A stretch of DNA of 64,000 bases from Thermodesulfovibrionia bacterium. GTDB lineage: Bacteria > Nitrospirota > Thermodesulfovibrionia > UBA6902. Below, piece by piece: positions 1 through 64,000 of this stretch. The notes beneath the pieces are model-generated. The model was not told the DNA's origin, searched no databases, and worked only from the letters and a program-made list of their open reading frames with translations. The stretch is from assembly GCA_947259645.1 (NCBI GenBank), contig CAMYND010000009.1, positions 71,241-135,240 on the forward strand, written 5' to 3'. The position numbers and the translations under genes were made by a program. Position 1 is the stretch's first letter; every line of letters begins with the position of its first letter.

Positions 1-23
1 TAGATAAAAAAGATTAATATTCA

Positions 24-53
24 TTGACAGCAGTAGTTCGGATCGTGTATAAA
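24..53 (+). promoter_or_regulatory. Putative sigma70 promoter of the nuo operon (TTGACA-N18-TATAAA)
   Basis: TTGACA at 24-29 and TATAAA at 48-53, just upstream of the nuoA ATG at 61. Confidence 0.6.
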
Positions 54-60
54 ATCTTCA

Positions 61-432
61 ATGCCAGGAACTTATATCCCATGGGACTATGTCCCGGTTA
101 TGATAGTGTTTGCATTTGCCGTGATGATAGGCCTCGGTGCGCTCGTTGGCGGGCTCCTCGTTAGACCACGGCGTCCCTACGCGCAGAAGTTAGCCCCTTA
201 TGAGTCTGGAAATCCACCGGTAGGAGAGCCCAGATATAAATTCTCGGTAAAGTTCTATATAGTAGCGATGCTCTTTGTTGTATTTGATGTTGAAGCTGTT
301 TTTATGTATCCCTGGGCTGTTGCTTTTGACAAGCTCGGGATGTTCGGGTTTATCGAAATGATGCTGTTTATATTTATTCTGCTTGTCGGGTATATCTATG
401 TCTGGAAGAAAGGGGCATTTGTCTGGGAATGA
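61..432 (+). CDS. nuoA: NADH-quinone oxidoreductase subunit A
   Basis: 123 aa; [39 protein letters not shown] signature; first gene of a syntenic nuo cluster. Confidence 0.97.
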
Positions 433-950
433 GTGAGAGTCAGAATACAGACCTGATTGAAGTAGCAGAGAACACGAAGATAATTCCTGGGGCCAATACG
501 ATAATCACATCCCTTGACCAGCTGGTCAACTGGGGAAGGAAAAATTCTATATGGCCGATGACGTTCGGTCTTGCCTGCTGCGCTATTGAGATGATGGCAG
601 CAGGTTCAGCCCATTATGATTTTGACCGGTTCGGCATTGTGTTTCGCGCGTCGCCGAGACAGGCTGATGTAATTATTGTCGCGGGCACAGTAACGAAAAA
701 AATGGCGCCTGTCGTAAGAAGGGTGTATGACCAGATGCCGGAGCCTCGTTATGTAATTGCTATGGGAAGCTGTGCATGTTCCGGCGGAGTGTTTAATACC
801 TATTCGGTTGTCCAGGGCTGTGACAGTTTTTTGCCCGTTGATGTGTATGTCCCGGGATGTCCGCCCAGACCAGAGGCCCTGATGGAAGGGGTCATGAAAC
901 TTCAGGATAAAATACAAAAGGAGCATTTGAGATGGAGCCCCTGGAGATAG
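429..950 (+). CDS. nuoB: NADH-quinone oxidoreductase subunit B
   Basis: [11 protein letters not shown] and [16 protein letters not shown] motifs; ATGA overlap with nuoA. Confidence 0.97.
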
Positions 951-1462
951 TCGCACGAGTCAAGGACAAGTTTTTCAGTGAAGTTGTGACTGTCTCGGAG
1001 TTCCGGGACCAGGTATCTGTAAGCGTGAAGCGGGAGAGGCTTCTTGATATCTGCCGCTTCCTTCATGATGATCCTGAAACGCATATGGACTACCTGGCGG
1101 ATTTATGCGGGATTGACTATCCGGACAGAAAGTTCCGTTTTGAGGTCGTATATAATCTTTTTTCGATGAAGCACAGGCATCGTCTTCTCATCAAGGCTCT
1201 CATTCCGGAAGATGATCCGACTGTCGAGAGTGTTGTTCCTGTCTGGAATGGCGCGAACTGGCATGAACGGGAAGCCTGTGATATGTATGGAATCGTGTTC
1301 AACGGGCATCCTGATTTACGGCGCATTCTGATGCCTGAAGACTGGGAAGGATACCCGTTGAGAAAAGACTATCCCCTAAAGGGACCAGAGGACCGGGAAT
1401 ATAAAGGATTTGAAGAACTGAAAGAGCTGCACTCTCATGATGATGAGTGGAGAATTACGTAA
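932..1462 (+). CDS. nuoC: NADH-quinone oxidoreductase subunit C
   Basis: 30 kDa subunit motif [40 protein letters not shown]. Confidence 0.97.
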
Positions 1463-1618
1463 AACCCTTTAACCGATTTTCGCGTTTTTCATTAGCAGTC
1501 AGATTTCATGTATTCACCGTAACTTGGTGAAAGCATCTGTAATACAGGATAAGCCTGTTTCTTTGCTGTTAGTCAGTAATAATTTTGAAAACCGGTTTTT
1601 TAATAAAAGAGCAGAACA

Positions 1619-2818
1619 ATGTCTGACAAGGATAATAAACTTAAATTACTGACAAAAGAACTGACCATCAATATGGGTCCGCAACATCCTGCGACGCACG
1701 GTGTGTTGAGACTTGTCGTTGACCTTGATGGTGAGACGGTTGTTAAGTGTACACCCTACGTTGGTTATCTTCACCGGGGAGTTGAAAAGCTCGCAGAGCA
1801 CAGAAATTATATGCAGATCCTGCCGCTCACCGACCGCCTTGATTATATTTCATCGATGTCCAATAACATTGGCTATTGCACCGCTGTTGAGAAGCTCTTC
1901 GGCATTACGTTAACTGAAAGAACAGAGTACATAAGAACCATTGTCGGAGAACTGTCCCGCATTGCAAACCACCTGTTATGGCTTGCCACACATGCCCTTG
2001 ATATTGGCGCGATGACAGTATTTCTCTACTGCTTCAGGGAACGGGAACAGATAATGGACTTGTTCGAGAGGCTCTGCGGCGCGCGCCTTACCGTGACTTA
2101 CACGAGAATCGGCGGGTTGAAAAATGATGTTGATGCTCAGTGGCTTGAAGATCTCTATGCTTTTACCAATGAATTCCCGATGAGAGTCGAACAGTACGAA
2201 ACACTTATTGACCAGAACCGTATATGGCTGCGCAGGACGAAAGGTATCGGGGTCATATCCGCGGAAGAGGCGATTAACTGGGGATTGAGCGGGCCGACAC
2301 TCAGGGGTTCGGGAGTTCCCTATGATGTGCGGAATATTGAACCCTACGGTGTCTATGACAAGGTCAAGTGGGAGGTCTGCACCGCAAAAAACGGAGACAT
2401 ATATGACAGGTACCGGGTGAGGATGGATGAGTTCCGGCAGTCCAATTCGATTATCAAGCAGTGCATTGAGCAAATTCCCGATGGCCCGATAATGTCTGAC
2501 GCACCCAAGTTCACACTGCCGGCCAAGGACAAGGTGTTAAGTGACATGGAGCATCTGATTCACCATTTTGTTCTGATAACAAAGGGCCCACAGACAGCAC
2601 CGGAAGGGGAGCTGTATGTCCCGACCGAGGTACCGAAAGGAGAACTGGGGTTTCATTTTGTCAGCGACGGGGAGGGAAAACCCTATCGTATGAGAATACG
2701 GTCCCCGTCCTTTGTCCATGTGTCCGCGTTGCCGACGATTTGTGAAGGTGAACTGATAGCGGATGTTATCGCAAATATTGGAAGTATAGACATAGTATTA
2801 GGAGAATGCGACAGATAA
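1619..2818 (+). CDS. nuoD: NADH-quinone oxidoreductase subunit D
   Basis: [16 protein letters not shown] start and the 49 kDa family C-terminus ([13 protein letters not shown]). Confidence 0.97.
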
Positions 2819-2832
2819 AATGCTGATAGCTG

Positions 2833-3321
2833 ATGGCTGTCCGCTTTGAGCTGATTATGTTTAACGAAACCGTAATAAATGAGATCAATGGTATTCGGAA
2901 GAAGTACCCTGACCGCAGGAGTGCGCTTCTGCCTTCCCTCTATATTGCCCAGCGGGAATTCGGCTGGTTGAGCCTCAAGGCGATGTCATGTGTGGCAAAG
3001 GCACTGAACCTGCCTGAGGCTGATGTCAGGGGAACGGCTTCTTTTTATTCCATGTTCAAACACAACCCTGTTGGACGCAATGTTATTCAGTTGTGCACCA
3101 ATGTTTCCTGCATGATTCTCGGTGCGGAGAAACTTGTTGATTTCCTGAAGTCAAAATATGGTGTTCACCCTAATGGAACAAGTGAGGATGGACGGTTTTC
3201 CCTCGTCATAATGGAATGTATCGGCGCCTGCGGCACTGCGCCGGCAATGCTTGTTAATACGGATTTTCATGATGAGCTGTCAGAATCGAGAATTGAGGAG
3301 ATTTTAGAAAAGTACAAATAG
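2833..3321 (+). CDS. nuoE: NADH-quinone oxidoreductase subunit E
   Basis: Thioredoxin-like 2Fe-2S motifs CTNVSCMILGAE and ECIGACGTAPAMLVN; true start may be ATG 2857. Confidence 0.95.
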   Translation: MAVRFELIMFNETVINEINGIRKKYPDRRSALLPSLYIAQREFGWLSLKAMSCVAKALNLPEADVRGTASFYSMFKHNPVGRNVIQLCTNVSCMILGAEKLVDFLKSKYGVHPNGTSEDGRFSLVIMECIGACGTAPAMLVNTDFHDELSESRIEEILEKYK

Positions 3322-3359
3322 AAATCCCGTGAAGTGTTGAATGTGATGTATTAAAGAAA

Positions 3360-4616
3360 ATGGAAAATTTTCTCCTGAAAAACATAGATAATCCCAACTC
3401 AGCCGACATTGCTGAATATGAACAGGCCGGGGGGTATAAGAATCTGTCCAAAGCGCTGGGAATAAAGCCGAAGGACGTGCTTGATGAGGTCAAGGCTTCA
3501 GGCCTGAGGGGGCGCGGTGGTGCTGGATTCCCGACAGGGATGAAGTGGACTTTTGCCACAGCTGATCCTAAATTTCCCAAGTATTTAATGTGCAATGCTG
3601 ATGAAGGTGAGCCGGGCACATTTAAGGACAGGCCGATTCTTGAAAAAAACCCGCACCTCCTTATTGAGGGGATGGCAATATCCGGATATGCACTGGGCGC
3701 GGAATACGGTCACATATATCTCAGGGGCGAGTATCCTGAGGCTGGGGATATCCTGAATTCAGCAATAAATCAGGCGAACGAGAAAAACTATCTGGGAGAG
3801 AACATCCTGGGCAAAGGCATAAAATTCAAACTTTCAGTGCATATGGGCGCGGGGGCTTATATCTGCGGGGAAGAGACCGCCCTCATTGAATCTATTGAAG
3901 GGAAAAAAGGTCAGCCCAGGAACAAGCCTCCCTTTCCTGTGAATGTCGGGGCCTGGGGCATGCCCACGATTGTGAACAATGTGGAAACTCTTTCAAATGT
4001 GCCCTATATTATCGAGATTGGCGGTGAAAATTACGCTAAAATCGGCAGCAGTGAATGTCCGGGCCCGAAGCTATTCAGCGTGAGCGGCTGTGTGAACAAG
4101 CCCGGGGTTTATGAGCTTCCGATGGGGACGACACTTCAGGATATTATCTATAACCATGCAGGCGGGATGCGGAATGGCAAGAAGCTCAAGGCAGTCATTC
4201 CGGGCGGTATATCAACACCGGTGCTTCCTGCCGACGCAATAGACTGTGCCATGGATTTTGTTGCGATGCCAAAGGCCGGAAGCATGCTCGGTTCAGGCGC
4301 TGTAATCGTGATGGATGAAGATGTCTGTATGGTGAAGGTAACCTACAGGGCGCTGAAGTTTTTTGAGCATGAATCATGCGGTAAATGTGTGCCCTGCCGG
4401 GAGGGCACGGACTGGCTCAGAAAAATTCTTGAGCGAATAGAAAATGGCAAGGGCACGCAAGGAGATATAGAACTCCTGTCTGATGTAGCCGGGATTATGT
4501 CAGGCAAAACATTCTGTCCCCTCGGTGATGGAGCGGCCGGTGTAGTTATGGGAATGATAAAACATTTCAGATCTGAATTTGAAGAGCATATAAAAGAAGG
4601 AAAGTGTACATTTTGA
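3360..4616 (+). CDS. nuoF: NADH-quinone oxidoreductase subunit F
   Basis: GLRGRGGAGFPTGMKW, GAGAYICGEETALIESIEG, ESCGKCVPCREGT. Confidence 0.97.
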   Translation: MENFLLKNIDNPNSADIAEYEQAGGYKNLSKALGIKPKDVLDEVKASGLRGRGGAGFPTGMKWTFATADPKFPKYLMCNADEGEPGTFKDRPILEKNPHLLIEGMAISGYALGAEYGHIYLRGEYPEAGDILNSAINQANEKNYLGENILGKGIKFKLSVHMGAGAYICGEETALIESIEGKKGQPRNKPPFPVNVGAWGMPTIVNNVETLSNVPYIIEIGGENYAKIGSSECPGPKLFSVSGCVNKPGVYELPMGTTLQDIIYNHAGGMRNGKKLKAVIPGGISTPVLPADAIDCAMDFVAMPKAGSMLGSGAVIVMDEDVCMVKVTYRALKFFEHESCGKCVPCREGTDWLRKILERIENGKGTQGDIELLSDVAGIMSGKTFCPLGDGAAGVVMGMIKHFRSEFEEHIKEGKCTF

Positions 4617-4680
4617 AAATGAACCGGAGCGGAAAGGATGACATTTATACGTACGAAGAGATTCCTTGCTCCAGATTGCT

Positions 4681-7248
4681 ATGATTACACTCACTATTAA
4701 CAATAAAGAGATATCTCTGGAACAACCGATGACCGTTCTTGAAGCGTCACGACAGGCGGGCATAAAGATTCCGACCCTCTGTTATTTCGAAGCGCTCAAA
4801 CCCTATGGCGGATGCCGGCTCTGCGTTGTTGAGGTGGAGAGAATGCCCAGGCTTCAGACCGCCTGCACATTGATGGTGGCTGATGGTATGGTTATTCAGA
4901 CCGAGTCAGATACTATCTCTGAAGTGAGGCGGGGCATCTTAGAATTTCTGCTTATCAACCATCCTCTTGACTGCCCCTACTGTGACAAGGCAGGGGAATG
5001 TGAACTGCAGGACCTGGTGAATAAATACGGACCGGCAGTGGGCAGGCATAAAGAGGAAAAAAGAAAAGTCCCTGAAAGTCATAAAGATCAGATTCTCGCC
5101 AGAAACATGGAGCGATGTGTTGCCTGCACAAGATGCGTGAGAATGTGCAGCGACGTACAGGGAGCATCAGCAATTTCGATGATGGGAAGGGGCAATGATA
5201 CTCGCATGGAGCCCTTTTCAGCTGATTCATTCAATTGTGAGTACTGCGGGAACTGTCTCACTGTATGCCCGGTGGGTGCTATATTGAGCCGTTTATATCT
5301 TCATAGTTTCAGGCCCTGGCAGGTTGATCGTGAAGTTGACACTGTCTGCTCATACTGCGGTGTAGGATGTTCTCTGACGGTCCAGGTGAGAGATGATTCC
5401 ATAAAGCGTGTTATCCCCAAAGAGGGGAAAGGTCTGAATAAAGGCCTTCTCTGTTCACGAGGACGCTTTGGGTATGAATATATCGGTAGTGATGATCGGC
5501 TGACAACGCCTCTGGTGAGAAAGAACGGAAAACTCGAGCCAGCCACATGGACTGAAGCGCTTGAGATAGTAGCCGATAAACTGCAGGGGATACGGAAGGA
5601 AAGCGGTGGTGTCTCAATTGCAGGGATCGCTTCTCCCAGATGCTCGAATGAGGACAATTACCTGTTTCAGAAATTCATGCGGATGACCTGCGGTACCAAT
5701 AATATCGATTCAATTTCCCGGACAGGATATGGCGCCGCGCAAAAATATTTTGAAGACCTCCTGGGGCAGGGAATTACGTCAAACTTAATAGATGGCTTGA
5801 AGAATTCTGAGGCCATCGTTGTTCTTGGTGGTGATCCAACTTCAATAAACCCGATTCTCGGGCTTTCCATTAGAGAGGCTGCGCGGCGTGGGGCTCAGAT
5901 CGCTGTTATTGGAAACGCAAAGGGCCTTGAACGGTTTAAGACTCTGCAGATAACTGCGCCGGTGTTTGAAGAGGCAGCAGTTCTTGAGTCATTGCTCGCA
6001 CAGGTCTTTGCCTCTAAAGGAGAACGGGGAGAACACGCGTTTCTGGACAGGGGGATCGCTGATATGGCTGCCGGGACATCAACGGTGAGTGATGTCAAAG
6101 GATTGGATGATCTGAAAAAGATACTCCTTGAAAGCCCTTCTACTTCAATTGTTTTCGGTACTGATCTGGTCCAGAGATCAGACGGACACCGTTCCCTCTT
6201 CGCTGTCTCAGGTCTGACATACCTCCTCGAAGCACGGCTCTATCTCCTGTCGGAAAAAGCAAATGAGCAGGGGGTAATTGATGCCGGGTGCGTTCCTGAT
6301 ATGCTTCCGGGTGGAAGGCCCCTTCATATAGAGGACTTTAAAAAGAAATTTGAGATGCTTTGGAAAGACAGTCTTCCTGATTTCAAGGGTAAAACACTAA
6401 TGGAAATAATTGAGGGGGCCAGGACCGGCGACATCAAGGCACTCTACATAATGGGAGAGAACCCTGTCTTTAATCTGCCTGACGCCAAGTATGTAAAAGA
6501 AGCACTGGATTCCCTTGATTTTCTGGTGGTGCAGGACATCTTCCTCAGTGAAACTGCTGAGCTCGCTGATGTTGTCCTTCCTGCACTTGGGTGGGCGGAG
6601 CGGACAGGAACTGTTACTAATCTTGAGAGAAGAATCCAGGTCCAGAAAAAGGCGGTGGAGACATCCGCAGGCATGGAAGACTGGAGAATCATTTCAGAGA
6701 TCTCGGGAAAAATGGGATACAAAATGGAATACAAGGATTCAGAGGATATAATGGATGAACTGGCACAGGTATCTCCCCTCTACCGTGACCTTACCTATAA
6801 AGAGATCGACAGGGGCAAGAGTATCTGGCCTTATCATGGCGAGCCTCTTCGGGGCGCGGAGATCAGTGAAATTCCTGCTGGAGAAGAGGTTCAATCCGGA
6901 AATGGAGCTGATTATTATCTTGCGGTGGACAGGCCCCTGTTTCATTCAGGAACATTATCGAGAAGGTCCCCGGCTCTTACAAAGATCATGCCCGAACCCG
7001 TTCTCAGGATCAGTGCTGCGTCAGCAGAAAAACTGGGCCTGACTGACGGCGACAGGGTGAACGTGACAACATCGGCAGGAAGCAGTGAAACAGTAGTTGT
7101 GGTTGATGATTCAATAACTGATAACAGGGTATACATGGGCAATAATTTTAAGGACAGGGGGGCCTGCAGATTACTCAACTTCAGGCTCGACTCTGTGACA
7201 AAGGCACCGGGCATTGAGGGCTGCGGAGTCACGATAGAGAAACGATAG
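4681..7248 (+). CDS. nuoG: NADH-quinone oxidoreductase subunit G with molybdopterin-oxidoreductase domain
   Basis: N-terminal 2Fe-2S, several 4Fe-4S motifs, N7-like CSYCGVGC...LLCSRGRFGYEY, molybdopterin domain; start set to ATG 4681 (ORF track begins at 4666). Confidence 0.93.
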   Translation: MITLTINNKEISLEQPMTVLEASRQAGIKIPTLCYFEALKPYGGCRLCVVEVERMPRLQTACTLMVADGMVIQTESDTISEVRRGILEFLLINHPLDCPYCDKAGECELQDLVNKYGPAVGRHKEEKRKVPESHKDQILARNMERCVACTRCVRMCSDVQGASAISMMGRGNDTRMEPFSADSFNCEYCGNCLTVCPVGAILSRLYLHSFRPWQVDREVDTVCSYCGVGCSLTVQVRDDSIKRVIPKEGKGLNKGLLCSRGRFGYEYIGSDDRLTTPLVRKNGKLEPATWTEALEIVADKLQGIRKESGGVSIAGIASPRCSNEDNYLFQKFMRMTCGTNNIDSISRTGYGAAQKYFEDLLGQGITSNLIDGLKNSEAIVVLGGDPTSINPILGLSIREAARRGAQIAVIGNAKGLERFKTLQITAPVFEEAAVLESLLAQVFASKGERGEHAFLDRGIADMAAGTSTVSDVKGLDDLKKILLESPSTSIVFGTDLVQRSDGHRSLFAVSGLTYLLEARLYLLSEKANEQGVIDAGCVPDMLPGGRPLHIEDFKKKFEMLWKDSLPDFKGKTLMEIIEGARTGDIKALYIMGENPVFNLPDAKYVKEALDSLDFLVVQDIFLSETAELADVVLPALGWAERTGTVTNLERRIQVQKKAVETSAGMEDWRIISEISGKMGYKMEYKDSEDIMDELAQVSPLYRDLTYKEIDRGKSIWPYHGEPLRGAEISEIPAGEEVQSGNGADYYLAVDRPLFHSGTLSRRSPALTKIMPEPVLRISAASAEKLGLTDGDRVNVTTSAGSSETVVVVDDSITDNRVYMGNNFKDRGACRLLNFRLDSVTKAPGIEGCGVTIEKR

Positions 7249-7256
7249 GACAGATT

Positions 7257-8228
7257 ATGACTTTTTCATTAGTGTTGTGGACATTTATCAAGGTAGCGAT
7301 AGTGGTTAGCATACTCATGCTCCATGTCTCGTATGTTGTTTATTTCGAACGCAAGGTCATAGGCCACATGCAGGCCCGTATGGGACCCATGCGCGTGGGA
7401 TGGCACGGGTTGCTTCAGCCCATAGCCGATGCGATAAAACTGTTTTTTAAAGAGGACATCATGCCGTCACAGGCTGATAAGTCGATATTCTACATCGCGC
7501 CCATAATCGGTGTACTTGCAGCGATAGGGTCTATAGCGGTAATACCGATGTGGGATGGCTTTGCAATAGCAAATATCAACATTGGCCTGCTGTTTATACT
7601 GGCCCTCTCGTCAGTTGGTTCCTATTCGATTATCCTTGCCGGCTGGGCGTCCAATTCAAAATACTCTTTTCTGGGCGGACTGCGTTCAGCTGCCCAGGTC
7701 ATAAGTTATGAAATCGCCATGGGACTGAGCCTGGTCGGGATTATGCTGCTCTCAGGGAGCGCCAATCTTACTGATATTGTCCACGCGCAGTCTGACTACT
7801 GGTTTATTTTTACACAGCCGGCAGCGTTCTTTGTATTTGTTGTAGCGATTATCGCGGAGACAAACAGGGCGCCCTTTGACCTTCCTGAAGCTGAAACAGA
7901 GCTTGTCGCGGGCTACGCCACTGAATACAGCGGCATACGGTTTGGTCTGTTCTTTATGGCTGAGTACGCCGGGATGTTCATTATGTCAGCCCTTGCTGTT
8001 GTCTGCTTCCTTGGCGGCTGGGATGGACCCGATATCAGGCTACTGGCCTGGGTCCCCGGTTTTGTCTGGTTCATATTAAAGGTATATGCATTTATCTTTT
8101 TCTATTTCTGGATACGGGCAACACTGCCCAGGTACAGGTATGACCAGCTGATGAGTCTCGGGTGGAAATTGTTTATACCCCTTGCACTTGCAAATGTTGT
8201 GTTTACGGCGTTGTTAAAACTGCTGTAA
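7257..8228 (+). CDS. nuoH: NADH-quinone oxidoreductase subunit H
   Basis: YFERKVIGHMQARMGPMRVGWHGLLQPIADAIKL and AETNRAPFDLPEAETELVAGY. Confidence 0.97.
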   Translation: MTFSLVLWTFIKVAIVVSILMLHVSYVVYFERKVIGHMQARMGPMRVGWHGLLQPIADAIKLFFKEDIMPSQADKSIFYIAPIIGVLAAIGSIAVIPMWDGFAIANINIGLLFILALSSVGSYSIILAGWASNSKYSFLGGLRSAAQVISYEIAMGLSLVGIMLLSGSANLTDIVHAQSDYWFIFTQPAAFFVFVVAIIAETNRAPFDLPEAETELVAGYATEYSGIRFGLFFMAEYAGMFIMSALAVVCFLGGWDGPDIRLLAWVPGFVWFILKVYAFIFFYFWIRATLPRYRYDQLMSLGWKLFIPLALANVVFTALLKLL

Positions 8229-8274
8229 GGTGATAATGAAATGGTAAAAAGCGAAAAAAGGAAATTTGATTTCA

Positions 8275-8829
8275 ATGACGTTTAATGAACTGGTAAAAAA
8301 AGTATTTTTCATCGAGATTCTCCAGGGTCTTGCCCTGACCTTTAAAACGTGGGTAACCCCGTCGGTAACGCGTCAGTATCCAACAGAGAAGCGGGAACCA
8401 TTTCCCGGATCGAGGGGGCTTCACGCCCTTGTGAGAGATCCCGAGACAGGCCGGGAAAAGTGTGTGGGCTGCGGACTCTGTGCTGCCATGTGTCCTTCCC
8501 AGTGTATCTATATTTACACGAGCGAGGGAGAGGACCACAAAAAAGTCGTAGACCGGTACGAGATAGAAGTTTTGAGGTGCGTTTACTGTGCCCTCTGCGT
8601 TGAGGCCTGCCCCTATGGCGCTATCGCGCTGTCTCCTCACTTTGAGTACTCGGGCTACACACGGGAAGAATTTTACTACAAAAAAGAACGGTTGCTTGAG
8701 AACTGGGACAAATACATGGCTGACCCCAGGGGTGCTGAATACCTTGACAAATTCTGGGGGCCGAAATCATCTGACTTTGAGCTGCCTGACGGGCCTGAGA
8801 CAGGTTCTGAAGAGAGGAAGGCGTCATGA
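8275..8829 (+). CDS. nuoI: NADH-quinone oxidoreductase subunit I (2x4Fe-4S)
   Basis: CVGCGLCAAMCPSQCIYI and CVYCALCVEACPYGAIALS; likely start ATG 8275. Confidence 0.95.
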   Translation: MTFNELVKKVFFIEILQGLALTFKTWVTPSVTRQYPTEKREPFPGSRGLHALVRDPETGREKCVGCGLCAAMCPSQCIYIYTSEGEDHKKVVDRYEIEVLRCVYCALCVEACPYGAIALSPHFEYSGYTREEFYYKKERLLENWDKYMADPRGAEYLDKFWGPKSSDFELPDGPETGSEERKAS

Positions 8830-9344
8830 CGGTTCATCAGCTGATTTTCATATACTTTGCGATCGCGATGACCGGAATTTCTCTTTTGGTAGTGACCAGG
8901 CGGAACCCGGTTCACAGCGTGCTCTTCATGCTGGTCCTTTTTGTCCATATTGCAGCGCTCTATCTTTTCCTGAACGCTGAATTCCTGGCGGCTGTGCAGA
9001 TCATTGTCTATGCCGGGGCGATAATGGTTCTCTTTCTCTTCGTTATTATGCTCTTAAACCTGAGGCGGGAGGAGACAGAAGAGAAGTTCCACAGGCAGTG
9101 GCCGGTCAGCGCAGGGGCCGTGGCAGTGCTTGCGGTTTTTTTTATCATGATTGTCAGCAAAATTGTTGTTCTGCCAGCACTGGGAGAATACTCGATAGAT
9201 GCGATACGGTCAGAAGGAAGCATCATGACGGTTGGGAAAGTTCTGTTTACAAAATACCTGCTGCCATTTGAGATAGCCTCAATTATTCTCCTGGTAGCAA
9301 TTATTGGCGCAATTGTTTTGGCAAAGAAAAGTACAAACAGCTGA
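8826..9344 (+). CDS. nuoJ: NADH-quinone oxidoreductase subunit J
   Basis: RRNPVHSVLFMLVLFVHIAALYLFLNAEFLAAVQIIVYAGAIMVLFLFVIMLLNL. Confidence 0.96.
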   Translation: MTVHQLIFIYFAIAMTGISLLVVTRRNPVHSVLFMLVLFVHIAALYLFLNAEFLAAVQIIVYAGAIMVLFLFVIMLLNLRREETEEKFHRQWPVSAGAVAVLAVFFIMIVSKIVVLPALGEYSIDAIRSEGSIMTVGKVLFTKYLLPFEIASIILLVAIIGAIVLAKKSTNS

Positions 9345-9378
9345 CCGCTGAAGGTCAGCAATAAGAAGGAGGAGTTGG

Positions 9379-9681
9379 TTGGTTCCGTTAAGCTGGTACA
9401 TAATGTTAAGCGCGGTCATGTTCAGTATCGGTGTCTTTGGTTTTCTGGCGAGGCGCAATCTCATTATAATGTTTATTTCCCTGGAGCTGATGCTTAATTC
9501 TGTAAATGTCAGCCTGGTCGCCTTTAGCCATTATCTCCAGTCCATGAACGGCCAGATACTCGTCTTTTTTGTTATAACTGTTGCAGCTGCAGAGGCAGCG
9601 ATAGGGCTGGCAATATTGATCGCCTATTATAAAAATAATCCCACAATCAAAGTGGATGAGATTAACCTGTTAAAAGGATGA
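9379..9681 (+). CDS. nuoK: NADH-quinone oxidoreductase subunit K
   Basis: Typical 100-aa NuoK ([20 protein letters not shown]); TTG start preceded by GGAGG. Confidence 0.96.
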
Positions 9682-9687
9682 TGTGAC

Positions 9688-9711
9688 AGGGGTGTTTTGC
9701 AATACGCCCCT
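9688..9711. repeat. Imperfect palindrome of GTAGGGGC...GCCCCTAC type
   Basis: AGGGGTGTTTTGCAATACGCCCCT centred on TTGCAA, between nuoK and nuoL. Confidence 0.6.
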
Positions 9712-9723
9712 ACGGTGAATGCA

Positions 9724-11646
9724 ATGATAAAATATACATTAATACCACTACTGCCGTTCCTGGCGTTTATCATCAATATCCTCCTTGGCCGGAATTTTAT
9801 CCGGGACAAGGCGCACTGGGTGGCTATTCCCGCAGTCTTCGGGTCTTTTGTCCTCGCGGTCTCGGCCTTTATCGACGTGGCAAACGGGCAGGTTATTAAT
9901 ATTGATGTTTACAGCTGGATTGTGTCCGGTGATTTTAACGTCTCATTCGGTTTTCTTATTGATCAGCTCTCAGCCATCATGCTCCTTGTTGTTACCTCGA
10001 TCAGCACGCTGATCTTTATCTATTCTGTTGGATATATGCATGGTGATCCGGGCTACTACCGGTTTTTTGCGTACCTGAGCCTCTTTGTTTTTTCCATGCT
10101 CATTCTTGTTATGGCCAATAATTTCCTCCTTCTCTATTTTGGATGGGAAGCTGTTGGTTTGTGCTCATATTTTCTTATCGGATTCTGGTTTCACAAGAAG
10201 TCTGCCGCAGATGCCGGTAAAAAGGCATTTATTGTAAACCGGTTCGGTGATTTCGGATTTGGCCTCGGTGTGATTCTTATTTTCCTTACCCTTGGCAGTC
10301 TTGACTATATGGAAGTATTTAATAGGGCGGGAGGCATAGCCGGTCAGACCATTAACATCCTGGGAACCGACTTTGACCTTATTACTGTCATCTGCCTTCT
10401 CCTGTTCTGTGGTGCAGTCGGTAAATCAGCGCAGCTGCCGCTCCATGTATGGCTGCCCGATGCAATGGAAGGGCCAACGCCTGTCTCCGCATTGATTCAT
10501 GCCGCAACAATGGTAACAGCAGGTGTGTTCATGGTTGCCCGCACCAGCCCCCTGTTTAACCTCTCAGCAACTGCGATGAACACCGTGGCAGTGGTAGGCG
10601 GGCTTACCGCGATATTTGCCGCCACGATCGCGCTTGTTCAAAATGATATTAAACGGGTTATTGCCTATTCAACGGTAAGCCAGCTGGGGTATATGTTTCT
10701 TGCCCTTGGCGTCGGTGCCTATTCTGCCGGCATCTTTCACCTTTATACCCATGCGTATTTCAAGGCTCTGCTCTTTCTTGGTTCAGGGAGTGTTATTCAC
10801 GCCCTGGGAGATGAGCAGGACATGCGGAACATGGGAGGGCTGAAAAAATTTATGCCCCAGACGTATAAGGTATTCATTATTGCCACATTGAGCATAACGG
10901 GTATTCCCTTTCTGGCAGGTTTTTTCAGTAAGGACGAAATACTCTGGAGAGTTTACCAGCAGGGTGACCTCGGTAAATTTCTCTGGTTCCTCGGCACTGC
11001 TGCGGCGCTCCTGACAGCTTTTTATTCCTGGAGGCTGATCTACATGACATTTCATGGCAAATTCAGGGGGACCGATGAGCAGGAGCACCACCTGCATGAG
11101 TCTCCGCCCGTTATTACGGTGCCGTTATGGTTTCTTGCCGTTGGTGCGGTGGCTGCAGGATGGGTGGGCATTCCGCCAATACTCATGGAACATGGCGACA
11201 GGATCGGGGAGTTTCTCGCACCTGTGCTGGGGCATGCGCAGGGCCATGGTTCTCACGCGGAAGAGTATTTTGTTATTGCGGCATCAATTTTTGTCGCGGT
11301 GGCCGGATGGCTTATAGCTCACAGGATGTACATAAAAAAGCCGGAGATTCCCGCACAACTGGGCGCAAAGTATCAGCCAATTCACAAATTGCTCTACAAC
11401 AAGTACTGGATTGATGAACTGTACAGCAAAGTCTTTGTGCAGCCGACGCTCAAACTGGCTGACAAGGTCATTCTTGGCTTTGATACGATCGTCATAGAGG
11501 GTATTGTCAATGGAATCCCGGCGCTGATAGACAGTTTCAGTCAGGGATTGAGGCGCATTCAGACCGGCCTTATATCGAACTATGGTCTTGTTATGACATT
11601 AGGGGCGCTCTGCATGCTGATCGGCTATATGGTATTTTCCGGTTAA
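9724..11646 (+). CDS. nuoL: NADH-quinone oxidoreductase subunit L
   Basis: QLPLHVWLPDAMEGPTPVSALIHAATMVTAGVFMVAR; start set to ATG 9724 because the TTG at 9697 lies inside a palindromic repeat. Confidence 0.96.
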   Translation: MIKYTLIPLLPFLAFIINILLGRNFIRDKAHWVAIPAVFGSFVLAVSAFIDVANGQVINIDVYSWIVSGDFNVSFGFLIDQLSAIMLLVVTSISTLIFIYSVGYMHGDPGYYRFFAYLSLFVFSMLILVMANNFLLLYFGWEAVGLCSYFLIGFWFHKKSAADAGKKAFIVNRFGDFGFGLGVILIFLTLGSLDYMEVFNRAGGIAGQTINILGTDFDLITVICLLLFCGAVGKSAQLPLHVWLPDAMEGPTPVSALIHAATMVTAGVFMVARTSPLFNLSATAMNTVAVVGGLTAIFAATIALVQNDIKRVIAYSTVSQLGYMFLALGVGAYSAGIFHLYTHAYFKALLFLGSGSVIHALGDEQDMRNMGGLKKFMPQTYKVFIIATLSITGIPFLAGFFSKDEILWRVYQQGDLGKFLWFLGTAAALLTAFYSWRLIYMTFHGKFRGTDEQEHHLHESPPVITVPLWFLAVGAVAAGWVGIPPILMEHGDRIGEFLAPVLGHAQGHGSHAEEYFVIAASIFVAVAGWLIAHRMYIKKPEIPAQLGAKYQPIHKLLYNKYWIDELYSKVFVQPTLKLADKVILGFDTIVIEGIVNGIPALIDSFSQGLRRIQTGLISNYGLVMTLGALCMLIGYMVFSG

Positions 11647-11736
11647 TGTATTGCATGACATGATACATTATCGAACAGAAGAGAAAGGTTAATTTTTGTA
11701 TGAACAGAGTACAGAAAGTTGAATAAAGGTTGAACT

Positions 11737-13287
11737 ATGGATAATGTGATTCTGAACCAGCTTAGTTACCCAATTCTTTCATGGACAGTGTTTCTGCCTG
11801 TTGTCGGTATTTTCGTGCTTTTGTTCCTGAGGAATTCAGGGGCGATCAGGTGGACGGCTCTTGGGTTTACCCTGGTTACCCTTGCTGTGTCCCTGCCGCT
11901 GCTGACAAATTTTGACAAGTCCACGCACAAGATGCAGTTCGTGGAGAAGAGCGAGTGGATACCTTCCTGGGGAATACATTATTTTATCGGGATTGATGGC
12001 ATCAGCATTCTTTTTATTGTATTGACCACACTGCTCAGCGTGCTCTGCGTCCTTGTGTCATGGACCTCTGTACAGGATAGGGTCAAAGAGTTTCATATCG
12101 CCATTCTTGCCGTTGAAACCGGTATGCTCGGTGTCTTTGTGGCCCTGGATTTCTTTCTTTTCTATCTGTTCTGGGAGGCAATGCTGATCCCGATGTTTAT
12201 TTTAATAGGGGTCTTTGGCGGCAAGAACAGGGTCTACGCCTCTATCAAGTTTTTTCTCTACACCCTTGTCGGAAGTCTCCTGATGCTGGTAGGTATTGTG
12301 GTGCTCTATTTTTACGGGGGGAAGACACTCGATATCCTTGCTCTCAGTCAGATTAACTATCCGCTGAAGGTCCAGTACTGGCTTTTTCTCGCCTTTTTCG
12401 CGGCATTCGCGGTAAAGGTCCCCATGTTTCCGGTTCATACGTGGCTTCCTGACGCCCACACAGAGGCCCCTACGGCCGGCAGTGTTATTCTGGCAGGAGT
12501 ACTGATCAAGATGGGCGCATACGGCTTTTTACGATTTTCCATGCCGATGCTGCCGGACGCAACAAAATTTTTTATCGGGCCGGTTCTCATACTGTCTATT
12601 ATTGCTATTATCTATGGCGCGCTTATCTGTTTTGCGCAGAAAGATTTTAAACGGCTCATTGCCTACTCGAGTGTGAGCCATATGGGATTTGTAACGCTCG
12701 GGCTCTTTGCCCTGAACACCCAGGGAGTTGAAGGCGGAATACTCCAGATGCTGAATCACGGCATTATTACCGGCGCCATGTTCCTTATGATCGGGATTAT
12801 TTATGAAAGAACGCACACACGGGTGATTGCTGATTACGGTGGGTTTGCTAAAATCGTGCCGTGGTATGCCGGTTTTTTCATGATTCTTACCTTTGCCTCG
12901 ATAGGGCTTCCGGGCACGAACGGTTTTATCGGGGAGTTTCTCATCATATTCGGTGCATTCAAGGCACAGATGATAATGGGTGTACTTGCCGCTACAGGCA
13001 TTATCCTTGGCGCAGGCTACATGCTGTGGCTCTATCAGAGAATATTTTTTCAGGACCCGAACCCGGATTATGAAGCGAAAGGCGCCCATCCGGTTTCTGA
13101 TCTTAACATGAGAGAAGTCATAACCCTTCTCCCCTTATTTGTGCTTGTGTTCTGGATAGGCTTTTACCCGAACACCTTTCTCGAGTACATGCATGCATCT
13201 GTTGCGCATTTAATTGAACAGGTAAATCAGACCGCGTATGCAGGTCAGGAAAACCTCTTAGTGAAATTTATATCGGAGATCTTTTAA
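11737..13287 (+). CDS. nuoM: NADH-quinone oxidoreductase subunit M
   Basis: FAVKVPMFPVHTWLPDAHTEAPTAGSVILAGVLIKMGAYGFLRF. Confidence 0.97.
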   Translation: MDNVILNQLSYPILSWTVFLPVVGIFVLLFLRNSGAIRWTALGFTLVTLAVSLPLLTNFDKSTHKMQFVEKSEWIPSWGIHYFIGIDGISILFIVLTTLLSVLCVLVSWTSVQDRVKEFHIAILAVETGMLGVFVALDFFLFYLFWEAMLIPMFILIGVFGGKNRVYASIKFFLYTLVGSLLMLVGIVVLYFYGGKTLDILALSQINYPLKVQYWLFLAFFAAFAVKVPMFPVHTWLPDAHTEAPTAGSVILAGVLIKMGAYGFLRFSMPMLPDATKFFIGPVLILSIIAIIYGALICFAQKDFKRLIAYSSVSHMGFVTLGLFALNTQGVEGGILQMLNHGIITGAMFLMIGIIYERTHTRVIADYGGFAKIVPWYAGFFMILTFASIGLPGTNGFIGEFLIIFGAFKAQMIMGVLAATGIILGAGYMLWLYQRIFFQDPNPDYEAKGAHPVSDLNMREVITLLPLFVLVFWIGFYPNTFLEYMHASVAHLIEQVNQTAYAGQENLLVKFISEIF

Positions 13288-14738
13288 TGGACGCTGGAAC
13301 TACTCTCACTATAATGGATATCAGACCATTTGTGCCTGAACTTACCTTGTTATGTGCCGGATTGATCCTTATACTCCTTGATCTCATTGTGAAGAGAAAA
13401 GAGATTGTAGCCGCTGTCGGGGTTGCCGGCACTATTGCCGCACTGTATGCCACCTATAAACTGTTCGGATACGCGCAGCCCCAGTATGCTTTTTTTGATA
13501 TGTTTGTTCTCGATGGGTACTCGAGTTTCTTTAAGTTGATATTTTATCTGAACCTGATACTGACAATCTGCATATCCGTAAAATTCATGGAAATTGAGAA
13601 AGCGTCCTGCGGTGAGTACTATTCATTGTTAATATTCGCCACCTCAGGCATGATGATCATGGCCTCAGCTGCTGACCTGATAGTCCTTTATCTGGGACTG
13701 GAACTGATGGCCCTTTCTACATACATTCTGGCAGGTCTCACCCGGAAACGGCATCGCTCAAATGAAGCTGCCCTGAAATACTTTTTCCTTGGAGCCTTCT
13801 CATCAGGATTTCTGCTTTACGGGATTTCACTGACCTTTGGTCTTACGGGCACGACAAATATTAGAGATATTGCCCACGCGATTTACGCATTAAATGTGAT
13901 GGACAGTCCCATACTGTATCTTGGTATGATCTTTATCGTCGTTGCCTTTGGATTCAAGATTGCGCTGGCCCCTTTTCATATGTGGGCTCCTGATGTCTAT
14001 GAAGGGGCTCCCACATCCATTACTGCTTTCATGTCTGTCGGGCCCAAGGCAGCGGGATTTGCCGTTCTGGGAAGGGTTTTATTCGATGCCTTTGGAGGAA
14101 TGCAGGTCCAGTGGACATCGGTCCTCATTCCCATGGCTGTGCTGACGATGGCACTGGGGAGCATTATTGCCCTTTCCCAGACAAACATAAAGAGGATGCT
14201 TGCCTACAGCTCGATTGCACATGCGGGCTACATGCTTCTCGGAGTTATTGCCGGAACTCCCGAGGGCCTCACGAGTACGGCTAATTATCTGATGATTTAC
14301 ACATTTATGAATATCGGTGCCTTTGCAATTGTGATAATGCTGAGAAGGGAAGGCTTCCGTGGTGAAAATATTGAAGACTTTAAGGGACTCTCAAAGAGCC
14401 ATCCCCTGGCAGCGGCCTTAATGCTGATATTCATGTTCTCCCTCACCGGAATACCGCCTACAGCAGGGTTTGTCGGTAAGTTTTATGTCTTTATGGAGCT
14501 TATTAATTCAGGTTACACCTACCTCGCGGTCATCGCTGTTGTGTTCAGTGCGATATCAGCATTTTTCTATTTAAGAATAGTGATGTATATGTACATGAAA
14601 GACCCCGGGGAAGAGATTGTCATCACCACCTCTCCCTCAATGAGCATCGCCCTTGCGATCACCTGTGTCATGGTCCTGATTTTGGGTGTCTTCCCCTCTT
14701 TTTTACTGAACCTGGTCAGATATTCGATTCTGGGCTAG
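13287..14738 (+). CDS. nuoN: NADH-quinone oxidoreductase subunit N
   Basis: KIALAPFHMWAPDVYEGAPTSITAFMSVGPKAAGFA. Confidence 0.97.
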   Translation: MDAGTTLTIMDIRPFVPELTLLCAGLILILLDLIVKRKEIVAAVGVAGTIAALYATYKLFGYAQPQYAFFDMFVLDGYSSFFKLIFYLNLILTICISVKFMEIEKASCGEYYSLLIFATSGMMIMASAADLIVLYLGLELMALSTYILAGLTRKRHRSNEAALKYFFLGAFSSGFLLYGISLTFGLTGTTNIRDIAHAIYALNVMDSPILYLGMIFIVVAFGFKIALAPFHMWAPDVYEGAPTSITAFMSVGPKAAGFAVLGRVLFDAFGGMQVQWTSVLIPMAVLTMALGSIIALSQTNIKRMLAYSSIAHAGYMLLGVIAGTPEGLTSTANYLMIYTFMNIGAFAIVIMLRREGFRGENIEDFKGLSKSHPLAAALMLIFMFSLTGIPPTAGFVGKFYVFMELINSGYTYLAVIAVVFSAISAFFYLRIVMYMYMKDPGEEIVITTSPSMSIALAITCVMVLILGVFPSFLLNLVRYSILG

Positions 14739-14787
14739 AAGGGAACTGCTCTGACTGTTCTGTCGCTAAAGGGGTTTCCCCATAGAC

Positions 14788-14817
14788 TTGTTTTGGGCCT
14801 GTAGAGTGTTATATAAT
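14788..14817 (+). promoter_or_regulatory. Putative promoter for tRNA-Leu (TTGTTT-N18-TATAAT)
   Basis: Consensus TATAAT at 14812-14817 about 28 nt before the tRNA. Confidence 0.5.
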
Positions 14818-14844
14818 TACTGTCGTTGCATATCCGATACAGAT

Positions 14845-14929
14845 GCCGAAGTGGTGGAACTGGTAGACACGCACGGTTGAGGGCCGTGTGGGGCAACCTA
14901 TGCGGGTTCGAGTCCCGCCTTCGGCACCA
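14845..14929 (+). tRNA. tRNA-Leu (anticodon GAG), CCA encoded
   Basis: Acceptor GCCGAAG/CTTCGGC, anticodon stem CACGG-TTGAGGG-CCGTG, long variable arm, GCGGGTTCGAGTCCCGC T-arm, 3' ACCA. Confidence 0.95.
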
Positions 14930-15529
14930 TTATCTTAACTTCTTAAAATAATTAAATTCACGACCCACATCCCCTTTATCCAAGAATTGGTTGTATACAG
15001 AAAGTAAACAATTTTCGGATTGCTGAGAAATTGCCGGACTGTTTAAGATATCAATACAATTATTGCAAAATGAATATTCTCTATAATCACCTCTTATCAA
15101 GTTTTTATAGCGGGCAGAAAATTCATTTATAAGTTGAAGTTATCAATAAGGTTGATTAAGTCCACATTCAGCAGATCAATCCTTATGATCTTCAATTCAT
15201 GATTAGATCACATATTGACTATGAATACCGCTACGTTAGGCTAATTGCATAGATGATTTTGTAAAATTAGTATTCCTTACACTTTCTGGAAAAGTTTACA
15301 CTGCAGGTATAATTTTGATTTATGAAAATACATTAAGTCAGATAGTTACAGTTTTAGCATGGAATTTGCAAATTATATACTGCCTGCAAATATAACAGGG
15401 GAATACTGTCCAATAATCAGTTCCCATCTGCAATAGAAGACAAATGATGAAAAAAAGAGGACGATACAAAAAGAATAAGGATTTATCGTATTCTCGTTAC
15501 AACCTATTCTTGAATGGAGAGATTTCTGT

Positions 15530-16636
15530 ATGAGATGGTGGATTATTCTGTGGATATGTTTTATTACGGCCGCAATTGCATCTGCCGAGGAGGTGTCCGT
15601 ACTCCCCCCACGAGAGCCAATTACTGAGTCAACAGTCTTGCCGTCCTTGATTTCCGCCTTGCGTATTGAAGGCCCATTATACTTTTGCGAAGAAGAGGTA
15701 CCCTTACATAACCAGGAGGTGCGCGAGCGACTCGAAAAAGAGTTACTTCTTACTTTATGGGACCGGGCCCAGGTTATCCTCTGGATCAAGCGGGCTGGAA
15801 GGTTTATGCCCGTAATTGAAAAAACCTTGAGAGAACAGGGTCTGCCCGATGATTTAAAATACATAACTGTTATTGAAAGTTCCCTGTTAGCCACTGCTAG
15901 ATCCTCAAAGGGAGCAACAGGATACTGGCAGTTTATTAAAGGTACGGGCCGGCGATACGGATTGACCATCAACAGAGACAAGGATGAACGTCGCAATATT
16001 TTTTCTTCCACCAAAGCGGCTAGCCTGTATCTTAAAGATTTGCATGAAATGTTCGGTTCCTGGAGCCTGGCCAGCGCCGCATACAATTATGGTGAAGGCA
16101 GGCTGCGCAAGGCAATGGAAGTCCAGAAAGTGAATGACTATTACCAACTGTATCTTCCCCGAGAAACACAACGTTATCTTTTTAAAATAGTAGCTGCCAA
16201 GATGGTATTATCTGATCCGGGTCGGTATGGGTTTCATGTACAGGAAGATGATCTGTATCCTCCAGTGGAATTTGACAAAGTAACAGTGACTTGTTCCACT
16301 CAAACTCCTCTGCAGCTGGTGGCTAAGGCCGCATCTACCTATTACAAGCAGATAAGGGATCTTAATCCGGAACTACGTAGCCAGCATTTGCCCAAAGGAG
16401 AGCACACCCTTGCTATTCCAAAGGGTTCAGCAGATGAATTTCAGGCTCGCTATACTCAGCTTATCACTGAGTGGGAAGAAGAAAGTCGAATTCGTCTCTA
16501 TACGGTAAAAAAGGGCGACAATCTGTCGTTAATAGCCGACAGGTTTGATGTCTCGCTGGATTCTCTTTTGCGTTGGAATAACGTAAACTCCCGGGGGAAT
16601 ATCTATCCGGGTAAAGAGCTCATAGTGTACCAATAA
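15530..16636 (+). CDS. Membrane-bound lytic murein transglycosylase (MltD-like) with C-terminal LysM
   Basis: Signal peptide; SLT motifs (ESSLLATARSSKGATGYWQF, ASAAYNYGEG); LysM YTVKKGDNLSLIADRFDVSLDSLLRWNN. Confidence 0.88.
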   Translation: MRWWIILWICFITAAIASAEEVSVLPPREPITESTVLPSLISALRIEGPLYFCEEEVPLHNQEVRERLEKELLLTLWDRAQVILWIKRAGRFMPVIEKTLREQGLPDDLKYITVIESSLLATARSSKGATGYWQFIKGTGRRYGLTINRDKDERRNIFSSTKAASLYLKDLHEMFGSWSLASAAYNYGEGRLRKAMEVQKVNDYYQLYLPRETQRYLFKIVAAKMVLSDPGRYGFHVQEDDLYPPVEFDKVTVTCSTQTPLQLVAKAASTYYKQIRDLNPELRSQHLPKGEHTLAIPKGSADEFQARYTQLITEWEEESRIRLYTVKKGDNLSLIADRFDVSLDSLLRWNNVNSRGNIYPGKELIVYQ

Positions 16637-17381
16637 TATACAAACTTCCAATCCAGATATTTTTACAGAAAGAGTATGTAATGAGAATTTTAAAATTTAT
16701 ATTATCATTTATGACTATATCTCTATTTAGTGTCTTTTTTTTGGTGCCATTATTATTGGGAATGATGAGTTTTATGATGGAATAAATCCTCATGAAATAA
16801 TAAAGTAAACATTCATTCAATAACTCCATTTTAAGGGCAGGTATGAGATTCAGATTGTGAAACTTTCCTCAAGTTTTGACGAGCTTTTTTTATTTAAAGA
16901 TGTATAAGGATTCTCTGTATTATCAATAAAATTTAATCAGTCTGGATTCTTATGAACTTCCCCTCATATCAATGAAACAGGGACAGACTTAAATTTGAGG
17001 ACTTTACCGACATATCAATTATTTGCTGAAGGATAGAAATTGAGGATATTCGATTGAAAGTGTTACGGTGGAGGTAACCGGCTGGCATACGGTCTTGCCC
17101 GCGTTAGCGCCGCCGAGATTTTCCATATCCGGTTCACTGATTTGTTGCGCCTGCTTTCTTTAATAGTTCAGATAGATACCTTGAAGCGACTTGTTGTGCA
17201 TTTTTTTACAATTCAATTTTTTGTTTTAGATCTGTAAATTAGTTTGAGGGCATGTAGACGTGCTACATGGTACGCATCCATGACCTTGGCGTTATTTGAA
17301 AAAATTAAGAAGATTAAATGTATTGCAATCTAAAGTAATATAAGTTATCCTAAACGTACAATTGTACAATAGGGTGGAGAT

Positions 17382-17795
17382 GTGAACTTAATAGTAGATA
17401 CCTCAATTATCATCGCAGTAATAACAAACGAAAAGCATAAAAAGCAATTGATCAAGGCAACCAAGGGAACTGATTTAATTGCGCCGTCATCACTTCACTG
17501 GGAAATTGGGAACGCTTTTTCAGCGATGTTTAAGCGAAAAAGAATAAGCATTAAACAGGCGATTGCCGCTCTTGAGGCATATCATCAGATTCCTGTTCGG
17601 TTTAGTGATATTGAATTGGGCATAGCTCTTGAGCTTTCTCACAATTTAAATATTTATGCCTATGATGCATATGTGATTGGATGTGCCTTAAAACATAATG
17701 CTGCTTTGATTTCACTTGATGAAGGATTATTGAAGGCAGCCATGAAAGCTGGAGTAAAAATCAGAAGCACGTCAGAAATTATCATCTGTTCTTGA
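17382..17795 (+). CDS. PIN-domain VapC-like toxin
   Basis: GTG start; LIVDTSIIIAVI, WEIGNAFSAMFKR, YAYDAYVIGCALKHNAALISLDEGL. Confidence 0.85.
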   Translation: MNLIVDTSIIIAVITNEKHKKQLIKATKGTDLIAPSSLHWEIGNAFSAMFKRKRISIKQAIAALEAYHQIPVRFSDIELGIALELSHNLNIYAYDAYVIGCALKHNAALISLDEGLLKAAMKAGVKIRSTSEIIICS

Positions 17796-17961
17796 GCAGG
17801 CGAGAGATCAGGGAGAAGTACTTATCAAACGAAAAGATGGTTCTCTGTTTGTAGTTAAACCTGTTTCCTCAAAGCGGTCACCTCTGGATGTTGCTGGTGT
17901 CAATGTTAATATCAAGTCAGAAGAAATAGTTGATATAATTCGTGAAGTTCGCGAAAGATGA
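17761..17961 (+). pseudogene. Phd/YefM-like antitoxin, out of frame and lacking its own start
   Basis: +1 frame relative to the toxin: SEARQKLSSVLEQARDQGEVLIKRKDGSLFVVKPVSSKRSPLDVAGVNVNIKSEEIVDIIREVRER*; no ATG/GTG/TTG between the upstream TAA and the conserved region. Confidence 0.7.
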
Positions 17962-18064
17962 AAAAAGAGTTGATAACAACAGAGTGCAGTGAATGCAGAC
18001 CAGCGATATCGATTTGGTTTTAGATAACTTTTATTTTTAAAACGGTTTAAGGAGGATAGAAGAT

Positions 18065-18670
18065 ATGAGGACAGAGGAAGCAATAAGTACACGTCGGGCT
18101 GTTAAGCACTATGACCCAAACCATAGCATGACTCCTGAAGAAGTGAACGAACTATTGTCGCTAGCCATTCTTTCTCCTACGGCATTCAACATTCAAAACT
18201 GGCGTTTTGTTGTGGTATCAGATCCTGAGTTACGGAAGCAAATCAGGGAAGTTGCCTGGGATCAAGCGCAGGTGACAGATGCTTCTTTATTCATTGTTCT
18301 ATGTGCGGATATGAAGTCATGGGAGAAGCAGCCAAATCGATACTGGGTCAATGCCCCAAAAGAGGTCCAGGAGTTTATGCTTCCAGCTATCGACAATTAC
18401 TATCGAGGCAAAGAGCAAGTTCAGAGAGATGAGGCTATGAGATCCTGTGGTATAGCAGCACAAACATTAATGCTTGCCGCAAAATCAATGGGCTACGATT
18501 CATGCCCAATGGATGGTTTCGATTTCGAAAAAGTTGCTGAGCTTATTCATCTTCCCGCTGACTATGTAATCGCAATGTTTGTAGCAATTGGTAAGGGTAC
18601 GAAAGAGGCGTGGCCACGACCGGGGCAGCTGGATCTTGATGAATTAATTATCGAAGACAGGTTTGCATAG
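18065..18670 (+). CDS. Nitroreductase family protein
   Basis: STRRAVKHYDPNHSMTPEEVNELLSLAILSPTAFNIQNWRFVVV and a C-terminal GKGTKEAWPRPGQL-type sequence. Confidence 0.88.
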   Translation: MRTEEAISTRRAVKHYDPNHSMTPEEVNELLSLAILSPTAFNIQNWRFVVVSDPELRKQIREVAWDQAQVTDASLFIVLCADMKSWEKQPNRYWVNAPKEVQEFMLPAIDNYYRGKEQVQRDEAMRSCGIAAQTLMLAAKSMGYDSCPMDGFDFEKVAELIHLPADYVIAMFVAIGKGTKEAWPRPGQLDLDELIIEDRFA

Positions 18671-18695
18671 GAACATAACCAGCCAGTGGACGTGA

Positions 18696-18839
18696 ATAAG
18701 TAACACAAAAGGCAATTTCAGCATCAAAGGAAATAAATACCGATTAGTTGTGGTTATTCAGTATGAAGATTCTATTGTTTACATTCGTTTTGTCGGGATA
18801 CAGAGAGAATATGACAGGATTGATGTTGCCACAATTTAA
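18696..18839 (+). pseudogene. C-terminal remnant of a HigB-like toxin
   Basis: Frame reads ISNTKGNFSIKGNKYRLVVVIQYEDSIVYIRFVGIQREYDRIDVATI*, ending 15 nt before the higA-like gene; N-terminal half missing. Confidence 0.7.
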
Positions 18840-18854
18840 TAGGAGGAATTAAAC

Positions 18855-19229
18855 ATGAATATTAAACCAATCAAAACAAAATCAGATTATCAGGCAGCCC
18901 TTAAGGAAATAGAACAGCTTTTAGACTCCAAGCCTAAAACACCACAGTCTGATCGCCTGGAAGTGTTGACGATACTTGTTGAAGCTTATGAAGAAAAACA
19001 TTATAAAATTCCTTTACCAAACCCTGTAGAAGCCATTCTTTATCATATGGAAAGCCATGGTTTAACTCGAAAAGATTTAGTACCATACATTGGAAGCCGT
19101 GCTCGTGTATCTGAAATATTAAATCGAAAACGACCCTTGTCGGTTGATATGATACGGAAGCTTAATCAGGGTCTTGGCATCCCAGAAGAAATATTAATTC
19201 AACCATATGAATGTAAGAAAGCTGCTTGA
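18855..19229 (+). CDS. higA: HigA-like HTH antitoxin
   Basis: MNIKPIKTKSDYQAALKEIEQLLD...RKDLVPYIGSRARVSEILNRKRPLSVDMIRKLNQGLGIP; directly downstream of the HigB remnant. Confidence 0.85.
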   Translation: MNIKPIKTKSDYQAALKEIEQLLDSKPKTPQSDRLEVLTILVEAYEEKHYKIPLPNPVEAILYHMESHGLTRKDLVPYIGSRARVSEILNRKRPLSVDMIRKLNQGLGIPEEILIQPYECKKAA

Positions 19230-19454
19230 TCCTCATCATTACAACGTAATCATATTTAGATCGAAGAAACAAGCTTAGTTTTGCTTCAAAAGCCTGCCCC
19301 CCCCTAAAAGTCCGAAAAAATGCAGAAGGATATATTTATGCAGCAACACATTCATGCATTTATTAAAGGTAGAATGGCAGAATGTAACTCAATATTCTCG
19401 ACATATATTCTCCATACTTACTAAAACTAAACAAAAATAAAGTACAATTACTAT

Positions 19455-20903
19455 ATGTCCGTATTAATGATATTTACTGACAATAAAGCTATGATCTCTC
19501 TCGTTATTAAATTAAGAGCAGTCTTGCTTCTCCTGTTTTTCATCAGCTGTAACCCTCATGCACCAATTAAGTATATTACCCCCCTGGTGATTGGGAATGC
19601 ATCCTATTCAGTATTGTCCAGGGGCACTCTGTCTCAAAGTCGATGGTGGGAAGCATTGAACGACCCTGTTCTGGATGCGCTTATTGAAGAAGCGTTCTCT
19701 GCCAATCTGAACCTGAAACAGATTTATGCAAGGATCGAACAGACAATAGCTGCGGACAAACAGGCTGCCTCGTTCATGTTTCCGGAACTGAGCGCCGAAG
19801 CATCGGAGAGAAAAGATTGGGAATCGGACAATAATGAGGAAAGCACGTACACTACGTCCCTGTCACTTTCGTGGGAAATAGATTTATGGGGCCGGATCTC
19901 TTCGGCACGAAAGGCCGCGAACCATGATATAATTGCCACGCGCGAAGAACTTGAAGCAGCCGCACTGCTCCTGAGCGCCAGTGTCGCTGAAACATATTTC
20001 CAGATAATAGAGCAAAACCTTCAACGTTTACTGCTAGATCAGCAGATACATGCTGGTGAAACATTACTTGAGCTTATTGAACTGCGGTTTGCTTATGGAG
20101 GGTCTTCTGTTGTTGATATTTACCAGCAGCGGCAGCAGCTTGCTTCAACACGAGCGCAAATGCCGGTTGTTCAGTCCCGTTTAAGGACATTGGAGAACAG
20201 GTTGCAGGTCCAGCTTGGACGTTCACCCGGTGATCTGACTATGAAAGTTTCAGCTGACTTTCCGGAACTTCCTGCATTGCCCTTTACAGGGATCCCGGTT
20301 AACCTTTTAACAAACAGGCCTGACCTGAGACGCATATATAATCAAATGGCCGCGATAGACTACCGAGTTGCCGAGGCTGTGGCAGATCGTTTTCCGAAAA
20401 TCGAGCTTGGCGGCAGCGCCGGATTCAGAAACGGTTTTTCCACAGAGGACAGGCTGATGACCCTTCTGCTGCAGGGAATCGCACCGGTCATTGACTGGGA
20501 CAGGCGGAGCGCTGAAGTCAGAAAGCGGGAGGCCATGTTCAGGGAAGAGCTGGCCCGATACTCGGGGTCGTACCTGGTCGCAATAGAGGAAGTGGAAAAT
20601 GCACTATGGATGGAAAAGTATCAGTTTGACCTGCTTCAGGCGCTTGAGGAGCAGCTAAGCATCGCACAATCAAACCTGCGGGAAACCCGCAACCGTTACC
20701 GGCAGGGCCTGACTGATTACCTTCCGGTTCTTGCAGCACTGCAGACCCTTCAGGGTCTTGAACGGGATATCCTGTCAGGCCGGAGACAGTTAATATCAAT
20801 CCGCATACTTTTATACCGATCATTGGGAGGATCAAGGCTCATGGCGCGCAAGGAGTCTGTTGAGAGCGCAAAAACTAATAGATCCGAAGGGGTTGTCAAA
20901 TGA
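19455..20903 (+). CDS. TolC-family (NodT-like) outer-membrane efflux lipoprotein
   Basis: Lipobox-like LLFFISC; WWEALNDPVLDALIEEAF; two outer-membrane-factor repeats; upstream of an MFP and RND pair. Confidence 0.88.
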   Translation: MSVLMIFTDNKAMISLVIKLRAVLLLLFFISCNPHAPIKYITPLVIGNASYSVLSRGTLSQSRWWEALNDPVLDALIEEAFSANLNLKQIYARIEQTIAADKQAASFMFPELSAEASERKDWESDNNEESTYTTSLSLSWEIDLWGRISSARKAANHDIIATREELEAAALLLSASVAETYFQIIEQNLQRLLLDQQIHAGETLLELIELRFAYGGSSVVDIYQQRQQLASTRAQMPVVQSRLRTLENRLQVQLGRSPGDLTMKVSADFPELPALPFTGIPVNLLTNRPDLRRIYNQMAAIDYRVAEAVADRFPKIELGGSAGFRNGFSTEDRLMTLLLQGIAPVIDWDRRSAEVRKREAMFREELARYSGSYLVAIEEVENALWMEKYQFDLLQALEEQLSIAQSNLRETRNRYRQGLTDYLPVLAALQTLQGLERDILSGRRQLISIRILLYRSLGGSRLMARKESVESAKTNRSEGVVK

Positions 20904-22102
20904 AATATGTTATCTCTTTTCTTATTATTCTTCTGGCTGTAGGGGCTGCTGTCGGACTGTACAGGACAAGCCCAGAAACAAAGAGGGCTGTTCCCAGTCG
21001 CCCGGTCCCACTGGTTGAGACAGTTGAAATATCCCCGGGCAGAGAGGATGTTTTTATAGAGGCATTCGGCACGGTCGTCCCGGCCAAGAGCATAACACTG
21101 CAGTCAGAGGTAGAAGGCCGTATAATCAGCCAGAACCCTGAACTGATTCCCGGGGGGGTGATCAATATGGATGAGGTTCTGCTTCAGGTCGATCCGGCCG
21201 ATTATGAGCTGGGAGTCCTTGAATACAGGGCTGAACTTGAAGAGGCGAATTTTGAACTCGATCTGGAAAAGGGAAAACAGATCATTGCGGAGCGTGAATG
21301 GGCGTTAATGGAAAACGAGATCAAAACAGCTGAATCCGGGAAAAGCCTCGCTCTTCGTGAGCCTCATTTAAGACTGGCAAAAGCCAAAATAGACAAAGCA
21401 AAGAGCCGGCTGGCTTCGGCAGAACTGGCATTAAAGAGGACTACTATCAAAGCCCCTTTCAACGCACTCGTGCTTGAAGAGTTCATTGACACAGGTCAGC
21501 TGGTCACCAGGCAGACTCCGCTTGCGACACTTGTGGGTACTGATCAGTTCCGTGTGCAGGTGTCAGTCCCGGTATCAGTGCTTCAGCGGATCTCTTTGCC
21601 GGCAAAGACCGGACAGCATGGCCCATCTGCAAAGATAATATTTGAGACGGTCAGTGGCCGTGACATTATTCGTTCCGGTTATGTTCAGAGGATCATGGGT
21701 GACCTTGATCCTGAAGGGAGAATGGCCCGCCTGCTGATCGCTATTGATGATCCCCTTAATCTTCATACCGCTCATACAACTGGCCCGACAAAAGAAACAG
21801 TACTTCTGGGCAGCTATGTGAAGGTTATGATCAACGCCGGATCATTTAATAATGTATATGCTATCCCCAGGCAGGCGCTGCGGGAAGGCGACCAGATATG
21901 GGTAAAAGACAGTGACGACACATTGCAGATACGGCAGGTGGATGTGGTCTGGCGCCGCAAAGACAGCGTTATTGCAACCATTGAGCTGAAACCGAATGAG
22001 GAATTAATAATCAGCAGGCTTCAGTCGCCGTTGCCGGGGGTTAGGGTGAAGGCAAGGGGGGAAGAGGCGGAGGGGGAAAGGAATAAGGACGTAAAGAGGT
22101 AA
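20900..22102 (+). CDS. RND efflux periplasmic adaptor (MFP)
   Basis: Hairpin/lipoyl/barrel adaptor architecture (LQSEVEGRIISQNPELIPGGVINMDEVLLQVDP, TIKAPFNALVLEEFIDTGQLV). Confidence 0.88.
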   Translation: MKYVISFLIILLAVGAAVGLYRTSPETKRAVPSRPVPLVETVEISPGREDVFIEAFGTVVPAKSITLQSEVEGRIISQNPELIPGGVINMDEVLLQVDPADYELGVLEYRAELEEANFELDLEKGKQIIAEREWALMENEIKTAESGKSLALREPHLRLAKAKIDKAKSRLASAELALKRTTIKAPFNALVLEEFIDTGQLVTRQTPLATLVGTDQFRVQVSVPVSVLQRISLPAKTGQHGPSAKIIFETVSGRDIIRSGYVQRIMGDLDPEGRMARLLIAIDDPLNLHTAHTTGPTKETVLLGSYVKVMINAGSFNNVYAIPRQALREGDQIWVKDSDDTLQIRQVDVVWRRKDSVIATIELKPNEELIISRLQSPLPGVRVKARGEEAEGERNKDVKR

Positions 22103-22144
22103 AGGAGTAAAGACGTAAAGGGACAAAGGGACAAAGAGGTAAAG
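22089..22144 (+). repeat. 8-nt tandem repeat, 7 imperfect units
   Basis: acgtaaag aggtaaag gagtaaag acgtaaag ggacaaag ggacaaag aggtaaag. Confidence 0.8.
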
Positions 22145-22169
22145 GGGAGGAGATCATAGGTCATTATTT

Positions 22170-25100
22170 ATGTTAAGCACTGATACAGAAAGCGGCTTAC
22201 TGGCATGGATGACGAAGAACCATGTGGCGGCGAACATTCTTATGCTTGCCCTTGTCATTGGCGGGCTGATCGTTATGTTTGATATCAAGCAGGAGGTATT
22301 TCCGGAGTTTGAGCTTGATATTGTGGATGTTAGTGTTTCCTATCCGGGGGCGAGCCCTGAGGAAGTTGAGGAAGGTATTATCCTTGCGATTGAAGAAGAG
22401 ATCCGCGACCTTGAGGATGTTGAGCGAATTACGGCTGTAGCGACTGAGGGCAGGGCTTCGGTAACGGTTGAACTGCTCTCCGATGCAAATCCGGACAAAA
22501 TAGTTCAGGACGTGAAGAACAGGATAGACCGGATTACCTCCATCCCTGAGGATGCAGAGCGTCCTTCTATCAGCCTTCATACGCGCCGTCGTGAAGTTAT
22601 GAGGCTTGCGCTCTATGGAGATGTTGAGGAACGAACATTGTTTTACTTTGCCCAGAACATCCGGGAAGAACTCCTCGGGCTTCCTTCCGTTACTCAGGTG
22701 GACATAAGGGGCGTACGGGACCCTGAGATAAGCATTGAAATTCCCCAGTCTATCTTACGCTCATATGGTCTGACACTTGGTGAAATATCGGATATTATAC
22801 GTAAAAGTGCTGTAGATGTTCCTGCCGGGGGTATCAAGGCAGAGGGCGGTGAAGTCCTGCTCCGGACATCAGAGCGGCGTGACTATGCCAGTGAATTTGC
22901 GGGCCTGACAGTACTGAACAAGCCTGATGGCACAGAAGTACAAATAGGAAATATAGCACGGATAACCGACGGGTTTGCAGATTCTGAACGTGAAGCCTAC
23001 TACAATGGTCAACGCGCGGCCCTGTTCTCTGTCTATCGGACGGGCGAGCAGACACCGATAGAGATATCAAAGGCGGTCAGGCAATACATAAGTACACTTT
23101 CCCCGACGCTGCCTGAAGGAGTCAATTTCAGTATATCCAACGACAGGTCGGACCTGTACAAACAGCGGCTCGACCTGCTTCTCCGCAACGGCACTTTTGG
23201 ACTGGTACTTGTCCTGCTGCTGCTCGGCCTTTTCATGGAGGCACGACTGGCTTTCTGGGTCGCAATGGGCATCCCGATTTCGATCTCCGGCTCATTCCTG
23301 ATCCTGCAGTACATGGGGGGCAGCATTAATATGATATCGCTTTTTGCGTTCATTATCACTATTGGCATCATAGTAGATGACGCGATAGTCGTGGGGGAGA
23401 ATATTTACTATAAGCGCGAAAGCGGCATGCCTCCCCTTCAGGCCTCAATAGAAGGTGTCAGGGAAATGTCATCAGTCGTTACCCTCGCTGTTCTGACGAA
23501 TATCATTGCCTTCATCCCGCTGCTCTTTGTGCCGGGCTCCACGGGCAAGTTCTTTTCGATCCTGCCCGCAGTGGTTGTGGCTGTCTTTCTTATCTCACTC
23601 GTTGAATGTCTTTTTGTCCTGCCTGCGCATCTCACGTACGGTTATAAAAAAAACAGCGGGAGACTCATGGAAGTGCTGAACAAGGCCCCGCATATTTGTG
23701 AAAGGGGGCTGGCATGGGTTATCAGGAAGTGTTATTCTCCCCTGCTCAACGCAGCAGTATCAAACCGCTACCTCACAGCGCTTGCATTTCTTGCTGTGCT
23801 GGTTGTTGCATATGCATACTGGGACAGCGGCCGTATTGACTTTTCATTCAGACCGAGGATACAGACCGACAGGATCGATGCTGAGGTCACACTTCCGTAC
23901 GGTGCTCCGATCGAAGATGTAAGAAGGATTGCCAAAATTATCGAGGAAGGTGGGATCCGGGCCATAGAGAAGGCGGGAGGCATGAAGATACTGGAAGGTT
24001 TCATGACTGACATTGGACGACGCGGGGCCAATACAGCTGAGGTCAATTTTTTCCTTGTTCCGCAAAAGGACCGTGAAATTACAACACGTAAGTTCAGTAT
24101 TCAATGGCGCAAGGAAGTGGGTGAGATAGCCGGACTGGAAAGTCTTTTTTTTGATTACCTTGTGGGCCCTGGCGGATCAGCTGCCATTAATGTTGAATTA
24201 ACTCACCCTGACCCTGAAACTCTCGAACTTGCCGCAACCGAACTATCTATAGCAATAGCAGAATACGATGGCGTGACAGACATCAACGACGGGTTTGCGC
24301 GGGGCAAACTCCAGTATGACTTCAAAATACGTTCCGAAGGAAAAAGCCTTGGTCTGACCGCACGTGACCTGGGAACACAGGTGAGACATGCCTTTTACGG
24401 TGCAGAGGCGCTCAGACAGCAGAGAGGCCGTGATGAGGTAAAGGTTAAAGTCCGCCTTCCCGAATCAGAGAGGAAATCGCTCTATGATATGGAGCAGCTT
24501 ATGATACGGACACCTGAGGGCGGTGAGATCCCCCTGACGAGAGCGGCAGATTTAAAGAGCGGAAGGGCATATACAGAGATCATTCGCGTGGACGGAAAAC
24601 GCGTTCTTAATGTAACAGCAAATGTCATCCCGGGAGTTGCCAATGAGCACAAGATAATGGCCGGTCTCAAAACAAACCAGCTGCCCCGGATCCTTGCCAG
24701 CTACCCCGGTCTTAAGTATTCATTTGAGGGAAGGCAGAGGGAAACACGCAAGGCGCTCAGACACTTACTGCTCGGACTTGGCTTTGCACTGCTCGGTATA
24801 TACACTATCCTTGCTGTCATGTTCAGAAGCTACACACAGACCATATTTGTAATGGTCAGCATTCTTTTCGGGCTTGCAAGCGCGCTGGCAGGGCATGTTA
24901 TTATGGGCTACGATCTGAGCATTATAAGCATATTCGGAATGATCGCCCTCTGCGGTATTGTTATCAACGGGGGACTTGTGCTGACTGTGACTGCCAACAG
25001 AATGAGAGATAAAGGCGAAGACCCGGTTCAATCAGCAATCAACGCAGGCATCCGCAGATTCCGCCCGATCATGCTGACCGCGTTCACTACATTTATCGGT

Positions 25101-25265
25101 CTGGCGCCAATGATATTTGAAACATCGGTGCAGGCCCGATTCCTTATTCCAATGGCTATCTCACTCGGATACGGCATTTTATTTTCAACATTTGTCATAC
25201 TGTTGCTCACACCTGCACTTTATGTTATTCATCATGATATTTCTGTTCTTTTCAGAAAAAAGTAA
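22170..25265 (+). CDS. RND-family efflux permease
   Basis: 1031 aa; NHVAANILMLALVIGGL...IKQEVFPEFELD, YPGASPEEVEEGI, IITIGIIVDDAIVVGENIYYK. Confidence 0.92.
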   Translation: MLSTDTESGLLAWMTKNHVAANILMLALVIGGLIVMFDIKQEVFPEFELDIVDVSVSYPGASPEEVEEGIILAIEEEIRDLEDVERITAVATEGRASVTVELLSDANPDKIVQDVKNRIDRITSIPEDAERPSISLHTRRREVMRLALYGDVEERTLFYFAQNIREELLGLPSVTQVDIRGVRDPEISIEIPQSILRSYGLTLGEISDIIRKSAVDVPAGGIKAEGGEVLLRTSERRDYASEFAGLTVLNKPDGTEVQIGNIARITDGFADSEREAYYNGQRAALFSVYRTGEQTPIEISKAVRQYISTLSPTLPEGVNFSISNDRSDLYKQRLDLLLRNGTFGLVLVLLLLGLFMEARLAFWVAMGIPISISGSFLILQYMGGSINMISLFAFIITIGIIVDDAIVVGENIYYKRESGMPPLQASIEGVREMSSVVTLAVLTNIIAFIPLLFVPGSTGKFFSILPAVVVAVFLISLVECLFVLPAHLTYGYKKNSGRLMEVLNKAPHICERGLAWVIRKCYSPLLNAAVSNRYLTALAFLAVLVVAYAYWDSGRIDFSFRPRIQTDRIDAEVTLPYGAPIEDVRRIAKIIEEGGIRAIEKAGGMKILEGFMTDIGRRGANTAEVNFFLVPQKDREITTRKFSIQWRKEVGEIAGLESLFFDYLVGPGGSAAINVELTHPDPETLELAATELSIAIAEYDGVTDINDGFARGKLQYDFKIRSEGKSLGLTARDLGTQVRHAFYGAEALRQQRGRDEVKVKVRLPESERKSLYDMEQLMIRTPEGGEIPLTRAADLKSGRAYTEIIRVDGKRVLNVTANVIPGVANEHKIMAGLKTNQLPRILASYPGLKYSFEGRQRETRKALRHLLLGLGFALLGIYTILAVMFRSYTQTIFVMVSILFGLASALAGHVIMGYDLSIISIFGMIALCGIVINGGLVLTVTANRMRDKGEDPVQSAINAGIRRFRPIMLTAFTTFIGLAPMIFETSVQARFLIPMAISLGYGILFSTFVILLLTPALYVIHHDISVLFRKK

Positions 25266-25440
25266 AGAGATATGGTGATTTTTATCGCGGAAGGCGTGCA
25301 GATCTGAGAGTTTTCAGATTAGGCGTTGCAACAAAATAATGAAAAACAGCATGCGCAGCGTGCTATTATGATCGTGTGATCAACTGATTTAAAAAGAAAG
25401 CACTAACTAACATTTACTCTATCAGTTTGAAGGGAGCCAT

Positions 25441-26691
25441 ATGCACATTAACAGTCCAGCCAGTACACCGTTACGTTTGAGGGGTTTCTTCCTGCCTGGT
25501 TCAGTTTTATTATTGTTTATCCTCTTATTCATGGCGTTGCCAGATAGTGCCCGCGCCAAGAATGGAAAAGATCCTGAAACGGTGATCAAGCGGAACGATG
25601 CAAACGGCGACGGCAAGATCAGCCGGAATGAATGGCGGAAATCCTCCGAGATCTTTGATCAGATCGACTCTGATAAAGACGGATCCTTGACTGTAGAGGA
25701 GCTGAGAGAGCGCTTTTCAGGCGGGGGAGGGAAAAAGAGAACGCAGTCTATGAGCTCCCCTGAAAAAAAGGCAGGCAATTTAAGTGCGGCTGGCGGTAAA
25801 AATCGTGGTTTGTGGTATGGCGATGAGCTTTATTGGCAGGGTCCTATCATCGATGCCCATAGCCAGGTTGATCAAAAAACAAATCTCTCTGATATTGTTC
25901 CCCTGCTTGATGAGGCTGGTGTGTCAAGGGTTATTCTGTCCACACGATTTAGCCAGCCAACTGCTGATATCCTCTCATTGGCCGCCCGTTACCCGGACAG
26001 GATCTTTCCTGCCGCCAAGACTAAAACAAAAGCATTTATGAAAGGTAAGGGTGGCTTCCCAAACGATTTTTATGATGAAATCAAGCGCTCTGAATTTATT
26101 GCCATGGCGGAAATTATCATGTGGCACGCTGAGAAGAAGGGTGTTGGGGCCGGAAAGGCAAGCATGAACCCGGACGACCCCCGGATTGAACTGATGATGA
26201 ACATGGCGAGGCAAAAGGGGTGGCCTTTTATTGCCCATGTCGAGTTCTCGGCCATGGGATTTGAGAAAGCCCGTTACATGAAGAAATTTGAAGCCTTCCT
26301 GACTGCCAACCAGGATATGGCTATCGGTATGATTCATATGGGGCAGTTGAAAGCAAAAGACGCAGCGAGACTTCTGCAGAAATATTCGAATCTTTTTTTC
26401 ATCACGTCTCACAGTAACCCGGTTACTGCGAAGTCATCGAGACTTCCGTGGACCAATATGTTTAAAGGGGAGCAGCTGGCGCCAGCGTGGAAAGAGTTGC
26501 TTCTTCGTTTTCCAGACCGTTTTGTCATGGCTTTCGACAATGTGTTCAATTTCCACTGGGAAGGCAAGTTCCTTCCCCAGGTCTTGGTCTGGCGCAAGGC
26601 ATTACGGGAGTTGCCCGAAGAAGTCAGCCACGCTCTCACGCATGGCAATGCTGAAAGACTGTGGAAACTTCCCCCTGCAGTTTTGCCTTGA
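25441..26691 (+). CDS. Secreted EF-hand/amidohydrolase-like fusion protein
   Basis: Signal peptide; EF-hand loops DANGDGKISRNE and DSDKDGSLTVEE; Gly/Ser linker; TIM-barrel-like IIDAHSQVDQ, FIAHVEFS, FVMAFDNVFN. Confidence 0.7.
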   Translation: MHINSPASTPLRLRGFFLPGSVLLLFILLFMALPDSARAKNGKDPETVIKRNDANGDGKISRNEWRKSSEIFDQIDSDKDGSLTVEELRERFSGGGGKKRTQSMSSPEKKAGNLSAAGGKNRGLWYGDELYWQGPIIDAHSQVDQKTNLSDIVPLLDEAGVSRVILSTRFSQPTADILSLAARYPDRIFPAAKTKTKAFMKGKGGFPNDFYDEIKRSEFIAMAEIIMWHAEKKGVGAGKASMNPDDPRIELMMNMARQKGWPFIAHVEFSAMGFEKARYMKKFEAFLTANQDMAIGMIHMGQLKAKDAARLLQKYSNLFFITSHSNPVTAKSSRLPWTNMFKGEQLAPAWKELLLRFPDRFVMAFDNVFNFHWEGKFLPQVLVWRKALRELPEEVSHALTHGNAERLWKLPPAVLP

Positions 26692-26863
26692 GAGTACATA
26701 AGAGCAGATTTTCTTGCATCAGTATATGCATGAGTGAAAGTCTGAGGATTTAAATACTCGCCTGTTACAGATCATAAACAAGTTCCAGCAGTGCTGAGTC
26801 CGCATTTGTAAATATTGAAAAAATGAATGGTGCTCTATACTGCGCAGCTTTTGTAAATGACCG

Positions 26864-28330
26864 CTAAACACCGCCGCCGGTGCGAAAACCGCCGGAACCC
26901 ATACCACCACGGCCTGGTCCGTGGCGCCAGCCGCCGCCCCTTGGAATCGGAAAGGGCAGTGATCCCCCTGCAGTTGGAAAGGGCAGACGCCACATGCCAC
27001 CCCGGCCAAAGCCTCCGCTGCCGAAGACCGGATTTGAGCGTATTTTGCGGTAACGATGCTCCCTTTGCAGGGCACGCCAGAGGTCATCAGCACTGGCTGT
27101 CCCGCTCATGAACTGGCCCAGGAGAACAGCAAGTCGGTCCCCGTTCTGAAATACAGAGTGAATGTTATCGTATCGCTTCTGTTTGTACTGCGCGCGCACA
27201 TTTTCAAGTTCTTTGAGCCGGGCAAGCTGCCTCTCATAGATCTCCCTGTTTTGCGCGATTGTGCTTTCAAGTTCCTTCTCATTCTCGCTCAGGTCTGAAA
27301 GTTCATAGACGATCATATCGTCTTCTGCTGTTGCGGTTGTCATCGCATACTGGCGCAATGCGCTGATATTTTCTCGCTCGTAGGCGCTGGACAGGGTGGT
27401 GATGCAGTCGCTGAAGTAATCATCTTTCCCTTCAGCAAAGGACGCCCGCTTCTGCAGGAGTTCCTGAATCCTGGCCTCGAGGTTCCGGATCTCTTTGTCT
27501 GTATCGTCAATGCGCTCCTCCGCTTCATCCAGAGCAGCACGTTTAACGGGTATGCCGCCTTTTTCAGCTGCATCTTCTTCCATTGATTTCAGCAGCTCAA
27601 ATTCCTTATGCGCTTCAGAACGCAGCCGTTCTGCATGCTGGCGAAGGCGTTTCGGTATTTCCAGAAGCATTGCATAATTCCGGCGCGCTTCTTCATAGCT
27701 GCACAGGCGGGCAACCCATTGGTCAAGAAGACGGGTCAGGGGGTTTGCGGAATATTGAGATGTTCCGTATCCCGCTTTCCAGAGATAGGAAAAGAGCCGG
27801 TCTTCTTCGTAAGGACGGCCCTTCGTAGCCCGGTCTTCTTCTGCCCGGGAGGTCTTATCTTCAGCGTGCCGGGCTACACTGTCAGATTTACTTGCCTGTT
27901 CAAACCTGTCCTTATATGCACTGTCCTGCTCAAGGACAGCCTGAACTTCAGCCTCGACAGTATCGAGTTCTTCTGCTGCGGCAGCGACCTGATCGCTCTG
28001 TTCCTCCCGTTTTATCGCTAATACGGAATCCTGTTCCCGTGCCTGTTCAATATTCTCTTTCAAAGAGGCCAGGGCGCTGTCCCGTTCAGCAAGCAGCTCA
28101 TTCACGCGGCGGTCAGCAGTGTCAAGGCCATTCATGATCTCACCGCTGATCAGCTGATCAAGACGGATGCGGGCAAGACTTTTGTATCGGACCCCTTCCT
28201 GCTGCCGAAGCTCCACCAGTTCGCGGCTTGTGGCCTGAATCTGACTGTCAATCTGTTCAAACTGCTGCCTGAGTTTTTGTAACGTGTTATCAATAGATCC
28301 CAGTGTCTGTCTTCCGGTCCACACAATCAA
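26864..28330 (-). CDS. Uncharacterised coiled-coil protein with Gly-rich C-terminal tail
   Basis: Long heptad-rich region; tail GSGGFGRGGMWRLPFP...RGGGWRHGPGRGGMGSGGFRTGGGV; third gene of a minus-strand operon; start TTG 28330 or GTG 28324. Confidence 0.75.
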   Translation of the reverse strand: MIVWTGRQTLGSIDNTLQKLRQQFEQIDSQIQATSRELVELRQQEGVRYKSLARIRLDQLISGEIMNGLDTADRRVNELLAERDSALASLKENIEQAREQDSVLAIKREEQSDQVAAAAEELDTVEAEVQAVLEQDSAYKDRFEQASKSDSVARHAEDKTSRAEEDRATKGRPYEEDRLFSYLWKAGYGTSQYSANPLTRLLDQWVARLCSYEEARRNYAMLLEIPKRLRQHAERLRSEAHKEFELLKSMEEDAAEKGGIPVKRAALDEAEERIDDTDKEIRNLEARIQELLQKRASFAEGKDDYFSDCITTLSSAYERENISALRQYAMTTATAEDDMIVYELSDLSENEKELESTIAQNREIYERQLARLKELENVRAQYKQKRYDNIHSVFQNGDRLAVLLGQFMSGTASADDLWRALQREHRYRKIRSNPVFGSGGFGRGGMWRLPFPTAGGSLPFPIPRGGGWRHGPGRGGMGSGGFRTGGGV

Positions 28331-28334
28331 TCTC

Positions 28335-29243
28335 CTACCATTTTGTAATCGCTGCGCCCGTTGTGTCCATAAAGTATTCGGGCTTCATGTATCCCCGTTG
28401 TTTCCTGCCAAAGCGCCTGTTCTGGATGATGCCGTCATCTTTTTTGTCAGCTGAGATACGTTCATAAACGTTCTGCTCTACCCTGAGGGCCCACCTGTCC
28501 ACTTCCCGGATTTTTCCGTCTTCCTCGCTCGTGATCGGAAGGGTCAGGGGTTTTCCATCCTGTGCTATTGCCTCCACTATTACATAGTAGTTGCGCGCTG
28601 AGCGATTCAGGTCCGGGATGCGCCAGACAACGCTGTACTCATTCGACCGGGATACGATCCGTATCGTATATTCCTGCTCAAGTCGGACACGAATGTCCTG
28701 AAGCCATTCAGTTGCTGTCTCCGCCCTTTTCAATTTACCGGCCTGCAAAGCGGTCATGCCTTTCTCGTACTCCAATTGAGCCGTAGTCTTCGCGGATTCA
28801 ACATGTGCCAGTTTCAGTACCGCATCACGCTGAGCTTCAAGTTCACGCGACAGCTTTGAGATGTTCCGTTCCTCTGCTCCGACAATGAAGTATTGATATC
28901 CGCCCCACAGCAGGACAGCCGAGAGAAAAATAATAGCAATGCCTTTTGCCCATTTTCCCCGTGAAATGTAAATGCCTGCCAGGAAAGTAGCGATGCTCCG
29001 CGGCGGCGGACTATACAGAAATCGTTCTTCCTTTAGCGCGGCCACCCCTTCCTTGAGGACATGATCAGGAACATCAATGCCCTGGGAATCATAGATTTTG
29101 CGAAGCCGCTCCATCATTTTGCTGTCCCGGTCTTCAGCACGGAGTTCCCGCTGGACAAGCACATCCTGATGCCGCAGCGTGTCGACTACATCCATCGCAA
29201 GCATTACTTCATCCAGCGGACGTTTGCTGTTTTGCTCGTTCAT
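28335..29243 (-). CDS. Uncharacterised membrane protein (DUF6384-like)
   Basis: LDEVMLAMDVVDTLRHQDVLVQREL N-terminus; single TM segment GIAIIFLSAVLLWGGYQYFIV; middle gene of the operon. Confidence 0.6.
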   Translation of the reverse strand: MNEQNSKRPLDEVMLAMDVVDTLRHQDVLVQRELRAEDRDSKMMERLRKIYDSQGIDVPDHVLKEGVAALKEERFLYSPPPRSIATFLAGIYISRGKWAKGIAIIFLSAVLLWGGYQYFIVGAEERNISKLSRELEAQRDAVLKLAHVESAKTTAQLEYEKGMTALQAGKLKRAETATEWLQDIRVRLEQEYTIRIVSRSNEYSVVWRIPDLNRSARNYYVIVEAIAQDGKPLTLPITSEEDGKIREVDRWALRVEQNVYERISADKKDDGIIQNRRFGRKQRGYMKPEYFMDTTGAAITKW

Positions 29244-29257
29244 TCTGCTCCTGTTAA

Positions 29258-30442
29258 TTATCCCTGCTCAGCAGGGGCTGGAGGTAATGCCTTGCCTTCT
29301 TCTACCAGCCGGGCGAGGCGCTGCTTGCCTTCCTCAACTACGTCATGAATCTCACGGGCATTTTCCGTGCTCAGTTTGCGCATCTCTTTAATAATTTCCC
29401 GGGAGCGCTGCTGATAATTTACAACCGAATCAACAAGACGCTTCACCGCGTCAGCGCGGATGGTAGGACCGTATCCGGCCTTGAGCGCTGCTTCCTGTAC
29501 TTTGCCGCCAATATCTCCCAGGTCCTCCAGGCTTTTGCTGACTCCTTCTTTCATCGCATTCAGTGTTTCCGTACTTTCATGGAGACCAAAAATACCGGTG
29601 AAGGAAGCGCTCAGTGCTGTCAGAACAGTCTCATTGGTACCGAAGAAACTTATGGCCTGCTGATAGACACGCTCCTTTGCAGTGGTCGTCTGCAGCAGCC
29701 GGGCCATGATGACTTCAGATGTATTGTAGCTGACGGTAAGGTTATCAGACAGGTCTTTAGAGATCTGGTAGCGTCGTTCTTCTGTTTGAAGGTCCCGTAT
29801 TCTCTCATCGCGGGAAAGCTCCAGTTTTGCACGTTCAGCAGGGTCTTGTCCTGTGGCAGCATCTACTTTTTTTACAGCCTCTTTCAGTCGATCCCCGGCT
29901 TTGTCCAGAAGGGTTTTCGCCTTTTCTAAGACCTCAAAGGCCAGGACTTCAGATTCCTTGAGGGCACCGCGAAAGTCCAGATAGGCATTGAGAATAAGAT
30001 GCTCACGCTCTATCTGGTCTTTGGAGTCATCGGCAACTTCCAGATACACTGATTTGATCTTGTCAAAACGGTGGGGAATGTCTCCTCTGGTGGCCTTCAT
30101 CCAGATATTCTGAAGCCGCTCCCAGGTATTTATTTTTCCGTCATCAATCTGTTCAACCATCTCCTTTGCGTCTTCACGGATGGAATTAAAAGAGTTGGTA
30201 ATGTCCTCATACCGTTCTCCGATTTTCATACTGGTGATCTGCTCCCTTACCACTTCGTTAAAGAGAGAAGCCTGGCTCAGTGTGCGTGCAATGGCCACAA
30301 CCTTGTCTTCATCCAGTGTAGTTATCTGGTTGATCAGTGCGATTACAGGTGCTTCCTCAGTTTTTTCCGGCACAAGGCCGAGTTCGCGGAGTGCGTTTAA
30401 TGCCTTGTCAAGATACTTCATAGGTGTACTCATGTTAGTCAT
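29258..30442 (-). CDS. Uncharacterised alpha-helical protein, loosely TelA-like
   Basis: 394 aa helix-rich; first gene of the operon, preceded by a good SD (reverse complement AAAGGGAGGAATAAT). Confidence 0.55.
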   Translation of the reverse strand: MTNMSTPMKYLDKALNALRELGLVPEKTEEAPVIALINQITTLDEDKVVAIARTLSQASLFNEVVREQITSMKIGERYEDITNSFNSIREDAKEMVEQIDDGKINTWERLQNIWMKATRGDIPHRFDKIKSVYLEVADDSKDQIEREHLILNAYLDFRGALKESEVLAFEVLEKAKTLLDKAGDRLKEAVKKVDAATGQDPAERAKLELSRDERIRDLQTEERRYQISKDLSDNLTVSYNTSEVIMARLLQTTTAKERVYQQAISFFGTNETVLTALSASFTGIFGLHESTETLNAMKEGVSKSLEDLGDIGGKVQEAALKAGYGPTIRADAVKRLVDSVVNYQQRSREIIKEMRKLSTENAREIHDVVEEGKQRLARLVEEGKALPPAPAEQG

Positions 30443-30652
30443 TATTATTCCTCCCTTTGACTGATTATATGCTCAATGGTTCAGCGGATTGTAATAGCAT
30501 TATAGCAGATAAACAGCGGAGCAACAATTGAAATCAGTTCCCCCTGCAATTGATCCATTGATTTGTCTCAGGATAGGATTATTTTCCTGTTTTTATTACG
30601 ACGCTAGATACATTTTAAAATTGAAATTCAATAGTATATAATCTCTTTACAT

Positions 30653-31003
30653 ATGAAAATCATAAATATTAACGACATAGAAGAAACAAAGGCTTACTTT
30701 AATCCCAACATCAGAAAGCATGTTTTTCTTTCTTCCGGAGAATTGGGAAACATATTCAGTTTTGCCCAGGCTGTCATCCCTCCCGGAGAAGTTTCTCAAG
30801 CCCATGCACACGATAACATGGGTGAGGTTTTTTTAGTGCTGTCAGGAACGGGGATAATAAAGATAGATGATGAGAAATTTCAGATGTCAAAAGGTCTCTG
30901 TGCTGTTGTTGAACCGGATGAAGTTCATGAAATCGAGAACACCGGCGAAGAGGACCTCTGTATCATTTATTTTGAAATAGAGATAGATTCAAAAAAGAAG
31001 TAG
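30653..31003 (+). CDS. Cupin-domain protein
   Basis: AHAHDNMGEVFLVLSGTGIIKIDDEKFQMSKGLCAVVEPDEVHEIENTG. Confidence 0.88.
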   Translation: MKIININDIEETKAYFNPNIRKHVFLSSGELGNIFSFAQAVIPPGEVSQAHAHDNMGEVFLVLSGTGIIKIDDEKFQMSKGLCAVVEPDEVHEIENTGEEDLCIIYFEIEIDSKKK

Positions 31004-31096
31004 CAGACTGCCGTAGGTATCTGTGTTATCTGAAAGATAAAAAGTACAAAATTTAATAAATTTGCTATGATATAAAAAAAGCGGGAGGCATAAAAA

Positions 31097-31321
31097 ATGT
31101 CATATAAATTAAGCATAGTAATTGAAAAAGATGAAGCCGGATATTATGCATATGCTCCGGATCTTGAAGGGTGTCAGACTCAGGGTGAGACAATAGATGA
31201 GGTAATGGCAAATATAAAGGAAGCAATTGAACTTTATCTGGAGACGTTAACCAAAGAAGAAATTAAAGAGGCAACGAGCAAGGAAATTCTAACGACGACG
31301 TTAGAGGTCCAGATTGCCTAA
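31097..31321 (+). CDS. hicB: HicB-family antitoxin
   Basis: YKLSIVIEKDEAGYYAYAPDLEGCQTQGETIDEVMANIKEAIELYLE. Confidence 0.9.
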   Translation: MSYKLSIVIEKDEAGYYAYAPDLEGCQTQGETIDEVMANIKEAIELYLETLTKEEIKEATSKEILTTTLEVQIA

Positions 31322-31514
31322 GCTCCCAAGGCTTACCCCTCAAGAAGCAGAATCGATGCTCTTGAAAGATGGTTATGAATTTGCCAGAAGCAAAGGCAGT
31401 CACAGGATTTATATAAAAGGGACAAGTCGAATAGTAATTCCTTATCACGCCAGCAAAGTCTTACATCCCAAAATTGTCAAACAAGTAATCAAGGCAATAG
31501 AAACGAAAAATTAA
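31314..31514 (+). CDS. hicA: HicA-family mRNA interferase toxin
   Basis: LPRLTPQEAESMLLKDGYEFARSKGSHRIYIKG...IVIPYH; TTG start overlaps the hicB stop by 8 nt. Confidence 0.88.
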   Translation: MPKLPRLTPQEAESMLLKDGYEFARSKGSHRIYIKGTSRIVIPYHASKVLHPKIVKQVIKAIETKN

Positions 31515-31657
31515 GACTGCAGGTAACACGTCCTTCTTGTAAAATCAAGCCAGTGAAATCATTTCATGAACTGTTTGTATTTCAATCCTCTTTTTGAGTA
31601 TCAATACTCATAGGGCTTCCCAATTCAAAGGATTCATAGATATAAAGCACAAAGGAC

Positions 31658-31689
31658 TTTCACTCTGTTATTTCCACAATAGAGTGAAA
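31658..31689. other. Hairpin (12-bp arms, one G-T pair, 8-nt loop)
   Basis: TTTCACTCTGTT-ATTTCCAC-AATAGAGTGAAA in the hicA/MORN intergenic region. Confidence 0.6.
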
Positions 31690-31853
31690 TCACCCATGGT
31701 TTTTGATCGAAAATATTTATTGGAAACACCGTAACTGTCTGAATTAAAGCGATTGTTCCCTGTATGCATTGAAGGCACCAATATTGCATTTATCAGACCA
31801 GAATTGATGAGTGAAATTATTATATCGGCTGAGATGTCATGAGGAGGTGCCAG

Positions 31854-32270
31854 ATGACGGTAAAGCGGTTTTTTTCAATTGTGATTTTTATTGCAATGAC
31901 TATGATGATAACGGCCAGTTCATTTGCTGAGTGTGTAGAGGGCAGCTGTGACAATGGAAAAGGAACATACCTGTGGGCAAATGGCGATACGTACATTGGT
32001 GAATGGGAAAATGACCTCATGGATGGCGAAGGTACCTACCTCTGGGAAAACGGTGATGAGTTTACCGGTGGATGGCAAGAAGACATCATGCATGGAGACG
32101 GTGTCTATACGTGGAGCAATGGTGACCAGAACATTGGCCAGTGGATTAACGGCGAGCAGGACGGTGACGGCATATACATCTGGGGAAACCTGGAAGAACA
32201 GCAAGATGAAGCGCTGGTTGACCTGGATGATATGGATATTTTTGTTGCCTCGAACCTTGAAGAGCACTAA
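31854..32270 (+). CDS. Secreted MORN-repeat protein
   Basis: Signal peptide MTVKRFFSIVIFIAMTMMITASSFA; repeats such as GDTYIGEWENDLMDGEGTYLWENGDEFTGGW; SD aggagg favours ATG 31854. Confidence 0.85.
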   Translation: MTVKRFFSIVIFIAMTMMITASSFAECVEGSCDNGKGTYLWANGDTYIGEWENDLMDGEGTYLWENGDEFTGGWQEDIMHGDGVYTWSNGDQNIGQWINGEQDGDGIYIWGNLEEQQDEALVDLDDMDIFVASNLEEH

Positions 32271-32386
32271 TTATAATTGAGTTCCAGCCCTGTCGGCCTG
32301 AGTCATATTCTGTGCTTCCCGCTTCCATCATAATCTGAAACCCCTGTATGGCCTGCTTTGACAGAAAGCAGCATTAGGTTACAGAA

Positions 32387-33274
32387 TCAGGACAACTTCC
32401 CTAAGAGTTTCTCGAAATTCATAAGAAACATTGTAACAAGCATGAATGCATTAATCGCCTTGAACGTTTGAATGTAGGAATACATGTTCTTCTCTCTGCT
32501 TACAAGGCGTGATCCCTTCCAGGCAAGCCAGGAGGCAGAAAGTAAGATAAGGGCAGGAATGATCACATTTGATGACGGTATATAAAGGGGAAGGAAGAGG
32601 GCGCTCACAGCTGCCGCGGCAATCCAGATACAGGTTATTCTTTTTATCTGCACTTCTGAAAAAACATGCAGCAGAGACGGGTATCCTGAATTGGCGTAAT
32701 CACCGTCATGAGAGAGCATGATCAGCCAGAAGTGGGGGATCTGCCACATGAAGAAAAAGAAGGCGATCACACTTATCTCATATGAGGGAAACAGACCGTT
32801 GCCTGCAATCCATCCCATAACAGGCGGAACAGCTCCTGTAACAGCTCCCGGTACCGCGGCGAAGGCTGTTTTCTTTTTCAGAAACGTATAGATGCCGTTG
32901 TACCAGATGACAGCAAACAAGCCCAATGCGGAGATGACAATGTTTTCCAGAAGAAAGAGAATCACAAAACCTGACATGATGAGTGCCAAAGAAAAGATGA
33001 GACCATGAGCAGGCTTGATCCTGCCTGATGGCAGGGGCCTCATTTTTGTCCTGTTCATTTTAAGATCATGGTCTCTCTCCTGGTACTGGTTCAGGGAGCA
33101 GGCCCCACAGGCCAGGAGAAATACACCGCATGCAATAGTGAGCAGACCTGTTGCCGGGCCCGCGCCGGCGAGGATGAAACCGGTGGAGGCTGATAGGGCT
33201 GAAAACAGGGCAATCCTCAGTTTCGATAGCTCTATGAATACTTTTATGATTTCAGTTGACCTGCGAGGAAACAT
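32387..33274 (-). CDS. ctaB: Protoheme IX farnesyltransferase
   Basis: NQYQERDHDLKMNRTKMRPLPSGRI, multi-TM, located in the cox operon. Confidence 0.95.
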   Translation of the reverse strand: MFPRRSTEIIKVFIELSKLRIALFSALSASTGFILAGAGPATGLLTIACGVFLLACGACSLNQYQERDHDLKMNRTKMRPLPSGRIKPAHGLIFSLALIMSGFVILFLLENIVISALGLFAVIWYNGIYTFLKKKTAFAAVPGAVTGAVPPVMGWIAGNGLFPSYEISVIAFFFFMWQIPHFWLIMLSHDGDYANSGYPSLLHVFSEVQIKRITCIWIAAAAVSALFLPLYIPSSNVIIPALILLSASWLAWKGSRLVSREKNMYSYIQTFKAINAFMLVTMFLMNFEKLLGKLS

Positions 33275-34269
33275 TATCGGACACTCTTTAGATACTCAAT
33301 AACAGCGTTCAGTTGCATTTCAGAAAAATCTCCTTTATAGGAAGGCATCACTTCCGGGTATCCTTGAACAATATCAGCTTCAGGATAGAGAATAGCCCGC
33401 CGTATGTACTCATCGTCAACTGTTATGGTGCGTTTTTTGCCGTCTGTAATGACTACGTGGCGGCGGTTGAACATACCCTTGAATGTTGGTCCTACTGCTT
33501 CAGAACCGTCAAGGCTGTGGCAGTCAAGGCATCCTGTGTCATTGATAAGGTTTTCCACAGAAATAACTTTTCCCGGTTCTTCCGGAGTACGCGAGACTGC
33601 ATACCAGTCGCTGAAATTCTCAGCAGACATGGCAATCACTTTCGTATTCATTGCTGAGTGCCCGACCCCGCAATACTCAGTTCAGTAGATATCATACTCA
33701 CCCTCTTTGTCAGAGTGAAACCACATGGTCGTTTCCATCCCCGGGACAACGTCTTCTTTCAATTTTAAGGCAGGGATAAAGAGGCTGTGCAGAACATCAT
33801 CAGATGTCATGAGCAGCTGTGTCGGCTTACCGGCAGGCACTCTCAGAACATCGCTCTTTGTGCCATTTGGATACTGGAACTTCCAGCCCCACATGCGGGC
33901 CGTTACCTTCACTACCATGGCATTCTCAGGGACGTGCCGTAAGGGCAGGTAGTTTTTCCACCCCACCCAAAACATGATAAAGACCAGTATCGTCGGAATA
34001 ACTGTCCAGGCAATCTCAAGGAGGAGCGGTTCTTTTACCTCACTGGCCCTGGGGTTCCTTTTATGGTGGTACCTGACAACAAAGTAAACCATGAATGCGG
34101 TGACAAGCACCAGGAGCACTATTGATATTACAAAGATCAGCATGAAGGAGTCATTTACTTTTTGCGTCAGGTCTGGAATGGACGAAAAGGAACCCTTGTC
34201 CTCGAGGTGTGCTGAAGGGACTAAAAAGCCCCCAAGTCTGTCTCCTATTTCCAGCAGATTCGTAATCAT
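33274..34269 (-). CDS. coxB: Cytochrome c oxidase subunit II with fused cytochrome c domain; in-frame TGA at 33682-33684, candidate selenocysteine
   Basis: Track ORFs 33682..34308 and 33274..33651 are in the same frame. Joined they read ...KEGEYDIY-[TGA]-TEYCGVGHSAMNTKV...TGCLDCHSLDG...YLKSVR, with CuA pattern [U/C]x3Cx3Hx2M and heme motif CLDCH. Confidence 0.85.
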
Positions 34270-34270
34270 A

Positions 34271-34567
34271 TTAATACCGGTACAGGACGTCCATGAATGT
34301 GAGTACAATAGTTACGGTAAGCGTAGAAAGCACAAAAAAGAGCATGGCCTTTAACATTCTGGATTCATGTTTCAGATGCATAAATATATAAACAACAAGG
34401 CTCGCTTTTACCGAGGCAATAAGAATATTTACAATTATGCCGTATCTGCCCAGGTCAATACCTGCCACATACACGGTTATTCCGGTAAGCGCCAGCAGGG
34501 CGGCCCAGACAGCAAGATATGGCCTGTACCCTGTTTTTTCATCTGATATGGTTTCTTTTTCTTTCAT
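34271..34567 (-). CDS. Cytochrome c oxidase subunit IV-like protein
   Basis: 98 aa, three TM segments (VNILIASVKASLVVYIFMHLKHESR), in the cox operon. Confidence 0.85.
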   Translation of the reverse strand: MKEKETISDEKTGYRPYLAVWAALLALTGITVYVAGIDLGRYGIIVNILIASVKASLVVYIFMHLKHESRMLKAMLFFVLSTLTVTIVLTFMDVLYRY

Positions 34568-34578
34568 CTAAAATACTG

Positions 34579-35202
34579 TTACTGGATGAGATAGATCAGG
34601 GGGAATAAATAAATCCAGATAATATCCACTAAATGCCAGTAGAGGCCCCCGTTTTCCAGTTTGATATAGTCTCCCTCATTAATTATATTCTTGTTTGTCA
34701 TTGCGAGAATGATGGCAAACGCGACTATCCCGATTATGACATGGAGCCCGTGAAGGCCGGTCATTACAAAGTAGAGGCTGTAAAAAATAATTTCTCCCTG
34801 AGAAGTAAGTTCTGGGGAGCCCGGCCAGATGCCGTGGCTGAATTTCGCAGTCCATTCAAAATACTTTACCACGAGAAATGCACTTGCGAATATAATTGTC
34901 AGGGCCTGAAACAGAAGCGAATGTCCCTTTTTACCACTTTTAAGGGCTGACAGGGAAAGCGCCATGGTAAGGCTGCTCGTGATAAGAATCAGGGTGTTGA
35001 TTGCTCCTATGGTGATGTTAAGCTCGGTTGCGGCATTCTGAAATTCAGCAAGATATTTCGAGCGGTAGACGGCGTAGAGAAGAAAGAGACCGCCAAAAAA
35101 GAGCAGTTCAGTAAAGAGAAATATCCACATGCCCAGTTTTGCCCCGGCGTAGTCCCTGTGGTTTGCTGCGTTTATATCAGCTGCGGCTGCTCTCTCCATC
35201 AC
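34579..35202 (-). CDS. coxC: Cytochrome c oxidase subunit III
   Basis: GLHGLHVIIGIVAFAIILA...YWHLVDIIWIYLFPLIYL. Confidence 0.93.
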   Translation of the reverse strand: MMERAAAADINAANHRDYAGAKLGMWIFLFTELLFFGGLFLLYAVYRSKYLAEFQNAATELNITIGAINTLILITSSLTMALSLSALKSGKKGHSLLFQALTIIFASAFLVVKYFEWTAKFSHGIWPGSPELTSQGEIIFYSLYFVMTGLHGLHVIIGIVAFAIILAMTNKNIINEGDYIKLENGGLYWHLVDIIWIYLFPLIYLIQ

Positions 35203-36800
35203 TGTTCAGGCTTCCTCCTGTATGGGGGCCCATCTATAACTGGTATCTCATGAAAATTTTCAACGGGCGGAGGAGAAGAGATCTGCCACTCAAGCGTTGT
35301 TCCTCCCCACACATTGTTATCAGCTGTCTTTCCGGAAAAAAGAGACCTGAGCAAATTAAACACCATGAGCAGAATACCTGCAATGAGAATCCAGGAGCCG
35401 ACAGTTGATATGACGTTGCCCGTGGTGAATTCAGCGGGATAGTCATAATATCTCCGCGGCATCCCCTGCCAGCCCAGCAGAAACTGGGGGAAGTAGAGAA
35501 TATTAAATCCCACGAACATGATCACCCCTGCGACTGTTGCGAGGGTCTCGTTGTACATTTTGCCGCAGATCTTTGGATACCAGTAGTGGAGTGCCGCAAA
35601 AAAAGCAAAGCCTGTCCCTCCAAACATCACATAGTGAAAATGCGAGACGATAAAGTATGTGTCATGTATATGGATGTTTACCGCGACCGACGAGTTGGCC
35701 AGCCCTGTGAGACCTCCAATTGAAAAGAGAAAGATAAAAAAGAGTGCAAACACCATGGGCGGAGCGAGAGATATGGAGCCCTTGTACATGGTTGATATCC
35801 AGTTAAAGACCTTGATTCCGCTTGGAACAGCGACAAAAAAAGTAAAAAACGAAAAGATCATGCGTGCTGTGTCACTCATACCGCTGGTGAACATGTGATG
35901 TCCCCATACTAAATAGCCGACAGCGGCGATAGAGAGTGTGGAGATCACGATCGCCTTATAGCCAAATATTGATTTTCTTGAAAAGACCGGGATGATTTCA
36001 GAAATGACCCCCATGGCAGGCAGAATCATTATATACACAGCAGGATGGGAGTAGATCCAGAAGAGGTGCTGAAACATGATGGGATCTCCGCCCTTTGCGG
36101 GATCGAAAAATCCTATACCGAGGGACCGCTCCAGAATCAGGAGAAGTACTGTTATTGCGAGCACCGGAGTGGCAAGTATCTGGACCCAGGAAGTCGCGTA
36201 AAGTGTCCAGGGGAACAGCGGCATACGCATCCATTTCATTCCGGGCGCCCTCAGCCGGTGAATGGTGGTAACAAAGTTCAGCCCTGTGAGTATGGAAGAA
36301 AATCCGACCACAAATGCGGCCGCGGCAGCAACGGAGATATTCGTTGTCGACTTGATGCTGTAGGGAGGATAAAATGTCCATCCCCCGTCAGGCGGGCCTC
36401 CCGGGAGAAATATTGTAGAGAGTGCAATAACGGCGGCAATAATATAAAGCCACCAGGAAAGCAGGTTAAGACGGGGAAAGGCAACGTCCCGGGCCCCGAT
36501 CATTATGGGGAGGAAAAAGTTTCCGAACGATGCTGTTATCCCCGGGATGATAAAGAAAAATATCATGATTATGCCATGGAGGGTAAAGAGGGAATTATAT
36601 GTTTGAGCGGTAACAATGGTTTGACCGGGGGCGATGAGTTCCAGCCGCATCAGAAACCCAAGGATGACCCCTGACAAAAAAAAGGAGAGAACTGACACCA
36701 GATAGAGGACGCCTATCCGCTTATGATCAGTTGATAAAATCCAGGAGAGTATTCCCTGGTATTTCCCTGTGTTTAAGTAGTTATTGTCCTGTCCACCCAT
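35199..36800 (-). CDS. coxA: Cytochrome c oxidase subunit I (A2-type YSHPAVY motif)
   Basis: STDHKRIGVLYL, YSHPAVYIMILPAMG, VWGHHMFTSGM, HDTYFIVSHFHYVMFGG. Confidence 0.96.
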   Translation of the reverse strand: MGGQDNNYLNTGKYQGILSWILSTDHKRIGVLYLVSVLSFFLSGVILGFLMRLELIAPGQTIVTAQTYNSLFTLHGIIMIFFFIIPGITASFGNFFLPIMIGARDVAFPRLNLLSWWLYIIAAVIALSTIFLPGGPPDGGWTFYPPYSIKSTTNISVAAAAAFVVGFSSILTGLNFVTTIHRLRAPGMKWMRMPLFPWTLYATSWVQILATPVLAITVLLLILERSLGIGFFDPAKGGDPIMFQHLFWIYSHPAVYIMILPAMGVISEIIPVFSRKSIFGYKAIVISTLSIAAVGYLVWGHHMFTSGMSDTARMIFSFFTFFVAVPSGIKVFNWISTMYKGSISLAPPMVFALFFIFLFSIGGLTGLANSSVAVNIHIHDTYFIVSHFHYVMFGGTGFAFFAALHYWYPKICGKMYNETLATVAGVIMFVGFNILYFPQFLLGWQGMPRRYYDYPAEFTTGNVISTVGSWILIAGILLMVFNLLRSLFSGKTADNNVWGGTTLEWQISSPPPVENFHEIPVIDGPPYRRKPEQ

Positions 36801-36945
36801 AATAAATAAAGCCTGCTTTGTTCATGTTAGTGCTTATTTGTATAAAAGTTCAGGAACCTGTTAAGAGAAAACCCAGGCTCATTAAACATAAGATGATTAT
36901 TTTATATCATATTTTACAGGAAATTAACATAACGGCATTTTATTC

Positions 36946-36974
36946 TTGACAAAACATATCAATGTATGTAAATA
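36946..36974 (+). promoter_or_regulatory. Putative sigma70 promoter (TTGACA-N17-TAAATA)
   Basis: Upstream of the 4Fe-4S membrane protein gene, in the divergent region with coxA. Confidence 0.45.
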
Positions 36975-37060
36975 TGTTTATATGAATGCTATCAGAGAGT
37001 TGTTGTGCTGTCTTATCTGTTTGGGCGCCTTCAGCTCTTTGTGTGAGAGGAGTGAAGAGA

Positions 37061-37726
37061 ATGTATAAAGAGTTCAGGAAAAAAAGAACGAAGCTTCAGA
37101 AATACACACTGCCGGTGCTGCCGGCGGTAATCATCGGGGGATGGCTCTACCCGCCTTTGGGATTCTCACTGCTGATATGCATGGTGGGAGCGGTTGGAAT
37201 CGCCTTTTATAAAGGACGGGCCTGGTGTGACTGGATGTGCCCCAGGGGGAGCTTTTATGATTATTATCTTGAGAAGCTAAGCAGGAAAGTCTTAATACCG
37301 TCCCTGTTTAAGACAAACTGGTTCCGGGCGCTCATACTTGCTTTTCTCATGACAGCCCTGGGAGTGCAGATCTGGTATGCCTGGGGCAGTGCCAACGGCA
37401 TTGGACTGGCCTTTGTGACTGTCCTGACCGTGACTACAATAATTGGCATCATACTGGGACTTATATATAAGCCGAGGGCCTGGTGTCAGATCTGTCCCAT
37501 GGGCACACTGGGGAGCTGGATTTCCCCGGGGAAACAACCGCTTCATGTAGGCGAGAGCTGCAAAGACTGCGCACTATGCGCGAAGGTCTGTCCCATGCAG
37601 CTGCAGCCCTATGAGGACAAAGCCGGTTACATGACTGACGGAGACTGTATAAAGTGCTCTTCCTGTGTTGCTGCCTGTCCGGTTAAAGCACTTGAATTTG
37701 AAAAAGAATTGAAGACTGCGGCTTAG
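37061..37726 (+). CDS. 4Fe-4S membrane ferredoxin (NapH/CcoG-like)
   Basis: CDWMCPRGSF, CQICPMGTLG, CKDCALCAKVCPMQLQ, CIKCSSCVAACPVKALEF; SD gaggagtgaagaga before ATG 37061. Confidence 0.82.
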   Translation: MYKEFRKKRTKLQKYTLPVLPAVIIGGWLYPPLGFSLLICMVGAVGIAFYKGRAWCDWMCPRGSFYDYYLEKLSRKVLIPSLFKTNWFRALILAFLMTALGVQIWYAWGSANGIGLAFVTVLTVTTIIGIILGLIYKPRAWCQICPMGTLGSWISPGKQPLHVGESCKDCALCAKVCPMQLQPYEDKAGYMTDGDCIKCSSCVAACPVKALEFEKELKTAA

Positions 37727-37745
37727 CCGTCCAGGTTGCGCGTTC

Positions 37746-37784
37746 AAAAAAAGGGGGATATAGAAAAGTCTATACCCCCCTTTT
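37746..37784. terminator. Bidirectional rho-independent terminator
   Basis: A-run, GGGGGATATAG-AAAAGT-CTATACCCCC stem with one mismatch, T-run; between convergent genes. Confidence 0.85.
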
Positions 37785-37805
37785 GTACATTATTTTGTGT
37801 AACGG

Positions 37806-38147
37806 TTACCCGCAGGATGAACCGCAGCCGGAACCGGATCCGGAACCAGATCCGCATGAAGGAGCTTCCCCTCCTGTCAAAACAAATCCCTGCTTACCAT
37901 CTTCATCAACGAAATGGATTTCCATACCATTCATTTTTTCTGACGTGGCTTTCTCAATGAAAAACTGAACCCCGTTTTTCTCGATGACATCGTCTCCGTC
38001 AGGTGCGTTTTCAACGATATCTATACCGTAAGATGGTCCGCAGCAGCTGCTGCCGGCGGTATAAAACCTGAGTCCCCATCCTGATTTTCCTTCGGCAGTG
38101 AGAATCTCTTTTGTCTTCTCTGCTGCAATATCTGATACTGTTACCAT
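37806..38147 (-). CDS. HesB/IscA-like protein with Cys/Gly/Ser-rich tail
   Basis: LRFYTAGSSCCGPSYGIDIVE fold signature; C-terminus SCGSGSGSGSGCGSSCG. Confidence 0.8.
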   Translation of the reverse strand: MVTVSDIAAEKTKEILTAEGKSGWGLRFYTAGSSCCGPSYGIDIVENAPDGDDVIEKNGVQFFIEKATSEKMNGMEIHFVDEDGKQGFVLTGGEAPSCGSGSGSGSGCGSSCG

Positions 38148-38265
38148 TTGAAACCTCCTTGTTAACCTATATTAAAGGTCCTTTTTTTATAGGGTAATGG
38201 AAAAACGCTAAAAAAGCAAATGAGGCTTAATATTAAAGGGTTAAAGGCGTTATTATACAGGCATA

Positions 38266-39603
38266 TCAACAGGCAGGCTCCTGATGAGGAGGTGACTGAA
38301 CAACAATATTCCGATTCTTCCTTTTTGCCTCGTAGAGTGCTGCATCGGCCCTGGCAATAAAGTCCTCTGCCAGAGAAAGGGAATTGTCGAACTGGGATAT
38401 GCCCACACTTATGGAATAGCCGGTAGACTGGCTGTCATTTATCTGAACGTTTTCTTCAGCGACTCTGGAACGCAGTCTTTCCGCTACCTGCATCCCCACT
38501 TCTATGTCAGTGTGTACAAGAATGATGATAAATTCATCGCCTCCGAATCGGCCCGCAATGTCTGAAGCCCTCAGGGTGTCCTTTATGATCATAGAGGTTC
38601 TCTGGAGGATCTGGTCACCGGCTATGTGGCCGTAGGTATCATTTATCAGCTTAAACTTGTCAATGTCAAACATGATCAGTGACAGGGGGTCGCCATACCG
38701 CCGTGCCCTCTCCATTTCCTCGTTAAGCCGTATATCAATGTGCTGTCTGTTTAAGAGGCCTGTTAACCCGTCTGTCCGTGATATGTGCTTCAGCTTCTGT
38801 ATAAGAGTGTCACGCTCAGCCTCTATCGCCTTTCTCTTTGATATGTCCCGGTACAGAGCAAGAATAAACTTTTTTTCACCAAACTCCATCATGGAAGCGC
38901 TTACTTCAACAGGAAAGACTGATCCGTCTTTTCTTTTATGTGATATTTCCATGCGCAGTTTTTCCCCCTCAAGAATCCGCTTAATGCGTTTCAGGGCCTT
39001 TGCAGCATGCTCAGGTGTGTCGAGGTCTGCTATGGAGAGGCGGAGAAATTCCTCTTTCCTGTATCCATGCATCAGGCTTGCCGCTCTGTTGGCAGAGAGT
39101 ATTTTCCCGGTTTGCGGGCCCTCTGCCTGAAGCACAAAAATGGCATCACCTGATTGCTCAAAGAGTGATCGGTACCGCATTTCACTCCGCTGAAGGGCGC
39201 TCTGAATTTTGTTCTGCCCGGTTATGTTTTTATAGGTTTCAATGATATACAGAACTTCGCCCTGCTGATCCAGTATGGGAGATGCTGTAATCTCTACAAA
39301 AACCCTGTTGTACAGACTGTCAAAGTGAGTATGCTTCAGAGTAACCGGTGCCTTTGTCTTCAGCACTTTATCAAGAGGGCAGGGTATGTTCTTTCCTGAA
39401 CAGGGTCTTTTGCGGTTGTGGGTTACTTCGTAACAGATTTTAGATAAGGGATTGGATGTAATTTTAGCGCCCATCTCAACATGCTTCTTGTTTGTGAGAA
39501 TGACCTGGTAGTTACGGTCTAAAATAATCGTGGGGTCTTCTATATGATTTAATACGGCCTGCAGGAGGTTGCGGGACGTTTCCAGGGAATCTGTACTTAA
39601 CAT
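38266..39603 (-). CDS. PAS-domain GGDEF diguanylate cyclase
   Basis: Two PAS regions; DGLTGLLNR and GRFGGDEFIIIL active site. Confidence 0.93.
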   Translation of the reverse strand: MLSTDSLETSRNLLQAVLNHIEDPTIILDRNYQVILTNKKHVEMGAKITSNPLSKICYEVTHNRKRPCSGKNIPCPLDKVLKTKAPVTLKHTHFDSLYNRVFVEITASPILDQQGEVLYIIETYKNITGQNKIQSALQRSEMRYRSLFEQSGDAIFVLQAEGPQTGKILSANRAASLMHGYRKEEFLRLSIADLDTPEHAAKALKRIKRILEGEKLRMEISHKRKDGSVFPVEVSASMMEFGEKKFILALYRDISKRKAIEAERDTLIQKLKHISRTDGLTGLLNRQHIDIRLNEEMERARRYGDPLSLIMFDIDKFKLINDTYGHIAGDQILQRTSMIIKDTLRASDIAGRFGGDEFIIILVHTDIEVGMQVAERLRSRVAEENVQINDSQSTGYSISVGISQFDNSLSLAEDFIARADAALYEAKRKNRNIVVQSPPHQEPAC

Positions 39604-39850
39604 TTATTCATCCTGGGATATCCTGTTCATCATACGCATATCCGTCACTTCATCCAACGCCCCTGGAAGAGGGCTGAGTCCCCACATAAACATCTTACTT
39701 TATATAGTCTATCATGGAGTCTTCAATTGTGCAAAAACCACCGGGACCTGTCCATTATGCCCCTGTCCGCAATCTTGATATCCGTCTCAAAAAATATCAT
39801 GAAAAGGTATACTTACTCATAAAAAGCGAGGTGAAATATCCCACGATAAT

Positions 39851-40330
39851 ATGGACCCGATTTCTGACAGCGTAAAATATATTCATGACCTTTTCAGCAC
39901 AAAGAGACTGACGCTCTCTGCTGCTGAATCATGTACCGGCGGTCTTGTCAGCCACTGCATAACAGACCGTCCCGGTGCCAGTATGTTTTTTAAAGGTGCT
40001 GTTGTTGCATATTCAGCGGAAATGAAAGAGTCTGTGCTTGGCGTCTCCCCGGAAACCATAAGAAAACATGGTGTGGTGAGCCGGGAGACCGCATGTGAAA
40101 TGGCGGAAAGAGTTCGTCTTTTCATGAAAACAGACTGTTCAGTGTCAGCAACAGGCAATCTCGGGCCTGAGGTGCTTGAAAGCAAAGAAAAAGGAGAGGT
40201 ATACATAGCTGCAAGTATGGAGGGCAGGACTATCTCAAAAAAACTCATGCTCACGGGTGACCGCACAAGCAACAAGGAAGAGGCATCCCATGAGGCGTTG
40301 AACCTGATACTGGAACTCTTTAAAGACTAA
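39851..40330 (+). CDS. CinA C-terminal domain (nicotinamide-nucleotide amidohydrolase) protein
   Basis: TLSAAESCTGGLVSHCITDRPGASMFFKGAVVAYS. Confidence 0.92.
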   Translation: MDPISDSVKYIHDLFSTKRLTLSAAESCTGGLVSHCITDRPGASMFFKGAVVAYSAEMKESVLGVSPETIRKHGVVSRETACEMAERVRLFMKTDCSVSATGNLGPEVLESKEKGEVYIAASMEGRTISKKLMLTGDRTSNKEEASHEALNLILELFKD

Positions 40331-40363
40331 AAACAAGGGCCAGTACAGGAACGTTAAATCACT

Positions 40364-42388
40364 ATGCCGAAGAGTTCAGACAAAACAAAGCAACAGATTG
40401 AACGGCTTGTCAAAGACCTTAACGATCATTGTTATCAATACCATGTGCTCGATTCTCCTGTGATATCAGACAGTGAGTATGACCTCCTGTACAGAGAGCT
40501 GAAAGATCTTGAAGAACGTTCCGGTTACAGCCCGCCTGATTCCCCGACGCGGCGTATTGGAGCTCCGCCCCTTGAAAAGTTTGAGAAAGTGAACCATACA
40601 ATGCCCATGCTGTCTTTGGGTAATGCTTTTTCCTATGATGAGGTCAGGGAGTTTGAGCAGAGAATTAAACGGTATCTTAAAACTGATGAAAACATCCTTT
40701 ATACTGTTGAGCCGAAATATGACGGGCTAGCCATTGAACTTACCTACAAAAAGGGGCTCCTCCACAGGGCATCGACACGAGGGGACGGCTCTGTCGGCGA
40801 GGACGTCACTGACAATATAAAGACCATTAAAGCCGTTCCCCTGAAAATAGTGGGAGACAGTGTGCCCGAGGTAATTGATATACGCGGTGAAGTATATATT
40901 GACATCAGGGAGTTTGAGGCATTGAACAGGGAGCGGGAGGAGCAGGGCGCCCCTGCCTTTGCAAATCCGAGAAACGCTGCCGCCGGCTCAATACGGCAGC
41001 TTGACTCTTCCATTACAGCGGGCAGAAAGCTGCATCTGGCCTGCTATGGGATTGGCTTTGTTCAGGGTAGTGCATTTAACAGCCAAAGGGAATTTATTCA
41101 GTGGCTGAAAGGAGCCCGTTTTCCAACACCCTCCGGCATGCAGCCGGCAGAGGGAATTGAGAACGTAATCAAAGCGGTACAGAACATTGAAGAGCGCAGA
41201 GATACATATCCTTTTGAGACTGACGGCGCGGTAATTAAGGTTGACAGTTTTGATACCCAGAAAAGGCTTGGCATGAAAACAAGAGAGCCCCGGTGGGCAA
41301 TTGCGTACAAATTCCCTGCCCACAGGGGGGTTACACAAATAAAAAACATTCTTGCCAGCGTGGGGCGAACAGGGACAATTACTCCGGTGGCCCTTCTTGA
41401 ACCGGTCCGGATCGGTGGTGTTACTGTTTCGCGTTCTACCCTGCACAACTGGGATGAACTGGAAAGAAAAGACATTCGCATTGGCGACACGGTTATTGTT
41501 GAGAGGGCCGGTGATGTCATCCCTCATGTTATCGCGGTAAGCAAGGACAAAAGAACCGGGGAGGAGAAAGTTTTTCATCCTCCTGAAAACTGCCCTGTCT
41601 GTGGATCCGCAGTTGAGAAGGGGGAAGGTGAGGTCGCATTCCGGTGTATTGGGCTGAACTGTGCTGCACAGGTTCAGGAGCGTATCAAGCATTATTCCTC
41701 AAGGTCTGCCATGGACATTGAAGGCCTCGGGGAAAAGATCGTTGCTCTTTTATTTTCGGAAAAACTGGTAGGCCACTTTTCGGATATTTACACATTAAAA
41801 AAAGAAGACCTCCTTAACCTTCCGCGGTTTGCTGAGAAGTCAGCTCAAAACCTCATTAACGCGATCGATAAAAGCAAATCAACCACCCTTGCCAGGTTCC
41901 TCTATTCACTGGGAATTATCCATGTTGGAGAGTATGCCGCGAAGCTTCTTGCAAGACATTTTGAGAAACTTGATGATCTGTATAGGGTAAAAGCAGAAAA
42001 GATCATAACGATCAAGCAGATAGGAGAAAAAATCGCTGCATCACTGGAGAAATTTTTTAACGATGAAGAAAATCTGCAGACGTTTGAAACATTGAAGTCA
42101 TTTGGGCTGAACCTGTCAAACCCTGACTTCAAAGGCATGGAAGAGGAAGCACTTCCCTTGGAGGGTATTACCTTTGTAATAACAGGAACAATGCCTGTAG
42201 CGAGAAAGGAAATTGAGGAAGACATTGAACGACTGGGAGGACGCGCCTCAGGGTCTGTTTCAAAAAAAACCGATTACCTTGTGGCCGGTGAATCCCCCGG
42301 CTCTAAACTGGCAAAGGCCAGGGCTCTTGGTGTTAAAACAATATCCTATGATGAGTTGTTAGAGATGCTGAAAATAAGGGCGGGCTAA
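40364..42388 (+). CDS. ligA: NAD-dependent DNA ligase
   Basis: KYDGLAIELTY adenylation motif, zinc-finger cysteines, HhH and BRCT domains; 674 aa. Confidence 0.97.
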   Translation: MPKSSDKTKQQIERLVKDLNDHCYQYHVLDSPVISDSEYDLLYRELKDLEERSGYSPPDSPTRRIGAPPLEKFEKVNHTMPMLSLGNAFSYDEVREFEQRIKRYLKTDENILYTVEPKYDGLAIELTYKKGLLHRASTRGDGSVGEDVTDNIKTIKAVPLKIVGDSVPEVIDIRGEVYIDIREFEALNREREEQGAPAFANPRNAAAGSIRQLDSSITAGRKLHLACYGIGFVQGSAFNSQREFIQWLKGARFPTPSGMQPAEGIENVIKAVQNIEERRDTYPFETDGAVIKVDSFDTQKRLGMKTREPRWAIAYKFPAHRGVTQIKNILASVGRTGTITPVALLEPVRIGGVTVSRSTLHNWDELERKDIRIGDTVIVERAGDVIPHVIAVSKDKRTGEEKVFHPPENCPVCGSAVEKGEGEVAFRCIGLNCAAQVQERIKHYSSRSAMDIEGLGEKIVALLFSEKLVGHFSDIYTLKKEDLLNLPRFAEKSAQNLINAIDKSKSTTLARFLYSLGIIHVGEYAAKLLARHFEKLDDLYRVKAEKIITIKQIGEKIAASLEKFFNDEENLQTFETLKSFGLNLSNPDFKGMEEEALPLEGITFVITGTMPVARKEIEEDIERLGGRASGSVSKKTDYLVAGESPGSKLAKARALGVKTISYDELLEMLKIRAG

Positions 42389-42436
42389 AGTAAGAAAAGA
42401 AAATTACCGAAGAAGCATATGAAGAGACATCTTACT

Positions 42437-42473
42437 TCAGTATTTTGACATTGCTATCAGTATTTTGACATTG
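42437..42473 (+). repeat. 17-nt direct repeat at 20-nt period
   Basis: tcagtattttgacattg at 42437-42453 and 42457-42473, each containing TTGACA. Confidence 0.85.
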
Positions 42474-42499
42474 TTGAAGCAAAGAGGGTATTTTTATAC

Positions 42500-43066
42500 A
42501 TGGCCGTAGAAAGTTATAAGAAATGGATAGTAAGCGGAATTGTCATTCTTTTTGCACTGATCGTAATATTTGCGGTTATGTCAAGTTCACCCTATAAGCC
42601 GGAAAACAGCGCCCGCACCTCGACCCAGCGGTCTGCTCCTCCTCCCGGCCTCATCCTTGAGTCGAACCTGAACAAGGTTATTCCTCTTGAAGAACTGGAT
42701 GGGGACATGAATGACCCGCAGTCCCTCGCCCTGTTGGGAGATAAATATTTTGAAAACAGTAATTTCCCTCAGGCAATTGAAATATACAAAAAAGTTCTGG
42801 AGCTCAATCCTGATGACATAGACACCTATAATGACCTGGGATTGGCCTACCACTATGTCAGGAAGTCTGATCTTGCAGCGGAAACCCTGAAAAAAGGAAT
42901 AGAAAAAATGCCCACCTTTCAGAGGATACGTCTGAGCCTTGGATTCGTTCTTATGTCAGCTGATAAAAATGAAGAGGCAAAGTTGGTTCTGAAAGAGGCG
43001 GCCGAATTGGAACCGGGGTCTGAGATTGGACAGGAAGCAACCCGCATGTTAGGCCTTATTAAATAG
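42500..43066 (+). CDS. Membrane-anchored TPR protein
   Basis: N-terminal TM segment; NFPQAIEIYKKVLELNPDDIDTYNDLGLAYHYV. Confidence 0.85.
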   Translation: MAVESYKKWIVSGIVILFALIVIFAVMSSSPYKPENSARTSTQRSAPPPGLILESNLNKVIPLEELDGDMNDPQSLALLGDKYFENSNFPQAIEIYKKVLELNPDDIDTYNDLGLAYHYVRKSDLAAETLKKGIEKMPTFQRIRLSLGFVLMSADKNEEAKLVLKEAAELEPGSEIGQEATRMLGLIK

Positions 43067-43083
43067 CATTTCTGCAGACGAAA

Positions 43084-43215
43084 TTACTCTGCTATATAAA
43101 AGGCATACGAAAAGTATTGATAGTATTCTCCGAGGTAGAGGCTCTGCTCATGGGGCGACGTAATTCCCAACTTTTCAAGCTCAGAAATAATTTCAGATTG
43201 TGAAAGACCTGTCAT
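43084..43215 (-). CDS. Small ORF, 43 aa, uncharacterised
   Basis: MTGLSQSEIISELEKLGITSPHEQSLYLGEYYQYFSYAFYIAE* preceded by GGAGGAGAAA; absent from the track. Confidence 0.5.
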   Translation of the reverse strand: MTGLSQSEIISELEKLGITSPHEQSLYLGEYYQYFSYAFYIAE

Positions 43216-43667
43216 TTTCTCCTCCTGACTTCTTTTAAGCATATCTCATGCCAGAGTCTGTGTCCTTTTCAATGGGAACTTAAGACCTGGTTTCGTCACT
43301 ATCGGCAGACTGTTTAAACAAATGAGCAGAGTTTTTTTAATGATAAAATGAGGAGTTATCTTAAAAGCAGCTGTCCAGGGCTGGTTGAAGCAAAAACCGC
43401 AACAGGGGTATAGGATAAGACGCGTAACCGAGCAGTTTATTCCGGGGGAGAGGGAAAGGCTGGATCGTATTGATTTTGCGACATAATGTGTGAATTATTC
43501 AACAGCATGAGAGGATTCCGGCGATCTGCCCCGACGAGACGATGGTGAATGCCCGTATCTCGCTGCTGCAAACTGAACATACAGTGATAATTGACTTTTG
43601 GCTTTGAAATCTATTATATAAGTAGTTGGCTTTTAACAGTAATTAAAATTATATATGAGGTGCCAAG

Positions 43668-45581
43668 ATGACTAAAACAAACCTGGAGTTCAAAACAGAG
43701 GTAAAGCAGCTTTTGGATCTGATGATCCATTCTCTCTATTCCCATAAGGATATTTTCCTGAGAGAGCTTATTTCCAACGCGTCAGATGCCATAGATAAGG
43801 TGAGATATGATTCACTGACTGACAGCGGCAAGATGGAAGTTGAAGGAGACTGGAAGATAAAAATTACCGCGGATAAAGAGGTCGGTACCCTTACGGTAAG
43901 CGACAGCGGGATCGGAATGACCAAGGATGAAATTATTCAGTCCCTGGGAACGATCGCCCACTCCGGGACCAAGGAGTTTCTTGCTGCGTTGCAGACCAAG
44001 GAGGTCAAGGAAAACCCTGATCTCATAGGGCAGTTTGGTGTGGGATTTTATTCCTCCTATATGGTTGCTGACAGGGTAACGGTTGTATCCAGAAAAGCGG
44101 GGACAGACAGTAAGAGCGGTGTGAAGTGGGAATCCACAGCAGACGGTTTTTTCACTGTCGAGGAGATGGAGAAAGAAAAAAACGGAACAGATGTTACCCT
44201 CCATCTCAAGGAAGAAGAGAAGAAGTATCTCGAAGAGTGGGAGATACGGAGCGTCATAAAGAAATATTCGGACTTCATTGAACACCCTGTTGTTATGGAT
44301 GTTGAAAAGGAAAAAGAGAGTGAGCTGCAAAAGGGTGAGAAGGTAAAGATCAGGGAAGAGGAGATACTGAATTCCCGGAAAGCGATATGGCTCAAGGACA
44401 AATCACAGGTCTCAGAAGAGGAATACAACGAGTTCTACAAGCACGTCTCTCATGATTTCACGAATCCGGCGAAGACAATCCATTTCAGGGCGGAAGGCAC
44501 ATCCGAGTTTTCAGCACTCCTCTATATTCCGGCGACACAGCCCTTTGATATTTTTTACAAGGAATACAAGATGGGGCCCACGCTCTATGTAAAAAGGGTG
44601 CAGATTATGGACCACTGCGAGGAACTGATACCCAGGTACCTGAGGTTTGTCAAAGGCGTTGTTGAATCATCAGACCTTCCCCTGAATGTCTCAAGGGAGA
44701 TCCTCCAGTCAAATCGCCAGATAGAAATTATCAATAAAAATGTGACCAAGAAAGTTCTCGATACGCTGGCTGACATGAAGAAAAATGAGTATGACAAATA
44801 CTTGTCTTTCTACAGGGAGTTCGGCAGAATCCTGAAGGAAGGCATTCATTTTGATTTTTCAAAAAAAGAAGTCATCTCAGACCTGATCCTGTTCCAGTCA
44901 ACCAATAATGCTGCTGACACCTTTGTTTCGCTTCAGGAATATACTGACGCCATGAAGGAAGGTCAGGAGGAAATTTACTATATTACAGGGGCATCTTTCG
45001 ATGAAGTGAAAAAATCACCATACCTCGAGGCATTTAAGGAAAAGGGGTATGACGTGCTCGTTATGCTCGATGAAATTGATGATTTTATCGTCGGCGGTCT
45101 CGATTACAAGGGCAAGAAGTTTAAGTCAGCGACAAAGGGAGAAATCAGCCTCGACAAAGAGGATGTTGAGAAAAAGAAAGGCGCGGAGAAGAAATACAAA
45201 GCCATCATAGAGCTCATAAAGGACCAGCTCAAGGACGATGTCAAGGACGTCAGGCTCTCAGGAAGGCTGAAAGACACCGCATGCTGCCTCGTTGGCGATG
45301 ATGGGGATATGGATCCCCAGATGGAAAAGCTGATGAAGGCAATGGGGCAGAACGTCCCCGAGGGCAAGCGGATACTTGAGATAAACGCTGCTCATCCGAT
45401 TTTTGAGGCAATGAACAGGCTCTTTGAAAAAGAGCAGAAGAGCATTGTATTGAAGGAGTACATAACGCTTCTCTATGATCAGGCCCTTCTCCTGGAAGGC
45501 TCCAAACCCAAGGACCCCGCTGCCTTTGCAAGCGCTATCACCAAACTCATGGTCAAGGATGTGGAGAGCACGGTCTTATAG
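43668..45581 (+). CDS. htpG: Molecular chaperone HtpG (Hsp90)
   Basis: HSLYSHKDIFLRELISNASDAIDKVRY, GTIAHSGTKEF, IGQFGVGFYSSYMVAD. Confidence 0.97.
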   Translation: MTKTNLEFKTEVKQLLDLMIHSLYSHKDIFLRELISNASDAIDKVRYDSLTDSGKMEVEGDWKIKITADKEVGTLTVSDSGIGMTKDEIIQSLGTIAHSGTKEFLAALQTKEVKENPDLIGQFGVGFYSSYMVADRVTVVSRKAGTDSKSGVKWESTADGFFTVEEMEKEKNGTDVTLHLKEEEKKYLEEWEIRSVIKKYSDFIEHPVVMDVEKEKESELQKGEKVKIREEEILNSRKAIWLKDKSQVSEEEYNEFYKHVSHDFTNPAKTIHFRAEGTSEFSALLYIPATQPFDIFYKEYKMGPTLYVKRVQIMDHCEELIPRYLRFVKGVVESSDLPLNVSREILQSNRQIEIINKNVTKKVLDTLADMKKNEYDKYLSFYREFGRILKEGIHFDFSKKEVISDLILFQSTNNAADTFVSLQEYTDAMKEGQEEIYYITGASFDEVKKSPYLEAFKEKGYDVLVMLDEIDDFIVGGLDYKGKKFKSATKGEISLDKEDVEKKKGAEKKYKAIIELIKDQLKDDVKDVRLSGRLKDTACCLVGDDGDMDPQMEKLMKAMGQNVPEGKRILEINAAHPIFEAMNRLFEKEQKSIVLKEYITLLYDQALLLEGSKPKDPAAFASAITKLMVKDVESTVL

Positions 45582-45601
45582 AAGGGGACAGTCTTCCCAG
45601 G

Positions 45602-46333
45602 TTATCCCCCTTTCTGCCTGGATATTTCATGGGCAAAGATTGCGAAAGCCATTGCCACATTTAAGGAAAGCTGCACGCCTTTCATCGGGAGTGTAGTTTT
45701 CAGATCAAGATGCTTATGAATGCCATAGCGTATTCCCTTTCCTTCTGTGCCAAGGACAAGACAGAGGGGGAAGGGCAGAGACAGCCTGTTTATATTTTCT
45801 CCCCCTTCAACAACAGTCCCCACGACCCAGTAGCCTGCTGTCTTTGCCTTCAGCAACGCGTTCGTCATGTTCGTGACCATGGACACGGGTACAAAGTTTT
45901 CACCGCCTGATGCGACATGAATTACCGTGTCATTGACCGAGCAGGAACCATGCTCAGGTATGACCAGCCCAAACTTGCTGAAACAGGCTGCAGTGCGCAT
46001 GATTGAGCCAAGATTATGAGGGTCATTCAAACTGTCCAGAAAAACTAAAGAAAGCTGTTCATCCAGACCTTTTCTCAGCATTTTCTCCAATGGTATATAC
46101 TGATAGCTGTCTGTTTCCGCGACAATTCCCTGCAGACGGTCCGCCTTCTTGACTTTGAGGAGACTGCTTTCATTGAGAGTTTTTAAAGGGATTTTTTTTG
46201 ACTTTATCAAGTCGATTATCTGGGGGGCATTGAAGTTATCCTGGATAAAGACCTGCCGAATGCTCTTCGGGTCTGCTTTCAGCCGCTCAGTAACTGAATT
46301 TTTACCATACAGGTAGGTTTTATTTCTTGCCAA
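45602..46333 (-). CDS. rlmB: TrmH/RlmB-family rRNA 2'-O-methyltransferase
   Basis: LDSLNDPHNLGSIMRTAACF, LVLGTEGKGIR, LSLNVAMAFAIFAHEISRQ. Confidence 0.88.
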   Translation of the reverse strand: MARNKTYLYGKNSVTERLKADPKSIRQVFIQDNFNAPQIIDLIKSKKIPLKTLNESSLLKVKKADRLQGIVAETDSYQYIPLEKMLRKGLDEQLSLVFLDSLNDPHNLGSIMRTAACFSKFGLVIPEHGSCSVNDTVIHVASGGENFVPVSMVTNMTNALLKAKTAGYWVVGTVVEGGENINRLSLPFPLCLVLGTEGKGIRYGIHKHLDLKTTLPMKGVQLSLNVAMAFAIFAHEISRQKGG

Positions 46334-46552
46334 CTATTCCTCCGGTGTTCAGTGTATAATAACAGCGAATCTATCCAAGTTAATGGAAAGTCAGGAAAGA
46401 AGTCAAGACAGGTTATCATCGATACAGTGTCTCCGGCTGATTATTTCCAGAGGTCTTCTGTCTTCAGACGCTTTCATGGCTTTTTTCAGTGACAGTTGTA
46501 ATTTAACTGTATATTTATTACTATTTCACTATCTTAATGAAGGAGGAAGGAC

Positions 46553-47530
46553 ATGGATCAACAACCATTTGATTTAAAAAACGTTAAAGTGCCTCAGCTT
46601 AATCCCAAGGCATTATCTGCTATTGTCGTTATCGTACTGATTTTGAGCTTTGTATCATCGTTGTGGTTTACTGTTGAGCCTGAAGAGGTGGGCATTGTTT
46701 TACAATTTGGCAAGTATACCCGGACCGTAAACCCCGGACTGAACTTTAAACTGCCGTTCGGGATTGAGGAGGTAATCAAGGTGCCCGTAGAAAGGCAGTT
46801 AAAGCTTGAATTTGGCTTCAGGTCATCGGTGCCCGGCGTCAGAACAAGTTATGCAAACACTAAATTCCAGGAAGAGTCCCTGCTTCTTACCGGAGACCTC
46901 AATGCCGCAGAGGTTGAATGGATTGTTCAGTACCGTATTAAAGACCCCTTTCAGTACTTGTTTAGAGTGAGGAACGCTGAGCAGACCTTCAGGGACATCA
47001 ATGAGGCTATCATGCGCGGGATCGTAGGTGACCGCACCGTTGATGAAGTAATAACGTTTGGACGACAGGAAGTAGCGGATGCTGTCAGTGTAAAGATACA
47101 GGAGCTGTGTGATCAGTATGAACTGGGGATCAAGGTGGACCAGGTAGTACTGCAGGACGCGAACGCTCCGGGCCCGGTACAGCCGGCCTTTAACGAAGTC
47201 AACGAAGCTGAGCAGGAAAAGGAAAAATTGATAAATCAGGCAAAGTCGGAATATAACAAGTTTATTCCCAGAGCGCGCGGTATAGCGGAAAAAACCATTG
47301 AGGAAGCCAAGGGATATGCCCTGGAAAGGGTAAACAGGGCGCGAGGGGAAGCTTCGAAATTTGACTCTATTTATGCGGAATACATAAAGGCAAAAGATGT
47401 GACTCGACAGCGCATTTACCTGGAAACGATGAACGATGTTATGCAGAATGTCGGGCGGAAACTGATAACCGATGAGACTGCATCTGGAATATTGCCGTTA
47501 TTTCAGTTTGACAAGAAGGAGGTGAAATAA
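46553..47530 (+). CDS. hflK: HflK-like SPFH/band-7 membrane protein
   Basis: EEVGIVLQFGKYTRTVNPGLNFKLPF; followed immediately by hflC. Confidence 0.92.
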   Translation: MDQQPFDLKNVKVPQLNPKALSAIVVIVLILSFVSSLWFTVEPEEVGIVLQFGKYTRTVNPGLNFKLPFGIEEVIKVPVERQLKLEFGFRSSVPGVRTSYANTKFQEESLLLTGDLNAAEVEWIVQYRIKDPFQYLFRVRNAEQTFRDINEAIMRGIVGDRTVDEVITFGRQEVADAVSVKIQELCDQYELGIKVDQVVLQDANAPGPVQPAFNEVNEAEQEKEKLINQAKSEYNKFIPRARGIAEKTIEEAKGYALERVNRARGEASKFDSIYAEYIKAKDVTRQRIYLETMNDVMQNVGRKLITDETASGILPLFQFDKKEVK

Positions 47531-48483
47531 TGGATAAAGCAAAACCCATTATTATTGCAGGCGCAGTTTTGCTCATATTGTTTGTTGTTGTTTCATCAGC
47601 CTATATTGTTCGCGAGACAGAACAGGTGATCATTACGCAGTTTGGTAAACCTATTGGAGAGCCGATTGTAGACCCAGGCATACATTTCAAGATTCCTGTT
47701 GTCCAGCAGGCTAATTTCTTTGACAAACGGTTTCTTGAGTGGGATGGAGATCCCAATCAGGTCCCGACAAAAGACAAGAGGTTTATCTGGGTCGATACGT
47801 ATGCCCGGTGGAGAATCAAAGACCCTCTCCTGTTTTTTCAGCGCGTTAGAGATGAACGGGGTGCTCAATCAAGACTTGATGATATGCTTGATGGTGAGAC
47901 CAGGAATGCTATTGCAAAACACCTTCTCGTTGAGATAGTGCGCTCGACGAACCGCCAACCTCAGCTGCCCGAAGGCTCGCCAGAAGGGGAGCTGGCAGAA
48001 AAATTACAGGAAATAAAAATCGGAAGAGAGGAAATTACCCGGTCTATTATTATAGCTGCTGCGCCGCGGACTCTTGAACTCGGCATCGAGCTTCTTGATC
48101 TGCGACTGAAGCGGATTAACTATGTTGAAGAGGTTCAGAAGAAGATTTATGAGAGGATGATTACCGAGCGGAAAAGGATAGCGGATAAATTCCGTTCAGA
48201 GGGTCAGGGTCTTGCCTCCAGGATACTCGGAGATAAAGAGAGAGAATTGAAAAAAATAGAATCAGGCGCGTACAAGACTTCACAGGAGATTATCGGTAAA
48301 GCCGATGGAGAGGCAACAAAGATTTATGCTGCTGCCTATAACAAGAGCACTGAGTCGCAAGAGTTCTATCGCTTTCTGAAAACAATGGAAACCTATAAGA
48401 CTACGCTGTCAGAAAAAGACTGGCTCATACTCTCCACAAAAGGTGCGTTCTTTAAGTATTTGCAGGATATGACAGGTAAGTGA
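47530..48483 (+). CDS. hflC: HflC-like SPFH/band-7 membrane protein
   Basis: ETEQVIITQFGKPIGEPIVDPGIHFKIPVVQQANFFDKRFLEWDG. Confidence 0.93.
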   Translation: MDKAKPIIIAGAVLLILFVVVSSAYIVRETEQVIITQFGKPIGEPIVDPGIHFKIPVVQQANFFDKRFLEWDGDPNQVPTKDKRFIWVDTYARWRIKDPLLFFQRVRDERGAQSRLDDMLDGETRNAIAKHLLVEIVRSTNRQPQLPEGSPEGELAEKLQEIKIGREEITRSIIIAAAPRTLELGIELLDLRLKRINYVEEVQKKIYERMITERKRIADKFRSEGQGLASRILGDKERELKKIESGAYKTSQEIIGKADGEATKIYAAAYNKSTESQEFYRFLKTMETYKTTLSEKDWLILSTKGAFFKYLQDMTGK

Positions 48484-48515
48484 GCAAAGAAGTAGTGTTT
48501 GTGAAAAATATGTAT

Positions 48516-48550
48516 GCCGGGGGCTCAGTTTCGCTCCCGGCCCTTTTTTT
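48516..48550 (+). terminator. Rho-independent terminator after hflC
   Basis: GCCGGGGGC-tcagtttc-GCTCCCGGC stem followed by a T-run. Confidence 0.9.
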
Positions 48551-48578
48551 ATGCATAAAATCTGAACGAGAATAGATT

Positions 48579-50054
48579 ATGAAAATAGCGCTGATTATAC
48601 CCAGGAACAGTTCTGAAAAAGAAAAAAGCTTTTACGATTTCGAGTTTTTATCCAAATTTCTCTTCTCTCATAAATACTTTTCCTACCTTCTCGCGGTTCC
48701 CACGCTGGCATCATTGACTCCGCCTGAGCATGAGATCAGGGTATTTGATGAAAATATTGAAGCTGTGGACTATGAGTGGGGAGCTGACCTTGCCGCGATA
48801 AGTGTACGGACCCTCTTTGCCCGAAGAGCATATGAACTAGGCGACAGGTTCCGGAAAAAGGGCGTTATGACGGTAATGGGCGGAATCCATCCGTCAATGT
48901 GCCCTGACGAGGCCCTCGAGCATTCTGATTCAGTGGTCATAGGCGAGGCAGAGCATGTCTGGAGCAGTCTCTTGAATGATGCTCAAAATGGGGGTTTGAA
49001 GAGGACCTATCAGGCTGAAGAGCCGGCTGACCTTACCTCTTTTCCTGCTCCGCAAAGATCCTGTCTCTCAAGAAATATGTACTTCTCAGATATTGTTCAA
49101 ACGACCAAAGGATGTCCGTTCAAATGCGAGTTCTGCTCAGTTCATGCCTTTGACGGCCAGAAGATACGAAACAAAACAGTTGACCAGGTGCTAACCGAGA
49201 TAAGGGGAATCGTTGGTGCAAGTTCCGGATACAAGAAGAAATCGATTTTCTTTGCTGACGACAACATTATCGCAAACAAAAAATTTGCCGGAGAACTTTT
49301 TACCGCCCTGAAGCCCTTCAATCTCAACTGGTCGTGCCAGGCCTCTATCAATGTCTCAAAGGAAGAGGAACTGCTCAGGCTGATGAAGGAGAGCGGATGC
49401 GGTGCCATCTTGATTGGGTTTGAGTCTGTGTCAGAAGATAACCTCTCGAGCATGGGCAAGGGGGTGAATCTCAGGCATGACTATATAGGAGCGATCGAAA
49501 AGATCCAGTCCTACGGGATTCTGGTCCACAGTTCATTTATACTGGGGTATGATTTTGACACGAAGGACTCTTTTGATGAACTGATTCATTTTATCAATGA
49601 GGCAAACCTGCTGATGCCGGCCATTAATATCCTGACGCCCTTTCCCGGCACAAAGCTCTTTAAGCGCCTTGAACGTGAGGACCGGATTTTACACAAGGAC
49701 TGGAGTAAATATGATGCAAAACATGTAGTGTTCCGTCCCTCCCTGCTGACGACTGATGAACTGCTCGCGGGGCACAGGAAGGTCATGAGAGAGCTCTACT
49801 CATTTGACTCCCTGTATAAAAAACTGAACTATTACTTGGACATAGATTTCTGGAAGCACTCCAATGAAGTTGATCCGATAAAGCTTAAATACCGCCTTCT
49901 CTTTGCCTTCAGGCTCTGTACTCTCCTGATTTCTTCTAATTGGGAACGGTCAAAGTTTATCTTGAAAATAATACCGAAGGTGTTCCACAGGAGGGTACGG
50001 ATCTCTACTATTCTGACACTGATGGCGTACAATGACTATTCCTATGCGTTGTGA
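48579..50054 (+). CDS. B12-binding-domain radical SAM protein
   Basis: MGGIHPSMCPDEALEHSDSVVIGEAE; CPFKCEFCSVHAF (CxxxCxxC). Confidence 0.93.
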   Translation: MKIALIIPRNSSEKEKSFYDFEFLSKFLFSHKYFSYLLAVPTLASLTPPEHEIRVFDENIEAVDYEWGADLAAISVRTLFARRAYELGDRFRKKGVMTVMGGIHPSMCPDEALEHSDSVVIGEAEHVWSSLLNDAQNGGLKRTYQAEEPADLTSFPAPQRSCLSRNMYFSDIVQTTKGCPFKCEFCSVHAFDGQKIRNKTVDQVLTEIRGIVGASSGYKKKSIFFADDNIIANKKFAGELFTALKPFNLNWSCQASINVSKEEELLRLMKESGCGAILIGFESVSEDNLSSMGKGVNLRHDYIGAIEKIQSYGILVHSSFILGYDFDTKDSFDELIHFINEANLLMPAINILTPFPGTKLFKRLEREDRILHKDWSKYDAKHVVFRPSLLTTDELLAGHRKVMRELYSFDSLYKKLNYYLDIDFWKHSNEVDPIKLKYRLLFAFRLCTLLISSNWERSKFILKIIPKVFHRRVRISTILTLMAYNDYSYAL

Positions 50055-50068
50055 CATCACTGCGATGT

Positions 50069-50533
50069 TTATTCTTCATTGTTCCTCTCCTGTGCCAGTT
50101 CCCAGGCTTTAACAACCGCTTCTTCCGCTGAATTCAGATGCACGACACCGGGGATGTCCTTCCAGGTTTGAATACCGATTACCGGTTTCCCCAGCTTCAG
50201 GGCGATGGCGATTTCCGAGAGGGTCCCGTATTCTCCTGAGACGGCAATTACCGCGTCTGCTGAGCGCACGATAATGGTGTTTCTTGCATGACTCAACCCG
50301 GTAGTGACAGGCACTGTGACGTAGGCATTCGCCTCTTTTTTGCTGAAGCCGGGAAGTATGCCGACCGCTGTTCCGCCAGCCTCTTTTGTCCCTTTCGACG
50401 CTGCCTCCATTACTCCTCCGAGCCCTCCTGTCATCAGCACAGCCCCTTTTTGAGCCACGAGCCTGCCGACTTCCTCTGCTAAACCATATAGTTCATCACT
50501 GCAGGAGGCCGCGCCTATAACTGAAATGATCAT
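50069..50533 (-). CDS. TIGR00725/LOG-type (lysine decarboxylase-like fold) protein
   Basis: GGLGGVMEAASKGTKEAGGTAVGILPG...AVIAVSGEYGTLSEIAIALK. Confidence 0.88.
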   Translation of the reverse strand: MIISVIGAASCSDELYGLAEEVGRLVAQKGAVLMTGGLGGVMEAASKGTKEAGGTAVGILPGFSKKEANAYVTVPVTTGLSHARNTIIVRSADAVIAVSGEYGTLSEIAIALKLGKPVIGIQTWKDIPGVVHLNSAEEAVVKAWELAQERNNEE

Positions 50534-50865
50534 GAAGTTATATTACCTCAACTAATCAGGGATTACAATTGCGCAAGGTCTTTAAAGTCTTTAAAATTAG
50601 ACACTTTCAATTGTTATTCTTTGCGACTATCAAAGCATGTTTGCGCCTGTCTGATGAATTTTGCTGCTAAAGATAGTCGCTGTGGTAACCTTTCCTGTCC
50701 TGACAGTCTCTTCACACCATCGAGAAAGGCGTCAGAGTCTATTCTTCATTCATCTGATCAATTTCACACAATTGGCATTATCTTGCTCTGTAGATTCACC
50801 TGAAGCAGAATGGGACTGACTATGATATTATGTTACTTAAAATTACTGAATGAGAGGTTGTGAGA

Positions 50866-52494
50866 ATGAAAAAGGATTTTGCAAACGCGTCTGAGTGCTG
50901 GAAAGCAGTGCTGGCTGATGTTTCAAACACAGAGGTTTTAACATATATCGAGAAGTTTGCGCGGGAAAATACTGAGCCGGCAGAGATTGTGTTTGGTACG
51001 TCAGGGTGGAGAGGAGAAATCGGCACTGACTATACATTCAATAATGTGCGGGTGGTGACTTCAGCCATCATCTCCATGTTTAAGTCCTCTGATCCCGAAG
51101 TTATAAGGGCGATGGGAGTATCGGACTTTGAGGAAATACAGCAAAGAGGCGTGATTGTAGGGCATGACAACCGTTTTCTCGGCGCTGACTTTGCCGGAGA
51201 GGTGATCGGTCTGCTCCAGAACGCCGGAATCAAGGTATGGTACGCAGGAGAGTCGCCCACACCGGAATTCTCAGCAGGAATCGAAATGTTGAATGCTGCA
51301 TGCTGCATTAACCTGACCCCTTCTCATAATCCGGCCAACTATGGCGGTTATAAATTTAATCCCTCTGACGGAGGTCCGGCAGGGCCTGAGATAACAAAAA
51401 AAATAGAAGAGGGTGCTAACCGTATGATGAACGAGTCAGTGGTCCTCCCCCCGGCAGAGCCCCGGGACGTTGAACGAGTAGACCTGACAGAGCTGTATAT
51501 ACGGTACCTCAATGAAAGAAAAACCATTGATCTCGATAAGATAAAGAAATTTATTGAGAGCGAGGACTGTATAATTTGTATAGACAATGTCCATGGCTCT
51601 ACACGGGGACGGATTCAAAAAATTATAGGTGACAGCGGGAAAATACATTATCTGAGAACTGATGATGACTATCTCTTCGGGGGAGTGGCTCCTGAACCTT
51701 CAGATCGGAATATGGAAAATCTTGCCAGGATGCTCAGGGATAGCAGCGCCAAATTCAAACTTGGTGTGATTCTCGACCCTGATGGTGACAGGATCCGCCA
51801 TGCTGACGGCACCATGAAGATAGCAATGAACTATTTTGGAGCAATGGCTCTGCATTTTCTTAAGGTACATAAAGGATTCACCGGAGTTGCGGCAAAATCA
51901 GTAGGGACAAGCAATCTCGTAAATGCCATCGCCGAAAAACTAAATGTACCGATAAGGGAAACACAGGTCGGATTTAAAAATTTTCGTCCCTATATGATCC
52001 GTCAGGCCCGGGAAAGAGCCATTGTCTGCTTCGAAGAGTCAGACGGTATCTCAGGATTTAACCACACCCTGGAAAAAGACGCGTTATTCGGTATTCTGCT
52101 GGCAATCGAGATGATGGCTGTTACCGGCAAGAACCTCGGTGATTACCTGATAGACATAATGGATGAATTTGGCTATTACTACCCTGACCGCTCAGGAATT
52201 GAAGTAGACCGGTCTCTCGCAGGTGAGGAACTGAAGCAGCGGCTTTCAGTCATCAAAGAGAAGTACAAAAAAGGAACTGATGTCACCATCAACGGGAATC
52301 TCAGGACTATTAAAGATGTAATTACTGTTGACGGAACAAAAATTGTCTTTGATGATGGTTCATGGTTAATGATAAGACCATCAGGTACAGAGCCGAAAGT
52401 GAGATTTTATATCGAAGCAAGGACAGAGGATGAAAAGAAAGCTGTTTTCACTCTGGCCGAGCAGATAACGAAAGAGGCGATCAGTGCTGGCTGA
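50866..52494 (+). CDS. Phosphoglucomutase/phosphomannomutase family protein
   Basis: FGTSGWRGEIGTDYTF, LTPSHNPANYGGYKFNPSDGGPAG, DPDGDRIRHADG, IRPSGTEPKVRFYIEA; ATG 50866 preferred. Confidence 0.95.
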   Translation: MKKDFANASECWKAVLADVSNTEVLTYIEKFARENTEPAEIVFGTSGWRGEIGTDYTFNNVRVVTSAIISMFKSSDPEVIRAMGVSDFEEIQQRGVIVGHDNRFLGADFAGEVIGLLQNAGIKVWYAGESPTPEFSAGIEMLNAACCINLTPSHNPANYGGYKFNPSDGGPAGPEITKKIEEGANRMMNESVVLPPAEPRDVERVDLTELYIRYLNERKTIDLDKIKKFIESEDCIICIDNVHGSTRGRIQKIIGDSGKIHYLRTDDDYLFGGVAPEPSDRNMENLARMLRDSSAKFKLGVILDPDGDRIRHADGTMKIAMNYFGAMALHFLKVHKGFTGVAAKSVGTSNLVNAIAEKLNVPIRETQVGFKNFRPYMIRQARERAIVCFEESDGISGFNHTLEKDALFGILLAIEMMAVTGKNLGDYLIDIMDEFGYYYPDRSGIEVDRSLAGEELKQRLSVIKEKYKKGTDVTINGNLRTIKDVITVDGTKIVFDDGSWLMIRPSGTEPKVRFYIEARTEDEKKAVFTLAEQITKEAISAG

Positions 52495-52524
52495 TCAATA
52501 TTTATTCACATTACAAAATTTACT

Positions 52525-52552
52525 GTAGGGGCACGGCATGCCGTGCCCTTAC
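52525..52552. repeat. Perfect or near-perfect palindrome (14-bp arms, one G-T pair)
   Basis: GTAGGGGCACGGCATGCCGTGCCCTTAC between convergent genes. Confidence 0.9.
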
Positions 52553-52568
52553 TCCAACACCGCATTTC

Positions 52569-53033
52569 CTAAACAATTACTAATGAATCTTCACAGCCAA
52601 ACTCATTTGCAACATAGTTATCAGCATGCCAGTCATTTTCCCACCGTATGGAATCAATGAGGTACCTGAACCTGTATTCTTTGCTCGCGGGCAATTTCAG
52701 GGTTATTTTGAAATCCCCGCTTTTCAGTTTCTGCATCTCTGATTCTGTTCTGTTCCAGTTATTGAAATCGCCGACTATCGTTACTATCCTGGCATTCTGT
52801 GCTGCCTCTTTCGGCAATTTGAAGGTAACATTGCAGGTGCCATTGGATTTTAAGTACTGTTTTTTGATGCCTGTAGCTGCTTGTGGCGCTGATTTTTCCG
52901 TGCTCTTTTTTTTGATACTTGTGGCCGCTTTAGGCACTGGTTTTTTTTCGACCTTTTTTGGGGTCCCGCTGCTTCGCGGTTTCATCTTTTTTTTGACTTT
53001 CATAACGTCTCCTTTAACCATGCATATATTCAA
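52569..53033 (-). CDS. Glycogen-binding (AMPK/isoamylase N-terminal-like) domain protein with Lys-rich N-terminus
   Basis: VTFKLPKEAAQNARIVTIVGDFNNWNRTESEMQKLKSGDFKITLKLPASKEYRFRYLIDSIRWENDWHADNYVANEFG. Confidence 0.88.
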   Translation of the reverse strand: MNICMVKGDVMKVKKKMKPRSSGTPKKVEKKPVPKAATSIKKKSTEKSAPQAATGIKKQYLKSNGTCNVTFKLPKEAAQNARIVTIVGDFNNWNRTESEMQKLKSGDFKITLKLPASKEYRFRYLIDSIRWENDWHADNYVANEFGCEDSLVIV

Positions 53034-53390
53034 GTTGCCTTCCGTTTTTACCTATACGGGATAACCTGTTATGAACTTTAGAGCCACCACTGTATTTTTT
53101 GCTTTAAAATAAAGGTAATATCCAGTATATTAAGCAGATGGTGGAGCGTTCAATGTCACATGGCCGGTAAAATATAGTTTAGATGCGCCTCGCCTCGCCT
53201 CATCTCAGAAGCGGAGCTGATTCTATCATACGGTCATTGACAATGTAAAGAAGGTCCGGTGAGGATCTTCAGTATGAGCTGATTAGTATTAATAAAAGAT
53301 TGATTCTGTCGCATGGCACTGACTATTGCCGGTTGGGGACAAGTTAACTCCATCTGCGACATGTTGCATCTAAGGAAAAAGGAAGGGTCT

Positions 53391-53777
53391 ATGGAACAAA
53401 GAAAGATGATTGCAAAATTCAAGGACGGATCGATAATTAAGGGTACTTCCCGTGATTTTTCTTCAACAAAAGCATCATTTCATATGAAATCAATAGATGG
53501 GGGCATCTTTATTCTTAAAATAACTGATTTGAAGGCGATATTTTTTGTCAAAGATTTTGATGGAAACAGGGAACATAAAAAAGAGTATAAAGATGTGAGG
53601 ATCTGGGACGGCAAAAAAGTCCAGGTGGAGTTTACTGATGGAGAGTTTATAACCGGCTACACAATGCATTTTGATGTAAATCGGCCCGGTTTTTCTCTTA
53701 TTCCGGGTGACCTGCAAAGCAACAATGAAGAAATTTATGTTATCACGTCTGCTATAAAAGACGTTACATTTCTGTAG
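53391..53777 (+). CDS. Uncharacterised protein, possibly DUF6982-like
   Basis: KKVQVEFTDGEFITGYTMHFDVNRPGFSLIPGDLQSNNEEIYVITSAIKDVTFL; likely start ATG 53391. Confidence 0.55.
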   Translation: MEQRKMIAKFKDGSIIKGTSRDFSSTKASFHMKSIDGGIFILKITDLKAIFFVKDFDGNREHKKEYKDVRIWDGKKVQVEFTDGEFITGYTMHFDVNRPGFSLIPGDLQSNNEEIYVITSAIKDVTFL

Positions 53778-53819
53778 AGGGTGCGGGAAGAGCCAGGGAA
53801 TGCAGGAAAAGAACGTATT

Positions 53820-56753
53820 TTATTTCAACCTAAAATCAACTCGACTGTTCTTTAAATTGTCCTTTTTCTCTGGACTCAGTGATTCAGGTTCTATCAAAAA
53901 AACCCGTTTAGGGTCGATCTTACCGGATTTCAGGAAAAAGCCCGTTACCTCTGTTGCCCGTTCCGATGCAAGTTTCCGCAGGTCATCATCAGAGACTACT
54001 ATATGCGTGAGCATCAATTTTTCCATCTCCCCGGCTGGCAGTTTTTTGTCTGTTCCTGAACTGTTTTTAGGTTTCGGAAACGTATCTTCTTCATAGGCCA
54101 TGATCAGATATTTCTCATATTCCTCCGGTTCTATCTTTATCTCATCCACGGGCACAGTTGAATGGCCCTTCTGCAGAGCCGTTGCTTTCAGTTTCTGGGC
54201 CTTCAGTTTTTTTCTGAATAGATATTGCCTCAGACCTTCCTTGTCATTTTCAAGGTCCACATAGCCCTCAATATCAATCTTCAAAGAAGGCCGGTCAGAA
54301 AGCGCGGTCACAAGCTTGTTCAGTTTATCCTGTTCCTGCTCCCTGATAAAGGCACTGGCATAGTCAAATTCTATATAACTCAGTTCTTCTCCGCCCCCGA
54401 CGATAGCGCCCAGCAAAGCAAAGGGAGAAGTAGCGGCCTTTACGAGAATATTCAGGAGCAATTTAATAATCACACTTCCTATACTGAATTCCGGATCATC
54501 TGTTTTTCCTGACACCGGGAGGTCCAGCGTAATCTCGCCCTTTCTGTTTTTCAGGAGGGCAACAGCAAGCTTGACCGGAAGTTTTGTGGCATCCGGGCTT
54601 TCTACGCGTTTCCCAAAGGTGAATTGGTCAAGAAATACATTGTTTTGCGATTGAAGTTTCTTCTTATCGATCAGGTACTTCAGATCAAGGTCTAATTTCC
54701 CCTTTTGAATGGTGTGCCCGACATATTTATGTGCATACGGAGTTAAGGGGCTCAGGTCCATATTGTTAAAATCAATTTTAAGGTCAACGAACAGTTCATC
54801 TCCCAGAGGATTGATTGCGCCGGTGATTTCCAATAGGGCTGAGCTCTCTAGTTTTCCCTTCAGATCAACATCAGCCCTGCTCCCCTCTTCAGATGAAAGG
54901 CCTGATATTCTCCCGCCGATTTCCAGAAGGCTCGCAGAATATCCGGGTTTTATCTGTTTGTCTGAAAAGTTTACTGTCCCTCCCTGGAGTGTGACAGCAT
55001 TAATTATTACCTTTGCCTTCTGACCTCCCTCTTCCGTGTCTGCAGGCTCATCAGGAGGTTCAGTGAGAGCGGGAGTTTCTCCATCTTTCTCTTTCTTGAT
55101 TTTCTGTACGTTGAGAGTCCCGTCTGAATTTACGATGAGACGGGAATAAAAATCAGAAAGGGCAATCTCCTGTATATTCAGGAAGGCGGGATTAGTTGCA
55201 TAATCAATACCGTTAACGAAAAGAGAGTTCCATTTAAGAAAATCTTCTGCTGAGGCTTTATCTATTGACACGAAATTTGTCAGGGAGACCTTCCCCTTAA
55301 AATTCATTGATAATTCGCCATCTTTCTCTGTATCGTAACTGATCTTCCCATCAGCCGAGATATTTCCGTCAGTAACCATGATATTCAGGTTCTCCGAGAT
55401 ATACGGTTGCAGGGGGGTAATATTGAGGTTTTCTATGCTGAGATCCATATCTCCTGCAATGGGGTTAATCCCAAAGGAACTCTTAGCGGAAACCGTGCCC
55501 TTCTTATTGAAGTCAAAGGAATAAGAGAGCGAGGCCCGGCTGTCCCTGCTCAAGGAGATATTCTCGGCCCTCAGTTTTATCTTGCCTGCTGTAAGGCTGA
55601 CAGGAACAGCTGGCGCGCGGTCTTCAAACTGTATCGCGTAATCATCGTGAACAACGTTATTGATCAGGACATCCCATGGCTCTTCTTTCTTTTCTTTGGC
55701 TGCTTGTTCCAGTTCTTTTGCTACTTTAGGCAGAGGTCTTTCCATGTTTAATGCGCCGTCTTTATTACGTCTCACTACGATCGTGCCTTTCTCTGAATTC
55801 ATTTCACCGATTGTCAGTTTCTGATTGCTGAAATCTACGACTACCTTTTCCAGAGAATAGAGCGGTATGTTTACCATTGGATTACCATCGTTGTCGACAA
55901 CATCCAGATCATGCAAGGAAATGTCTCCAGAAAGGGTCAGTGTATTTTCTTTCTCATTATATTGCCTGAACGAGATCCGTGCTTTACTGTCTATCATCCC
56001 TGTGAGGACTTTGAAGTTCATCTGCAGAGGCACGTATTCAAGGTAGTGGGGAATATTGACCGCCTTTATATCCAGATCAATATCAGTCTGCAGAGAATCA
56101 TGAAATGGCTTTGTTTTTCCTTGAATGGAGACGGGAGTTTTGTTAATATCCGCCCTGAAAAGAGGCTGGACATAGGTATCAATATTATAGGGTAAATTTG
56201 ATATCATCGGAATCCTGACAGTGATGTCCCGGACAGTATGCCGAGTTTTTTTCGGGCCGTCAAAAAAATCAATGTTTCCTTTTACCACCTCTATATTATT
56301 TACTGAAAATCTCAAAGGGGGAGATTCTGAAGCAGGCTTCTTATTGCCTCCCTCAAGTAAATCTGACACACTGTATGATCCGTCATCATTGCGGACAATA
56401 TTTATATAGGGTTGATACAGGCGTGCTTCCTTCAGGATCAGACCCTTTTCCTTCAATGAAGCCGCCTGGACGTTTGTTGAAAACCCGGTAAATGAGAAGA
56501 GCGGCCCTGACTTGTCACGCTTTTGAACGGTGAAATTATTGACATACAGGGATAGCACGTACGGATTGAAATTTGTACTGGCGATACTGACTTCACGATT
56601 GAGCAGCGCAGAGAGTTCTTTTGTAAGAATTGATTTAATAACAGGCGATACAATGAGAAATCCTGCAAGTGTATAAACAGTAAGAAGCACGATTATCCAT
56701 TGAAGGGCCTTGATAATAAAAGAGGGAGATGTTGTTTTATCAGTGCTCTGCAT
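53820..56753 (-). CDS. DUF748/AsmA-like large periplasmic protein
   Basis: 977 aa; N-terminal TM; LKGKLESSALLEITGAINPLGDELFVDLKIDFNNMDLSPLTPYAHKYVGHTIQKGKLDLDLKY. Confidence 0.85.
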   Translation of the reverse strand: MQSTDKTTSPSFIIKALQWIIVLLTVYTLAGFLIVSPVIKSILTKELSALLNREVSIASTNFNPYVLSLYVNNFTVQKRDKSGPLFSFTGFSTNVQAASLKEKGLILKEARLYQPYINIVRNDDGSYSVSDLLEGGNKKPASESPPLRFSVNNIEVVKGNIDFFDGPKKTRHTVRDITVRIPMISNLPYNIDTYVQPLFRADINKTPVSIQGKTKPFHDSLQTDIDLDIKAVNIPHYLEYVPLQMNFKVLTGMIDSKARISFRQYNEKENTLTLSGDISLHDLDVVDNDGNPMVNIPLYSLEKVVVDFSNQKLTIGEMNSEKGTIVVRRNKDGALNMERPLPKVAKELEQAAKEKKEEPWDVLINNVVHDDYAIQFEDRAPAVPVSLTAGKIKLRAENISLSRDSRASLSYSFDFNKKGTVSAKSSFGINPIAGDMDLSIENLNITPLQPYISENLNIMVTDGNISADGKISYDTEKDGELSMNFKGKVSLTNFVSIDKASAEDFLKWNSLFVNGIDYATNPAFLNIQEIALSDFYSRLIVNSDGTLNVQKIKKEKDGETPALTEPPDEPADTEEGGQKAKVIINAVTLQGGTVNFSDKQIKPGYSASLLEIGGRISGLSSEEGSRADVDLKGKLESSALLEITGAINPLGDELFVDLKIDFNNMDLSPLTPYAHKYVGHTIQKGKLDLDLKYLIDKKKLQSQNNVFLDQFTFGKRVESPDATKLPVKLAVALLKNRKGEITLDLPVSGKTDDPEFSIGSVIIKLLLNILVKAATSPFALLGAIVGGGEELSYIEFDYASAFIREQEQDKLNKLVTALSDRPSLKIDIEGYVDLENDKEGLRQYLFRKKLKAQKLKATALQKGHSTVPVDEIKIEPEEYEKYLIMAYEEDTFPKPKNSSGTDKKLPAGEMEKLMLTHIVVSDDDLRKLASERATEVTGFFLKSGKIDPKRVFLIEPESLSPEKKDNLKNSRVDFRLK

Positions 56754-56770
56754 AGGAATATTCTATCACA

Positions 56771-59700
56771 TTACTTTCCTGCTGCTGAGCTTTCGAGATT
56801 CTCTATCTTCCTGACTTTAAGGAGTTTCATGAAATCCTCAAGAATCAGATACAATGCGGGAACAAGGAGGAGGGTTATGAGCGTTGCAAAGAGAATGCCA
56901 AACCCAAGGCTTATTGCCATAGGGATAAGGAACTGTGCCTGAACGCTTTTCTCAAGAATGATCGGTGTCAGGCCGAGGGATGTTGTGAGGGATGTAAGGA
57001 CGATGGGGCGAAACCTGCGTTGCGCTGCCACTTCAACTGCGTCAAATACATTAACTCCATTTTTTCTGTTTTGATTGATAAAATCTATGAGTAATAAAGA
57101 ATCATTCACAACTACACCTGTCAGCGCAACAATGCCGAATACGCTGAGAATGCTCAGGTTAAATCCCATCAACAGGTGACCAAGGATTGCGCCGACAATG
57201 CCGAATGGAATTGATGCCATAATGATAAAGGGCTGTAAGTAGCTCCTGAAGGGGACTGCCAGGAGTGTGTAAATGATGAAAAGCGCCATCATAAAACCCT
57301 TTGCCATGCTGGTCATGGAGTCTTTCCTCTCCTTTTCCTCTCCCTCGAGATCATAGGAAAGCCCGGAATAGTCCAGAGTCAGGTCATTCAGAACGGTCTC
57401 CTCCATTTTTCGGAGGATTTCCTCTGCATTGGCTTTCTTGTTGTCAACGCGGGCTGTAATATTGATGACCCTCTTTCTGTCAGTTCGGTTTATCTGGCTG
57501 AATCCCCTCCCTTCTTCCACATCAGCTGCCTGATCAAAAGATATCTCTCCCCCGTCCTTTGATCGTATACGCATTGTCTTTATGTCGCCAAGGCTCTGTC
57601 TGTCTCGTTCCGGGTATCTGACCATGACCTTGACTTCATTCCGGCCCCTTTGAATCCTGAGCGCTTCAGCCCCGTAAAACGCTCCTCTCACCTGGCGGCC
57701 AAGCTCTTCTTCCGTAATGCCAAGGGCGCGTGCTTCCGGCGTAAGCTTCAGCTTTAACTCCCGTTTTCCCCGGGAAAAATTATCGGATATGTCATCTACC
57801 CCTTTATACTCCCTGAGTGCGTCTTTAACACGGGCAGTTGCTTTTTCAAGGATCTTAAAATCTGTGTGGGCGAGACGGATATCAATGTTTGCTCCGAACC
57901 GGACAAGGTTGGAAACAAAGGTGACTGAATCAGCCCCGGCGACACTGCCTGTTTTTTCACGCCATTGTGCGGCTATATCACTGGAAGGGATACCCCGTTT
58001 CTCGCTTTTCAGAAGCATTAGTGCCATGTCCGAAAGGTGTGATCCGGATGAGGTGCCTGAACCGTGGACATCAAATGCGAGGGTGCTCCCCACAGTAGAG
58101 TAAATATGTTTAATTACCTTTTTCCCGTCGGGAAGGGCTTTATCATACTCCTGCACAGCCTCGAGTGCTTTCTGAACGATATGCTTCTGGGCCTCTTCTG
58201 TATCTTCAACAGCGGTTCCCACCGGCATTTTCAGTGATGCTGTAATGAGATCTCCGTCAACTTCAGGCATAAACTGAAACTTGATAATTCCTCCCTTAAC
58301 AATACCGGCCGTAATCAGGAGCATGGCGATACCTGCAGCAAGGGTCGTGTAGCGGTAGTTCAAAGAGTTCTTTAAGAACCTTTTATACGGACCTGCCACA
58401 AAATTCTCAAGACCATTACCGAACCTCTCTCGTATCTTTGTTACAAATCCGGAAACGCCCTTCTTTCTGCTCCCGGGCTGCCCCAGGCTGAGGTGAGCAG
58501 GGAGGATGAGCAGGGATTCAACGAGTGACACAAGAAGAATAGGGATTACAACGAAAGGGATGACCCTGATAAACTTTCCCATTGTCCCTGTAACAAAAAT
58601 GAGCGGTGAAAATGCGGCTACTGTCGTCAGTATGGAAAAAATGACCGGGCGGGCCACCTCGATCGTCCCTTCAACAGATGCAGTCAAAAAGGGCTTGCCC
58701 ATGCTCCTGTGGCTGTACACATTTTCTCCCACGACGATCGCGTCATCTACAACGATTCCGAGGGCAAGAATAAAGGCGAAGAGGGAAAGCATATTTATCG
58801 AGACATCAAGGGAGGGCATCATAAGCATTGCTCCGAGAAATGATATGGGGATGCCAAGCATGACCCAGAGGGCAAGTCGTATCCTGAGAAAGAGACCCAG
58901 CACGAGAAAGACGAGAATCAGGCCCAGGAATGCGTTTTTAAGGAGAAGATTCCTCCTGCTTTTTAAATAGTCAGTTGTGTCATTCCATACCGCGGTCTGA
59001 ATGGAATCAGGAAGGGACTGGCTCTTCTGTATGACATAGTCATTGACGATATCCGAAATTGCAATGGGTTTCTGATTACCGACACGAAAGACCGCAACCA
59101 TTGCTGCCGGCTGTCCGTCAAAACGGGCGTATTGGTCAGTCTGTTCAAAGGAGTCCCGGACCTGAGCGATGTCCCCCAGCTTTAACTCTGTGCCGTCGCT
59201 GTTCTGGAGTATGGTGATCTTCTCATATTCTGTTCCAGTATAGCGCTTTTCCTTTGTCCGGATAAGAATTTCACCTCCCCGGGACTTTACCGAGCCTCCC
59301 GGAAGATCAACTGATGCCTTTTTGACCCTCTCCGCGATCTCCCCCAGGGTAAGATTATAACTGCGCATATTTTCCTCGCTGACCTCAATGGATATTTCGT
59401 AAGGCCTCACGCTTTTCAGATCTACCTGGGTAATTTCCGGCAATGCCAGCAGGTCATCCCTGATGGATTCCGCCTGTTCACGGAGACTGCGCTCCGGGGC
59501 ATTTCCATAGACAACTATTGATACAACTTCCTGCCTGTTTGTCAGTTTGGTAATGACCGGCTTTTCAGCGTCTTCAGGAAAGGTATCTATCCGGTCAACT
59601 TCAGCCTTTACATCCTGCAGGACAAGTTCCGCATCTTCCCCTTCCATCACTTCAGCGTTTACACTTCCGAACCCCTCTGCAGCGACTGACTTAATCTCCT

Positions 59701-59935
59701 TAATGCCTGTTATGCTGCTGAGATTTTCTTCAATTTTAAGTATGATTCCCTCTTCCACTTCCTCAGGGCCGGCCCCCGGATAGGCAACCTTTACCTGGAT
59801 CAGGTCAAGCTCTATTTCAGGGAAGACCTCCTGTTTGATCGAAAAGCCCAGGACAATTCCGCCGAAGATAAAAATCATCATCAGCAGGTTGGCTGCCACG
59901 TGGTTGTGGGTCATCCATTTTATAGCGCCTTTCAT
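56771..59935 (-). CDS. RND-family efflux permease
   Basis: 1054 aa; THNHVAANLLMMIFIFGGI...IKQEVFPEIELD, LALGIVVDDAIVVGENVY, ALTGVVVNDSLLLIDFIN. Confidence 0.93.
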   Translation of the reverse strand: MKGAIKWMTHNHVAANLLMMIFIFGGIVLGFSIKQEVFPEIELDLIQVKVAYPGAGPEEVEEGIILKIEENLSSITGIKEIKSVAAEGFGSVNAEVMEGEDAELVLQDVKAEVDRIDTFPEDAEKPVITKLTNRQEVVSIVVYGNAPERSLREQAESIRDDLLALPEITQVDLKSVRPYEISIEVSEENMRSYNLTLGEIAERVKKASVDLPGGSVKSRGGEILIRTKEKRYTGTEYEKITILQNSDGTELKLGDIAQVRDSFEQTDQYARFDGQPAAMVAVFRVGNQKPIAISDIVNDYVIQKSQSLPDSIQTAVWNDTTDYLKSRRNLLLKNAFLGLILVFLVLGLFLRIRLALWVMLGIPISFLGAMLMMPSLDVSINMLSLFAFILALGIVVDDAIVVGENVYSHRSMGKPFLTASVEGTIEVARPVIFSILTTVAAFSPLIFVTGTMGKFIRVIPFVVIPILLVSLVESLLILPAHLSLGQPGSRKKGVSGFVTKIRERFGNGLENFVAGPYKRFLKNSLNYRYTTLAAGIAMLLITAGIVKGGIIKFQFMPEVDGDLITASLKMPVGTAVEDTEEAQKHIVQKALEAVQEYDKALPDGKKVIKHIYSTVGSTLAFDVHGSGTSSGSHLSDMALMLLKSEKRGIPSSDIAAQWREKTGSVAGADSVTFVSNLVRFGANIDIRLAHTDFKILEKATARVKDALREYKGVDDISDNFSRGKRELKLKLTPEARALGITEEELGRQVRGAFYGAEALRIQRGRNEVKVMVRYPERDRQSLGDIKTMRIRSKDGGEISFDQAADVEEGRGFSQINRTDRKRVINITARVDNKKANAEEILRKMEETVLNDLTLDYSGLSYDLEGEEKERKDSMTSMAKGFMMALFIIYTLLAVPFRSYLQPFIIMASIPFGIVGAILGHLLMGFNLSILSVFGIVALTGVVVNDSLLLIDFINQNRKNGVNVFDAVEVAAQRRFRPIVLTSLTTSLGLTPIILEKSVQAQFLIPMAISLGFGILFATLITLLLVPALYLILEDFMKLLKVRKIENLESSAAGK

Positions 59936-59971
59936 TTATCGACTCTTTCTTTGTTCATATTTGCATTAATT

Positions 59972-59995
59972 ACGGAGACACAGAGGCACAGAGAA
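59972..59995. repeat. Three 8-nt repeat units in the adaptor-permease gap
   Basis: acggagac acagaggc acagagaa. Confidence 0.6.
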
Positions 59996-60082
59996 GAACA
60001 ATCTATTTCACGAAAACATATTTCTTGAAATTCCACTTCCTGTCCTTAAAATATTCAATGCTCCCTGTATTCTTTTTTTATA

Positions 60083-61255
60083 TTATTGTTCAGATGCCCT
60101 CAGTTTCATGCCGTTTGCAGCTCCTGATATATTTGTTAAAACAATCCTGTCTCCCTCAGAGAGTCCTTTGCTGATAATGGCCGAATCCTTAGTAAAATAA
60201 ACAGGCGTGACCTCTCTGATCTGCAGCCTCTCTTCACCGTCGATAAGCCAGACAGTTGAGTCGCTTCGATAGGCGGTCCTTGGAATTGTGACCACCCTTT
60301 TTAACGTGGTCCCTTTAATCTGGACGTTTACGAAGGTCCCTATTGAGAGGGGCGGACCCGGGTTCCTGTTTTTGCTTTTCAGTCCGTAGGGATCCATTAC
60401 CTCGATTATGATCTGTATCATCCTGCTCCGGGGGTCCACTTCACCGGTGGAACGGACAACATGGCCGTGCCACTGATGTTCAATCGTGCCTGTTGTAAAG
60501 CTGACGGTTGCCGCGCTCCCCCTGGATCTGCCGTCACGGGGTATATCAATCCAGTGAAGCTCATCAAGCGGAAGGGGTACGATCACCTCGGCAGAATCTG
60601 TTCCTGAGAGCATTGCCACAGTATTTCCGGACTTGATATATTGTCCAACATCTATACTCTCTGAACTTACCTTTACATTGAACGGTGCTGTCACTTTCGT
60701 CCGCTCAAGATTAAGTTTTGCCTGCTCAACAGCGGCATTGGCAGAAGCGACTGCTGCCTGTGCATTTTTTACCTGGGGCTCATACAGTACCAGGGGGTTC
60801 GGGTCAGATTTCCCTTTAATATTCATTCTGTCCCATTCTGAACGGGCAATTCTGGCCCTGCTCTCCATGGATGAACGTTCGAATTCAGCGTTTGCCTTAG
60901 AGGCCATGGTTCTTTCCATGGCGAGCCTGTAGTCATCGTCTTCTATTTCAAAGAGGATATCACCCTGTTTGAAAAAACCTCCTGTGACCATGTTTGGTGA
61001 TATGTAGGTGATTCGACCTTCTACCTGAGGTGCCAGAGAGATCTCTCTGGCAGCAGCAACCGTTCCGGTAGCGTTAACCGTTATTTCAGCATCCTTCTGG
61101 AATACATCAGATACAGTGACAAGTCTTCCTGTTGATGGCCGCACCTCTTTTTCAGGCTCAGCGCGCCTGATAGTAAGGGCTTTCATTATCAATATCCCGA
61201 AAACTATCAGGACAAGGGGAATGATGATTTTCATGATTGTTGTTTTCTTGCTCAT
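60083..61255 (-). CDS. RND efflux periplasmic adaptor (MFP)
   Basis: SLAPQVEGRITYISPNMVTGGFFKQGDILFEIEDDDY; TKVTAPFNVKVSSESIDVGQYI. Confidence 0.9.
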   Translation of the reverse strand: MSKKTTIMKIIIPLVLIVFGILIMKALTIRRAEPEKEVRPSTGRLVTVSDVFQKDAEITVNATGTVAAAREISLAPQVEGRITYISPNMVTGGFFKQGDILFEIEDDDYRLAMERTMASKANAEFERSSMESRARIARSEWDRMNIKGKSDPNPLVLYEPQVKNAQAAVASANAAVEQAKLNLERTKVTAPFNVKVSSESIDVGQYIKSGNTVAMLSGTDSAEVIVPLPLDELHWIDIPRDGRSRGSAATVSFTTGTIEHQWHGHVVRSTGEVDPRSRMIQIIIEVMDPYGLKSKNRNPGPPLSIGTFVNVQIKGTTLKRVVTIPRTAYRSDSTVWLIDGEERLQIREVTPVYFTKDSAIISKGLSEGDRIVLTNISGAANGMKLRASEQ

Positions 61256-62715
61256 CGCTCTTTTTCCTCTGTAGTTAATTCGCTTATTGTGTATTCATTG
61301 TTCTCTCTGATCAGATCATCTGCCCAGGAGCCGCCCAGTGCCCTGGCAAGCTGGATACGGTCTGATATAAACTGGCGACGGGAGGTCAATAGATTACTCT
61401 TGGCCGTAACATTGCGCAGCTGTTCTGTCAGGACCGGAAGATAGTCGGTTAATCCCTGAAGGTAGTTGTCAAGGGAAAGGGCGAGGGCGCTGTCCGATGA
61501 ATCCACCTGCTCCCTCAGAAATTGTATGCGGTCATCTGAGGCACTGATTTTTGCAAGGGCATCTTCCACCTCTTTAAATGCGTTTAATACTGTTTTATGA
61601 TAAGCGGCCAGATGCTCTCTTGAGACAGCTTCTGTCCTGCTCACTTCTGCCTTTCGCCTCCCCCAGTCAATTACGGGCTGGGTGATTTGAAGCAGGATAT
61701 TCCAGAATATGTTTGGTGAATCGAGAATGTTGTTCAGTTCATCACTGGTACCTCCGTAGTTCCCGCTCAGGTTAAAAGAGGGAAACCTGTCCGCTATGGC
61801 AGCACCGACCCTTTCGTCGCTTGCACGGAGTCGTTCAAGTGACGCGGCAATATCAGGGCGCCTCGTCAGAAGCTGGGAGGGTATCCCTTCATTGAGCCGG
61901 GGAACACGGTCCAGTTCTGTTGTGCTTCCACCGGTCTCCTGGTTTGGAAACTTTCCGGCAAGGACCGCGAGGGAGTTTCGCGTCACAGCCAGGGCCGATT
62001 CAAAAACAGGTTTCTGCGCCTTTGCCGCAGAGAGATTCTGCCGTGCCTGGTAGACATCAATCGCGGGTACCAGTCCTCCCCGGTACCGCTGCTCTACGCG
62101 TTCAAGGGTATCTTTAAAGGAAGCGATGCTCTGATCAGAGAGCTCTATCTGGGCCCGCTGCTCTGCTGCCAGGTAATAGAGGTCCGCAAGTTGAGCGGAT
62201 ATACTGACCATCACCGCTTTCAGATCATGCTCGGATGCACGAAGATCAGAGCGTGAGGCCTCGGCATTTGATTTCAGTTTTCCCCAGAGGTCAAGTTCAT
62301 AGCGGGCAGCACCGGAGAGGGTATAGCTGTTAAAGGTGGTTGCCCCGAAGCCCCCCTCGCTCGACCCCCGAAAGAACCCTGATTGTCGTGACCTGTTGCC
62401 TGAACCTTCAATGGTAAGTGATAAGCCCCTCGCAGCCTTTGTTTTGCGAAACACTGCGTCTGACTGAAGGAGACGTTCATATGCCTGGGCAATATCAAAG
62501 TTGTGCTGAAAAGCGCTCTCTATCAGCAGATTGAGTTCTTCATCCTCAAACTGTTCCCACCATCTGCCGATGGGAGGAGAGGGGGTGGTATCATGAGTAG
62601 AGTACGCATCAGGCACTGACAGCATTGGTTTATCAATCATAGATGTATGATGGACACATCCTGAGACTGACAGCCCGAGGACAAGAAGCCCAATGTATAC
62701 AAGGGCTTTTTTCAT
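61252..62715 (-). CDS. TolC-family outer-membrane efflux lipoprotein
   Basis: Lipobox LSVSGC; WWEQFEDEELNLLIESAFQHNFDIAQAYERL. Confidence 0.9.
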   Translation of the reverse strand: MKKALVYIGLLVLGLSVSGCVHHTSMIDKPMLSVPDAYSTHDTTPSPPIGRWWEQFEDEELNLLIESAFQHNFDIAQAYERLLQSDAVFRKTKAARGLSLTIEGSGNRSRQSGFFRGSSEGGFGATTFNSYTLSGAARYELDLWGKLKSNAEASRSDLRASEHDLKAVMVSISAQLADLYYLAAEQRAQIELSDQSIASFKDTLERVEQRYRGGLVPAIDVYQARQNLSAAKAQKPVFESALAVTRNSLAVLAGKFPNQETGGSTTELDRVPRLNEGIPSQLLTRRPDIAASLERLRASDERVGAAIADRFPSFNLSGNYGGTSDELNNILDSPNIFWNILLQITQPVIDWGRRKAEVSRTEAVSREHLAAYHKTVLNAFKEVEDALAKISASDDRIQFLREQVDSSDSALALSLDNYLQGLTDYLPVLTEQLRNVTAKSNLLTSRRQFISDRIQLARALGGSWADDLIRENNEYTISELTTEEKER

Positions 62716-63359
62716 TTTGCCTTCATCCCTGCGGTTACGTAGGGAAGGATCAGATTAATGATCTTATTGCCATCCATTTTATCAGTCATGCCCTGAAACT
62801 CGTTTTTAACATTACTGCATACATGAAGCGTATGAAAGAGCGCTCCTAGTGTAAAATGGAGCCTCCAGAAAAGAATGTCTTGCGGGTGATTGGGCAGGGC
62901 ATCCGAAGCTGTTTCCAAAAGCTTGTTGAACAACGGCATGATGTATTTGAGGAAAACCTGCCGTACCGTATTGTCGGGATCAGTGAATGATCTTCCGATG
63001 AAGGTGAAGAAATGCTCAGCCCCGGGGCCTGACTCCCTGAAAAGCAGGGTTGGTTCGATAAAAGCGGCCATCACCGCCTTAATGTCGGGCCTTTTTCCCT
63101 TACCTTCAGCAGCAGAAATGACCTGATCAATTTTTTCATTCCGTATGGCATTCAGGGGCAAAATTCTCCTTTTGATGACATCTTCAACAAGATTTTTCTT
63201 GGTACCGAAATGATAATTTACTGCAGCAAGATTTACCTTTGCCCGGGAGGTGATTGAACGGAGGGATGTGCCGCGGTATCCTTCCCGCGCAAAGAGATAT
63301 TCAGCAGCATCAAGAATGCGTTCCTTTGTGTCCTGCTGTGTTTCTGACGTTTTATTCAT
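62712..63359 (-). CDS. TetR/AcrR-family transcriptional regulator
   Basis: TKERILDAAEYLFAREGYRGTSLRSITSRAKVNLAAVNYHFGTKKNLVEDVI. Confidence 0.95.
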   Translation of the reverse strand: MNKTSETQQDTKERILDAAEYLFAREGYRGTSLRSITSRAKVNLAAVNYHFGTKKNLVEDVIKRRILPLNAIRNEKIDQVISAAEGKGKRPDIKAVMAAFIEPTLLFRESGPGAEHFFTFIGRSFTDPDNTVRQVFLKYIMPLFNKLLETASDALPNHPQDILFWRLHFTLGALFHTLHVCSNVKNEFQGMTDKMDGNKIINLILPYVTAGMKAK

Positions 63360-63366
63360 ACGTTTG

Positions 63367-63395
63367 ATTAAAACATATGTTTGAAATTATGTCAA
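63367..63395 (-). promoter_or_regulatory. Putative tetR promoter with overlapping palindromic operator
   Basis: Minus strand TTGACA-N17-TTTAAT; spacer contains the palindrome AAACATATGTTT (63371-63382). Confidence 0.6.
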
Positions 63396-63527
63396 GATGC
63401 AGTGAGGGGCAATGTGTCTGCTGTCGCTATAGAAGAATAGCTGCAATTCTGAAGGATTAAACTATAATACTATGAAAAGGATAATGCACCTGATATCAGG
63501 GAATTCTTGGTTGAAGAGGAGAATGAT

Positions 63528-63698
63528 ATGGACTATAAAGTTAAGAGCGTAACAATGAAGGAAGAGTTTAAAGTCTGTCCATCATGCGGATATGAGGATG
63601 GTTTTCATTCCATGTTCAGGCGGGAGGATGATATAACCAGGTGGCTTTTTATCTGTCCCTCCTGCCACAATGTTTTTGACATTGGCTTTACTGTTTAA
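63528..63698 (+). CDS. Small zinc-ribbon-like protein
   Basis: KVCPSCGYEDGFHS...WLFICPSCHNVFDIGF (two CPxC pairs); ATG 63528 preferred. Confidence 0.7.
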   Translation: MDYKVKSVTMKEEFKVCPSCGYEDGFHSMFRREDDITRWLFICPSCHNVFDIGFTV

Positions 63699-63810
63699 CA
63701 CGGCGTTTTAACATATTCATCAAAAGCCTTTTTGGACCCGCTGACCGACACCTCTTTTTATAAAAAACATTAATAGAGGAATTCCCATCTTGCTATCTCC
63801 CCGCATGACT

Positions 63811-63838
63811 ATTAAGATTGATGATTATCAATCTTAAT
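63811..63838. promoter_or_regulatory. Perfect 12-bp inverted repeat, 4-nt spacer
   Basis: ATTAAGATTGAT-GATT-ATCAATCTTAAT, 13 nt upstream of the ATG at 63852. Confidence 0.7.
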
Positions 63839-63851
63839 GGGAGGGAATAGA

Positions 63852-64000
63852 ATGAAGAAAACGTTTTTTGCAATATTTTGTGTAGTTCTTCTTTTTGCCG
63901 TGACAGCAACAGCGGGCACGATCATAGCGATGAGGGGGGACGGGTCTGTTGTATTTATTGATGACGTAACAGAAAAAATAGTTGACAGGGTCGTAACTGG
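63852..64000 (+). CDS. Exported protein, truncated by the window end
   Basis: MKKTFFAIFCVVLLFAVTATAGTIIAMRGDGSVVFIDDV..., signal peptide and good SD (gggaggg). Confidence 0.6.
   Translation, partial: MKKTFFAIFCVVLLFAVTATAGTIIAMRGDGSVVFIDDVTEKIVDRVVT

Follow-up and report, generated by a model that had tools for sequence, protein, structure and literature searches.

Probable selenocysteine in place of a bridging CuA cysteine in cytochrome c oxidase subunit II of Thermodesulfovibrionia

The window, a 64,000-nucleotide stretch of a contig from a Thermodesulfovibrionia bacterium, carries on its minus strand an intact cytochrome c oxidase row in the order coxA-coxC-coxD-coxB-ctaB. The coxB gene, the sole coxB of the source genome, is read from an ATG at 34269 to a TAA at 33276-33274 and is open throughout apart from a single TGA at 33684-33682; the earlier note had described one such break at codon 196 followed by an open frame to 33274, and this description proved exact on re-reading. 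The TGA lies in the context EYDIY-[TGA]-TEYCGVGHSAM, with CLDCH further on. The features of the locus are as follows:

33274..34269, minus strand: coxB, cytochrome c oxidase subunit II with a C-terminal cytochrome c domain, 331 residues, codon 196 being TGA (proposed Sec); from the frame, Pfam, and NCBIfam
33682..33684, minus strand: in-frame TGA, codon 196, at the first CuA cysteine position (proposed Sec196); from the frame and alignment to solved oxidases
33649..33672, minus strand: other CuA ligands of the same loop, Cys200, His204, and Met207, with the Glu198 backbone just 5′; from the sequence and alignment to oxidase structures
33787-33789, minus strand: CuA ligand His161; from the sequence and alignment to oxidase structures
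33649..33675, minus strand: candidate SECIS hairpin UAUUGC-G-GGGU-CGGGC-ACUC-A-GCAAUG, loop 17 nt after the UGA, -8.5 kcal/mol
33280..33549, minus strand: conserved cytochrome c domain 3′ of the TGA, residues 241-330, with the CLDCH haem motif
35199..36800, minus strand: coxA, subunit I, intact and without acceleration on this lineage
34579..35202, minus strand: coxC, subunit III
34271..34567, minus strand: coxD, subunit IV (COX4_pro)
32387..33274, minus strand: UbiA-family protein, a ctaB-like haem O synthase, whose start overlaps the coxB stop

The CuA copper pair is held by two cysteines. With the TGA read as Cys, the coxB product scores 184.5 bits against the TIGR02866 cut-off of 147.7, as expected of a CoxB family member, and harbors the Pfam domains COX2_TM, COX2, and Cytochrom_C. 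In the alignment with solved oxidases, the TGA coincides with the first Cys of the Cx3Cx3Hx2M motif, as had been claimed, and all other CuA ligands are intact; the window protein has both bridging residues of the motif only if Sec is counted as equivalent to Cys. A search for a TGA at the first CuA cysteine gave a single match in the window, whereas 100 shuffled sequences gave none.

The source assembly (3.41 Mb, 131 contigs, 99.55% complete) encodes the complete selenocysteine machinery, for which the earlier note had recommended a search: a tRNA-Sec with a UCA anticodon (72.4 bits), SelB (369 bits), SelA (615 bits, adjoining SelB), and SelD (323 bits). At least four genes besides coxB use an in-frame TGA in this genome, among them selD itself (G000:C94:2026-2940, L043) and two formate dehydrogenase genes, fdhA, with one TGA each (G000:C7:56812-58815, L062; G000:C18:16407-18410, L063). 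Both FdhA genes have a strong SECIS hairpin with the loop GGUCU at +18 nt from the UGA. The multihaem cytochrome ExtKL also has an in-frame TGA and is encoded on the window's contig, outside the window (G000:C9:16946-18274, minus strand; L070, L110). Its TGA is retained in most homologues across the family, the order, and the class, and its SECIS hairpin, GCGGCACUGGAAGUGACCGC, is strongly conserved in nine genomes. ExtKL (NF040886) is an already catalogued selenoprotein (PMC13188914); its TGA was considered as a noise mutation, which is ruled out by the conservation of the TGA and by membership in this known selenoprotein family. A coding-potential scan of 792 kb of the source genome, judged by eye and of moderate sensitivity (fdhA was missed at the set threshold), yielded only coxB and ExtKL as truly interrupted genes, both by TGA, and no convincing gene interrupted by TAA or TAG.

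Whether relatives carry TGA or Cys at this codon, a check proposed in the earlier note, has a divided answer. The closest CoxB homologue (63% identity) has Cys, and every CoxB gene recovered from the source's family and order whose CuA motif could be read has TGC or TGT. Five genomes of another family, f15, have TGA at the identical codon, which brings the total to six with the source. A nucleotide pattern search of 396 genomes of the phylum recovered G278 and G146 (YDIF-U-TEYCGVGHSDM); like the other three, they belong to f15, which lies in the same class as the source. The pattern misses motifs that lack E/Q at the second place, and its count of TGA genes is therefore too low. A read-through protein search of 233 genomes of the class added G429 (YDIF-U-TEYCGEGHSHM), in which the gene is split over two contigs with the break just 5′ of the TGA, as well as two of the motifs outside the pattern, in G415 (YLGA-U-HSFCGMGHADM) and G430 (YLGT-U-NSFCGMGHADM). 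The CoxB proteins of G415 and G430 are of a distant type (33% and 31% identity, respectively) and are encoded in a coxB-coxA-coxC row. The five f15 genomes span three genera and two CoxB types. SelB scores over the family cut-off in G278, G146, G415, and G430, and a full-length SelB was not found in G429, an assembly that is 82% complete. No match was obtained in viral contigs or in a protein scan of wider genome contigs, the latter being uninformative because it was seeded solely by exact peptides of the window protein.

In a tree of 43 CoxB proteins, the TGA genes occupy three places with well-supported branches between them, namely G415/G430, G429 with G278/G146, and the window gene. This distribution requires at least three changes between Cys and Sec.

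The surroundings of these genes offer further observations. Behind the TGA-containing coxB, the f15 genomes have a separate gene for a cytochrome c (L130 1946-2338, L131 710-1102, L176 about 515-1020); its product is 69-77% identical to the C-terminal cytochrome domain of CoxB itself and looks like a duplicate of that domain. On G415:C9 (L167), a cytochrome b-like protein some 600 residues long ends in a cytochrome c domain that is 80% identical to that of the G278 CoxB, and the domain appears to have moved between the oxidase and a second respiratory complex. In the source's own family, one CoxB gene (G027:C172:18178-19077, L019) has an in-frame TAA in the aligned stretch and an intact CuA motif.

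Published limits for bacterial SECIS elements are a loop of 3-9 nt with a G in the first two places, a stem of 4-16 bp, a spacing of 16-37 nt, and an MFE of -7.5 or lower (PMC13188914). The window hairpin (loop CGGGC, spacing 17, -8.5) falls within these lax limits, yet it is not separable from Cys homologues on its own. An equally good fold is reached by 25-28% of synonymous versions and at 4.5-14% of randomly chosen Cys codons, and the hairpin alone is not significant by dinucleotide shuffling or synonymous resampling. An alternative window fold (-8.6) pairs CUGAGU with ACUCAG, has an AUU bulge, and closes on a GGGGUCGG loop; it resembles the shape of the E. coli SECIS and was rejected, its loop lying 12 nt after the UGA and outside the published range. 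With Cys in the nearest relatives and an unremarkable hairpin in the window, the case was at first weak, and an error could at that stage still have accounted for the TGA.

The related genes supply a common position for the hairpin. A GG dinucleotide, part of the Gly codon of the CuA motif, is found 18-19 nt after the UGA in all six genomes. Around a loop at +18, G278/G146 form GGGGUG-GGC-CACUCC, G429 forms GGGAA-GGUCA-UUCCC, and G415/G430 form GGCAUG-GGG-CAUGCC. The six genomes provide five distinct TGA sequences, G278 and G146 being identical in the hairpin region, and four of the five have 5-7 consecutive pairs at +18 (-5.4 to -9.0). The exception is the window gene, where GGGGUC-GGG-CACUCA pairs at four of its six positions, the other two being C.C and G.A, and lacks a flush GG loop, inside the range of Cys homologues. 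The combination of GG and such a stem occurs in none of 40 distinct Cys homologues (Mann-Whitney p = 8e-7 for the energies, a guide only since the sequences are related); one of these homologues forms a six-pair stem whose loop lacks GG, at -1.7 kcal/mol. The f15 stems vary on both sides in a compensatory manner (GGGGUG/CACUCC, GGGAA/UUCCC, GGCAUG/CAUGCC), even with changes of the encoded residue (Val, Glu, Met). The published limits are clearly satisfied by G278/G146 and G415/G430, while the G429 stem, at about -7 kcal/mol, is present and just outside the -7.5 threshold. The f15 coxB hairpins sit where the SelB elements sit in the source genome's FdhA.

The f15 coxB genes are under purifying selection downstream of the TGA, as observed in two species pairs. 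G278 and G146 differ 3′ of the TGA by 6 synonymous and 0 nonsynonymous changes (91 and 311 sites), for which the chance under neutrality is roughly 1e-4, or (91/402)^6. For G415 and G430, dN/dS is 0.235 before the TGA and 0.17 behind it. The window CoxB keeps 55 of the 59 columns conserved among relatives, the other four being changed conservatively. It had been claimed that the sequence after the TGA, including the CLDCH cytochrome c domain, is conserved, and indeed 24 of 25 conserved columns there are kept with a single L to V change, such that the residue loss expected of a pseudogene is not seen. Relative to its sister G011, the source has more unique residues in CoxB (45:25, about 1.8x) and fewer in coxA (28:35), coxC (15:20), and coxD (10:12). 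By a three-way count, the CoxB excess is alike on both sides of the TGA (25:15 upstream, 20:10 downstream), and dN against G011 is 0.363 downstream and 0.219 upstream. The faster CoxB branch reflects either adaptation around Sec or mild relaxed selection.

If the TGA stemmed from a wrong base in the metagenome assembly, or from a rare strain variant that the assembly captured, the source population would carry TGC or TGT and only the f15 genomes would have true selenoproteins. The Cys of the nearest relatives and the window hairpin, weaker than all others of the set and not superior to those of Cys homologues, are in keeping with such an error, as is the caution customary in the field toward single TGA sequences, which may be errors (PMC2398784). 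However, among the 331 codons the TGA occupies precisely the one at which five other assemblies have TGA, and the 792 kb scan gave no convincing counterpart interrupted by TAA or TAG; an error is accordingly considered improbable. A recent nonsense mutation, making coxB a young pseudogene of a dying oxidase, would fit the CoxB branch of about 1.8 times the sister's and the greater dN downstream of the TGA. Against it stand the conservative nature of the only four changes in conserved columns, the similar excess on both sides of the TGA, the lack of acceleration in coxA, coxC, and coxD, and the small chance that a mutation would strike exactly the position of the relatives' TGA, and it is judged quite improbable. 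Recurrence, hairpins, and purifying selection thus make both error and pseudogene unlikely.

Near-cognate suppression might instead insert a different residue, Cys or Trp, at the UGA, with no role for selenium. Nothing specific favors this explanation, which is extremely improbable: the source genome has dedicated Sec decoding, the hairpins of the related genes are placed like the SelB elements of its FdhA, and Trp is unable to bridge copper.

Selenocysteine at this codon is the preferred explanation. That Sec-CoxB exists in the class as a whole is considered highly probable on the available sequences, and that the window coxB encodes a selenoprotein with UGA196 as Sec is considered very likely, the latter being held slightly less firmly because the window gene's own SECIS is weak. 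The weakest hairpin of the set together with a CoxB that evolves about 1.8 times faster than its sister leaves some doubt for the window gene. The mixed Sec/Cys CuA centre proposed in the earlier note is backed by the machinery, the recurrence, the f15 hairpins, and selection, with selenium incorporation deduced from these genes. It is also likely that, within a single bacterial class, Sec took the place of the bridging CuA cysteine on three or more occasions and in two CoxB types that are distant from each other, giving rise to natural mixed Se/S dinuclear copper centres.

In the proposed mechanism, SelB and tRNA-Sec would decode UGA196 as selenocysteine with the help of the hairpin that immediately follows it, the CuA motif's Gly codon serving in the hairpin loop. 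In this caa3-like oxidase, Sec196 and Cys200 would together hold the CuA centre, with His161, His204, Met207, and the Glu198 O as further ligands; we infer both Sec insertion itself and the binding of copper by selenium. The selenocysteine may tune the redox potential of CuA, its assembly, or its reactivity. When selenium is absent, a membrane stub without CuA would be made, and the oxidase would thus likely be dependent on selenium.

CuA is among the most invariant metal sites in respiration. In the titles and abstracts of the literature searched, no natural selenocysteine case was found in connection with CoxB, CuA, or cupredoxin, and the searches indicate no earlier report of Sec in a respiratory CuA centre. 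ExtKL and an octahaem cytochrome appear in a 2026 review that catalogues prokaryotic selenoproteins, whereas CoxB, CuA, and cupredoxin do not (PMC13188914); a report may have gone unnoticed in the large MAG study of Deng et al., which that review cites. If the assignment is true, this CoxB would be, as far as found, the first haem-copper oxidase subunit to be a selenoprotein and the first case of Sec in a dinuclear copper site, extending beyond the window gene to other genomes of the class. Oxygen respiration via this oxidase would be selenium dependent, and the system would constitute a natural experiment on the tuning of CuA by Se versus S. The assignment would also correct annotations that break such genes in two, one part being a subunit that lacks CuA and the other an orphan cytochrome c.

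The window protein is similar to known CoxB proteins (TIGR02866; PF00116/PF02790) of the caa3-like type with a fused cytochrome c in family score, transmembrane part, cupredoxin domain, and gene row, and differs in that the codon for the first bridging CuA cysteine is TGA. With bacterial selenoproteins that employ SelB and a bSECIS, represented in this genome by FdhA, SelD, and ExtKL, the gene shares a TGA at a redox or metal-binding Cys, the machinery, and a candidate hairpin 16-37 nt 3′ of the TGA; in contrast to those known cases, its Sec would bridge the two metals of a dinuclear copper centre. ExtKL offers a parallel as an electron-transfer cytochrome with Sec in the same genome and clade, although its fold is unrelated.
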